From: Zasmidium citrigriseum
Taxonomy: Eukaryota > Ascomycota > Dothideomycetes > Mycosphaerellales > Mycosphaerellaceae
Assembly (NCBI GenBank): GCA_002786025.1
Contig: NHNW01000016.1
Location: 682,001 to 746,000 of the forward strand
Length of the DNA: 64,000 nt
Direction: 5' to 3'
A program made the position numbers and the translations under genes. This document shows, in pieces, positions 1-64,000 of the stretch (positions are counted from its first letter, which is position 1; each line of letters begins with the position of its first letter). A model generated the notes under the pieces. The model was not told the origin of the DNA. It saw nothing but the letters and a program-made list of their open reading frames with translations, and ran no database searches.

Positions 1-534
1 CTCTTGCTGGAATGACTTGCAAGCATTCAAAGAATCTCAATTAGGACGCTGCACTAACCATCTCCTCGGCTTCACCTTTTCAAGTGCCAGTTTCGCTCGG
101 CACATGTTAAGTACGTCCTCCCACTAGCGTCCGCTATACGATGACGAGTCGCTCTTGACAGCGAAGGTGTCAAAAATGACCAGATGTCTAGACCATCGCA
201 CCATTCGTTCCTGACCGCAAATGAAAGATGACTGCCACCTATTCCGCCTTGCGACTTCCTACTTCTCCAACCTCACCAAATTTGACGGCCTCGTTCTCGG
301 CAAGCTTTGGTTCTGTCGCTCAAGTCCACTGCATTCACGAGGAGCAGTCATCACGAGCCGTCCACTTGCAGGCCCACTTGCCAATTTTCACCCATTGGCG
401 GATGTGCAGCTTAATCTCGTACCCAAGATGTCTGTATCCTACGACGCCTGGCGGAGAGGAATCATATTTGGGTTACGAGAGTGGGTAGCACGATGAGAGA
501 GAACTGGTCTGTTGTCCGCCAAACTCTTGCCATT
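1..534. other. No recognisable gene
   Basis: Ordinary-composition DNA downstream of the cyclase gene. A 91-codon plus-strand frame at 221-496 overlaps a second frame of similar length and resembles no family I recognise, so I do not call it a gene. Confidence 0.5.
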
Positions 535-1625
535 TCAGAAAAGCGCCATAATATTTGGCGGCGACGATACTGCTCTGGGATGATTCAATGGATATGACGT
601 GATGAAGAACGTCCAGCGATTCAGCTTCTTGCACAACGCCGACAGCCGCTCCAGATCAAACATCTCCCCAATGGGCACACCCCATCCTGCGAGGCAGTAA
701 TTGTGCATCGACCATTCCTTGTCCCGAGTTGGTCGAACCTCAAAGCTGACTCCATCGCCAGCGACTGCCACGATATGGATGTCCCAAACGAATCGAGCAA
801 CGGCTTCGCTCTGCATCAGGCCAGTATGTTTGTGCTTGTGTGCTTGAGTCGACGCACGGTATGCCTTCTTCTCATCCAAGCCGATCGACTCCCAGGTCTT
901 GGTAAAACCGCAGCGGAGGAAGAAGATATCGCCTGGTCTGAATACGATGTTGCATTCTTTGGCGATTCCGAGCACTTCTTCGAGGGTGATGGGATGACCA
1001 CTCATTCCGTTGACTTCCATGCCTTTCTTCTCGGCGTACGATACACAGTCGATGAGGAATCCTCTGGCTGCAATACCCTCCTGCGCCCAATGGCCAATAC
1101 CGATCCGATCGCTTGCCCCGTCGGTGATCTCACCAGAAGTCGTATTTCCGTACCACGCTCGAGTGCCATTGCCCATATCGGTGCTGGAATGGCGAAATCC
1201 GTCCCATTGCGAGCAAGCCTGTGGATTGAAGCGCCAAATGTCGTCCCAAGCGATACCTTCATAATTTGGTATTGGGACGATCTCGTGTTCAGTGCGGAAG
1301 CGATTGAAGCCTGAACTGACAAGTCAGCACAATATCTTCTAAGTTGGAAACAAATCCATTGCTCGCCTGGTGTTTCGAGTCTGGTCATCTCCCAGTTCAA
1401 ACAGACCTAGACGTTCCCTTTGTCAACGATCGGCATACTTCCTTCGAAGCTTTTTCGACATACCCTCTCACTAGTTCGAACTTCGGACTTCACGACTTGG
1501 GCCACATGCTCCGGAGTCAGATACCTCAGCATGCCAAGTCCTTCATCTCTGCTCCCTGGCTTTGCGGGCCAATATCGCTTCTTATTCTGAAGATCATCGA
1601 ACTTGGGCAAGTCGGCGAACGACAT
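535..1625 (-). CDS. Cyclase-family protein (kynurenine formamidase-like), three exons
   Basis: Metal-dependent hydrolase of the fungal cyclase superfamily (same fold as kynurenine formamidase), probably cytosolic; the substrate cannot be told from sequence. I read three exons: 1625-1464, 1406-1367 and 1310-535, giving 325 residues, normal for the family. Exon 1 carries the N-terminal MSFADLPKFDDL and LRYLTPEHV signatures; the 1/2 junction restores ERVCLNWEM, matching the family's RVSLNWPL; the 2/3 junction restores TPGFNRF. Exon 3 has the metal-site motif QWDGFRHS, then GAQ-region equivalents, VAGDGVSFE and the C-terminal LAGWGVPIGEMFDLE and SSPPNIMALF. Intron 1 (1463-1407, 57 bp) is GT-AG with a GTTGAC branch point. 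Intron 2 (1366-1311, 56 bp) would be a GC-AG intron with a GCTGAC branch point. No frame breaks are seen, so this is the only gene of the left arm that looks intact. Family sure; splice sites inferred by family alignment from memory. Confidence 0.9.
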
Positions 1626-1948
1626 AGTCTATCAGTTGAAACCAATAATTGCGATCTGCCCAGTACTCGGTGCTCTGACTTTGTATGAGAGCGAAGGTCT
1701 CTTGAGGTGAGGTCAGCTGCAGCCGGCTACTGACCAAGATTCACATGCCATCCACATAGCCGGCAACATAGCCGAGGGCTGAAACACTGACTGCACCTGC
1801 ACCATGCAAGATTCCACATCAACTGCGAGAAATCGACTGATATGGAGAGTGCTCAATGAGGAAGGAGATTTACCGCCACCCAGCTACAACGTCAAACGTC
1901 CGTCTCCCGCCAACGCCAGTCGACATTCATTGACCCGCCAGCATCGAC
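1626..1948. promoter_or_regulatory. Divergent intergenic region
   Basis: These 323 bases separate the start of the minus-strand cyclase gene from the start of the plus-strand transporter pseudogene, so they should hold both promoters. I see no unambiguous TATA box or operator. A short plus-strand frame opens at 1804, but it is not in frame with the transporter start and resembles nothing I know. Confidence 0.35.
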
Positions 1949-2620
1949 ATGATGAAGAAGTATTGGGGCCTTCGCGGCTCACGAGTTACCTGGGCAGCTC
2001 TAGTATTCATCGTCGGTCCTGCGTATACAGCATTTGGATACAATCAAGGCGTTGCAGGCAATGTCTTGACGCTCCCAGCATTCGTTCGAATCTTTCCCCA
2101 GATCGATACGGTCAACACGGACGGATCTGAGGAGCAGCACAACAGCACCATTCAAGGTATGCCGTCCATACGAACTGACAAGCTCTCAATTTAACGCCGA
2201 CTCACAGGCCTGGTCATTGCACTCTTCGTTCTTGGGGCAGGTATTGGGGCTCTCACTTGCATGAAAGTCGGAGACTGGCTTGGACGTCGAATAACCATCT
2301 TCTGCTCCACGGCCGCTGCTTTGATCGGTGCGATTCTCATGGCATCCTCATTGTCCCTCGCACAACTCATCGTTGCTCGACTCGTTCTTGGATTTGGCTC
2401 CGGCGGATACACTGCAACAATTCCCGTCTGGCAAAGCGAGATCTCAGGCGCACAGCACCGAGGTGGGAGGGCATCTTCCTGGGAGTTGGTATTGTCCTTG
2501 CCGACTTGCTCGACTTTGGTTTCTTTTTCGTGACCAACAACACTGTCAGCTGGAGATTTCCTTTTGCTCTGCAGCTTGTATTCTTCATAGCGGTCTCGTG
2601 CCTGATCTTTACTTTCCGCG
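1949..2620 (+). pseudogene. MFS sugar transporter, truncated after its sixth membrane segment
   Basis: Remnant of a major facilitator sugar/lactose-permease type transporter, an integral plasma-membrane protein. Exon 1 (1949-2156) starts MMKKYWGLRGSR and contains FGYNQGVAGNVLTLPAF and HNSTIQ; a GT-AG intron (2157-2207, 51 bp) is followed by exon 2 with LGAGIGALTCMKVGDWLGRR, the loop 2-3 GD-GRR signature, then LGFGSGGYTATIPVWQSE. After AQHRG about 13 bp are missing relative to the family, causing a frameshift. The sequence then resumes in another frame as EGIFLGVGIVLADLLDFGFFF and SWRFPFALQ. It ends at about 2617, just where the central LPESPRW motif should come, and runs into the end of the opposite-strand pseudogene. 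Only about the N-terminal half of a ~520-residue protein remains. Family identification is secure; the start could lie slightly further upstream. Confidence 0.85.
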
Positions 2621-2639
2621 CAGATGCAGAGACCGTACC

Positions 2640-3842
2640 TGGGAAGCAGCGGCAAGCGCAGCCGCCTCGACAGCTGGAAATCCAAGGCTAATATCGTCGG
2701 GGAGTAGTAGGCGATGGCGTTGACACCGGTGAGCTGGAGCATGATCTGTACGACGGATGCCAGCATCACACGATGTAAAATTCTTTGCGGTCCCATGGTA
2801 AACATTGACTTGAGGCTGCTTTGATTTGCTGCCATTTGCAGAGCGAGCTCGATTTCTTCGACATCTTTGTCGACTGCATCTGGGTCACCTGGATGGAGCC
2901 GCTCCAGGACTTGTCTTGCTTCGTTGTGCTTACTCTTGAGCTTTAGCCTGAGTCATTGAGAGTCAGTGTCGTGATTTGCTGTATTGAATGAAAAAGAGTA
3001 CCATCTTGGGCTTTCCGGTAGGAGAAAGACAGTCGAAATGATGATGATCGACAAGATTCCTAAAGTATCACGGCCTTTGAGCACAAGTATCCCAAGTCAA
3101 CGACACTACTCCTGCCTGAGCCAGCGATTGGGAATCTCCATGTCACTTCTCCTGTTTTCCTGTGAGCACATCTCCAAACTCTCTTTCGACGACAATGCTC
3201 ACCAGAAGCGAAGGAGAACCCGAAGGCTATCCAAAGAGCAAGAGATAGGCCGCAACCGCAGTAGATTCCAAAGGACGAAACATGACTACCTGTAATACCG
3301 ATCAGACAGGACTGTCCTCATCCTCACGCTAATATCCTACCCCGACTGGCTGATCTTGACAATTCTAACTGCCATGCCGGCACAGTGGCAGTGATCCCAC
3401 CCGTTCCGAGACCGATGAAGATTCTGCCGACAATGAACTGGCCCAAGGAATACGACGTCGACATTAAGATGGCTCCAACAAGGTTTGACAAGGCGGCAAT
3501 GACCAGAGTCCACCTCCGGCCTCGCAGGTCCCCAAAGAATGTGCAGGCTAGTGCGCCAAAGACGCCAAAGAGAGTGTATAATGCCACTACGGTGCCTTCA
3601 TTTCAGTCAGTCGAGCGCTCCTCAGTGCCGGCTACATTACGCATGCCTTGAATGGTGGACTTGTCGTGCTCCTCTTGAGGCGTCGAGGCATCAGCGACGT
3701 CGATGCTATGGAACTGTCGGCGGAACGATGGCTCTCCGAGCACTCCGCCTCTGCAGCCGCCGAGTTGTATCCAAATATCATGACCGCAACCCAGCATTCG
3801 ATCCAGATCGCGGCATGCAGTTTACCCGCTCGTCGTTAGCAT
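2640..3842 (-). pseudogene. Second MFS sugar transporter, frameshifted and C-terminally truncated
   Basis: A paralogous MFS sugar transporter read leftward. From the ATG at 3842 the family sequence can be followed only by changing frame: MLTTSG, then FGYNSAAAE, then VLGEPSFRRQF and KSTIQ. An intron that appears to start with GC (about 3652-3597) leads to TVVALYTLFGVFGALACTFF, GDLRGRRWT and IGLGTGGITATVPAWQLE. Further frame changes give GSHV, LALWIAFGFSF, TWRFPIA and, near 3010, LPESPRW, the central-loop motif. A long stretch follows: KHNEARQVLERLHPGDPDAV, then VQIMLQLTGVNAIAYYSPTI (membrane segment 7, sugar-binding QLTG-N region) and LSRRLRLP at about 2640, where homology stops. The last five or so membrane segments are missing. 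Small frameshifts rather than C-to-T changes caused the decay, so this copy was not RIPed. Confidence 0.85.
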
Positions 3843-6010
3843 GGCATCTCACAATGTCCACCAGATATTAACTCACGATCTCGCAGGGGCGCTATGGTGT
3901 TTATCAGGGACGAGTAGTGATCAAGACGATTTCGAGAAGAACGTGCAACTCGAATTGATGTCGGCCGGCATGCTTGATGATCGTTCGTTCCACATGGCAC
4001 ATCTTACACAGCCTACACATGGGCGGCTTGGCAGTCCAGTAGCCGCGGTTATCACCACCACGTCGGAATGCAACACACATCCGAAGATTCCTCGCTCCAA
4101 ATTTCCACAGACACCGAATCATACGTTTGTTGGAGGTCCTGTTGGCCCGCGGTAGTTCGTGACGAGGGAAGTAATGTCCGCTATTACTTCACGCTCACGA
4201 GCCTGATCACAGTCTTGAGTGCCCGGATCGAGACATGATCTGTTTTCTCCCCCAGCCTTGCCGCAAAACGCTTCGAGATTGTTGCGACGAGTGCCGGTGG
4301 CGACCACTCCCTCTTAAGATCTCGAATCGCCGCAGCTGTGAGTCAATATCAACTTTCAGATAAACCTATCGTCAGCAGAGGCTTTTGGAAGTACGTTGAT
4401 TTGCGACAGTTAACAACGACCGCAAGTCTAATCGTACCCACACACGAATGGACTGCGCTCATGCTACTGCCAGCGCATTCACCGATCGTCTTGGGTTGTC
4501 TGTGGAAGTATGACCGATAATGCTCACACATGACGCAGGTCGTTGGCCGTAGCCAAATAGGTCAGTATACACAGATCTTTCGCCGCTTCGTGATGTCGGT
4601 TAGCGTTGCAGAATGCTTCACAAGGAGGGAGCAGGCTTTAGCCACGATATTCTGTGAAGTCGTGCTTGATGAAAATTAGTATCGCCATGTGTTACTTTTC
4701 CTTGAAATCACTCAAGGCATGTTCAAGGCGCCAGTCGGTCCGTATCCATCAATAATGCTCACGCAATCGGTTAACAATCCTTCAGATACGAGGCTGGTCG
4801 GCAGTAGCACACATCTCGGCCGCAAGACCTGTGTTGACTGGACTCGGGCCGACGGTTCCCGAGATTGCATGAGGGTTGGAATAGCAAAGCCGCAGGCTTG
4901 TGTCAGCGGCATGCCAAGCTGTATACATAACCGGCTGGCTCTCGTCCTGTGCGGAAAAGTTTCCTCTGGCAATAACTTTGTCGTGTGGCCAACGGACTCT
5001 GGAACAGGCAGTTGGACTCACAATAGTTGGATGAAAGGGGGCCGCGCAGGGAATTTGACGGCCAGGAGCCAGGCTGCGGACAGCACCCGCGAGAGCGGGT
5101 TTGTCCAGAATGATTCAATCCTCATTGCGAGGATCCAGCCTCAAGAAGCTCAGGCATGGCACCTTCTGAATGAGACGAGTTCAGAGAGATCGACTGTTTT
5201 AACAGAACGATCGGGGTCCTCAGAAACAGATCCGCCGCGTCCAGTGTAAATGGACGCATCCTGCGCGCAGTCCTGGACAGGGCTCAGCGACTTCCGGAGC
5301 CTGTTGATCTTAGGCAGGCCGAAGACCGGACATTAGATCCACATCGCTCGGCGGCCGGCCAGTCAGTCGATAAGGCTCATCTGCAGCTCTTATCATCTTC
5401 ATGGAGGTTTACGCCGAGCTGGACTGGTGATGGTCCCTCCATCATGGCCGTGGCAATGTCTTCCTTCGAGTCTGCTTTGGAGGTGTTCGAATTGATGCTC
5501 CACGGGACATTCAGCCTTGCCTCAAGTCCAAGAATGTCAGTCCACACGACCTCAACTTGTTTGCATTGAGGCAGGCAGGCAGCTGTGCATCAAGGCACTT
5601 CATTGCTTTCACTCGTATCGTTGTTGTTGTCGATACCCATTTCGGATTGCGCTTTGAGATTGTTGCAAAGAGTGTGGTTGACGGGATTGAGCTTGCGGAT
5701 CTTCGTTGGCACATAATAAAGCTTCGGCAGCGTACGGAGGATACAATGGACGGAGCATCGTTCGGAGGCTGAAATTGGGACCATCTCGGTGGAGCGGCGG
5801 AAGATGCGCTGGCTTCTTGGTGGTCGAATGATCGAGCGTACGTATAGTAAGGGGTATTGATGAGGAGATACTTTCGAAGTGCCATGGCTTCCTTCATGTG
5901 TCGGGAATGGGCGTTGTGGAGCTCCAGCTTGTTCTTTCGGACTGATCTGAGGCGAGAGGTAGGAGATTGATCTTCCATCATGGCTTGTTCAACGCAATCC
6001 CCGGTCCTTG
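3843..6010. other. Region without a recognisable gene; two longer open frames
   Basis: The longest frames are 4689-5249 on plus (186 codons, Ser/Thr-rich, no membrane segment or motif I recognise) and 5511-6023 on minus (170 codons, basic near its start, no known motif). Both are overlapped by other open frames on the opposite strand, so their coding status is doubtful. No intron-exon chain could be built with family support. Either could be a decayed gene or chance. Confidence 0.4.
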
Positions 6011-6017
6011 TAGCGCC

Positions 6018-6960
6018 GACCATCCTTAGTGAAGCCTACCCGCTCAAACCACCCACCCCTCCTCCCCACCCTCCACCAAAGCCAGTTTTCTTGGAAGGAG
6101 ATGCTATGTGAGAACTTCCTGAACGCAATCCTTAGTCTCTGGGGCGCACACCATCCTTAGTGAAGCCAACCCGACCCAACCACCCTCCCCACCACCCCAC
6201 CCACCTCCAAGATGGCGAAGCGTTCTGGATAGGACAGACGTAGCTGCGGTGCGTGACAGCTGAATGGACTGGTAAGAGGAGAGGCTGCGTTCGGTGTAGG
6301 TGACTGCTACTTGGATGAAGCTGAAGCCGTTTCGATCGATTAAGCGCCCGCATTGTCTGCAGCATGATCGTGTGGATATGTAATGAGCTACAGGGTTAGG
6401 GATAGCCGAAGTTGAGGATCGAGATGTTGAGAATGCGCATAAGAGACTGCTTTAACGAAAGTGGGTCTCATAAAAGTGTTGTGGAAGTCTCTGCGGCGAA
6501 ATGGCCCGTCAGGCCCGAGCCACAAGCATATTAATCTCGCCTTGCAGAACTTCGCTGACTGTGGCCTTGAATGGAGAGGAATTTGTCACTGGCATGACGC
6601 CTGCGAAGTGGTGAGTCCACATGCGAAAGGCTTGCAGCTTGGGCAGTCCATTGTATGCGGTAGATTGCCGAGACTGCCATATCGAATAGTACAGACGATG
6701 CGGGCATTCCAGTACGGCTGCCGTCCTCTCAACCCGCCTCCATCCACCCCACCAGCCACCTGTGGGGTGGGATGAGAAGCTATAACAATGGACGGAAAAG
6801 CCTTGGTGCTGCGGATCGGGGCTGTCGTCTCGTCTTGGCTGGGGAACAGTATCTTGAAGTGCAAAGCAGGCGTCAACAGTCCTCGGTCTTACGAACACCG
6901 ACAGTCCTTAGTCCTCGCAGCGCCGACAGTCCCCAGTGCTGCCAACCCGCCACTATCCAA
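6018..6960. repeat. C-rich dispersed repeat (CCTTAG..AACCCGCC/CCACCC units)
   Basis: A unit of the form CCATCCTTAGTGAAGCC followed by a run of CCACCC/CCTCC occurs at about 6018-6075 and 6150-6210. Degenerate relatives lie at about 6720-6770 and 6905-6980, where CCGACAGTCC..GTGCTGCC precedes CCCACCTCCACC. The leader ACGCAATCCTTAG at about 6122 is the same word that opens the units further right, at 8505 and 8812, so this belongs to the same repeat family. No coding potential is evident. Confidence 0.6.
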
Positions 6961-7520
6961 CCCCACCTCCACCGCAATCTCTTAGCTAGTTGACCGTAAT
7001 TATCATCGTCTGCATTCTCCATTCCCTTCAAATCCACATCGTAGCGTTAACGATCGAGGAAGCCGAGAATGCGAATGATAGATTGTTATGGTGTCGCTCT
7101 ATTGCAGGCATGAGCCTCTAAGCCTGGGCCGTGAGCAGATGAATCCAATCGCCGTCGCAGGTCTTTGTTGACTGCGACATTAGTAAGAGCGAGGCAGCGT
7201 ATGGTGAAGTTGAATAGTTGAACGAGCAACAGGGTTAGGGATAGCCGAAGTTGGTGATCGAGGAGGTTAGAGATGTGTGTATCGAGAATCTTATGATGGA
7301 GTCTTGCTGGAGATGATGCTAGTAAAGGCGTAGCTCGTCAAATCAAGCAGATGGGCTTAGCATCGCCGTGGCAGCTTTTGTCTGACTCTCTTTTGTGATT
7401 TCAATCCAACCCGCAATGTTGAATGTGTCGAATGCGGCGGAGACGCGAGGCAGCGTGTGGTGAGATAGAGAAGTCGAATGGGCGACAGGGTTAGAGTTCG
7501 CCGAAGATGGGAATCTGGTT
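6385..7520. repeat. Degenerate repeats with telomere-like AGGGTTAGGG core
   Basis: The block ACAGGGTTAGGGATAGCCGAAG occurs at about 6390 and 7230, and a decayed form (GACAGGGTTAGAGTTCGCCGAAG) at about 7485. Flanking words recur too: GATCGAG..GAGAATGCG near 6415 and 7055, and GCGAGGCAGCGT near 7190 and 7448. The units are too diverged to set a clean period. They are the leftward, more decayed part of the array that continues to 9.4 kb. Confidence 0.65.
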
Positions 7521-7924
7521 AGTTAGATCGTGTGTGGATTAGGACTCGTTCGGCGAAGGCGTGGCTCGACAAAGCGGATCTGATGAACAGAGTATCGATT
7601 CTTGCGACGTTGGAGGAAGAACCTTTCGTCGAATTAGAGCTGGCATCCGAGTTGGTACAGCGATGTGGTTGAGTGCTGTACTTGTCGAACGCATGCGATA
7701 GTCGAAGGGTCCTCGTAGCAGACAAGAGAGACGGCTTCTTGGGGTGGTGTGTCCTCCGCTGTTCCGAAAGTCTCAGCCGCGGGTGCTGTGCCATGGGTTG
7801 GAAGTGTGCTTCTCTAGCTGCTTACCTGGCTCGAAGCGGAGAAGATAACGGCTTCTTGTTGAGGTGTATTGAGTTGAAGGGATTGCTGAGTCCGTATCTC
7901 GTTGTCTGTCGAGTTCAATCCTCG
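7521..7924. other. No recognisable gene
   Basis: Linker between the two parts of the telomere-like repeat array. Short overlapping frames on both strands have no family resemblance. I see nothing functional here. Confidence 0.4.
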
Positions 7925-9480
7925 GTACTGTGACGGTGAACGCGATCCTTAGTGCTGCTAGTAGTGGCGCTCAGGAGGGGTGCAAGCACCCCCCCACCGC
8001 GTTTGGGGTGTGGTTTTGAATGTAAGGGTTAGGGATACCCGAAGTTGGGGAGTGTGGCTTGCGGGATACATCTCTGTGGGCGATAAGAGTGCGATATAAC
8101 GGTCGGCGGTGGAGCAGGAGGATGTCTGACGCCTGTTGACAGATTCAAGTCCAGATATCGCAGAAGCTGGAGAGGTTTTGCAGGCTTTCGGTCGATCTCC
8201 GAAGGATGTCTGATCGCTGGAGGTTGCGAGTGCTTGAATGCGTATAGCAGTGTCGTAGGCGGTATGCTTTGCCGGAGTGGCTGAATCTGAGGATTGGTGT
8301 GTTTGACGAAGTTGGCGCATGGCGGAAGATGTGTGACAGAGCAAGCGTGTTCGTCGTTCTATTCGGTGCCTCGCATCAATGTCGCTGCTATGTGATGATT
8401 GATGAACAGGCTTCTTCTGCTGCCAGATCTTTCAACCGAGCGGCCGGGGATGTGGTTGCTGTCGATGGGCTTTCGTTGTACAGGTCCTCAGTGCTGCTGG
8501 AAATGAACGCAATCCTTAGTGCTCGTTGCAGTGGCGCTTAGGAGGGGTGCAAGCACCCCCCCACCGCGTTTGGGGTGTATTTGTTTTGCTGTAATGGATG
8601 CAAGGGTTAGGGATACCCGAAGTTGGTGGCAGGTTGAATGGACATTGTATGATTGACGGAGAGGCTTCTTCTGTTGCGAGAGCGTTCGATAGAGCGGGCG
8701 GGGATGCATCATAAACTTTCGACGGAGTAGGCGGGGATGTATCATGTCGTTGCTGTTGATGCTCTCTCTTCCTGCTCGGCTGTTCAGGACCTCAGTACTG
8801 CTGGAAGTGAACGCAATCCTGAGTGCTCGTTGCAGTGGCGCTCAGGAGGGGTGCAAGCACCCCCCCACCGCGTTTGGGGAAAGGTAATGTCGTAGTGGAT
8901 GCCAGGGTGAGGGATACTCGAAGACAGTGGTGGGTGGAACCGATGTTGTGTGGTTGGCGAAGGGGTTTCTTCTGCGGAGCGGGCGGGAATGCCTTGGTGT
9001 CAATGCTCTTCCTTGTGCAACAGGTGTTCAAGTCCTCTGCTGTTGGAAGTAAACGCAATCCGGAGTGCTTGTTGTGGTGGTTAAGGTGTCTGGTTGGATC
9101 GTCGTGATGGATGCCAGAGTGAGGCATACTCGAAGACGCTGGTGGGTAGACAGGATCTTGTGTGGATGACGAAGAGAGTACTTCTGCTGGGAGAGCTGTG
9201 GATCCTTTTCTCTCTCTTGCCAAATGGCTGTTCAATCCTTCGTGCCGCTGGGAGTAGACGCAATCCCCAGTGCTCGTTGCGGTGGCGCTCAGGAGGGGTG
9301 CAAGCACCCCCCCACCGCGTTTGGGGAGAGTGATGTTGTGATGGGTGTAAGGGTTAGGGATACCCGAAGTTGCGGAGTGTGTTTTGTTGCGGGAATGTTG
9401 TTGCTGTCAATGCTTTCTCTTGCTGGGCAGCTGCTCAAATCCTTCGTACTCGAACGTTGGAGAGGCACATCTGGGTAAGC
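7925..9480. repeat. Tandem minisatellite-like array, five units, hairpin plus AGGGTTAGGG
   Basis: Units begin near 7925, 8483, 8785, 9027 and 9228. A full unit reads: a CAGTGCTGCTGG-like word; ACGCAATCCT; GTGCTCGTTGC; GTGGCGCTCAGGA; a perfect short inverted repeat GGGGTGCAAGCACCCC; CCCACCGCGTTTGGGG; a spacer; then AAGGGTTAGGGATACCCGAAG. The hairpin is present at 7977-7992, 8544-8559, 8848-8863 and 9295-9310; the fourth unit (9027) has lost it. The telomere-like word is at 8025, 8603, 8904 (AGGGTGAGGG), ~9111 (decayed) and 9350. A second shared word, GGCTTCTTCTG..GAGCGGGCGGGGATG, lies between units at about 8410, 8663 and 8962. Spacing is irregular (558, 302, 242, 201 bp). Open frames across it seem to follow from the repetition rather than from genes. 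Confidence 0.8.
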
Positions 9481-10020
9481 TGGATTCTTTGGCGTAGCAG
9501 GTCTGTGGAGATACTTTGAGAGAGATGGCGAAGGAGGATATGAAGCCACATGTCGAGCACACAGATTGATCTTGCACCTTCGGGAAGTCGGTCGCAGGCG
9601 TTGGAGGTGAAGACTTGGAGGAGTTGGATTTCGGTGCGGTGGTGTGGTGCGGAGAGCTTCGAGCGGGAATGGCGGCGACGATGAGGTTCAGTAGTCGATA
9701 CACCAAGCTCACAGAATGGTTGGATGGGTCGGCGGAATTGATTGCAGGTGTCGGAGATACGTTTCTCGGCGAATTGGATTTTTGGGTGGCAGCTTGGTGA
9801 GAGCTTTGAGCGAGATTGGCGACGACGACGTGGTTGACCACAAATCATGCCGGGCATACCGGATGGTCAGATGAGTCCGTAGGTTTCATTGCAGGCGTCG
9901 GAGAAGCATTTCTGGGCGAATTGGATTTTTGGGAGGTGGCTTCGGGGGTGGGATTGGCGGCGACGATGAGGTTGACCACAATTCATGACGCACATACAGG
10001 ATGGTCGGACTGATCGGGAG
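9470..10020. repeat. Tandem array of ~150-bp units
   Basis: The word GAATTGGATTTTTGG or a close relative recurs at about 9482, 9623, 9773 and 9920, giving spacings of about 141, 150 and 147 bp. Accompanying words are GATTGCAGGTGTCGGAGA/GCAGGCGTCGGAGA and GGCGGCGACGATGAGGTT. All three spacings are multiples of three, and both strands have open frames over several units. A repetitive peptide of about 50 residues per unit is therefore conceivable (minus strand: KSNSPRN..SPTPA recurring), but there is no start, intron or family support. Confidence 0.65.
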
Positions 10021-10082
10021 AGTCGCTTGCAAGCCTCAGAAATGCATAAACTCTACGATCTGGGAATCCCGTCAGTTTTGGT

Positions 10083-10096
10083 CGATCACGTGATCG
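10083..10096. promoter_or_regulatory. 14-bp palindrome centred on CACGTG
   Basis: CGATCACGTGATCG is a perfect palindrome containing an E-box (TCACGTGA), the type of site bound by bHLH factors such as Cbf1. No gene start is close enough to assign it, so function is only a possibility. Confidence 0.35.
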
Positions 10097-10253
10097 TAAA
10101 AGTCGTGGGACAGGGGACAAACTTTTGCAGCTCTGCGAATTCCGCAAATCTGAAGAGGCCATTTTGAAGAGCGGGTCGAGTTGTCTTGTTTGTGTGAGTT
10201 TGGAGTCTGTGCGATTTTTTCTGGCGGAGTTGAAGGGCCTCATGCGGTACTAG

Positions 10254-10347
10254 CTATAGTATACTATAGGTGCTAGTACTAGTAGTCCGCCCCCCACTTC
10301 GGTGGGGCTTCGCTCCTCCTCCAAGAAGTTCCTTCTTGTCGGAGGAG
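10254..10347 (+). other. Hairpin-rich block: 16-bp palindrome, cTTCGg hairpin, 13-bp bulged stem
   Basis: Three structures follow one another. CTATAGTATACTATAG (10254-10269) is a perfect palindrome. CCCCAC-TTCG-GTGGGG (10292-10307) is a six-pair stem closed by C-G around TTCG, the extra-stable UUCG tetraloop if transcribed. CTCCTCCAAGAAG (10316-10328) pairs with CTTCTT (10332-10337) and GGAGGAG (10341-10347), with a GTC bulge. GGGGC (10304-10308) and GCCCC (10351-10355) could close an outer stem. This could be a structured RNA, or the foldback end of a small mobile element; I cannot decide which. Confidence 0.5.
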
Positions 10348-10355
10348 CTCGCCCC

Positions 10356-10751
10356 AACCTACGTGCCACCCCACCCGTCCTCCTTCCCTATGGTATGCCA
10401 CGGCGTGAGTTGGGAATTTTTCACTAAGGCCGACGTAGGTGAGGAGTGGGACTTGGTCAAAATCTCGTCGCGAAACCGGTGCGTGTGGTGGGTGGGTGAT
10501 GGAGGTGGTGAAGAGGGGTGTCGGCGGTGATGTCGCATGGGGTTGGGGATGTTGTCGCGATGATGGGGAGTGTTCTACTTGATAGAAAAGTCATTCATCT
10601 GATGAGGTGAGGTCGTGGTGGTTGTCATGGCAACGCGCGCATGAAGCCGAGGTGGTGAAGCCGACCGCACCATCAACACATCCACCGCATCGCAGTCATC
10701 AAGGAATCATCAGGAATCGCCTCATTTACCTCGCCAGCGAACGAGAACATC
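10356..10751. other. No recognisable gene
   Basis: Mixed-composition DNA between the hairpin block and the next tandem array. One short plus-strand frame continues from the hairpins, without family resemblance. Confidence 0.4.
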
Positions 10752-11500
10752 AATGCGACATTGAAATTGACCTCGCTGTCGCCGCATCTACGATCTCCGC
10801 CCGCTCCGCCAGCACCCATCCACAACCCGCACGACACCACCCACTCGAGTACCAGCGCTTCAACACGCCGCAGCAACCTCCGAATGGTGTCATCTACCTC
10901 ACCGACGATGGCTCCAGCAATGCGACAGCGGAACTGACTTCATCCCCGCCAAATCCGCGACGTCCGCCCTCTCCGCCAGCATCTCCCGCCAACACCTGCA
11001 CGACACCACCAAAGTCCCGTGCCAGCGCTTCAACATGCCGCAGCAACCTCTGAATCGACCGCAGCGCTGTCGCCGACGACACTCCCGCTAATGCGACAGC
11101 GAGTACGATCTCCCCGTCGCCGAATCCGCGACCTCCGCCAGCATGTCCCTCCACCTCCGGCCGACACCACCGAAGTCTCACACCTGCGCGCCAATCCACC
11201 GCAGCAACCTCCCGGTCGTCCAGAGCACCGTCGCCGGTGACAGTCCCGTGAATGCGACAATGAGGCTCCAACTCATCGATGCCCACGGCGCAGCTTCCAC
11301 CCGCTGCGCCAGCAACTCCCCCGACTCTCACGCGACAGCAGCGAAGTCTTACACCTGCTGTCTGACTGACCGCAGCACCATCCGAGTCGCCCACGACGCC
11401 CTCTCCGACTACCTTCCCGTCCATGCGACAGCGAGATTGACCTCATCGACGCCGCTTGTGCACATTTCCCACCAACCACCAGCACCTCTCCACTCCCATG
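10752..11500. repeat. Tandem array of ~168-bp units (AATGCGACAGCG...)
   Basis: The word AATGCGACA/CATGCGACAGCG recurs at 10752, 10919, 11090, 11251 and 11422 (spacings 167, 171, 161, 171 bp), with a last, closer copy near 11498. Each unit also has a CGCAGCAACCTC/CGCAGCACC word, CGACACCACC and a CCAGCGCTTCAAC or similar word. The period is not a multiple of three throughout, so although long open frames exist on both strands (a 176-codon minus frame over 10894-11424 shows the repetition as AGVRLR), I favour a non-coding satellite. Confidence 0.75.
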
Positions 11501-12600
11501 CGACGGTACTCCACCACCGCGGCGAAGCCTCACTTCCACCGATTCTACCCTCCTTCGGCGAATGGCAGTACTCGAGATGCCAGCAGTCAGTATGCGATGT
11601 CGATGGAGCGGGCCAGAAAGAGCGGCGAGAACTTGGGCGGGCTGAGGTTGGTGGTGATACCGCAAGAGAAGGAGACCTTCGGCGATGATGAGCTTGCTGG
11701 CAGGATACTGGGTGCGGAGGAGTTCTTTTTGGGAGGGTATCCACATCCGCAAGGGACTGGTTAGCATCTGGCATGTGTCATCTTCTCTGTACGCAAGAGA
11801 CTGCACCGGAAGAGTCTGTCATCCGCTCGGCCATCGCTCCATCTTCGCACTCTACCCCATCACGGCGAGGCGGCAGTGACTGCATGGGGAGAGGCTTTGA
11901 ACGAAAGGCTTCTCAGTGCATCAGCCGAGTTCGCTTTGGTGTTGTTGCGTGCTGTCTGAATGGGTCGATTTCAACCACCGTCAGCGCTGCAGACACCGCG
12001 ACTCTGCGCAGGCTGGAAGAAAGTGCACAGGAGGGCAAGGATACAGGCTGTTTGAGCACTTCCAACTCGCAAGCTGCGGTGGTCGCCCAGCGGCCAGGAG
12101 AGTTGATTGATGGTGGCTTTCGGTGAGTTGAAGATGTGGTCACAACGTGCTGACAATCCCGCTCGAAGACTTGATCAGAATAGTCGCCATTCGGAACGGA
12201 CTCGGCCAGTACATGGAGTCGCCGGGCGCCGATGGGATGCTCGAAAACACCTCACATCGCCGACTGACTGCTTCATCCTCCAAGAGCCATGCCCTCACAC
12301 CTCAGCATCACCGACAGCGACATCGATCGAGCCTCGATGCATTTTCTATCCGTTCTGCAGAGCCGCCGTTCTGCAGAGCCATCGCCGACATCATGATGCG
12401 AGGCCGACTACTTGGCGGTGGCATTCGGCGCAGGACACGTCCTCACGCAACGCCAACGAATCGAACAATCACCTCCAGACGTACCTCGCCTCCCATCATC
12501 TCTTGCTGCTCCTTGAATCACGCTCATTCCTGCATCGACTTTGGCTCGTGCGTTGGAGCTTCCAGTTCATCAGCAACCGTCTAATGCTGGATCTCTGAGA
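11501..12600. other. No recognisable gene; possible 3' exon at 11560-11764
   Basis: A plus-strand frame ending at 11764 has a convincingly protein-like tail (GLRLVVIPQEKE, AGRILGAEEFFLGG) that is better than its surroundings and might be the last exon or a fragment of a real gene. I do not know the family. The remaining open frames up to 12600 overlap one another on both strands and carry no motif. Confidence 0.25.
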
Positions 12601-13260
12601 GTCAGACTCCAAAGCCATGTCGAACATCTTCAGCACGAGGGCAAACACAGTCGCCTGGTTTTGTGCTTCTGGACCACAACAGCGGCAGATGGCCTGAATC
12701 TGGAAGTGAGCGTCTCGCCGAGCCTGAATGCCATGCTTGGAGCCGCAAGAGTCGACCAAGGACGGTTGTTGGAGATGTTTGGCTCATGGGAGGTGTCTGG
12801 AGCGACGATGCGGTCGAGTGCGGGTCTTGAACCTTCGTTTCGACTCGGATGTGATGGTCATGGAGAGCACTATGCACTTCGACTTGCCGTGAGAAAGCCT
12901 CGGTTCAATTTGAAGTGATCGAGCGCTCAGGCGTTGTGATTGGAAGCCTTGCCATCACTTTTGCACATGGTGAGTCCAAAAGAACGAGCTAACTGCGCTC
13001 TGCAGATGCCTTCACCATTGCCATGATTTCGAAAGACGGCTCACCATCAACGGCTCTTGGACTTGATGACCAGTCCTTCATGGAGGCCAAACCTCCATCT
13101 CAAACCCTCGTCACTGCGTCTTCGAGCCATTCCGCCTCATCACCGAATCCTCCTCCATCGATGAAGCTTTTGGCGAGTCCGAGATCCGCCTCCTGCAACG
13201 ATGTTCCAAGCAACGATCGCCGCGCAATTCGACAGCATGTGGTCAGGCATTTCGCCATCC
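12541..13260 (+). pseudogene. Possible decayed gene fragment with a short intron
   Basis: A plus frame ending at 12918 reads on as a second frame (VQFEVIERSGVVIGSLAITF) if one base is shifted near 12895. That frame meets a GT-AG candidate intron of only 36 bp (12970-13005: GTGAGT donor, GCTAAC branch point, GCAG acceptor), after which it continues DAFTIAMISKDGSPS. The joined peptide is unknown to me. The frame change and the unusually short intron make this either a pseudogene or a chance series of open frames. Confidence 0.25.
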
Positions 13261-15150
13261 CAGCTTGAGATGTTCGTCGGCGAGTATCATGAGTCTGGGG
13301 TGGTGGAGTGTCACTTCGATCCTGCGCAAGCCGGTCACCTCTCCATACAAGCTTTGCACCTCTGGAGCCACCAGGATCTCGAAGCAATCCCATGTCCCAA
13401 GAGGAATTGCGGAATCAACATCATCATTGGCAAACGCCAAAGAGGATTGGTGCATGGAATGACTCCCAAAAGACCGTTGGGACTCAACTCAACATCGGAT
13501 TTCAAGGCTGTGGTGGCAGTTCGATGCGCGATTTGTAGACCTGGTGCGATGAAGTTCGACATCAACTTCTCAAGACTTCATCGAACAGCAATGCCGACGT
13601 CCGAGGCCAAATTTGGCCCTCGAAATCACCAAGGATGGGTCGTCGACCACGGATTTTCATTCGCATCCGCTTCGAACCCACAAGACCATCGGAGGACATA
13701 CTTCCAGTACCAAATACCAGTCGCATTGCGACAGTGGCAGCGGATCTTGGTGATGACCGAAACACCCACCATGGCAACTCCCTCCAGCCATGAGGAAGAT
13801 GAAGTCTTTCTGCCTTGTCTTCGCCTTCGGTGGATGGCTTGATATGGGTTGGTTCAAATTTGGCGATGGCACCAAATCCTTCGAATACCGTCGAGATTGT
13901 AACTTCATCGCTTCGGAAGTGCAGCAGATCGCAAGCTTGATGATCTGCATACTCTCCGGCCTCTTTCCGACACCTTCTGCAATCATGACCAAGCGGTGGC
14001 AGCGAAGTCAGGATGCGGTACGGCAGCCGAGATGAGTGAACAGATGTGCAAAAGAGGAGACGTCCGATGTTGCTCACAGCATACAAACTCCCTTCGGCGT
14101 CAAATCCCGTAGCTGGCGTTGAGGATGGGTGGAAGAAGGCACGAGGATCCTGAAAGTGAGGTTGTTGGTCAAATGAGCTCCGCTTTCGACGCCTGGGTTT
14201 GGATTTCAACCATGAGTTCCTCCGTTCTGGATGGTGCACGGCAGGATTTGGTGTGGTGAGGAAGTGTCAGTCTCGAGCTCATGTATCTTGATCATAAGTA
14301 TCCATTGGAAAGCATTCTGGTAGGATGTGATGGAGATCCGTCGATGATTGAAGCTCGACTCGCGAAGGATTGAATTCGTACCACGAACTCCACAGCATGA
14401 CTTGCCTCACCTTCTGAGCACTCAACTTGAGGAGTAACAATCAAGCTCGTGAGTCTTTTGGCGAAGTGTTTCACGTGAGGATCTGTAGATGTTTTGGAGC
14501 TGCGACTTTCCTGGTTCGAAAGCGGCACGTCAAACCCTCCGTTGCCATGCATGTATCTTTTCGATGGAAGAGAAGCTCAAGCAGCATGTACGGAATACAG
14601 ACTGGAGTCACTGTGCTCTAAAACTTGTAGGAGAAGTCTTGTGAGGGAATCTCCTCCCGTTGTGGCTCTTTGGGGGGAACATGAGCTTGGGAGGAGGCGG
14701 CTTGGGGGATTTTGCTGCACAACTCATTTCGAAAGCTACGGACGAGTTCGTTGAACGAGGTATGGTTGGAGAGATGCGTTGCATCTTCACAGGACCGGTA
14801 TTGAGAAGGGGTCTTGTGTGATCAAGCTACATCGTCCATGAGTTCTTCGGCGGGCTCCCCACCTGGAGCAGGCTCCATCGTTGGAGCTTTGGCGTTGTTG
14901 ATCGAACTACAGAAGCTGCCTTGATTGTGCCTCTTTACGAGAGGCTCGATCACCCGTAGCGTTGAATTGGATCGAAGGAGAACGTTTTGAGCTTGGTGGT
15001 GGCCGGCAGTGCGAGGGAATGATGGTCAGATCCAGCTTCAGCATAACAGGTAAGGATATTAGGAGCTTCCGCTTCGATGAAAGAGTGCCATCGGAGGAAG
15101 AGGCATCCAAGGAATGGGTCTGGATGAGAGCTGTGAAGGTGACAAGATGT
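13261..15150. other. Open frames on both strands, none recognised
   Basis: The longest are 13201-13842 on plus (213 codons) and 13562-14239 on minus (225 codons); they overlap, so at most one can be real. Neither shows a signal peptide, membrane segment or motif I can name. 14240-15150 holds only shorter frames. Composition is still ordinary (CA and TG abundant), so this DNA lies outside the RIPed block. Confidence 0.3.
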
Positions 15151-15490
15151 GTGCAAACAAGGGCTTAAAGAGTAGCCTTCGCGGAGGAGGAGTCTTTAAG
15201 GCGAATGTTACTAAAGGTGAGAGGTGTCTAAGAGGAGACATTTCGAGGATAGGAGGCGAAGTACAGTATTGGAAGGGAGGAGATTTAAGAGGGAGTAGAC
15301 TAGAGAGGGATAAGATTTAAGAGGGAGGAGATTCGAGAGGATAGAGACTTAAGATTAAGGGAATTTAAGGTAGCGGAGAATTAAGAGAGATAGGATTTAA
15401 GAGGGTAGAGACTTAAGTAGGTAGAGGGTTAAGAGGAAGAAGCGTTAAGGTAGATAAGGATTAAAACTAGGGACTTAGACTCGTTAAGAA
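15150..15490 (+). repeat. Purine-rich degenerate tandem repeat at the edge of the RIP block
   Basis: Words such as GATTTAAGAGGG (about 15281, 15313, 15391) and GAGACTTAAG (about 15344, 15408) recur at short irregular intervals in an almost pure A/G strand. CA and TG dinucleotides disappear at about 15280, inside this tract, so the border of the mutated block lies in or next to it. Confidence 0.6.
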
Positions 15491-18400
15491 TATTAATTAT
15501 AAGTAGAGTATAAGTTAGAAGAGGCGACTAGCGACGTAAAGGTACCTACGTTAAGAGCGAAGTATAGAGGTACTATAGAGAGACTTCGAAGTTAGGAAGT
15601 TAGAATAAGAAGTAGAATAGGGGTATAGGATAATAAAGAAAGATAATAGTAAGGAAGCTAGAAGACGAGTAGAGTTATATTCCGATTACTTTATATAATT
15701 ACTATTCCTAATAATATCGTTCCTCTCTCTCTCTAAAGGCTTACTTCTTCTTTTAGTCCTAGTATTATTAGCGAGGTTAAAAGCGAATAAATAATAAACT
15801 TACTAGCTACTCCCTATCGTCCTTAGAGTACTAGGCGGAGCCTTTAATAAAGAGGAAGTCTTAATTATTCTACTTATATAAGATAGCGTAAAGGCGGTCC
15901 TTCTTATTATAATACTAGTAGGTCTAGTAGTAGCTAAGCTCGAATAAGTTTAAGTTATTTAGGTTAAAGCTACTCTTCTCCTTCTTAAAGCTAGTATTAA
16001 TATATTTAGTAATAACTTCCTATAAAGTATTAGATAGAGTAGTATTAGGGAGATTTATATTAGAAGGTAATATAATTAGTATTAAAAGAGGGCCTCTAGG
16101 GATATTTATACCTAGTTCGCTATCTCGTTTATCGAAAGTCTATTCTCCCTCTTAGTAGTCTAGTCCTTCTAAAGCTAGTTAATAATATAGTTAGTAAGGT
16201 ATTCTTAGCCTTAGAGAGTATTCTTATTCCTAGTAGTCCTAATATAGAGTAAGTAGCCCTTACTATAGAGTTTATAGTTTATTAACGCGATATCGTTCTT
16301 ATAGTCGCGAGTTAGAGCCTTAGCGGATCTAAAGGGGATACTAGTAAAGATACTACTTATAGCTTAACTAATAGTATTATTAAGGGTACTACTTAGGGCT
16401 TAGCCGACTATATTCTAGTTTCTACTCTTTAGGTACTTCTTATAGCCGATATAGGACGATAATATACCTAGGTTAGGTATTAGAGATATTATTCTAAATA
16501 GGGAGGTAGTTATTAGTCGCTTACTTAAGAGCTATACGCTTATAATACTACTCTACCGCTAAGGAGGTCTAGAGCGGTAGAGTACCTATATTATTAATAC
16601 CTAATTAGACTAGATAAAGTAGTCTAGAATAGGGCTTATAATTATAATAGTAAAGTCTTCTAGTATATCCTTATTAAACGATAGGTAGATAAGACTTAGG
16701 TAGTATATATAGCTAAGTCTTAGGCTAACTTAGAAGAGAAGAAGTATAGCTTAGCTAGGACTATATCCCTCTACTAGGAGTTTATCGAAGAATTCGTTAG
16801 AATCTATATTCGTCTACTTAGAAGCCTATCGCTTTACGGTAGAAAGCTAATCCTAGCCTTAAGATAGTTAGTAGTATTAATAAGGATCTTACTAGCTTTA
16901 AAGATAAGAGCTCTCTTAAAAGTATAAAAGATATTATCTTTACTATAGGCTAGGACCTTTAGAGACTATCTACGAAGCTAAGAGTATCTAGAGGCTATAA
17001 CGATACTTCCGTCTCTATATAAATATTAGGAGATAGCTAAGGTAAGGTTAATATACCGCTTTACGTAGAAGTCGAAAGTATAGGTTTTTCTATAACTATT
17101 AACGTAGTAGTATATCTTACGAAGCTATACTAATAGATTAACTTTATACGAACTTCTAATAATAGTAGAAGGGAGGAGAAAATTAGTAAGGCTATTAGAA
17201 GGTTAGACCTCTAAGAAGTAATCCGATTAGTATAGTAAGTTACGGAGTTAGGATATAAGTTAATAGAGAAGGGTTAGGTAATATATAGTTTTAGAAGGAT
17301 CTTATTAATATTAAAGTTTAGAATAGGATAAGGATATAAAGGTAAAAGTAAGGCGGAGGCGGTAGAGATAAGATAGTAAGTAAATATTAATAAGTAGAGA
17401 GATTTATTTAGAGCTACTTTATATAATTACCTAGTAAGATATTAATACCCTTAACTACTAGAAGTATATAGATAATAAAGTCGCTAGAGATCTAGAGTAA
17501 GGTAGTTAGTAGTATAGAACGAGTAATAGATATAAGACTTACTAGTCTAAGCGATATCTTTATACTAGATTAATATTAAGACTACTTAACTATAAGCTTA
17601 TATCTTAATCTTAATTAAGCTACTAGCTATTTTAGCTTATACCTAGCTCCTTCTTACTAGGATTATCCTCCTAGTCGTACTTAGCTAAGCCCTTAATAAA
17701 GAGGTAGTCTTCGTTATTATATACGAATAGAATAGCGTATATACGGTTATCTAGGGATAAGGGGAGGTTATTCTTATAGCTTAAGTAGAGACCTAGTCTA
17801 CGCTTAGGCTAAGGAATATCTTCCTCTTACCTATTCTTTAGGTTATTTCTAAAGCCCTTACCTTACTTATAGTAACTACTCTAGAAGTAGATAGCTAAGA
17901 CGCCCTAAGAAGGTTAGTAAATATAGATTAGATATATATAGAACTTATATTATTAGCGTTCTTATTAATAGTATAGTCGTCTTTCTTTAGCTACTCGATT
18001 ATATCTTTTAGGATATACTCCTTATTCTAAATCTTAGAATTATTATTACTAATAGGAAGGCGGTAGCTTATACTATAGATAGAGTAATCTATTTTAGGGT
18101 AGAAGTCTTTATAGTTCTTACTTCCTACTATAGGTTAGTAGACTAAAGTAATAATTCGAGTCTTAGTATTACTAGCTATCTTCTTAGTCTTATCGATAGC
18201 GTAGTTAATAAGGCTACTCTTCTAGCGCTTCTATAGAGTAGATATTAAACTAAGAGATATTAGACCTAATAGTAATATTATAGTCTTCCGCTTTAAACTA
18301 GAGGAGGCTACTAGAGTTATACTATACTAGTATAATAGAGGACCTAAGCGGTAGAAGAACTAGATAGTTATTATAATATAACCTTTATAGTCTAGGATTA

Positions 18401-21340
18401 GTATACCTACTATAGTAAAGAAGCCTTTCTTATACTCTCTAATAGTAGCGACCTAGATCGTAATACTAATCTTATAGCCTACTCGATATATAAGTAGTAT
18501 AAGCTTACGTATAGTCTATACTTCTCTAGTTATCTTCTTATAGTATTAGTTAGCCTCGTCGTTATCTACGTCTCTCTTCGCTAGATTAGTAGCCTATCTC
18601 CTCGTATACTTAAGCTACTAGTTACTTAACGTAGTAAGGACCTCGATATCGCGCGGCTTAATACTACTAGCGCTAGTTATAAAGTTAATAGCCCTAGCGA
18701 CTAATTTAAAGATATTCTCTTTATTAATATTAGCCTTAGAGTCTAATCGTATAAAAGCCTCGAAGGTTTTAACGTTCTTAGCGTAGACTATAATATTAAT
18801 AGTAGATTAAATATCTAGTACGAAAGAGATTACCTAGACTACTTCTTTAGTAGTTATTATTATATCGCTTAGTATTAATAGCGTTCTAGAAGTACCTACT
18901 CTAGCCTTACTATTTCCTTAGGTCTTAGACTAGAAGATATAATCTATAAAGCCGCTAGGTATATAGGCTAGAGAGGTAGGATCTAGTATCGATTCGCTAG
19001 CCTAGGACTATTATTAATATAGCAATTAGTTTTAGAGACTATAGAGAGCGCTAGGTAAGGTAGTATTTTAAGTAGGAGTAAGCTAATCTTCGGGAATTAG
19101 CTAACGTTAGCGTATATTAGATATTAAGCTATATTCCTAAGAGGGTTAGTAGGTTAGAATAAGAACTAGTAATAGAAGAAACTTATACTCTCGAGGATCG
19201 ATCTCTAGTAGTCTTTAGAAGGGCTAGATTACTAGTAGGATATTAGTTAGGTCTACGATAGCGAGAGTTTAATAGAGTAAAGGCTACTTATAGAGCTACT
19301 TTATTAATTCTATAGACTAACAATCTAAAGATCTTTTTATCTAAGTTATTCCTTTAACTTTATTACTTTACTCTCTTTCTAACCCTTTAACTCCTTAAAG
19401 AGTATCTTAGCTCTACTATAAAGATTATAAAATATATTATAAGTATTAATAAGATCTTAATAAAGCTTCTAGATATCGTTAGGATTATTATTCTTATTAT
19501 TAGTATTACTAGAATACTTATTTAGGATTTATATAAAGTTATCGATTTAGGTCTTATTAAGCTTAGTATTATCGATAAGCTAGTAGAAGTATTATAGGAG
19601 ATTAGGATTAAGGTTAGAGTTAGAAGATATAGTAAAGAGTAGATTAAAGAGTTTACTTAGTAGTTTTAATTAGTTTTAGTTAGTATATAAGGCGATATTA
19701 ATATTAAAGATAAAGGGCGTAGAGAAGGTATATAGTAGGTATAGAGAAGAAGATTATAATAGAGAGTCTAAGAATAATAGATATAAGAGAGGTAAAGCTA
19801 ATAGATAAATAGCTAGATTTCTATAGGAAATATTAAGAAAAAGCTTAAACCTACTATTAGTATTTATATCTAGCGCCTAATAAATATTAGTAAATAGTAG
19901 AAAAGGCTCGTTTCTACCTACCTAGCTTAGAAATCTAGCTTTCCTAGCTATTAGTCGTTTAATAGACGGATATTTTTAAGTTATAGAAGGTGTCTTATTT
20001 ATAGGTAGTAAGTATATATCTATAGATAAACGTAGATAATACTAGTAAGTATAGGAGAAGTATTCTTAGTTAGTAACGAGGGAATAAATAAATATTATAT
20101 AAACGAGAGTTAGAGCTAATAGAGTTAGTATAGCGTAAGAGGGTAAAGTTAATAGGTACCTAGATTAGCTTACTTACCTATCTATTCTATAATCTACTTT
20201 AGTATTAAATCGCCTAACTAACTAGATTACCTAAGAGGCTAAATTAGTATATAGAGCGAGATTCTAATAGTCTAGTAGAGGATAATATATATAATCTATA
20301 GATAGGAAGTCCTATTTTATAGCCTAAATAGAGAGTCTAAGCTAGACCCTAATTCTTTACTAGTAGTATAGTACTCTATAGCCTATATAGGAGCTATCGT
20401 CTTATCTCTATTTATCGTAGTTAACGCTTACGAAAGGATACGTTATCCTAATATACTAATACCCTACCTAGAGCTCTATTATATTATATAGCTTCTTTAC
20501 TACGAATTTCCCTTTATATTCTTTAGTACTTATATAGGTTACTAACTAAGCCTATACTTAAGATAAAGAACGTAGTAAATATAGTAGTCTTATTAAAGAA
20601 GTACCGCGATCTCTTAATAACGCTATCTCTTTATAGTACTACTAGCCTTTTACTTATAGATACTATATATTATATAGGCGTTAGCTAATATATAGTATAG
20701 CGTAGTACTAGCGTAGTACTCTCGAGCCTAATATAGTAGCCTACTAAACTAATAGGGAAAGCTAGAGGTCTTATTAATATATATAGCCTCTAGAGTTAAT
20801 AAAGTAATTAAGATTAACTACTAATAATACTATAGGTAGTATACGTAAGTCTTAATAATACTCTTACTATATTACTCGCTTCTAAACGCTATAGTAGGTA
20901 ATTTAAGACTCTAGATAAGTCGCCTATAAGTAAGGTAACCTTAATCTAATAGCTTTATAGTAATCTCTAGCCCTATTAAGAATTATCTATCCTTTTCGAA
21001 TATAATAGTAGACTCTCTCCCTAAGTAGAGGTATCTAGCTAAACTACTATCTTATATATTTTATTAGCCCGCCTCTATATTATTTTCTAACTTTAATATA
21101 CTCGAGTTAGTTACTAACGATTAAATCCTTAAGTTACCTCTAGAGTACTACGTTCTTAAGCTCGTAAGGAATATATTAACTTACGAGTAGCCTAATATTA
21201 GCTAGGACGACTAAAAGACTATAGAGAGGTATCTTATAGTTATAGCTTAGAAGGGTATTAATAGCTTCGTTAATAAAATTATTCGAGAAGATTAATAGTA
21301 GCTATATACTATTAAGACGAGTTTAACTAAGCTTATAAAC
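15491..21340. other. RIPed sequence, element not identified
   Basis: No conserved motif could be found on either strand after allowing for C-to-T and G-to-A changes. RIPed DNA reads as weakly protein-like in several frames, so long stop-tolerant frames are no evidence here. It abuts repeat copy A at 21341. It may hold one or more old transposons, but I see nothing specific. Confidence 0.5.
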
Positions 21341-24300
21341 TCTAGACCTAACTTTTAAGTTTAGGTTTAGGCTTAATTTATAGTTTCTAGTCTTCTAGTT
21401 TAGTTATTATACTCTTCTAGGTATACTCTATAATTTATATATATAAATTTTCTTTATATCTAGTTTCCTTTAAAAGATATTACTATTATAAGCTCGCCGT
21501 TCTTAAAGCTTACTTTAACGCTAAGGCTAAATCTAGAAGTAGTATAGCTTAAAGCCCTAACTACTAATATAAAGCCCTAACTACTAACGCTTACTAATTA
21601 TAGGCTACTATACCTAATTTCCTATAAAACTTTTATAGGAAATCGAATACTATAAACTTTCGTTATATACTCTTTATATAATATAAATTCTTTACTATTA
21701 CTAGTCTAGATACCTTATAGCTTAGCTATACTAACTCTTTAATTATATAAAAATACTCTATTACCTCCTAACCGTATATTAGAGAACCTCTAGTTAAAAG
21801 ATATAATATTTTCTTATAGCGTAGATATACTTCTATAGCTAATAGCGTATATATATATTATATTAGGCTTCTCTAGAGCTCCCCCTACCTTATATTAAGC
21901 TAGATCCTTAACGACTTCTAAATATAAAGAAGTCGTATCTACTACTACTTTTTAAGTCTTCGTCCTATACTATTCTAGCTCTACCTTTACCTATAATAGC
22001 GACTAGTCTTCTACTAACCCTACTATACTTTATATTTCTAAGCGAGGTAGACTTACTATATTTAGAGGCTACTATTACTATATAATAACTATAACCTTCT
22101 ATATCGAAGATTATATATAGCTTCCTACTATCTACCTTTAATACTACTACTAGTAGTAATACGTTATATTAAAGCGCTTTTTAATTAAACGACTTCTTTA
22201 TCCTTATATTCTAGAGCCTAGAGACCTTTTAACTATACTTTATTATACTAGTAGTATTAATATTACTATTAGAAGTATTCTAACTCTAATTTAACTATAA
22301 CTAGATAATTATAGGCTATATCTAGATTATCTATAATAGCTAGACTATACTATTTTCTAACTACCTTTAGTATCTAGTCTATTTACTTATTCCTCTAAGA
22401 ATACTTTAACTATACTTTACTTTCCTTAGCGCTTATTAGGCTATATACTATCCCCCTTACTAGAAAGTACTAAGCTATAGTAGCGCTTAGGTTTAATAAG
22501 AGGTATCTATTTAATATATCTTTTAGATTAATATATATTAAAGGTACTACTCGACGCTTTCCCTCTATTAAGGCCTTTCTAAAGTATTTATAGTCTTTAT
22601 AACCCCTAAGAATACTATTACTATTAACTAACGCCTTAATATATCTTAAGAACTATTATCTCTTAGAAATCTAGAAGGCGATCCTTCCGTATAGATACTT
22701 CGCGCTATTTATTAGCTTAAATAGGTATTAGGATAAGTAGTAAACGTCTTTCTAAGGTATAGATAAAAGGCTACTATTAAGGTTAGTCCTACTCTTAATA
22801 CCTTTACGCTTCTAGTAAAAGCCTCCTAGCTACTACTTTAGTCCTCTTTTTAGATAATCTAGCCCTAACTTAATAAAGGCCTAAAATAAAGGCTCTATAC
22901 TTAGGTCGTAATAGCTACCTTTAATACTATAGAGGTCTACTCTCTATCTTAACTTTAATAGAATAGCTAGAATTCTTATATTAGAGGCGATTATTAACTA
23001 CTTCTATATATATATACTATATATACTAAGATAGGCCTACCGCTATATAATAAGCTATAGGAGCCTTATACCCCTACTCTAGAAGGCTTATTAAATAAAG
23101 TACCTATACTAATCTAGCTAGCTATTCGTTACCTTATAGTATTTCGCTACTACCTACTACGACTTAAAGAACTACTTCGAAATATAGAGGCCCTTTAAGA
23201 CTCGATTAATTAGCTTACTATAATCTCTATTATATACTCGCTAGCTAGCCTACTAGAAGATACCTAGCTCTATTAAGACCTTATACTACTATAATCTATT
23301 ATATAAAGCGTTTAAGAATATATAAACTATTAGAGCTTTCCTCCTATTAATATATATATACTAGCTTAGATATTTAATCCTAAGCGGCTACTCGATTTAT
23401 TTAGTACTATACTTTAGTCTACTTTTTATAACTTAACTTAGTAGGGAAAGGCGCCTTTCTAGCTTATATAAACTATAGGGGAGATAGCCTAGCTTAAGAA
23501 TATAGGAATATTTAGTAATAAAATTAGTACTATAGGATAGCTAGAGGTTATACTAAGTAAGAGTAACTTTATATAGTAAAGGCTAGGTCTAGAAAGAGCG
23601 CTTAATTCTATATCCCTTCGCTAGTTACTCTACTATTAGTAATATAACGAGATTACGTTAAATATATATCTAAGTATATATTATATATATTTACCTATAA
23701 TTAAGCTTTATTATATAAAGATAGTTAAGTAGAGCGACTAATTTTATTTAGTCTTAGGAGAGGTAGTAGGTTACTATAGTAGAGTAGCTAATTTTATTTA
23801 GTCTTAGGATACGTAAAAGTATACTATAGTAGAGTAATTAATTTTATAGGTTTTTAGAGTATATAAATATTACTACTAAATATTAGCTAAGTATATCTAG
23901 TATTAATATATTAATAAGGCCGTCTTTTAACTATAAGCTCTAAGACTAGATAAAATTAGCCGCTATAGGGTAATATCCTAGTATAAAGCTAGAGACCGAG
24001 TAAAATTAGTCGCTAAGCTATACTTAGATCCTAATCCTCTACTAATCTAAATAGAAGTAGCTACTATACTATAGTACCTTTATATATACTTTATTCTAAT
24101 AAGAAATTTATTTAGGTTAGTATATTAATTATATTAAGAATACTTCTATAGCTACTAGGTACTTAAGTAAGATACTACTAGCTAATTACCTTCTATTACC
24201 TATCTTCTAAAGCGTTAAATCTCCTATTTCGAAATATCTTCTAAAATCCTTATTATTATTAGCGTATTTTATAAAGCGAGAGAATACTTTTCTAGCTAAG

Positions 24301-25504
24301 CCTTAGGTATTAGTCGACTCCTAAAGTAAGTATAGTATAGATAGCTTTCCCTTATAGTACCTTTCGGATACTCTACTAATCCTAGGTAAGGCTTATTATC
24401 TAAGTAGACTACTATCTATAATCTCTATCTCTTATTTTTTATCTTAGTAGTATCTATAAGAGACTTTCTATTTAGTAGAACGCTTAGGAGGATCTAATAC
24501 TCTACTAAATAGTACTACTATAGGTAAGTTTAAAATACTAAACCCTTAAGGTACTACTCTAGAGGCGATATAAATCCTAGTATATTATAGATCTAACTAG
24601 TATACTAGGCTAGCTTCTAGAATCCTTTCTTATAAAAGTTTAATTAAGTATTATTAGAAGGAGGTATAGTTTAATCTAAGTCGCTAAAGAACTAGCTTAT
24701 AAGCGTACTAGCGTTATACTAAATCTAGGTACTATAATCTTTTCTAATAATAAATATATCTTTCCTATAGAGTTTCCTAAGTAACTTATACGTAAAGTCT
24801 ATTATTCGCTCGTTTAGACTCCTTTATTACTCTAGTAAGATATTATTCTAAATAGTAAACTAAATATTATCTCGAAATTATTAAAGTATAAGGATAACTA
24901 TCGTAATTAAGATATAGTAATAAAGCTCTTTACTACTATACTCTAGTATTAAGTATTAATACCTATAGATAGCTTCCTATCTCTTATTTATTTCTTCCGC
25001 CTTAGTATTATTCTAAGAATACTATACGAGTAGTCTACTATAGTTCTAAAGTATTAATACCTAGTAAGATTCTAAGAACGTATAACTCGTCTAGTTAACT
25101 ACCTTTACTACCTAGTAAAAGCTATACTTTATTATTATTTCTAAGAACCCTATACTAGTTACTATAATATTTCCTTATATATCTAGTACCTACGTAGTCT
25201 ATAGTTCCTACTTACTTAGGAAATTAGTAGCTATTAAGAACGAGCGTAATATATTAAGTACTATAAAGGCTATAAGTATCTATTAAAGCGCTAGATTCCT
25301 AAATATAATTACTAAAATTATCTCGAAGTATAAAGCTAGTCTATCTAGAATATTCTATATAAAGTAAAAGTATTTATATAATAGTAAAAGCTAAAGTAGC
25401 GTAGTCGCTTCCCTCGTAGTTAGTACTATATATTTATATAATTAAGATTCCTTTACGTCTACTTAAGCTATAACTAGAAAGTCTAAGAAAGTATTATATA
25501 CTAT
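21341..25504 (-). repeat. Repeat copy A (4.16 kb), heavily RIPed, 5'-truncated
   Basis: Matches 58405-62571 nearly base for base along its whole length, in the same orientation. Both begin TCTAGACCTAACTTTT; similarity ends at about 25504 in A and 62571 in B. Differences are overwhelmingly C/T and G/A. Where B has ATCGCAAG, A has ATTATAAG, so A lost CpG as well as CpA sites. B keeps a minus-strand gene that continues past the end of the similarity, so A is a copy that lacks the gene's 5' part. A shared 3' end with a variable 5' end would suit a non-LTR retrotransposon, but I could not find a reverse transcriptase motif. Confidence 0.85.
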
Positions 25505-26100
25505 TACGAGCGTACCTCGCGCCTATTTATCTAACCCTACTAGTTACGTACTAACGCCTACTAGTAGCTTAGCGTCCTCTTAAATAGCTCGCGCCTCTTA
25601 CGCTCTTCTTAGAAACTCTATCTCTTAATAGTTTAAAACCCTATATATAACCCTCGCTTCTACTACTCTATAATAGTTTAAGAGACTATTTAATCGTATA
25701 GAGTAATATACTCTACGCTACTATATACCTTACTAGCGTACCTTAATACTACTAATATACTACTATATATAGATACTTAGTACTCTAACCTTAACCTATA
25801 TAGGCCCTAGTAGTAACTCTCTAACTATAAACTCTAGTACTATTAGTACTCGACTACTAAAATAGAAGAGTAGAAGAGAAAGGTAAGTAGCTAGATTACT
25901 TAGAAACTCTAATAAGTTTAGGCTTAGAAGAGCTAAACTAATATACCTCCTAGTATTCCTACCTTATATAATACCTATTATAGGCTCGTAAATAGTAATA
26001 GTATACTAGTTATACCTTTCTCTAAATCTTAAACTTAAGGTTATAATAAGCTCGCGTATTAACGCGCTTACTCTTATTCTCGCTCGACTAGCTACTCTTA
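25505..26100. other. RIPed leader of the split Gypsy element, no LTR recognised
   Basis: Lies between repeat copy A and the gag-like frame of the split Ty3/Gypsy element. It should contain that element's 5' LTR or leader, but I found no second copy of this sequence to the right of 42.2 kb that would define an LTR. Confidence 0.4.
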
Positions 26101-28593
26101 TAATTTAATACTATAGAAGCTAGCGACTCGAGTTACTAACGAACTAGAAGACGAGACGAATAACGACTTTAAAGATACCTTCCTTAAAGAAGCGGAGCGC
26201 TATAGTAAAGATAGCGCTAGTATTAACTTCTCGTCCTACTATAATAAGGGTACGATTATCTAGCTCTCTAACGAACTCGATAACGTAGTAGCTACTAACT
26301 TCTAAGTATATAGTTTCTAGAACTTTATCCGCGCTATCTAAGCCTACCCTTAGTTCTAGTACTATAGCGTCTATAACCTTATAAATAAGTATAAGAAGCT
26401 AAAGAAGAAGCGTAAAGATCTAGAAGAATAGATATAGAATCTATAATAGGAACTTATAGATATATAGGACGACTACGCTTAAGCTATTATTAATAATAAT
26501 AGAGAAGAGTATATTCGGGCTACTACTAATAAGTTAAATAAAGCTAATAGAAAGATTAAGGATATAGAGAAGGAATATAATACCTTACTTAAAGAGTATT
26601 AGTATATTATAGGTAATAAGGACTAAGAGATCTCTAATCTATAAGACGAACTCGATAATATTAAGGCTTAACTAATAGTTGCTACTATAGCCGCCTCTAA
26701 ACTACCTCTATTAAGTCGCCTCGAGTAGATATATCGAGGTACTTTAATAGCTATACTAACTATATAATATACCTAGTCTATACCTACGCCTACTTATCTA
26801 TTTATATAAGTAGCGTTAGTAGCTCCTACCTATACTAGTACTACTAGTACCTACTTCTACTCTAAGTATAATATAAAGTTCCCTAACCCTAATATCTTTA
26901 ATAGTAAGATACCTAAGTATAAGGTCTAGCGTAAGTAGATAACTAGTAAGATCGCCGCTTAGTTTAACGAGTCTACTAATATCTAAGAGATCTTTAACTA
27001 CGTCCTATAGCGAACTAAGGGTACCCTATAGGAATTAATTAACCTATACTTTAAGAATACCTAGAAAGAACTCGATAATATATAGTAAGAACTTAACTCT
27101 AACTTTAGCGAATATAACGTTACTCTTAAAGTAGCTACTAAGTTAACCTAGATCCGATAGAAGGACGGTTAACTATTCTTAGAGTTTATTATCGTTTATC
27201 GCTTACTTCTCGCTAAGGTAATAAAGGAGCCTAATACGTATAAGCTATAGCTTAAGCTAAATAAGGTCTATATAAGGGAGATAAAGTACTTCTAGTATAT
27301 ACTATTTAACGACTTCTATAGAGTAGCTAAGACTAAGAAGGATATATACTAGACTATAAAGAGTATAAATCCTAGTACGAATACTAACCCTAGTAGTAGT
27401 AGTAATAGTAGGGGTAATCGACGCTCTAATAATAATAGTAACTAAGGCCCTAATAGTAATACGAATCTAGGACGTCGCTAGTACGGTACGCTAGTACGTA
27501 TTATTCCTCGTAAGTATAAAGGCCTACTAAAACTCTTAGAAGTAGATCGCTAGGCGTTAAGATAGTAGAATAAGTATTTCCGCTATAGAGAACTAGGCTA
27601 TACTAGTACTAGCCCTTAATATATTCTTTACTAAGATTATAGATACTTTATATATAGAGACGTTTCTATTAATACCCTATATACTAAAGCTAATACCTAA
27701 GCTATAAACGTTACTTTTAATACTATTAGTACTAAGTAACTCTAAGTCGATATACTACCTAACTAACTAATAATTACTAATAGTTCTAAGTAGGGAAAAG
27801 CCTAGCCTTATAGTAAAGTCGCGCTAATAAGGCCCTACTATATAAAGAGAAATACGAACCTAAACCCTAGCTTAAATAGAGATACTAGTATATATAAGAT
27901 TATAAGGAATATATTTCCTATACTACTACTATCTTCTATACTTCTACTACTATAACTATAATATATTAGTTTATCTTAGTTAAACCTAAGTATAGTCGAT
28001 ACCTCGTATATATAAGTTTAGTAGTAGTAGTAGGAAATCTAAAAGTAAAAGCCCTCTTAGATACTAGTAGTTTAGCCCTTTTCGTTTACTCTTTATTCGT
28101 TTATATATATAAACTACCTACCTTTCGCCTTTCCTTACTAAAGAACTTACGCCTCGCTAATAGTTAATACTTATAGCTTATATACGCTACTATAATTACT
28201 ATAAGTATTAGCGGTTATATAGACTAAGGACTCTACTATATTACTAACCTCGATTAGTATAACCTTATTATTAGTATATCTTAGTTTAAGGACTATAATC
28301 CTTAACTTAATTTTAAAAACTATACGATTACGTTTAGCTCTAAGTAATACTATTTATACTATAATTAAGGTAACTATATATATATAGTATTAGTCGACTT
28401 AGATAACTAATTATATAATTACGACCTATCTTCTAACGATAAACCTAACCCTAACCCTAATCTAGATATATACTTCGTTAGCGCTAATACCTTTATAAAG
28501 CTAGCTAAAGTATATCTAGAGCGACTTTCCGTCCTATAGTCTAAAGATCTTTCTAGCGATAATAAGTATATAAAGTCCTTTATACTCGCTATA
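26100..28593 (+). pseudogene. Split Ty3/Gypsy element, first half: gag and protease
   Basis: Reading TAA/TAG as Gln/Trp gives a gag-like frame: a coiled, charged region at about 26380-26700, a capsid-like region at about 26900-27300, then a zinc-knuckle relic at about 27555-27620 (KYFRYRELGY, from a Cys-X2-Cys-X4-His pattern with Cys and His turned to Tyr). A retropepsin follows with ALLDTSSLALFV at about 28050-28085, where DTS stands for the catalytic DTG. The frame reads KSFILAI up to 28593 and is cut there by another element. It resumes in frame at 42177 with DKALNALLPKDIEKF once the insertion and one copy of the CTATA duplication are removed. This half therefore belongs with 42177-43960. 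Confidence 0.82.
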
Positions 28594-28981
28594 TATAAAG
28601 GTAGGATTAGGAGGTAAGGTTAGAAGCCTAGTCTTAGTAGCTAGGTTAGCGGATCTAATTAGCTAGGGAAAAGAGGTTAGGCGTAATACCTACGTTTCGT
28701 AGAGGTTACGTACCTTAGGATAGAGAATAGAAATAGAGAGCTATAGATCCTAGTATATCGGATCCCTATAGGTCTAGTATAATAGAGATTTAAATAAGAG
28801 ACGTATACGTCTTAAGTAAAAAGTAGAAATTAGTTTATCTTCTAACCCTTAGTTTAGTCGAGAGCGTTCTATATACTATAATATACCCTTTAAGTAGATA
28901 GCTACTCTATTACGTTATACCTACGTCTTAGCCTTCTTATACTAGCTTCCTCTATATATAGAGTACTAGCTCGTTTTTATA
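28594..28981 (+). repeat. Element 1 left LTR (388 bp)
   Basis: Same length and nearly same sequence as 41784-42171. Flanked on the left by CTATA (28589-28593). Internal landmarks shared with the other copy: GGATTAGGAGGTAA, GAAATAGAGAGCTATAGATCC, and the terminal GTACTAGCT. Confidence 0.93.
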
Positions 28982-29149
28982 GTTCTAATTTCTTCTAATA
29001 GTCGTAGTTTATAGAACTCTAACGATATAGCGCTAAGAGCTTAAACTACTATCGCTAGCCCTTTAATAGCTACTTATACGCGAGCCTTAGCTAGGGCGTA
29101 GTATCCTTTAAATAATATTTAGACTTAGATTAGCGATAAAGAAGGCTCT

Positions 29150-32100
29150 ACTAAGCCTAATCCTAAAAAGGATATAAACGCGGATAATAATAATAATAAC
29201 GCGCTAGGCGCTTCGAATAAAAACTATAATAATAATAATAGCGAAACGCCTAACTAAGAGCTTAATCGCCTTTAGTAAGAATACGCTACTCTATAGCGAG
29301 ACGTAGAAGCTAGTATCTTATAAGTAGGTATCGCGAAACTTAAGCGCGCTATAGAGTAACCTCTTACGAACCTAACTCTAGACCTAGATAAGTTAGACGA
29401 TAGAGATAATAATAATAATAACAACGACGATAATATAAGTTAGATACTACTATAACGATAGCGAGATAAGAGTCCTCTCCTCTATAGATACGAACTCTTA
29501 GCTATCTTATCCTTTATAGGAGAAGAGCTAATTACCTTTATAGGTAGAGCGCGTCTAAAGCTTAAGAAGCCTATATTCTATAAGGCTATATCTATTAAGA
29601 AAGCTAGACTATTCCTTTAAGATTTAGACCTAATCTTTAGCCTATTAGGACGAATATATAGTATAGATAAGGTAAAGATACTATATAGTATTATATACCT
29701 TATACGCGAAACGAGTAAGTATTAGTATATAGACTACGAGATTAAAGAGCTTAACTAAGGATACTTATACGCTAACTTTAAGATATAGTATCTTAACGTA
29801 GTTAGGGACCTAGTAAACTATATACTTACTATTACCCTAGAATACGAGTAATATTATTAATAATAGAATTAGGATATTAAATAATTCGCTTCTAAATTAA
29901 ATATCCTTAAGGATTAACTTAGAGACTACCTCGAGCTATAGAAGGTACGCTATCTTCTCGTAAAGCTTAACTCGAACCTTCGTAGTACTATTATTAAATA
30001 CTATAAGATTCTAAAGTAATAATACGAACTCGTTACGCTAGTAACCCGTATTAAAACTACTAATAAACTAATCTTAGGAAATAAGCGAGGTTATAAGAGT
30101 AATAATTATAAGAAGAAGTTAAGTAGCTATAGCGCTAATAGCGAAGGTTAAAAGCCTAAGCGCTATAAGTATAGTAATAGCGAAGCCTAATTAGAGAAGA
30201 AGAAAGATAAAATAAAGATAAAGGAGGAGTACCTTACTACTATTAAGTACTATAATTACTATAAGAAGAGATACTACTCGATATTATACCTTAAACCTAA
30301 AGACGAATTATAGTTAACCTATAGGATTAGCGATAGCGAAGTAGTAAAGAAGCTAGGAAAAGCTAAGGGCTAGAGTAAGAGTTATATCTAAGCCTAGATC
30401 CCCTTCTAGTTAACTCTTAGCCTATTTAACGCCTATAAGGCGAAGTTAACGCGCTAATTAGGAAAACGTTTATTAAATATATCCTCGATAATATAGTAGA
30501 TATTAACGTTATCCCTATATAATTCGCCCTTAAAGCGAAGCTACCTCGCTAGAGGTAGGCTAACCTTCTAAAAGTAGACTTCTTCTAAGGTAACTAGGGT
30601 TACTACTATAGAGTATATAGTATATATATACGCCTTATAGACTCTACGGGTATAGAACGTACTATAACTATAACCTTCTATACTTTCGATATAAAAGATA
30701 ATACGATTATTCTAGGAAGACTATAGCGGTTCTAGAATACTATAATAGTCGATAGTATAATAGATATATAGCGCTATAGAGATATATCTAAGGATTAAGC
30801 GATTTCCTTACGAGAGGTATAGGAATTCTTTAATAATATTAAAGATAAAGAACGAGTCTATATAGTAATAATTTATCTACTTATAGAAGCGAATAGTAAT
30901 AAGGAGCTACTAGAGGAGTTTAAGGAGTTCTAGGATCTCTTTAACTACGACGTATAGTTAGTACGTAAGGTCCCTATTAAATACGCTTATACGATTAATT
31001 TAGAGCTAGGTAAGAAGCCTCTATTTAAGCCTCTCTATTAATATTCCTAGGTAGAGCTAGAAGCTCTAAGGGAATATCTAGAGAAGGTAATAAAGAATAG
31101 GTAGATCTAGCGAAGCGTAAGCGAAGCGAGTACGCTAATCCTATTCGTTCCTAAGAAGAATAGAAAATTACGCCTCTACGTCGACTATTAAGGATTAAAC
31201 GAAATTACTATTAAGAATTATTACCTACTACTACTTATTAGTAAGACGCTAGATAGACTTATAGGTACTAAATAGTTTATAACCCTCGATCTTATAAACG
31301 CCTACTACTATATCCCTATTAAGAAGGGTAATAAGTAGAAGACGGCGTTTCGTATACGATATAGCTACTACGAGTATTTAGTTATACCTTTTAGGCTTAC
31401 TAATATACTAGCGACTTTTTAAGCCTATATTAATAGTACTCTCTTAGGCCTAATTAATACTATTTATATTATATATTTAGACGATATCCTTATATATAGT
31501 AAGATACGTAAAGAGTATATAAGATACGTACGAACTATTATATAGAGGCTACGTAAGTACGCTCTCTATATATAACGTTCGAAGTACTCGTTCTTCTAAA
31601 AATTAGTTAAGTTTCTTAGATTTATTATAACCCTAGGCGGCGTCTCGATAGATAAACGTAGAGTTAACGTAATCGAGGACTAGCTAATACTAAAGAGCTT
31701 TTACGAGATATAGTAGTTCCTTAGATTCGCTAACTTCTATTAGAGATTTATTTAATAGTACTTAAAGATTATTAGTCTATTAATAGGCCTTCTAAAAGGA
31801 TCGAAGAATAGTCGGAAGAGTAGCTCTCTTATATAGACTAATAGTAAAGACTAAGTATTTCGTAGTCTTAAGTAAAGGTTTACTAAGGCTTCTATCCTTT
31901 AATATTTTAATCCTAGTCTACTTCTACGAGTCGAAACTAACGTAAGTATATTCGCCCTAGAAGGTATACTCTCGTAGCTTTTTAAAGATTAATAGTATCC
32001 TATCGCCTACTAGTTAAGGAAAATATCCTCTACTAAATATAACTATAAGACTTATAACTAGGAGTTACTCGTAGTTATTAAAGCCTTTAAGTAGTAGAGA

Positions 32101-34050
32101 CTATACCTCGAAGGCGCTTCGTATATAATCTATATAATCGTCGATTATACGAATCTTAAGGGATTTATAAAGGTTAAGTAACTTAATAGTTAATAAGCTC
32201 GATAGGCGATATTTCTCGTACTATATAACTTCGTTATTAAGTATCGCGCTAGAATAAAGAACCTAGCTAATACGCTATCGAGACGACTAGACTACGTAGA
32301 AGAGATATAGTATATAAATTACCTTCTCCCTAGCCTTTAGACGAAGCTAGAAGTATAGTCTTCGCTAGAGGAAGACTACGACCTAGGTATAAAGTAAGTA
32401 GCTTTAATATACTAAAGGCTATACGAAGGATCGTTATAGCGAGATAGGTCTTATAAGGCTATTACTTATAAGTCCCTTAAGCTTCCTATATAGGTTATAA
32501 CCGCTATAGTAGAAGCTAAAAACCTATACGAGAATCTATTAGAGATAATTCTTATAGTAATTTAGGTATTATAGGAGTATAATTCTAAAGTATAGGAGCT
32601 CTATAAGAAAGTCTAGTAGAACGCTAGTAAGATAACTAGGTTAATATAGCGAGAAGACTATAACCTAGGCGAGTTATTAAGGACGCCTAAGTACTCGATT
32701 ATTAATAGTATACTATATAAGAATAGTCTCGTATATATACCTAATAATAGAGTATTAGTTACGTAGTTATTACGTATATACTATAATTATCCTTTAGCTA
32801 GGTACTTTAGTAAAGTAAAGATATAGGTATTACTTATATAAAAGTACTAGTAGCTAAATATCTCTAAGGATATCGCCTAATATTATTAAGTCTATAGGAT
32901 TTATTAGAGAACGAAGGCGAGACGCTATCGTTCCTATAGCGAATTAGCTTCTCTACCTTTCCCTAGTAGTCCCTAGTAAGAATTAACGATAGACTTTATT
33001 ACGGATTTACCGCTAAGTATACTTAACGGTATTATTTATAATACGATCCTCGTAGTCGTTAATAGGTATAGTAAGATATACTATTATATCCCTATTAATA
33101 AGACGATTAACGCTATATATCTCGCGTAGGTTCTAAGTACTAAAATCGTAAGGCGATTTAGTATACTAAATAGTATTATCTCTAATAGAGGCTCTATTTT
33201 TACTAGCGAGTACTAGATAGAGTTCTACTTCGAAACGCGTATAACTCGTAAGCTAAGTATAGCCTTCTACCCTTAGATAGACGGTTAGATAGAACGTACT
33301 AATTAGAGCCTTAAATAGTACCTTCGTATATTTTATACTAAATTATAGTAAGACTAGGCTAGTTTACTAGTATATATAGAATTTACGTATAACGTAAGCG
33401 AGTACGCTATATTATATATAAGCCCCTTTATAGTAGCGAATAGCTAGAATCCTTCTATTTATCTAGCTTAAATACTAGGATCTTAGGACGAGCTCCCTTT
33501 AGGGGAGGTACTAGCTACGAAAGATATAGTAAAAGTATTACGAGAATAATACGAGACGCTATAATAATAATAGCGATATATATCCGAGACCTAAGCTAAG
33601 TACTATAATAAACGCTATAAGGACTAGAGCTTTAAGGTAAGCGAGTAGATACTCCTATCTATAAAGAACTTAAAGTTAAAGGTATTAAAGAAGAAGCTAG
33701 CTATAAAGTACTTAGGCCTATACCGTATTATTAGACGAGTTAGTATATAGGCGTATCGCCTAGTACTACCTTTAAACTTTAAGATCTATAATATCTTCTA
33801 TATCTCTCTACTAGAACCTTAGTATAGAGATACTACTAGCGAGACGTAGGAGAATAATATACCCCTCGCTAATAAGGAGAACGAGTAAGAGGTTAAGAAG
33901 GTTCTTAATTAAAGAAGGAAGAAGAAGAAGACTTAATATTTAGTATAGTAGCGTAGGTAGCTAGAGGAATATAATAGCTAGGAACCTACTAAGTATTTTA
34001 AGAACTTAAAGGAAAAGCTTAAAGCTTTCGAAAAGACTACGAAGCGAAAG
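29150..34050 (+). pseudogene. Element 1 gag-pol relic with chromodomain
   Basis: Gag: zinc knuckle at about 30246-30285, KYYNYYKKRYYS, which is Cys-X2-Cys-X4-His-X4-Cys after reversing Cys/His-to-Tyr. Protease: ends near ILGRL at about 30710. Reverse transcriptase: FVPKKNRKLRLYVDY at about 31146-31190, FITLDLINAYY and the active site YLDDILIYS at about 31471-31500, whose two Asp codons escaped mutation. RNase H about 31910-32300. Integrase: first Asp in TIDFITDLP near 32985-33012, then SIISNRGS (Asp changed to Asn) near 33175 and FYPQIDG near 33265; GPY/F-like module YLGLYRIIRR..AYRLVLP at about 33700-33780. Chromodomain at about 33880-34000: EVKKVLN..YLV..LEEYNS*EP. Dozens of nonsense changes; not functional. 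Confidence 0.9.
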
Positions 34051-35242
34051 TAAAGGTAAAAAGAAAGAAATTAAGAAAGATTAAAGTTATAAAGAAGCTT
34101 TTATTATAGATCCCTAAAGAGACTACCTAAAGTATAGAGTAAGCGCTATAAAGGTAGAATATAAAAGTAAAGTAACTATCTACTCTTTACCTATAGCCTT
34201 ATTAATAGCCTCGATAGCCTTTTCTCTTATTATCTAGCTAGTAAGCTATAAATAAATTAGTATAAGTCTCGACTACGAAGTAATAAAAGAAGACCTACTT
34301 AATAAATACTAGTAGCGATACTCTAAAGAGACTAAGCGATAGACTTAATAGCCTTACTATTAATAGTAGTAGTAGAGGTAGTAGTAGTAGTAGGCTTATA
34401 CTTTACCTACGACTATAATAGAGTCTTCTTAAAGGCCTAAATAGCCTTACTTATAGTAGTACGAGTACTATTAACTATCGCCCTATTAGTATATAAAACG
34501 ATAGATTAACGAAGTTAAAAGAAAATATACTAACTTTATTAGAGTAAGCTACCTCCTTACTCCTTCCCTCTAATATACGATTCTCCTCTACTAAGGTATT
34601 ACGAGTAGTATAAGCGCTCTCTACTATAGTAAAGGCCTTATATACTAGTAGCGAAATAACCTCGATATACTTATACTTAACGCCCTTATAGCGCTAATAC
34701 TTAGTAGGAGCGCTACTAAAGATAGTATTATATAGGCGGCCTATAGGCGCGCTATCTACGAAAGTATTAGTAAAAAATTAACTTTAAGTAATAGTAAAGA
34801 AAAATTACTAGCTTAAAGGTAACTTAGGTACTAAGCGTAGGAGGTAATAGTAAGTACGTAAGTATAAGTAGGAACGCTAGAAAATATAAGGGTACTATAG
34901 GCTTAATAAGTACGCGCTATAATAGTATATTTAAAGTTTTTAAAGTTCTTATATATATATAGTATATAGTATCGAGTATAAAGAGTACTTAATATACTAG
35001 CTAGTTATACCTAGAGTTTTATACGACTAGTTACTATATAGTAAGCTATATAGTAACGCTAGTCTTCGACTAAGAAACGAATTAGGAAGATATACTTTTT
35101 ATATACGATTCTTAAAGAACTTACTACTAGGCTATTAATCTAGTACTAGTAATTAGATAGCTAGTTCTTTTTATTAATATACCTTTAGTCGTATAACCTA
35201 CGTAGATATAATAATATCGATTTAATTAATTAGGTTTAATTC
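34051..35242. other. Element 1 3' untranslated part, RIPed
   Basis: Sequence of element 1 between the chromodomain end and the insertion point of element 2. I see no further domain. With 41565-41783 it forms the element's 3' segment before the right LTR. Confidence 0.5.
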
Positions 35243-35247
35243 CCTAC

Positions 35248-35443
35248 TATTAAGGAACGAGTAATAAAGGTATAAATCTAATAGATACTTATAACTAGGC
35301 TAATAAGGCGTAAAGAAGAAAGAAGCTAAAGACGAGACGAAAGGAAGTTAAGCTAGCTAGCCGGGTTACGTAACTATAATTATATATATATAGCTATACT
35401 TAAATCTACGTAGACCTAATCCTAGGCGCTATAATCTATAATA
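35248..35443 (-). repeat. Element 2 LTR (downstream end on minus strand)
   Basis: 196 bp, partner at 41364-41559. Shared words include GGAACGAGTAATAAAGG, GAAGAAAGAAGCTAAAGACG and CCTAATCCTAGG. Confidence 0.92.
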
Positions 35444-38400
35444 CTACTCCCCTCTTCGGAGGGCGGCGTCTACGCTATACGCTATAGTAAGGCGTAGCGG
35501 ATTATAGTAATAATAGAGTAGGTAGGTAGGCGTAGCTTATCTAGGTAGTAGTAGTAGTAGCGAGTAATAGCGTTATCTACGTAGGTAATATCGTTAAAGT
35601 TCTCCTATATAGTATTAGCCTTATTATATCTAGTCTATTAGACTTTATACTTAAACTTACTCTTAAACTACTATAAGTTAATAATCTCGTCGACTTTAAA
35701 CTCTAGTTCGCTATTAATAACTTCGATAGGTAGTAGTAGTATATTTTACTAGCTAGGTAGGGGTTTATAAGTAGATATTAGCGATAGGTTTCTAATATAG
35801 ATAATATCGTATATAGGTAGTAACTTCGGAAGCTCTAGGCGGTAGGCGTATAGTAATACAACTTTAGTAATTCGGTAAGGTCTAGTATTATATAGCTCGA
35901 GTTTCTTCTATTAAGTCTTAATACCCTTTAATAATAAGAAGACTCTATTACCTACCTTAAAGGTAGGGGCGAGTCGTTAGTACTTATTAGCTTACTCTTC
36001 TATAGCCGCTTAAGACTACTATAAGGACTATTACGCGTCCTACTAGACTTCGATAATATATTATATAAAACGCTAGGTAGTAGTATCGTTAAAGTAGAGA
36101 TCCTTACCTTTACTAACGATAGGTAGCTCGATACCTATATATAAGTAGTATTTATAGTTAGCGTAGAAGAGGGATATACTAATACTATCGTTATATTAAT
36201 AATTACCTACGTACTTAGCGGTAGGTAGCTATTAGTCCTAATTATCGCTAATATAGTTAATAAAGGTATAGAAATAGGCTTCTATTAATATATTAGTACG
36301 CTTAGTCTATCTATTAGTCTCTAGGTATCGAGTAGTAGATAGTCGTATATCTATACTAATAAGCTTATAGAAGCTACGCTAGAACGTAGAGACGAACTAT
36401 AGTCCTCTATTAGAAGTAATACTTTTAGGGATACTATATAAGCGCTAGATATACTAGTAGAATAGTTTTACGACGATAGCGGTAGTAGCTTCTTCGTTAT
36501 AGTAACGTATCGTAATAAAGTAATATATCTTAGTAAGTCTATTAATAACGACTATTACTATATTATAACTATTATCGAGTAAGGGTAGTAGGCTAGTTAT
36601 AAAGTCGATTATTAGGTACTACTAGCGTTACGTAGGTACTTATAGTAGTTAGAGTAGTCCTTATCTCGTTCTATAGTCTTACTATACTTATTAGTAAGTA
36701 AAGTAGTTAGCTACGTACCTAGCGATACTATTATAGAGTAAGGGCTAGTAGTATAGGCGCGAGACTAGTTCGAACGTATATTTATACTCTAGATAACCTA
36801 CTACGTAGTTCGTATAATATATACGTACTACGTCTATTCGAAGATTATTAGTATCTAGTATATATAAGTAGTCTCTATAGTATAGTAGATATCTATCTCT
36901 TACCTTATATTTAGAGGGTAATATAGTATACGCTAGGCTAGCCTTTATAGGGGTAGTACGCTTCTATAGGTATTTCTTTATCTTAGCGATTAGAGGGTCG
37001 TTATTACTAGTAGCTATAATATAGTCGAGTAGGTTATATAGGTCGAGTAGAGGCTTATCTTCGTTATTATTAGGGCTAATATAGTTAGCTACGAGCCGTA
37101 GTAATAGGTCGATATTATAAGGTTTAAGGATAGTCTACTACTAGGCTAACTTTCGTAAGTCGTTATTATAAGAAGATAGGTTAGTAGTATAGCGCGTTAG
37201 ACTATTAGGCTTAGTTCCTTAGGCGCCTAGGCGATAAGTAATCTAGAAGTTAAAACGGCTAAGGAATTCGCTCTAGTAGGCTTAACGCTAGCTAAGCTAC
37301 TTAGTAGTTATATAATACTCTAGGTTACGGTAATCTATAAGGACCTTAATAGTATAGGGATAGCCCTCTAGTTCGAGGCGCTATTACTCGAAGGTATTAA
37401 TAATAGCTAAGAGTTCCTTATTATAGATCTTATAGTTATACTCTACTAGGCTTTATTTTATCGAGAAGTAGGTAACGAGTTTCTAGGTATCTCTATAGTA
37501 GAGCTACGATAGTACGCTAATAGTAATATAGTTAGAGGCGTCGGTTTCTACTATAATAGGTAAGTTAGGGTTATATATAGCTAGCGTAGGTTCTTCTAAG
37601 AAGGCTACTTTTATATAGTTAAACGCTTACTAGTAAGAGTTAGTCTAGTAGAATCTAGTAGTTATCTTATAGGTCGCGTTAGTAAGTAGTTTCGCGATAT
37701 ATAAGTAGGCTCTAATAAAGCGTCTATAAAAGCTAGCGAACCTAAGGAATAACTATACGTCCTTAACGTTAGTAGGCGTAGGCTAGTTCTTAATAGCCTC
37801 TACTTTCTTAGTATCTATACGAATACCTTTAGTAGTAATAATAAGGCTAAGGTATTTAGTCTTAGTAACTTCGAACTCTAACTTTATAATATCGTATTAT
37901 AAGCCTACTTTACGAAGGGCTTTAAGTACTAGGCGTATATATTTATTATACTAGTTTAGGTCCTCTAAGTAGATAAGAATATTATTAAGATAGGCTATAT
38001 AGAAGGAGTCGAGGTATAGGCCGAGGGCGTTATTTATATAGTTCTAAAAGGTTAAAGGGGTATTAGCTAAACTAAAGGGTATAACGAGGTACTTATAGAG
38101 GCTATATCTTATTTTAAAGGTAGTTTTCTACTCGTACCCTTTAGTAATATAGATTTAATTAAAGGCTCTAATAATATCTAGCTTAGTATATACCTTAGCT
38201 TTACTAAAATAGCTAAGGGTTTCCTAAATTAAGGGTATTAGATAACGATTCTTTACTATAATATTATTAAGACGATAGTAGTTAACGTAGAAGCGTAGTC
38301 CTCTACTAGGTTTATTAACGAATAGTATAGGCGAGGACGCTAGTAATAAGGAGCTATAAATAAACCCCTTCTTAAGGTTCTCTCTTAGATAGTCGCGAAG

Positions 38401-41363
38401 GACTTTAAGTTCTTACTATAATATCGAATATAGCGGTCCGTATAATAGCCTCTTACTATCTTCGAGTTCGATCTTATAGTCGCTAGTATAGTATAGTAGT
38501 AGCTTAGAAGCGTCGTCTTTAGAAAATACGTTAAGGTATAGATACTACTTAGCTAGTAGTTAGTCCTTCGAGTCGACCTTCTTCTTCGCCTATATAGCTA
38601 ATTTAATATCTCTAAGCGAGGCTAAGAAGATCCTCGCGCCTTTCTCTAGAGTAAGTTAATTAAAGGCGGTAGTAGAAATAGTATAGATATTTAGGGCGTT
38701 AGTAGCCTTTATAGCTATAAGGGCGATAGGCTTCTTTAGTAGTAGTAGCTATAGCGATAGCGCTACTTCGTTTATATCCGTAATAAATAGGCTCGAAGAG
38801 GTTAGCGTCTAAGGATTATATATTAGTAAGTATAATCTCTCGCGTACCCTCTAGTAGCTTCTTATTAATCGCTCTAAGTCTAAAAGCTATAGTATTATAA
38901 GCTATATCTATAGCTCTATCTACGTCTACGTTAGTTACGCTAGTAATATTATACCTATAGCTTAGATCTAGTAGTAATACCTATTATATTAGGTCTTATA
39001 GAAGTCTAAATTAAAGAGGATAACGTCGTCCTTCTAAAGTATACGCGGCGAGTATTATTTAAGCTATAGTAGGCTAAGGATAATTAGATAATAACCTAAC
39101 TTAGTTAGGTAGAAGTAGATATACTTATAGTAACCCTAGATATCGAGAGTTACTCGCGTAATATAAGTTATATCGTTAATAGCGTTACTATTAAATACTT
39201 TAAGGTAGTAGGGTATAAGTAGTTCTATAATATATAAACCGTATTTACGCGTAAAGTTAGAATCTATAAAAGCGTATCTAGTATAGCTATAGTCTAGTAT
39301 ATAGTACGATATAATATCTATTAATAGTAAAGCTAAAGTCGAAGTTCGTAATATATAAGGTAGGATAAGGTAATCCTTATTAGGTAATAACGCTACTTAA
39401 TCAAAGGAAGACGAGCTAATTCTAAGGGTTTCTTTTATAGTTTCTTTACCTAGGCTAGGTGTTAGTTTCTATAGCTTATTATAATAATACTAAGGATCTA
39501 GATAACTATCGATATAATAAGGACTCTAAAAGCGACTTTACTTAAAGCCTATATATTTTCTAAGATAGTAGTATTAAGCTAAGTAGTAGTAGGCTTACTA
39601 GTAGCTATCTTATAGATCTAAGAGGCTTACTATTTATAGGCCTCCTTACTAGCGATAATAGGGTAGTTACTCTTCTAATAGCTAGATTAGTTATAGAATA
39701 TATAGTAGTTATTCTTAATTTAATCTTTACGCTTTTACTAAGTTAGTAGTCTACGCCTTATTATAGAGAGGTCTATTATATTACTACCCTAAGTAGTCGT
39801 AAGTAAAGCTAGTATAGACGTAGATACTATAGTTATCGTTAGGCGCTAAGGGTTAGATATTATAGGAGTTAGTATAGAGCTAGCTCGAGATACGAAGCTA
39901 CTAGTATTAGCGCTAGTACTAGTATTACTATTAGTTAAGGAGGATTTATACGATTATCCCTATATACTATAGTTAGTACTAATAGTCTTTACGGCCTATA
40001 ATACTTCTTTACGGCGATTATAAATATTATAATTAACTCCCTCGAGGCGGTTATAGAGCTCTTTAAAGGGTATCCTCTAGGTATCCTACTAACCCGCTAA
40101 CGCGTCTTTTAACTCTTCGCTTAACCCCTTACGGAACTTAGTAAATAACGAGAGATCCTTTAGGCTAATAACCTTATTAAGCCGTACGAACTTAGACTTA
40201 TAGTAGGGAAACTCCTTACTCTCCTACTTTAGTCTCTCGAGCTTATTTATAGCTACTTACTCTTTAAACGCTTTACTAAACGTACTAGTAAGGATATCTA
40301 TTATAGCTTCTAAGCTAGTAAGGTTAAATACTACCTAGGCGCCTTTAATAGTAACGTACGGAATAATTACCTTATAGGCCTTACTACTAAGGCGTATATA
40401 TATATATAATAGCTAATCGTATACGTTAGAGTATCTATCTATATTAGCTAATAGCTTAATAGCTATTATAACCTTCTATACTTTTAACTTCTCTTTACTA
40501 TTACTATTATATATCTTTAGGTCTAGAAGCTTCTCGCTCTTATAGTAGTAGCCGCTATAGCTACTATTAGGTATACTCGTAGTCGTTAATAGAGTAATAG
40601 GTAGAGGCGAGCGTAATTAAAGGCTAGTAAGCTCGGCTTATAATCGTTAGATATCGTTATTACGGTAGCGTATCTCCTCTTAGGCTTTAAGTAGTTACTA
40701 GTTTATATAATTAAGACGGCTATTAACTATCTATATAGAGGTAGTAGTCTACTATAGTTAGTCTACGAGTTCTTAGCGTAGGTTAGAGATTTTATTATTA
40801 GCTACCGTATAATAGTCTTTAGCGGCTATACGTTTATACTTAAGATTCGTAAGCTACTTCTCGTAGTTCTAGAGATACTAATAGACTCTACGATAGGTAC
40901 TAGTACTATTAGTACTATATAAAGCTTAGGCGAGTTAGTTAGTAGTCTTAGGTATAGGATTAATAATAATTACGCTCTAGCGACGGTTATTAAGGGTTAG
41001 AGGTTCTTACTAGAGGTTACTAATCTAAAACGGCGACTACTACTACTTAGACTATAATTACTATTATTATTCTAAAGGTATAGATAAATCTTTCTAAGGG
41101 GTACTAAATAGTAATTTTTACTAGTAATCGGCTATCTCGCTAGCTTATTAGTAGCGCTATTATAAGCGCTAGAGGATTAGTAACCGCTTCGTACTAATTC
41201 GTTAGCTAATATTAATCGATATAAGGGGTATAGTAGTAAAGGATTAATAGTTCGAACTAAGTAGGTTAAACGCTATAGCTATAGTACTACTAACGTAACG
41301 GTAGGCTTTAAATTACCTCTAGCTTATAGGCTAGAGGTCTTCGAGATAAAGGATACCTCGTAC

Positions 41364-41559
41364 TATTAAGGAACGAGTAATAAAGGTATAAATCTAATAG
41401 ATACTCGTAACTAGGCTAATAAGGCGTAAAGAAGAAAGAAGCTAAAGACGAGACGAAAGGAAGTTAGGCTAGCTAGCTAGGTTACGTAACTATAATTACG
41501 TATACGTAGCTATACTTAGATCTACGTAGACCTAATCCTAGGTACTATAATCTATAATA
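41364..41559 (-). repeat. Element 2 LTR (upstream end on minus strand)
   Basis: Same length as its partner at 35248-35443; the two differ by transitions only as far as I compared. Followed by the CCTAC duplication at 41560-41564. Confidence 0.92.
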
Positions 41560-41783
41560 CCTACGAATTTAGTAGTATTTTATACTAAAAGGAGCGTTAC
41601 TATACTTCGCTCCTTCGATAGACTCTCGTTTTAGGTATAATACTTACCTAAATACCCCTCCCTAGTAACTATATTAAATCTTCTAGAACCTAGATAGTAA
41701 TAGTAGTTTCGAGCTATAATTTAACGACTTTTCGTATAGTTTTCGAATAAGCTAAGGGTAGCTTATATTAAAGAGGAGGTAAT

Positions 41784-42171
41784 TATAAAGGTAGGATTAG
41801 GAGGTAAAGTTAGAAGCCTAGTCTTAGTAGCTAGGTTAATAGATCTAATTAGTTAGGGAAAAGAGGTTAGGCGTAATACCTATGTTTCGTAAGGGTTATA
41901 TACCTTAAGACGGAGAATAGAAATAGAGAGCTATAGATCCTAGTATATTAGATCCTCGTAGGTCTAGTATAATAGAGATTTAAATAAGAGACGTATATAT
42001 CTTAAGTAAAAGGTAGAAATTAGTTTATCTTCTAACCCTTAGTTTAGTCGAGGGCGTTCTATATACTACGATATACCCTTCGAGTAGATAGCTACTCTAT
42101 TACGTTATACCTACGTCTTAGCCTCCTTATACTAGCTTCCTCTATATATAGAGTACTAGCTTATTTTTATA
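41784..42171 (+). repeat. Element 1 right LTR (388 bp)
   Basis: Partner of 28594-28981. Followed immediately by CTATA (42172-42176), the second copy of the target duplication. Confidence 0.93.
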
Positions 42172-42176
42172 CTATA

Positions 42177-43960
42177 GATAAGGCTCTTAACGCTCTATTA
42201 CCTAAAGATATCGAGAAGTTTATAAGTTCTACTAAAACTAATCTATAGATAAAACTACCTTCTACCTATTACGACTTAGCTAATACTTTTAAATATAAGA
42301 TAGAATTTACTATCCTCGAGTATAGCCCTTTAGACTATACTATTAATCTTAAACCTAGCGCTAAGATTCCCTATAAGAAAGTATATACTATAAGCCCCGA
42401 ATAGCTAGCTATCGTTAAGAAATATATCGATAATAGGATTACTTAAGGAACTATTAAGAAGTTTAACTTAAGATACGCCTTACCTATATTAATAGTTAGT
42501 AAGCTAGGTAGAGGTCTACGAGTCTATATAGACTACTACGAAGTTAACGCCCTTACGATTAAAGACTAGTATCCTATTCCCCTACTCTAAGAGATACTAG
42601 ACTAACTTTATAAAGTAACCTACTTTATAAAGCTAGATATCGTCGCTACCTTTAATAACCTCTATATTCGTAAAGGAGATAAGTAGATAATAGCGTTTAT
42701 TATATAATATAGTCTATACTAGTATAAGGTTCTCCTATTCGGCCTTTATAATAGGCCTAGTTCTTAGTAGCGTTATATTAATAGTATACTATAAGAGTTC
42801 CTTAACGACTTTATTATAGTCTACTTAGATAATATCCTTATCTACTCTTTAGAGTCGTTAGAGAATTACTAGTAGAAGGTTAGATAAGTCCTTATTAAGT
42901 TAAGGGAAGCTAGACTACCTATCGATATCGATAAGTACGAGTTTAGTATTAAGAAAGTTAAGTACCTAGGCCTAATTATTCCTATTAAAGGAATTAAGAT
43001 AGATCTAGTTAAAGTAGAAGCTATCTAGTACTAGGCTATACTATATAATACTAAAGATATTCTCGCTTTCCTAGGATTCGTAGGTTTCTACTATTAATTC
43101 GTTAACTCCTTCTCTAAAGTAGCTATACTATTAATAAATATAATAAAGAAGGATATACCTTTCTAATAGACTAACTATTACTAGTATACCTTTAACGAAC
43201 TTAAACGGCGTTTTATAACTACGCTAGTACTAGCCTATTTTAACTCTAATCTACCTATATAGGTAGAGACTAATACTTCTAACTAGGTTATAGCTAAAGT
43301 CCTATTATAGAAAGGAGAGGATAGTATTCTTTATCTAGTAGCTTTCTACTCTAAGAAGATAAATCCTTAAGAATATAACTACGATATATATAATAAGGAG
43401 CTACTTACTATTATTAAGGCCTTTAAGGAATAGTAACCTAAACTTATAGGCTATAATAAACCTATTCGTATCCTTTCGGATTATAAGAATCTTAAGTACT
43501 TTATAACTACTAAGAAGCTTAATTACTAATAAGTACGATAGGCTAAGTTCCTTAGCTAGTTTAACTTTAAGATTACCTACTATCTAGGTAAATAAAGCTA
43601 GAAACTAGATAGTCTAATATAGCGGTCGTAGGACTTACTAAATACCGTTACGAATACTTATCTATAATACTAGTAATAGACTATCCTAAAACTATATAAC
43701 CTTAATATTATAATATAGTTCGCGATATAAGCTAATAAAGTAAATACTATAAATATAACGCTACCCTCTAACTACTAAGCTCCCTTAGTCGCTAATAATA
43801 ATAGAGAAGATAGTAGTATACTACTTAAGGATAACGCGACTCTAGAGGGAGAGGTAGATAACTTAGAATAAAAGTAGGAATTAGACTCTAACTCTAAAGA
43901 ATAGGAATCCGAAGAGTATATACTAGAATAGGCTTACTAATAGCTCCTTATAGTTACCTA
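42177..43960 (+). pseudogene. Split Ty3/Gypsy element, second half: reverse transcriptase and RNase H
   Basis: Continues in frame from 28593. It starts DKALNALLPKDIEKF and moves into a Gypsy RT: YTINLKPSAKIPYK near 42330, LPILIVSKLGRGLRVYIDY near 42480, FIKLDIVATFNN near 42640, and the active site VYLDNILIYS near 42818-42850 (second catalytic Asp now Asn). RNase H follows near 43260-43630 (VETNTSN, YDIYNKELLTIIKAF, ILSDYKNLKYF). A Gln/Glu/Asp-rich linker leads to EEYILEQAYQQ at about 43940. The integrase expected next is not recognisable; the element either ends or is interrupted again here. No LTR could be matched with the left half. Confidence 0.83.
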
Positions 43961-45059
43961 GTATTAGCGAGTAATATTACTTCTTTTAACTTAGGGGTTC
44001 CTAGCCTAATTCTAATCTAGAGAAGTAGCCTATTACCTTATAGTAAGGGGTTTAAGATAAGATCTCTTATAGGTAGGTAATAGACTCTTTTATAATATAT
44101 ACTATATACTAAATTCGAATTAAAGTATTCTACGAGAAGAAGATTATAGTTTTAATCCTCTTAAATTAAGAGCCTTATATTATCCCTTATTTAAGCCTTA
44201 TTTTCTACCTTAACTACTTTACCTTATTTCCTTACTTTAGTCTTAGCGAGCCTTAAACTTCTCTTATTACTCCTTATTCGATTCCTTCCTTTAACGAGGC
44301 TATTAATACTCCTCCTTTATAGGAGGATCTAGAAGTATTTTAGGCCTCGTAGCTAGTAAGAGAATAAGATTACTATTATATAGTTAGTATTACTCTCCTA
44401 TATCTTCTAGAGCTAAAGGCGGGGCTTAACTACGAAAAATTAAGTATTATTTATTATAGATTTAAGGCTTTAGTTAGTTTTAATCTATTAAGGGTTTTAG
44501 GGCTTACTAGTATATAGGATTACTAAGCTACTAGATCTCTTCTTTAGATTTCGACCTTATCTTAGCTATTAACTAGAAACTAAACTAGAATTAGACTCTA
44601 GGAAGGCATTAATACCTTCTAGATTACCTAGATATTTATAGAAACTAGAACTAGGCTAAAGATAGTAAGGAATTAAAGGAATTCTAGACTTAGTAATTTC
44701 CTAGCCTATAGGCTAAGAAATCTATCTATAAGAAGGACCGCTATTTCGCTAAGGATTTTACGACAAGTATATATTTCTAGAGGTTTAGGCGAGCTCGATA
44801 TTCTTAGGTAAGAAAATCTTCTAGAGAGAGTATTACTTTAACCCTAATAATTACTCTACCTACGAGGATTCTACCTAGCTAGTAACGAGTCTATAACTTC
44901 CTACTCTAAGCTTAGGATTAAGTAGAGAGAAGCTACTAATACTAATTACGACTACCTTTTTAGATTAATTAATTCCTATTCTAGAACTAGAGCTATAGAT
45001 AACCCTAGGGTTACTTAGAGAGAGGTTTCTACCTATACTCTAAGTAGCTAACTAATTCC
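43961..45059. other. RIPed junction region, possibly an LTR or leader
   Basis: Lies between the end of recognisable RNase H/linker sequence and the start of the gag-like frame at 45.06 kb. I found no second copy inside the window, so I cannot prove an LTR. It should contain the boundary between the split Gypsy element and the next element. Confidence 0.4.
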
Positions 45060-48000
45060 TATAGAGCTAGTATTTCGAACTATACGAGATCTACTATACC
45101 CTACTAGGGTTATAAGTAAATCGAGTAATATAGATACCTTTATAGCTAATAATATAAGAGAAGGTAGTAGTAGGTTAGGTATAAAGGCCTAAGGTAAACG
45201 ACTCCTTATAGATATTAATCCTAAGCTATCTACTACCGAATCTAGAATCGAGAAGGATAAGGTATTAGCGAGGCTATAAGTAATAGAAGAGATAATATAG
45301 CTTATTACTACTCTTAAAGGAAGGAGATAGCTAGCTCCTAGAGGAATAGAGAATCTAATATTTAATAGAAGTAAGGTAACTACTTTCCTTAAAAGATTTA
45401 AGGCGCTAATTAAAGAATATACGCTATTAGAAAATAATAAAGGTAAGTTAAAGAGGTTTACTTAAAACTACGATATATATACGCGAGATATAGTAAAGAT
45501 AATTACTAGATTCGAGGAAGGAAACTATTAGAAGTTCTAGAAGAACTTCCTATAGGAGTACTTTAGTAGAGATAGTATTACTTAAACAAGTATAGTTAAG
45601 TATCTAGGTAAGTTTTATAAGAAGTTATTACCTATTAAATCTAATCCTACTAAATACTATAGATAGTTTAGAGTAATCTATAATAAGTTACTAGAAGAAG
45701 AGCTTTCTCTAAATTAGAAAAGTAGGTTATTCCTAAAAGGTTTACTAGTTAGTATTACGAAAAAGGTCTATATATAACTTAAGATCTTACCTAGTAATCT
45801 AGCGAGCTATTAGAGGTTTAAGAAGATCTATACTAAAGCTTAGAAGTTAATTTATAGATAAGAAGAGGTAAGATAAGTATATAGGCTAGAGCTAATTATT
45901 AATAGAGTATAAGGTATTATAGAATCGTAGAAGGAGAGAGTAATAGGTTAGAAGACCTCGCCTTTTACGATTAAATTATAAGATAAGTACCTTATAAAGG
46001 ATAGGTAAGATACGATTAAGGAGTAGATTAAATAGATAGGTTAGAGACTAGAGTAAATAACCCTAAACTTTAGAAAAGGGCTCGTATTTATAGAGAAGGT
46101 TATAAATATAGTAAACCTTTCGATAGTCTAACCTATTAATATAGATTAGGCGAGAAGAGAAGAGTTATTATAGGAATAGAATAGTTTTACTACTTAGAAT
46201 AGGGTAAATAGAAGTAAAGGGTATAAGAGGAAGAAAAGGGATATTCTAAATTATATATAAGAAGTCTATTAGCTCTATAGTAATAAGAATTATTTTACTA
46301 GAGAATATAGTAAGTATAGCTTCCTAGAGTATTTAAAGTAATACTATTAGGAGAAGGGGAGATAGTATACTAGAGGGCCTAATAGTCTAAATAAGGAAGT
46401 AATTCGCTTTATATAGGATATAAACTACCTAAAGTTAAAGTATATTATTCCTATATTAGAAAGTAAGACTAGAAAGCGAGTATTCTAGTATAGCGGAAGC
46501 CTAATACTAGATAAGTTAAAGGAATAGGGATAGGAGAGAGAAGATATAAATAATATTATAGAATCTTTAAAGGATACCTAAGTACGAGGGACTTTAGCTT
46601 CTCTATAAAGGGATAGTTACCTAGATAAGGAAGAGTTTATTATTACGCTTAAGGATTTATAGTATAAAGATTAGGGAATAAGAGTTTTAGCTATTAATAA
46701 GATTCCTATAGATAAAGGAAGAGAAGAACCTATTAGGACTATAATACCTATAAGGATACTATTATATAAGGGGAAGTAGAAGGCTATTAATCTATTAAAG
46801 CTAAACTAGCGAGAGAATCGAGTTAATAAGCTAGGTAATTATCCGAAAGTAATCCTTAAGAATAATCGTAGGAAGTAAGCTAAAAAGGAGAGGTTAAATA
46901 AAGTAATAGAGGAAGAGAGGGAAAGGATTAATATAGTAAGGTAGTAATATAATAAGACGTTAAGAGTAGAGTTTTCGAAGTAAGGTACTTCCTAGTCTTA
47001 GTCTTAATCTTAGACTTAAAGGCGTAATTAAGATAAAGATAAGGAAATAGAGGATAAAGGAATCTTATTCTCGGAAGGATTAAGTAAAGAATTATAGGTT
47101 AAACCTAAACTTAGGCCGAGACCTATTAATCCTCTAAATAAGAAGAAGCTAAAGACTATTAGGTTAAAAGGATATAGGAAGGAATATAGGTTTAGGGAAT
47201 AAGCTACTATAGATTAACTAAAAGAGGTCTCTAAGGTTAATCTCTTCTAGATAGACTTCCTATTAAGCCTACCTATCTCGATAGGTAGCTATAATATTAA
47301 GGATTTATTACTCTATAGTAAGGATTTCTAGTAAGTAGTTTACTAGAGGATTTAGAATATAGAAGTATTTAGAGAGGTATTAAGATTCTAAAGAGCGTAT
47401 TAGAGAAAGTAGATAGGAACGATAAAAGGGTCGAGCTTATTCTACTTCTAAGCTATATATAAGTATCTATAGGAGTTAGATAAGAAGGTAGAACTAAGTA
47501 TTTCTCTTAAGGAAAGTACTTATTATAAAGAAGCTAAAGAAATCTTATAAGGGATAAGCGTAATAGAATAGTAGGTAAAGGCTAAAAGGAAGTAAGTAGT
47601 TATAATTAGAAGTAGATTCTCTATATAGGGAGGATAGATAGAAAGATATATAAAGGTAGGTAATTAACTTCTAAACTAGATAACTTATTAACTTATCGAA
47701 TACGATAGTAAGTTACCTACGCTACCTACTAGAATAAAGAAGGGAAGAGTTAATAAAGAATATAACCTCTCTATAGTAAAGTAGATATATACTCTTATTC
47801 TAAGCCTATAGGTAATTATAAAGTTAGGAGTAGGTAAGAAGTATTACTTTAGAGGATTAATTAATAAGGGAAGTAAGATATATTTAATAAGTTAAATAGT
47901 ATTAAGAAATACTAGGTTATCTATATAGCCTATATCGAATATAACTATATAAGAGCTTAAAGGGATTATAGTTTTTAAGAGAGTAAGTAAGAATATCTTA

Positions 48001-48100
48001 GTAGATATTTTTAGAGTTACCTACTATATAGATTTAGACCTTACTAAGGGAAGAGAAAGTTCTCTTCCCTATAGGGAAGGGAAGTAATATAGTATCCTAT
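45060..48100 (+). pseudogene. Gag-protease-like retroelement relic without RT
   Basis: About 1000 codons in one plus frame interrupted almost only by TAA/TAG. The middle reads IITRFEEGNYQKF, EYFSRDSITQTS and LFLKGLLVSITKKV, the pattern of the gag-like protein of a fungal Ty3-type family. A zinc-knuckle relic lies near 46265-46320 (YQLYSNKNYFTREY, from Cys-X2-Cys-X4-His-X4-Cys). A retropepsin-like segment lies near 47820-47900 (LGVGKKYYFRGLINKGSKIY, where LIN-x-GS stands for the LID-x-GS type active site). No reverse transcriptase follows; the frame ends in a GGAAGGG-rich stretch near 48060-48200. Strong purine bias on plus supports the strand. Either a truncated element or a non-autonomous gag-only one. 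Confidence 0.6.
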
Positions 48101-48210
48101 AGGAAGGGTAGGAAGGTAGAAAGTAATAGAAATCCCTTCTATCCCTTCCCTTCCTATAGGAAAGGCTAGAAGTATAGAAAGGCTAGAAAGGCTAGAAGCT
48201 ATACTAGTTA
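48060..48210. repeat. Low-complexity GGAAGG/CCTTCC tract with inverted repeat
   Basis: TTCCCTATAGGGAA near 48065 and the pair TCCTATAGGAA near 48096 and 48168 form short inverted repeats in a GGGAAGGGAAG background, followed by three GGCTAGAA units at about 48173-48198. Confidence 0.6.
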
Positions 48211-48314
48211 CTATACTAGTTAAAGGCTATAGAAACGACGTAAATTAAACGATTAACGATCTTAAACGATTAACGATCTTAAACGATTTAAGTACTACTA
48301 TTTACTATATATAT

Positions 48315-49000
48315 AAACCTAATAACCTCGCCTTCTACTAATAAAAGGACCTAGTAGCCTAATATAGTAGAGAGTAGAGCCTTAGAAGGGCGCGTAGCTA
48401 CTCTAGTACTAGTATCGCTATATAGGTAGTAGTTCTAGGCTAAGTAAGTATAAACCCCTATAAGCTTTACGCCTAACTATAGATAAGGGCGAGGAGAGAA
48501 AGAAGGGTCGTATCCGAAAGAAGCTCTATAAGTACTATCTTTTTACGCTCTCTTTAGCCTTATCTATCCTTTTTAATATACTAACTAAGCTAAATATCTA
48601 TTATTAAACCTAATAATCTCGCCTTCTACTAATTAGAGCTAGCCTAACCTAGTAGTAAGGAGTCTCTAAGGGCGATATAGCTACTCTAGTACTAGTATCG
48701 CTATATAGGTAGTAGTTCTAGGCTAAGTAAGTATAAAGCCTAACGAGTTCTAACCTAATAAGGAAGATAGCGAGACTCTAGCTTATAACGACCTTTTTTT
48801 TTACTATTCTTAGCCTTATCTATCGTTTTAATATTCTCCTAACCTACTTAATACTTATTATTAAACCTAATTTACTCGCCTTTATCTAATAAGAGTCGCG
48901 AAGAGAAAGATACTATAGTATCCTTTTTTTTACTACTCTTAGCCTTATATAGTAGTTAGATATACTCTATATCTTTTTATAACGTTAATAGACTTACGTT
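48315..49000. repeat. Three-unit tandem repeat (about 290 and 258 bp)
   Basis: AAACCTAAT..CTCGCC starts units at 48315, 48605 and 48863. Units 1 and 2 also share CTACTCTAGTACTAGTATCGC and GTAGTAGTTCTAGGCTAAG; all share TTTTTTAC..TC..TAGCCTTAT near their ends. Located just outside the hAT coding relic, this could be subterminal repeats of that transposon. Confidence 0.65.
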
Positions 49001-49489
49001 TTGTTAAGTAATAATCGTTTAGTAATTAGATAAGTTTTCGTACTAGTTACTATACTAGTCGTTATACTAGTCTACTATAAAGTACTTTTTTATAGCCTAT
49101 AAGCTTCTAGTTAAGAAGACTATACTTAAAGGTAATAGAAAGGTTAGATCGACGTATTATAGTAATAGCCTCGCTAAAGATCTAGTAGTTAATTAAGAGG
49201 AAGGCGCTAAACTTCTCGAAATAATCTTACTTAAATAGGGGAAAATCCCTTTAAAGGTTATATAGATAGTTAGATTAACGTATTATAGTAATAGCCTCGC
49301 TAAAGATCTAGCGGTTAATCTAGCGGTTAATTAAGAGGACTTTAAAGGATATATAGATTAGGCCGTCCGCCTAACCTACGTCTAATAGGCTATTTAACGG
49401 GTCGCTTTTTAAGAGTCCTTAATAATAGTCTATTTAGCGGTAGATTAGACTATACCTAGGGGATTTACTACGCTTCGTATAACTAGCTT

Positions 49490-52400
49490 TTAAACTCCTT
49501 CTAAGCCTTCTCTTCGTCGTCGTTAAAGAGTAGATTATTACTAAGGAGGCTTATAGACTTAGCCTTAAGCTCGCGCTAATCGTTATTAAGGGTAGTACGA
49601 GCTATTATTAACGCTAAGAGGGAGGTACTAGTATAGTTATAGTTATAATAGTATTAATATCTAGCTATACTAAAAAGGCGCTTAATAGCTACTCTAGCTC
49701 TAAGTACCGCGAGAATATCTCGAGCTAATTAAGCTACCCGAGGAAACTTAGGTTTAATAGCCTTCTATTATTTAATTAGATCGCTACTATACGTTTAGAT
49801 AAGGTGCTTTTAATCTATAATTAATATTAGTAAAGATAGACTAGTACGCTAACTAGTACGCTAACTAGTATATACCTAAGCGCCTATACTTATCGAACTT
49901 ATCCTCTACTAATATCTCCTTATTATAAATAGCTTCGTCTTTATTAAATCTAAAGTTACTATCGACTTATTAAGGCTATATCGCTAGTAATAGTCTAGCG
50001 TAGAGGACAAAGTTAGAGTACTTCTTAATAAAGAGCGTCCTTATTAATAACTAGTATTTTAGTTCCTATAACCTATCTCCCTATATAGCTAATTTAAAGA
50101 AGGTATTCTTTCGTATAGGTATAAGTAACGTCGCGTACCTATATAAATAGCTAAGTATAGAGGCTATAGCGGAATAATACTTAATTAGCTTAGCCTTTAT
50201 AAGCTTAACTATATTAAGTAGGGCGTACTTCTACTAGTTCTACTTCCTACGTAGGTTTAACTTAGCTTTCTCGAGTTAAACGAAGAGGTTAGAGTAGTAT
50301 AGGTATATAAGGTATAGAGTTAGGCCTATTAACGAGCTTATTAATAACGTATAGTAAGTAAACGGCTACGCGAGGTAGAGGATTTCCTAGACTTAGAGTA
50401 ACTCGGTATTATTAACGTAGAGGTAATCCTAACCTTCCTAATATAGATACTAGTTAATAAAGTAGTATAGATTAATATACTAGATAAGTATATAGGTAGT
50501 AGAATCCTAGTAGGTTTTAATATCTTATACTAGTACTAATAGTCTTATTTATTAACGTTTCGTATTAAATGTATCCTAGCCGTAATACTTATCGCTAAAC
50601 GTTTCCTCTATACGTAGCGTATCTTCTTAGAGTTTTAGGAACTTCTTAAGTCGCTACGTACTAGCGAGAATCTATAAAATAGAGGCTCGGAGCTAGGCGA
50701 TATAAGCTTAACTAGTATAACTAGTATAGCTTAGAATTATACTTACCTTAGCGAGAATATATAGATATTTATATTCTTTATTAGTAGTCCTAGCGTCTTC
50801 GATAAATTACTTCTACTTCTTTTTATTATAGTTCCGTTTAAACTTATCGTTCGATAGACGAATCTTAAGAGTAGTATATAGATTACTAATAGCGAGCTAA
50901 ATAACGTATACGAGATATAGTACTAGTTACGGCTATTTCTTTAACTCCTCTTTAGTTAGTTCTAAGCCTATAATAGTTATAGTTAAGCTCTACTTATCTA
51001 GAGTCGTAACCTATACTACTAGTAGCGCTACCTAGCCGTCCCTAGTACTTATACTACTATTTAGGTAGGTATTATTAGTATACGCCTAAAGATAAGAGAG
51101 GCTATAGTAATATTAGATAGGAAATAGGGGTAGTAGGCTTTTTAAGCTTATATAGTAGTATAAAGCGTCTTATTATTTAAAGCGTTATTAGTCGTAAACG
51201 CTAAGATCCGCTCCTTTAGGTTAAAGTTTATTATTATCTAATCTATATATTAATAGAGGTTTACGCTAGTATACTACCCCTTAATCTTAGCGAAGGATAG
51301 GAGCTCCTTATAGTATATCTAGTCTTAATCGATCTAAAAGCCCTTAATACTAAGAAAGGCTAGTTAATAATTAGAGGTACTCTAGGCGTCGAGGGTAATA
51401 GCTACCTTCGAATCGATACTCTTAGGATAGTATAGTTTATTACGAATCTTCTTAATAATATTACTAGTAGTATCCTTAATCTAGTAGTAGACTATTAATA
51501 GTAATAGTATCTTTACGTCCTTATATAGGTACTTAAGGCTCCTCTATATATAGATATTCTTAAAAAACGTTACTAGTACGCTAGTACTAATATAAGCGTT
51601 TACCTAATAGATTCTAAAGTCGTAAGGGCTATTAGCTTCGAATCCGTCTTTATATACTATGTTTTTAGCTAGCTTCTACCTCTATAAATTATTAGCGTAC
51701 TAGTTAGCGTACTAGTTAGCGTACTAGTTAGCGTACCTAAACTCGAAATCCCTTATTAAGGTTAAGCTAGCGTTTCCTTCTACTTATAGTTAATACCTAT
51801 AAGTCCTTATAAGATTTCTTCTCTAGGTACTACTTTAATCTAGAGTTACTTATATTATTAATACTCGAGTACTTTAGTATAGTATAATAGACCTTATAGA
51901 TAACCTTAGGCTCGCTATTAGAGATCTATATACCCTCTTTAAATACTATCTATTCTATAGCCTTTTTCGTAGAGCCCTATTATATAAATTACTTCTTCGC
52001 TTTCTCTTCTCTAACTCGTAAACGTATTAGATTAGTATAGGGAGTATAACTATAGAAGTTAATAAACTACTTCTTATATTCTCGATTAAAGATATAGTAG
52101 TCCTCTCTCTTCGTAAATATTATAGCTACTCGGGTATTATCTTTATTAGTATTATATATAGGCGTACGCTAGCTATTAAGAGAGTTAGAGACTTATAAAT
52201 ACGTCCTTAACGAAGGACTATTATTTATAGGCTCTTATAACGAAGCTACTACTTAATATCGTAGAGAACGCTATAGTATATTTATTAGCGATATAGTAAA
52301 CGATAAATTATCGTTAGAGTCGAGGTAGATAGTAGAAAAGGCTTAGCTAGTACTACGAGTAGGTATAAGAGGGAGTATTAACTATAATATAGTATAGAAA
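49490..52400 (-). pseudogene. hAT-family transposase relic
   Basis: Transposase of a hAT cut-and-paste DNA transposon. The decisive part is the C-terminal dimerisation domain at 49520-49790 on minus: K** (two stops where hAT proteins have E-W-W), KFPRVA*LARDILAV, then RVAIKRLFSIAR, matching the family's ARDILAIP..VA.ER.FS. The tail LLSNNLLFNDDEEKA follows at about 49530. Upstream on minus (towards 52.4 kb) the frame stays coding-like with only TAA/TAG stops, for example TNLIRLRVREEKAKK near 52000, but the zinc finger and catalytic residues were not pinned down, so the 5' limit is approximate. Terminal inverted repeats and an 8-bp duplication were not found. Heavily RIPed and dead. Confidence 0.78.
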
Positions 52401-53099
52401 CGCGCTAGATAGTATACGTAAATAATAGTATAGGAAGAAGGAAGGAAATAGTTATAAATTTCCTACTAGAAGTTCTAGAAGCTATAGGAACGCTCCTACT
52501 ACTACTTTAATACTTAGTAGACTACCTACTAGAGCTACTCGCTACTCGCTACGCTAGCTATACTATACGAGCTCCTTATAATAAAGATTATTATATACTT
52601 AACTATAAAAAGATAAGCGAGCGTTAATAGTAAGATAGCGTTAAAGTATAGAGTAGATACCTCGTCTAATAATTTCGAAATCGTAGGTCGTTATTACTAA
52701 GCCTACTATATTAAGCCTAGTCTACTATAGCTAGCTTAACGCCTAACTCTTAGCTACCTATACTATTCGTACTTTAGAAATAAAGGCGATTATTCCTTAA
52801 TTAATCTAGCGTTAGGGTTATAACTTAAGGGTTACTCGATTATAGCTTAGAGTTAATAGAAAGACGGCGACGATAAGGTAAGAAGATAATTAATAAGCTT
52901 AAGATTAAGCCGTACTAGTCTATACTAGTTAGAGAAAATACTATTTTAATTTAAAGCGAATACCTTAGTATTTACGGCTACTATAGAGGAATATTATAAA
53001 ATAGTATTTTTCTAAGGCTTAGATATTTACTAATTTTAAAGTAAATAAACGCGTTCTATATAGAATCCTCTTAACCTTTATTAAGAAACTATATAATAG

Positions 53100-55730
53100 A
53101 AGTTAAGAATTAAGAGAATAAGTAAACGTAGTCTAAGATATTTATTTATAGTATCTAAAAGACGAGAGCTTATACCTACGATAGTTTATCGGAGTCTAAA
53201 GAGACCTAGCGCTTCTTAGGAAGCGCGTTAAGATCTACCTTATTATCCGCGAGGGCCTCGTAATACTTAAATAATACCCTCGCTTCCTTAGAATCCTTCG
53301 TAGTAATAAAGCTAAACCTCTCTAGATAATTATTATTATTAGGCTAGACCTTAGCTAGACTAGGTAGCGTAAACTTATCTTTATCCTTAGCCTCCTTATC
53401 CTCTCTAACGCTATACTAGTAGTATATTAACTACTAAGGGTACTAAGCCTCTACGTCCTATAATACTAAGTTACTCTATAACGATATCTTAGCCTTCGTA
53501 AAGACCTTATACGGCTAAGGTATTAGATAGCTAGTATTTATCTACTTAATAGATATATTATACGTATTCTACGAATACGTTAGCTATATTTATTAAGAGA
53601 GTAAAGGAATACTTATAATATTCTTAATTAAGATCTAATAAGTCTTACGGAAAGACTAATACTTAATAATAACCTTAACGATAAAGAGAAGTCCCTTAGG
53701 GTTAACTAGTATCGCTATATTATAGGTATTTAGCTAGCTATAGGCGCGAGGGCGGACGCGCTATAATTAGACGACTATATCGTAGAGGCGCTATTTCCGT
53801 ATTAAAGTCTAGCGTATACGTATCTAGTACCTACTAGGGCTACGTTTAAGACTATCTTCTATCTCGATAGTATACTACTTCTTATAAATAATACGATTAA
53901 CCTACTAGAAAAGGACTAGACTAGTCTCTATAAACTTATTAAACTCCTTACTATTCGGCTTCTCGATAGGATCCTACTATCCCTTATTATTAGGCTCTCT
54001 AAAGAGCTTATTATTATTATCGTTATTAGCCTAGTAGTCTTATAAGCTATATATTTCGTTAGCTTAAGTATAGATTAGTATAGACTAGTACGCTACTAAT
54101 AGAGACTTTAAACTTATAGCTTCTATCTAACGGCTAACTATCCTTCCTTCTTAACTATCTTAAGTATCTTACTATATATATAGTTAGCTATATTTAAGAC
54201 TATAATAGAATATACTACTACTAGAAATATACTCTTCCTTACTCTCTAGCTTATTATTAATATCTATTAGCTTAGAGTAGGTAGCCTACTAGGCTATACT
54301 ATATATACTATTAGTCTAGATCCTAACTAGTATAACTACTATACTACTAAAGGAGTCTTAATATATAGAATCTTCTAGTTATAAAACGCTTCTTTCTTAC
54401 TTAGCTTAGTAGCTTACTTAGTAGGGGATAGCGTAAGGTAGTCTTTATTCCTCTCGAGATAACGAATAGCTTTACGCTTACTCGTACGCGCTTTCTCGAT
54501 AGCCTTCTATCTTAGAGCTTAATTTATATAGCGCTTATTCTCTCTTATAGTATTTAGCTTCTTAGACTTCTCTTCTAGGGCCTTTCGCTACTATAGCGTA
54601 GTATAGAAAGGCGTCTTATCCTTAGATTTCGTACGCTTCTATAGCGTTACTAGCGAATTAGATCTCTATCGCTTTATTCTCGCTAGTAAGTTATACTCTA
54701 TAATAGCTTTTAGGTATATAGGTAGTAATATAATTAATATACGACTTATATATAAACGAGCGGCTAGATATTAGTATAAATAGTAAGAGGAGGCGTAGGA
54801 AAGGCGTATTATCGCCTAAACTCGCTAGCGTCGCTATATTAATATCGCTATTACTAGGTAATAGACCCCTAGTAACGATAATACCTCTTTAATAGTAATA
54901 TTAAGGTTATTAGTAATAAGGAAGAAGAAGACAATTAGAAGCGACGAGAAGGTACTAATATAGTATTAGAAAGCTTATAATTATAGGTAGTTAATATAGG
55001 AAGTAAGCTAGTAACTAACTAAAGGAATAACTTCCTTAGCTATTACGAGAACCTAAGCTAGTATATTAGAATATACTAATCTCCTTCGAAGGAGAAGGTA
55101 CGACTAACTCGGACGCTCGAAGTAAAGGCTTATAGCTAGCTCTATATATTAAGATAATACTAATCTCTATCGTAGCTAGGATAGGTAGGATATAGCCTAG
55201 GCTACCTAGATAGCTCTCTTACTAAATATAATAATCGAATCGACTATAATATAAGGAGGGGCTTCTTATTTCTCGTAGCTTAGTAAGTATTTAAAAGTCT
55301 AGCCTAAACGATTTAAAAACTAATAGCTATAGTAGTCGTAGTAGTTATACTAGTCTCTAGCCTTAGCTAGATTTTCCGCGCTAGCTTTAAGCTTAAACTA
55401 TATCTAAGTAGTACTAATTTCGTTATTAATTAGATTAGCTATATAATAGTTTAATAGGTATAGTATATAGTATATTAACTTCCGTATAGACCTAGCCGTA
55501 TTATTATAATAGAGCTCGTCGACGCGTCTTCTCTTTATATCCTTAGTATTAATCCCCTATACGGCTAGGTCTTTATTTAGTACTATACTAATACGATTAT
55601 AATATTTTCTTTAGGCCTAGCTATAGACTATACTTTCTCTACTATCTAAATACTACTACTAGTTCTATAACTAGGCGACGGTCCTATAATACTACTACTA
55701 AACCTATCCTTAGTAAGGAAAACGACTAAG
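53100..55730 (-). pseudogene. Unidentified protein gene relic, divergent from the H3-like gene
   Basis: The minus strand gives long stretches free of stops other than TAA/TAG. Near 55350-55560 it reads INTKDIKRRRVDELYYNN and FKLKASAENLAKARD; near 53150-53420 it reads EDKEAKDKDKFTLPSLAKV and DSKEARVLFKYYEALADNK. The protein is hydrophilic and rich in Lys and Glu. It may be one gene or two; frame changes between the parts were not resolved. Its probable start near 55.7 kb faces the start of the plus-strand H3-like gene at 55.77 kb, so the two would share a promoter. I do not recognise the family. Confidence 0.4.
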
Positions 55731-55766
55731 TCGAAGGCTAAATATACGCTAACGAAAGGTTAATAT

Positions 55767-56153
55767 ATAGTACCAATTTAGAGTAATACTCTAAAACGTA
55801 GGAGGCGATTTAGAAAGCTACTTAAGAATAAGATATCGTTAACTAGCCGTAAAATAGTACTAGGTAGAGTAGTAACTAGCTATTATAAATAGAAGCTAGG
55901 TATAGTTACTCTACGTAAGATTCGATAGATATAGAAGACTTATAATCTTATTATCCCTCGGATATTATTTATACGACTCGTTCGCGAGGTAGCTACTATA
56001 TTTAAGTATAACCTACGTTTCTAGTCTAATATATTATTCGCTCTATAAGAAGCCGCTAAAGTATATCTCGTCTATAAGTTTAAATATAGTCTTAATCTTA
56101 TATTATATATAAAAAGAGTAACGATTTAGTAAAGAGATATAAGGCTTATATAA
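55767..56153 (+). pseudogene. Histone H3-like (H3 or CENP-A type) gene relic
   Basis: One plus frame, with TAA/TAG taken as Gln, aligns gap-free with histone H3 from about residue 42 to 127. From 55893: VTLRKIR (H3 VALREIR), FIRLVREVA (F.RLVREIA), FKYNLRF*S (FKTDLRFQS), AL*EAAKVYLV (ALQEA.EAYLV) and, to 56150, YIKRVTI**RDIRL (HAKRVTI..KDIQL). By my count 38 of about 86 positions are identical. Most others tested are single RIP steps: Glu to Lys, Pro to Leu, Gln to stop, His-Ala (CATGCA) to Tyr-Ile (TATATA). The N-terminal tail is basic (KRRRRFRK, SRK) as in histones but does not match the H3 tail; ATA at 55767 may be the lost ATG. LRF rather than LRW favours H3 over CENP-A. After 56153 the frame continues without TGA, so the true stop is uncertain. 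Confidence 0.85.
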
Positions 56154-58260
56154 ATACTATAAGATAAGATTCTTCTAATAGATAAGTTACTAGTATAGAC
56201 GTAAGTAGATAAGTCTACTATATACTTAAGATCTTATTTCCCTAGACTAGTATAACTAGTACGAACTTCTTCCTCTATAAGGGCCTAGCTCTAGTATTAA
56301 TAATACCTCTACTAATAGACTCTTCTCTAATAATATACGTCGATAGTATATTTACGGTATAGCGAAGACTAGCTATCTCTTTAATATTCGTTACCTAGAT
56401 ATTCGCTTACTACGAAGTCTCTCTTTACTTCTTACTAAGTCTATCTTTAATATTATTAGCCTACTAGATCGCTTTCTCGATATATATTCGAAGATCTATA
56501 TACTAGACTAGCTTAGAATATACTACTACTAATATTAACGGATTCCTTAAGCTAAGTTACGAGAAGACGACCTCTTTTCTTATCGCCTATTACTACGATC
56601 CCTATTCGTATATAAAGAGCTAGTATAAGGACTATCTTAGAATATACTACTACTAGAGGCTACTATTAACGTCTATACCTATATATTAATTAAATCCTCT
56701 TACTTAGGCTCTTATATCTATACTATTACTATAGATATACTACGAGCTCTAGTTCTAACTATACTACCTACCTACTTACTAAAGGACTCTTTAATTATAT
56801 AATCTACTAGTTAAAAGCTTATACTTTTAGTAAGAGCTTCTTATATTATATCGCTAGGGACTTCTAATAGTATTAGCTTTTCGGCTTTAGACTATTATAA
56901 CTAGTACGCTTACTCTTATATACTTTAATTCTAGCCTTTATATTCTTAGATCGGCTTTACTATACCTTACTCGTATCTTCGCTTTAATAGTATTATATAG
57001 GAGTCTTCGATAAGGGAAGAAGTAAGCTATAGCGGGCTAAGGTACTATATAATAGTATTACTAGTAAACTTAATCCTCTTCCCTTTACTTATACCTCTAC
57101 TAGCGACTTTAGGTTAGCTCTTTAATATACGTATAGTAGTAGCTAGTATATTATTAATATATTCTTACCTATAGTTTAGATATACTAATAATAGCGATAG
57201 GTCGCTACTACTATATATTACTATACTAACTATTATAAGCTCGCTATTAATATTTTAATAGTAAGCTCGCCTTTCGTCTAAACCCCTTATATATATAATT
57301 CGAAACTACTATTATTACTATTATTAATAAGTAAATCGAAGCGATATTATAGCGCGTACTAAGTAGACTACGAGAAAGGCGCTAAGTAAGAGGCTTACTA
57401 GCGCCTATAACCGAGTATAGTAGTAGAAGCGAAAGAGTAGCTCTACTACTACTAGAGCTCTTAGAGTAGCCTATAGTAGTATTATAGGCTACTATATTAG
57501 TCGCTTTAGAGAGAAGATTCGCCTTAGAAAGGCTAAGAAAGTAATAGTAGCTAGTAAGGCGCGTATATTAAGACTATACTAGTCCTTATACTAGTTAGGA
57601 TAGAGCTAATACTTTATAAGTAAGGCGAGACGTAAGGTTACGGATATATACGCTCTACTAGATAGCGATATACGCCTAGGTCGCTTCTTCTTAATCCCTT
57701 AGTTAGTATTCTATCGCGTAGTTTAAGAGCTTATCGCTACTAAGAAGAGTAGCCTATATATCTTATAGGACGCCTCTATCCTCCTTTAGAGTATTATAGA
57801 GGGCTTTAGCGTATAATACTTTAATAGTATATCTACTTTTAATCCGACTTTAACTATCTATTTACTAATAAGCTATAGTAGCGGCCTATAGTATAATCTA
57901 CTATATTAGCCTAAAGAAGGTATACTCTAGTACCTTAATCTAGCGTAATACTATAATAGCTAAGAATATAAAGAAGCTTATAGCGAAGGGCTTAGAGCTA
58001 TCGATTCCTAATAAGTACTATTAGCTATCTCTATATAATATAATAAGAGTAGAGTTCTTAGGTAGTAGTAGGAAGTCTATAAAAAGTAAGAGTAAGGCGA
58101 TTATTATAAAGCGGAAGCTAGTCGTCGATAATAATAATAATAATAAGAATATTAATAATAAGTAGATAGTTCTTTAGCGCTATACCTTCTTTACTTTAAT
58201 CGAGATACCTAGTACTTACCTATATACTAATAGCTAAATAAATTAACCTTTTAGTACTTA
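56154..58260 (+). pseudogene. Unidentified coding-like relic with an acidic C-terminal patch
   Basis: Plus-strand frames with only TAA/TAG stops continue after the H3-like fold. The clearest is about 57300-57910: RVLSRLRERR, RVALLLLELLE, ALERRFALERLRK, Leu/Arg-rich and likely helical. Near 58110-58160 a basic KRKLVV is followed by NNNNNKNINNK, which before RIP would have been an Asp/Glu run. Whether this is a separate gene or the continuation of the H3-like frame is undecidable by eye, because RIPed DNA reads through in several frames. Confidence 0.3.
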
Positions 58261-58404
58261 TATTTAAGATCTTTCTAGCTCTACTTTATAATTTTAGCCT
58301 ATCTATATACTATACTAGTCGCTATACTAGTCTTTTCTATAATTTCCCTTTCCCTTTTCCTTTCTAGTATCTATAATTTCTAGCTAGACTATATATTATT
58401 TTAT

Positions 58405-61400
58405 TCTAGACCTAACTTTTGGGTTTGGGTTTAGGCTTAATTTATAGTTTCTAGTCTTCTAGTTTAGTTATTATACTCTTCTAGGTATACTCTACAATTT
58501 ATATACACAAATTTTCTTTATATCTAGTTTCCTTTAAAAGATATTACTATCGCAAGCTCGCCGTTCTTAAAGCTTACTTCGACGCTAAGGCCGAATCTAG
58601 AAGCGGTGCGGCTTAAAGCCCTAACTGCTAACGCAAAGCCCTAACCGCTAACGCTTACTAATTATAGGCTACTACACCTAATTTCCCGTAAAACTTTTAC
58701 GGGAAATCGAATGCTATAAACTTTCGTCGTATACTCTTTATACAATACAAATTCTTTACTATCGCTAGTCTAGATGCCTTATAGCTTAGCTATACTAACT
58801 CTTTAATCGCGTAAAGATACCCTGTCGCCTCCTAACTGTATATTAGAGAACCTCTAGTCGAAAGACGCGACGTTTTCTTACGGCGTAGACATACTTCTAT
58901 AGCTAATAGCGTATACATATATTACGTTAGGCTTCTCTAGAGCTCCCCCTACCTTATATTAAGCTAGATCCTTAACGACTCCTAAATATAAAGAAGTCGT
59001 ATCCGCTACTACTTTTTAAGTCTTCGTCCTATACTATTCTAGCTCTACCTTTACCTACGATAGCGACTAGTCTTCTACTAACCCCGCTATACTTTATATT
59101 CCTAAGCGAGGTAGACTTACTATATTCGGAGGCTACTATTACTATATAACAACTACGACCTTCTATATCGAAGATTGTATATAGCTTCCTACTATCTACC
59201 CTTAACACCGCTACTAGCGGTAATGCGTTATATTAAAGCGCTTTTCGATCGAACGACTTCTTTATCCTTACATTCTAGGGCCTAGAGACCTTTTAACCGT
59301 ACTTTATTGTACTAGTAGCGTCGACATCGCTATTAGAAGTATTCTAACTCCGATTTAACCGTAACTAGATAATCGTAGGCTATATCTAGATTGTCTATAA
59401 TAGCTAGACCGCACCGTTTTCCGACCACCCTTAGTATCTAGTCTATTTACTTATTCCTCTAAGAATACTTCAACTATACTTCGCTTTCCTTAGCGCTTGT
59501 TAGGCTATATACTATCCCCCTTACCGGAAAGTACTAAGCTATAGTAGCGCTTAGGTTTAATAAGAGGCATCTATTTAATACACCTTTTGGATCGACGTAT
59601 ATCGAAGGCACCGCTCGACGCTTTCCCTCTATTAAGGCCTTTCTAAAGCGTTCGCGGTCTTTACAACCCCCGAGAATACTATTACTATTAACCGACGCCC
59701 CGATATATCTTAAGAACTATTGTCTCTTAGAAATCTAGGAGGCGATCCTTCCGTATAGATGCTTCGCGCTATTTGTTAGCTTAAACGGGTATTAGGACGA
59801 GTAGCAAACGTCTTTCTAAGGCGTGGACGAGAGGCTACTATCGAGGTTAGTCCTACTCTCGATGCCTTTACGCTTCTAGTAAAAGCCTCCTAGCTACTAC
59901 TTTAGTCCTCTTTTCGGACAATCTAGCCCTAACTCGACGAAGGCCTAAAATAAAGGCTCTACGCTTAGGTCGTAATAGCTACCTTTAACGCTATAGAGGT
60001 CTACTCTCTACCTTAACTTTAACGGAATAGCTAGAATTCTTACGTTAGAGGCGATTGTTAACTACCTCTATATATATATACTATACGTACTAAGATAGGC
60101 CTACCGCTACATAATAAGCCGTAGGAGCCTTATACCCCTACTCTAGAAGGCCTACTAAATAAAGTGCCTACACTAATCTAGCTAGCCGTTCGTTACCTTA
60201 CGGTACTTCGCTACTACCTACTACGACCTAGAGAACTACTTCGAAATATAGAGGCCCTTTAAGACTCGATTAATTAGCTTACTATAATCTCTATCGTATA
60301 CTCGCTAGCTAGCCTACTAGAAGATACCCGGCTCCGCTAAGACCTTATACTACTACGATCTGTTACATAAAGCGTTTAAGAATATACGAACTACTAGAGC
60401 TTTCCTCCTATTAATATATATATACTAGCTTAGATATTTAATCCTAAGCGGCTACTCGATTTATTCGGCACCGCACTTTAGTCTACTCTTCGTAACTTAA
60501 CTTAGTAGGGAAAGGCGCCTTTCCGGCTTATATAAACTATAGGGGAGATAGCCTAGCTTAAGAATGTAGGAATGTTTAGTAATAAAATTAGTGCCGTAGG
60601 ACAGCTAGAGGTTATACTAAGTAAGAGTAACTTTATGTAGTAAAGGCTAGGTCTAGAAAGAGCGCTCGATTCTATATCCCTTCGCTAGTTACTCTACTAT
60701 TAGTAATATAACGAGATTGCGTTAAACATATATCCGAGTATATATTATATATATTTACCTATAATTAAGCTTTGTTACGCAAAGATAGTTAAGTAGAGCG
60801 ACTAATTTTATTCGGTCTCGGGAGAGGTAGTAGGTTACTATAGTAGAGCGGCCGATTTTATTCGGTCTTAGGACACGTAAAAGCATACTATAGTAGAGCA
60901 ATTAATTTTATAGGTTTTTAGAGTATATAAATATTACTACCGTATATCGGCTAAGTATGTCTAGTAGTAACATATCGATAAGGCTATCTTTTAACTATAA
61001 GCCCTAAGACCGGATAAAATTAGCCGCTATAGGGTAATATCCTAGTACAAAGCTAGAGACCGAGTAAAATCGGTCGCTAAGCCGTACTTAGATCCTAATC
61101 CCCTACTAATCCGAATAGAAGCGGCCGCTATACTATAGTACCTTTATATATACTTTATTCTAATAAGAAATTTATTTAGGTTAGTATATCGATTATATTA
61201 AGAACACTTCTATAGCTACTAGGCACTTAAGTAAGACACTACTAGCTAATTACCTTCTATTACCCGTCTTCTAAAGCGTCGAACCTCCTATTTCGAAATA
61301 TCTTCTAAAATCCTTATTATCGTTAGCGTATCTTATAAAGCGAGAGGATACTTTTCTAGCTAGGCCTTAGGCGTCGGTCGACCCCTAAGGTAAGCGTAGC

Positions 61401-62571
61401 GTAGGTAGCCTTCCCTTACGGTACCTTTTAGATACTCTACCGATCCTAGGTAAGGCTTATTATCTAAGTAGACTACTATCTACGATCTCTATCTCCTATT
61501 TTTCGTCTTAGTAGTATCCGTAAGAGACTTCCTATTTAGCGGAACGCTTAGGAGGATCCGATACTCTACTAAATAGTACTACTGTAGGTAAGTTTAAAAT
61601 ACCGAACCCCCGAGGTACCGCTCTAGAGGCGATATAAATCCCGGCATATTATAGATCTAGCTAGTATACTAGGCTAGCTTCCGGAACCCTTTCTTATGAA
61701 AGTTTAATCGAGTATCGTCGGAAGGAGGTATAGTTTAATCTAAGTCGCCGAAGAACCGGCTTATAAGCGTACCGGCGTTACGCTAAATCTAGGTGCTACG
61801 ATCTTTTCCGATAATAAATATATCTTTCCCGTAGAGTTTCCTAAGCGACTTATACGTAAAGTCTATCGTTCGCTCGTTTAGACTCCCTCGTTACTCTGGC
61901 AAGATATCGTCCTAAATAGTAAACCGAATATTATCTCGAAATTGTTAAAGTATAAGGGTAACTATCGTAATTAAGATGTAGTAATAAAGCTCTTTACTAC
62001 TATACTCTAGTATTAAGTATCGATACCTATAGATAGCTTCCTATCTCTTATTTATTTCTTCCGCCTTAGCATCGTTCTAAGAATACCGCGCGAGTAGTCT
62101 ACTATAGTTCTAAAGTATTAATACCTAGTAAGATTCCAAGAACGTATAACTCGTCTAGTCGACTACCTTTGCTACCTAGTAAAAGCTATACTTTATTATC
62201 GTTTCCGAGAACCCTATACTAGTTACCATAATATTTCCTCGCGTGTCTAGTACCTACGTAGTCTATAGTTCCCGCTTACTCGGGAAATTAGTAGCTATTA
62301 AGAACGAGCGTAACATGTTAAGTACTATAAAGGCTATAAGTATCTATTAAAGCGCTAGATTCCTAGACGTAATCGCTAAAATTATCTCGAAGTACGAAGC
62401 TAGTCTATCTAGAACATTCTATATAAAGTAAAAGTATTTATGTAACGGCAAAAGCTAAAGCGGCGCGGTCGCTTCCCTCGTAGTTAGTACTACGCGTTCG
62501 TATAATTAAGATTCCTCCGCGTCTACTCGAGCTATAACTAGAAGGTCTAAGAAAGCGTTATATACTATACG
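58405..62571 (-). repeat. Repeat copy B (4.17 kb), lightly RIPed
   Basis: Full-length counterpart of 21341-25504 in the same orientation. It retains CA and TG (for example TACAATACAAATTC near 58740) and many CpG sites that are TA in copy A. Its left end, TTTTGGGTTTGGGTTTAGG, is a short G-rich run that reads CCTAAACCCAAACCC on minus. It overlaps the 3' part of the minus-strand gene described at 58405-64000. Confidence 0.88.
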
Positions 62572-64000
62572 GTACTCCTCTTGCGCACCGTATACTTTAG
62601 TAAACCGTCCTCGAGCGATACTCTAATATACTCTATAGCTAGTTATTCTCTATACGTCGCCAAGTACGTTATAGTCTAAACGAGCTCTTCTAGCCGCTAC
62701 TAAGGCCGTCGCTTGGCTACGACCCGCCGCGAAATCGTCTAGGCTACGATTTATGTACGGATATACTTTCGTTACATCGAGGGCCTATTTCGCTTAAGAA
62801 TAGTATTATACGTAGAGTAGTCCCTAAGGACCTATTATAGACGTTAGAGGCGGGGTAGCTATAATATTTCGAAGGTCGCGAAGTCTATAGTAGTTGTAAA
62901 AGTAGTAGTAGTTATTAACTCGTAGTTCCTAACCTATCGAGTTCTTAAACAGGTTCGATAGCGCCTTTCGTACGTAATAGGTACGGAAAAACGCTATATA
63001 GGCTTAAGGCGAGCTATAGAGTACTACCTCCTTCCTAATGTCGACGACTAAGGTCCTTATATAGCCTAAGTCGTACGTTCTGCGAATAAACTCCCTAAAG
63101 TCCTCTAAGCATCCTAGTAAGTTAGATTTCCGATAATTGTACTTATAGTTCTTTATAGTAAAGAAGATTTCTAGGTTCCGAAATTTTCGCGCTAGTCTAG
63201 CTACCTCCGGAGGGCCCTCTTAAAGCTTCTAAATACGTTTAAGGACCCGGTCCTAAAGCCTTAGGCATGTATACGGCGTTAGATAGTAGTCTAGATAAGT
63301 GCTCCTCGCGAACGACTTAGTCTACCTCTTACGCTTCTCTATAGTCGGAATACGAGCATTCGCCTTTACCGTATTATAACATAACGGTATTAAAGAGTCC
63401 TAGTTAATCGACATTGCCCCCCGAAGCGATAGTAGTAGGATCTCGTCTATCTAGAATCGTGTTTAGTCGTTAGTTAATAGTATCTCGGTATTCGGGATAT
63501 AGGGGAAGTAGACATATATCGAGGTATTAGACTCCTTAATCTTTCCGAATAGTATATACGTCGTACGCTTTAGATTAAGAAACCTATTACGATCCGACTC
63601 GAAGTTTCCATTAACGGATACGTCCTTAAGGTCGAGATACAGACTAGCCTCGTTCTGTTACGTCTTTAACGGGACTAGATAGTACGATATTCTAGTTCTA
63701 AATGCCCCGAACGAATTTGCCTACCTAAAGTATAAGTCTATATCGTAGGTAATAGTACTTATTACGTCCGAGAGATTCGTCTTATACGACTTGTAAACGT
63801 AGACATAGCGAGGCTCGCTTACGGACCTATTAGGTATAATCTCCTTTCCTTCTAACGTCTCTATAAGTACTCTCGGGTTTAACGCGCTAGTTATAACCTT
63901 ATCTTTCGATAAGAAGTCTCTTTTGTTTAGGATATAATAGCTTACCTCGGGTTTTACTAGCTTGTTAAGTCGATAGTACACCTTGTTACTATTAGTAAAG
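58405..64000 (-). pseudogene. Unidentified long minus-strand gene of the A/B repeat element, runs off the right edge
   Basis: The least mutated coding sequence in the block. A fully open 86-codon stretch survives at 63721-63981 (SKDKVITSALNPRVLIETL, NRSVSEPRYVYVYKSYKT). The minus strand then stays coding-like with rare TAA/TAG through the repeat boundary: GRFTKVYGAQEEYRIVYNAF spans the region just right of 62571, then FEIILAITSRNLAL and NEINKRQEAIYRYRY-like text follow to about 61850, and further coding-like text to about 58600 (LYLGVVKDLA, ALEKPNVIYVYA). The protein may exceed 1500 residues, so the 4.16-kb repeat is only the part of this element that copy A kept. I found no Walker box, reverse transcriptase or DDE signature and do not recognise it. 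Its 5' end is outside the window. Confidence 0.5.

Follow-up and report, generated by a model that had tools for sequence, protein, structure and literature searches.

A frame resembling histone H3 lies among transposon relics at positions 55767–56153 (plus strand) of the window, the 64,000-nt stretch of Zasmidium citrigriseum DNA analysed here, and raises the question of whether it is a host histone trapped among the relics, a host gene carried as a passenger, or a gene that belongs to a transposon. An earlier note on this DNA had described a gap-free match to H3 with about 38 identities and mismatches largely of RIP type. We read the frame through its stops to obtain the protein P0001; throughout the analysis, which worked on the element sequences as they stand, stop codons were either translated through or replaced by X. 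P0001 matches the Pfam Histone profile PF00125 over residues 37–127 (55.1 bits, E 1.1e-14, cut-off 26.4), and the closest solved structures are H3 chains, aligned without gaps over 93 residues at 72.9 bits (among the 60 PDB rows listed, all H3). The earlier note had also proposed running this profile after reversal of RIP; the match is significant even without such correction, since an uncorrected six-frame search of the genome finds 55875–56147 with 43.2 bits (E 1.4e-9), with five TAG and two TAA codons inside the match. We conclude that 55767–56153 encodes a stop-riddled histone H3 homologue, hereafter H3L, with a basic, non-canonical tail and a histone fold. Over 93 residues aligned with host H3, 38 are identical, just as had been estimated; 23 differences can be explained by RIP and 32 cannot, so that a predominance of RIP-type mismatches is not supported. 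The window H3L has no insertion in loop 1, and has F at position 84.

The sequence around H3L has the structure of a hAT element, which we call family A. The window copy starts at 48035 with a 25-bp terminal inverted repeat (TIR; 48035–48059, plus strand) that is identical at both ends in the copies on contigs C90, C76 and C13; the repeat, beginning TAGACCTTACTAAGGGAAGG, has 30 matches in the genome and none in a reversed control. The 8 bp to its left (TATAGATT, 48027–48034) are a candidate target-site duplication whose right partner is lost. The copy is cut at 58404, 71 bp short of the right end, and has thus lost the right TIR; no convincing match to the lost end was found in 58001–64000 or in the next 6 kb of the contig. 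The broken right end is adjoined, at 58407, by a sequence that starts TAGACCTAACTTTT and continues to GGTTTAGGCTTAATTTATA (or similar); this sequence recurs at 21343 and may be where another repeat ends.

Remnants of the hAT transposase occupy 49531–52423 on the minus strand, in several frames and with RIP stops, and show read-through matches in the same order to three further families, B, C and D; their exact coding limits are unsure, because the similarity lies partly in other frames too. The C-terminal dimerisation domain Dimer_Tnp_hAT (PF05699) is recognisable at 49600–49755 (minus strand), where its score of 20.7 bits (E 3.7e-4) falls just under the cut-off of 21.4; the same domain scores 25.1 bits in the sister copy on C133 and 23.2 bits at a family B locus (L010), and nine of the eleven genome matches to PF05699 fall in family A or B sequence. 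A Pfam scan of L010, the window and C133 found no DUF659, and none of the seven DUF659 matches in the genome is at an H3L locus; not all hATs carry this domain. With one frame of the broken transposase as query, no undamaged relative was found at E 0.001 among 6766 candidates in the protein collection. The earlier note had placed H3L next to a hAT transposase: the two are indeed within the same element, but the remnants (49.5–52.4 kb) are not adjacent to the gene and lie on the other strand.

H3L itself sits in a middle block (53083–58180) that differs between two subfamilies, A1 (the window copy) and A2 (C90 and C133). This block also contains a segment at 53167–53583 (minus strand) with protein-level similarity to family C (40.8% over 157 residues, 84 bits), and a second conserved island at 54435–55034. 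Both pieces lie in the stretch at 53.1–55.7 kb where a gene had been suggested; no Pfam match was found in the counterpart of that stretch in C133. The right subterminal part (58181–58404) is common to A1 and A2. In the C13 copy, there is an apparent tandem duplication of ~525 bp (~29640–30695) that matches window 52585–53110 and is single in the window.

Sister copies establish that the element was mobile. Full-length pairs of family A ends span 10,958 bp on C90 and 10,536 bp on C133. Perfect 8-bp target duplications flank two of the four copies checked, those on C133 (AGCGCGCT) and C76 (CGCCGCCT), and are absent from C90 and C13. In the C76 and C13 copies the two ends are ~28 kb apart, which we read as later insertions. 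The 8 bp at the right flank of the C90 copy (CTCGAAAT, C90:303755–303762) are the same as those at the left flank of a copy on C70 (C70:491298–491305), and differ from C90's own left flank; this cross-match reflects either two insertions that recombined or a join made in assembly. Together, the family shows TIRs, 8-bp target-site duplications in two sister copies, a transposase dimerisation domain, and an H3-like gene between the TIRs that was multiplied with them. We conclude that the window H3L is cargo of a hAT DNA transposon of ~10.5–11 kb, and that this hAT moved and multiplied together with its H3L. The diverged H3 inside a mobile element that the earlier note had proposed is thus supported by its recurrence between the same termini in sister copies.

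The whole element carries the marks of RIP. Its TA/AT index is 1.99 and its (CA+TG)/(AC+GT) index 0.01, compared with 0.45 and 1.35 in the GC-rich part, and 377 of the 387 transitions that separate the window copy from a sister copy over 48035–53000 have T or A in the window copy. We conclude that H3L was inactivated by RIP along with the entire hAT element. Across the AT-rich block as a whole (window 16000–58400), CpA and TpG are almost wholly absent, with a (CA+TG)/(AC+GT) of 0.0 that indicates unusually complete RIP.

A Pfam Histone search of the genome (44.4 Mb in 148 contigs, with the window on C57) returned 49 places, of which 47 were translated, one (C16:5–208) was classed by DNA match and one (C54:551665) was left out of translation. 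These sort into 36 H3L copies (12 of family A, ten of B, seven of C, four of D, one of E and two of F), two other RIPed H3-like copies on contig C1 (G), and 11 others that comprise host H3, an H3 variant, two CenH3 exons, H2A/H2B types and others. None of the 36 H3L copies is intact; all contain stops. A first division, into families A–E, came from blastn comparison of 20 loci (each at most 10 kb); translated sequence then served to assign family F and all other copies. The link to hATs was shown for families A–D: the single family E copy shows only H3L similarity to other families, and no transposase similarity, within its 10 kb, and the F loci were read over 1 kb only. The left end of family B was not found upstream of the copy at L013, and in family D ends of both kinds are present, but no copy has both. 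In families A and C, H3L is encoded on the strand opposite to the transposase region; in B and D both lie on the same strand. Among these four families, the transposase regions of A and C (153 bits) and of B and D (280 bits) are most alike, with 84–94 bits for the other pairs, and this pairing is the same as in the H3L tree.

Several other H3-like sequences came to light in this search. The two G copies (C1:305837–306037 and 310550–310747; L011) flank the single family E copy within 5 kb; they have L or I at position 103, a loop-1 insertion of ~5 residues, and frames that are seemingly interrupted as by introns. C69:454895–455158 (L002) is an open, very divergent H3-like frame of 97 residues, 57% identical to host H3 and without an evident tail; the host also has canonical H3 on C71 and CenH3 on C54. 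Two further very divergent H3-like frames, C134:48567–48788 (L033) and 56546–56764 (L032), lie 8 kb apart, have no stops within the match, and have W in the region of position 84.

To place H3L among histones, we compared it with protein relatives judged by sequence, the best 120 of 413 matches in one search and five from another. They include P0003, which comes from a 1.2-kb metagenome contig and is an undamaged protein of 164 residues; with P0003 as query, no H3L was found in viral contigs. The top protein match, P0002 from Rhododendron (164 bits), was rejected as kin, being two canonical H3 domains in tandem, as was P0122 from Didymella, named cse4, which groups with CenH3. P0126, being too broken, was excluded from the trees, and P0123 and P0124 entered the first build only.

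In the best maximum-likelihood tree of every build (n = 4), the H3Ls of families A–F and P0003 group in a single clade that is separate from both H3 and CenH3. Support for this clade is 98/96 in the first build, 99/96 in the second, 95/95 with more rows, and 89/94 after masking of residues that RIP could make from host H3 or CenH3. Host CenH3 groups with CenH3 of Baudoinia (98/89), in keeping with a place of the host near the Mycosphaerellales/Capnodiales within the Dothideomycetes. Both G copies fall outside the H3L clade, which argues against mere base-composition attraction. AU tests on unmasked data rejected the grouping of families A, C and E with H3 (p 0.036), of E with H3 (p 0.0019), of host CenH3 with B, D and F (p 0.026), and of B, D, F and P0003 with CenH3 (p 0.020). 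They did not reject B, D and F with CenH3 (p 0.087), host H3 as sister of all H3Ls (p 0.156), or a clade of A–F without P0003 (p 0.259), the last of which makes the placement of P0003 unsure. None of the four alternatives run after RIP masking was rejected (A/C/E with H3, 0.27; E with H3, 0.084; B/D/F with CenH3, 0.125; host H3 as sister, 0.134). Since alternatives survive these tests, and more of them after masking, support for a separate H3L lineage is good but not final.

Diagnostic residues point the same way. L103 is replaced by E (K where RIP acted) in all ten H3L copies tabled and by E in P0003, which is the only one of 124 scored relatives with E or K at this position, and D106 is lost in the same ten copies and in P0003. 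RIP cannot make these two changes, so they are not RIP products. A third change, C110 to L, is common to the H3Ls, yet frequent elsewhere (16 of 124 relatives, P0003 included). We take positions 103, 106 and 110 to lie near the H3–H3′ contact. The tail also departs from canonical H3: host H3 has the ARKS contexts around K9 and K27, whereas neither P0003 nor any of the nine H3L copies examined has them. Undoing RIP could yield one degenerate ARKS match in family B and one in D (two of the nine copies), and none in the window copy; family A tails carry ARKT or VRKT, close to ARKS. The trees and these shared residues support, without proving, that the H3Ls of the six families and P0003 are a separate H3 lineage.

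The earlier note had called the gene H3/CENP-A-like. Likeness to CENP-A does not fit the window copy, with its F84, its loop 1 free of insertion and its listed structural matches to H3, but is seen in the loop of three sister families. Families B, D and F have three to six extra residues in loop 1, and position 84 is W in B and, in D and F, a stop derivable from W, Q or R; P0003 combines a loop insertion with F84. Among the families searched (A, B, D and E), the best match of B is Schizosaccharomyces pombe Cnp1 (91.3 vs 86.2 bits for H3), as is that of D (77.9 vs 75.8), whereas the window copy (A) and E match H3 best. The likeness of B, D and F to CENP-A, Cnp1 and Cse4 thus lies in the longer loop 1, W84 in B and a helix like ALQEAAKAFLV; the differences are that the H3L clade stands outside CenH3 in trees and that it has L103E and has lost D106.

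RIP makes transitions only, and transversions are therefore immune to it. Between the window copy (A1) and C133 (A2), there are only four transversions in the 5047 bp of 48035–53082 and two in the 224 bp of 58181–58404, against 550 in 4986 bp of the middle block (53083–58180). From this distribution, the transposase half and the right end are common to A1 and A2, and the H3L-bearing block is what sets them apart; the simplest reading is that the block was exchanged by recombination between older elements. Within the block, transversions number three in the 273 bp of the H3L histone-fold core (55875–56147, plus strand) and 15 in the 600 bp of the island at 54435–55034, compared with 532 in the remaining 4113 bp (binomial depletion 4.5e-13 for the core and 1.1e-19 for the island). 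The three core transversions are split 1, 0 and 2 over codon positions 1, 2 and 3; position 3 is not favoured, and a recent exchange of that piece could therefore mimic selection. Between families, transversions are most frequent at position 3 in 18 of 20 pairs and least frequent at position 2 in all 20; the bias is significant (p < 0.05) in 12 pairs and not in the other eight, and the pairs are not independent. The depletion within H3L, together with the third-position preference between families, suggests that the H3L protein has probably been under selection. That H3L stayed beside related hAT transposases in families A–D while these diverged, with selection on the protein, is likewise supported but not proven.

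H3 genes in hAT elements have been described before, contrary to the premise of the earlier note that H3 is not normal hAT cargo. In Pyrenophora tritici-repentis, a hAT with an H3-like gene (also termed H3L) and a central ORF was reported in 2013 (PMC3538342), and its authors state there that the H3L belongs to neither H3 nor CenH3. That element, as its text describes it, is ~5.6 kb long, with a 2.3-kb form, and has 26 very similar, mostly intact copies; family A measures ~10.5–11 kb, there are several diverged families, and all H3L copies have stops, a distinction that we draw by description and not by sequence. In 2019, hATs with RIPed H3 copies were reported from Pseudocercospora fijiensis and five relatives (Cercospora/Pseudocercospora/Sphaerulina) and were read as capture of a host H3 transcript (PMC6710886). 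These resemble family A in having RIP-inactivated, intronless H3 copies in AT-rich blocks, 8-bp target-site duplications, and a full length of 9.5–9.9 kb by that account. Compared again by description, they are presented in the available text as one repeat family with DUF659 and one capture, whereas here DUF659 was not found, and there are several families and evidence for a separate H3L lineage and for block exchange. The terms CENP-A, CenH3 and centromer are absent from the main text of PMC6710886. A limited literature search (including PMC3538342, PMC6710886 and the review PMC8616336, within their available text) revealed no description of H3Ls that resemble CenH3, nor of hATs with several H3L families. 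Given the published Pyrenophora and P. fijiensis-group elements, the window element is a further case of known H3-carrying hATs; what is added are the results on the H3L lineage, selection and block exchange.

Taken as a whole, the data are in our judgement best explained, with good confidence, by H3L being a histone H3-like gene that belongs to hAT family A and was inactivated with it by RIP. The strongest competitor, which we consider unlikely, is the published reading for P. fijiensis (PMC6710886, in the text available), in which hATs took up retrocopies of host H3, once or several times, as inert passengers that RIP and drift then made to look distinct. The frame of host H3 is interrupted before G44 and the H3L frames run through that point unbroken, as in PMC6710886; family E aligns with canonical H3 over ~126 residues; and host H3 as sister of the H3Ls was not rejected (p 0.156; 0.134 masked). 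The same paper, as far as its available text goes, finds that the Pyrenophora hAT does not resemble the hATs of six other species in sequence, and interprets them as having arisen in separate events. However, RIP and drift of inert passengers fit poorly with 32 of 93 window residues that differ beyond RIP, with L103E and the loss of D106 common to the ten copies tabled and to the undamaged P0003, or with the codon-position bias of transversions, and E with H3 was rejected without masking (p 0.0019), though not with it (0.084).

Separate captures, with B, D and F taking CenH3 and A, C and E taking canonical H3, are very unlikely. They would account for the loop-1 insertions, the W or W/Q/R-derivable stop at position 84, the best matches of B and D to Cnp1 and of A (window) and E to H3, and a grouping of B, D and F with CenH3 that was not rejected (p 0.087; 0.125 masked). 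Yet the best tree of every build has a single H3L clade, host CenH3 with B, D and F (p 0.026) and B, D, F and P0003 with CenH3 (p 0.020) were rejected, and P0003 joins a loop insertion to F84. That an old host H3 paralogue was merely trapped among transposon relics and RIPed, the alternative given in the earlier note, has only its position in the AT-rich block in its favour and is refuted by copies of the same gene, in the same place and between the same termini, on other contigs, which leaves it next to no probability.

If H3L is the element's own gene, the intact protein would have been produced by the element itself. By associating with host H4 it could then have become part of nucleosomes, and the resulting chromatin would lack the canonical tail on which the host sets its marks. 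Chromatin altered in this way might help the element against silencing or aid its insertion. We offer this functional reading, in which nucleosomes of H3L and host H4 lacking the usual marked tail benefit the element, as a tentative possibility. A more far-reaching version, which we think improbable, would make H3L a histone dedicated to the transposon, in a third H3 lineage that a single hAT clade retained for its own use; nucleosomes of H3L with H4 would have an altered H3–H3′ interface (L103, D106, C110) and a tail without silencing marks that allows escape from heterochromatin; families with a CENP-A-like loop could bias kinetochore or centromere chromatin, and the H3L block would be exchanged by recombination.

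If the H3L lineage is real and selected, these hATs kept a nucleosome protein of their own, and not merely a housekeeping gene scooped up from the host. It would then become testable whether a mobile element determines its own chromatin state. A further question would be whether the 'captures' published for Pyrenophora and for the Cercospora group go back to a single old association, and not to two events as their authors read them.
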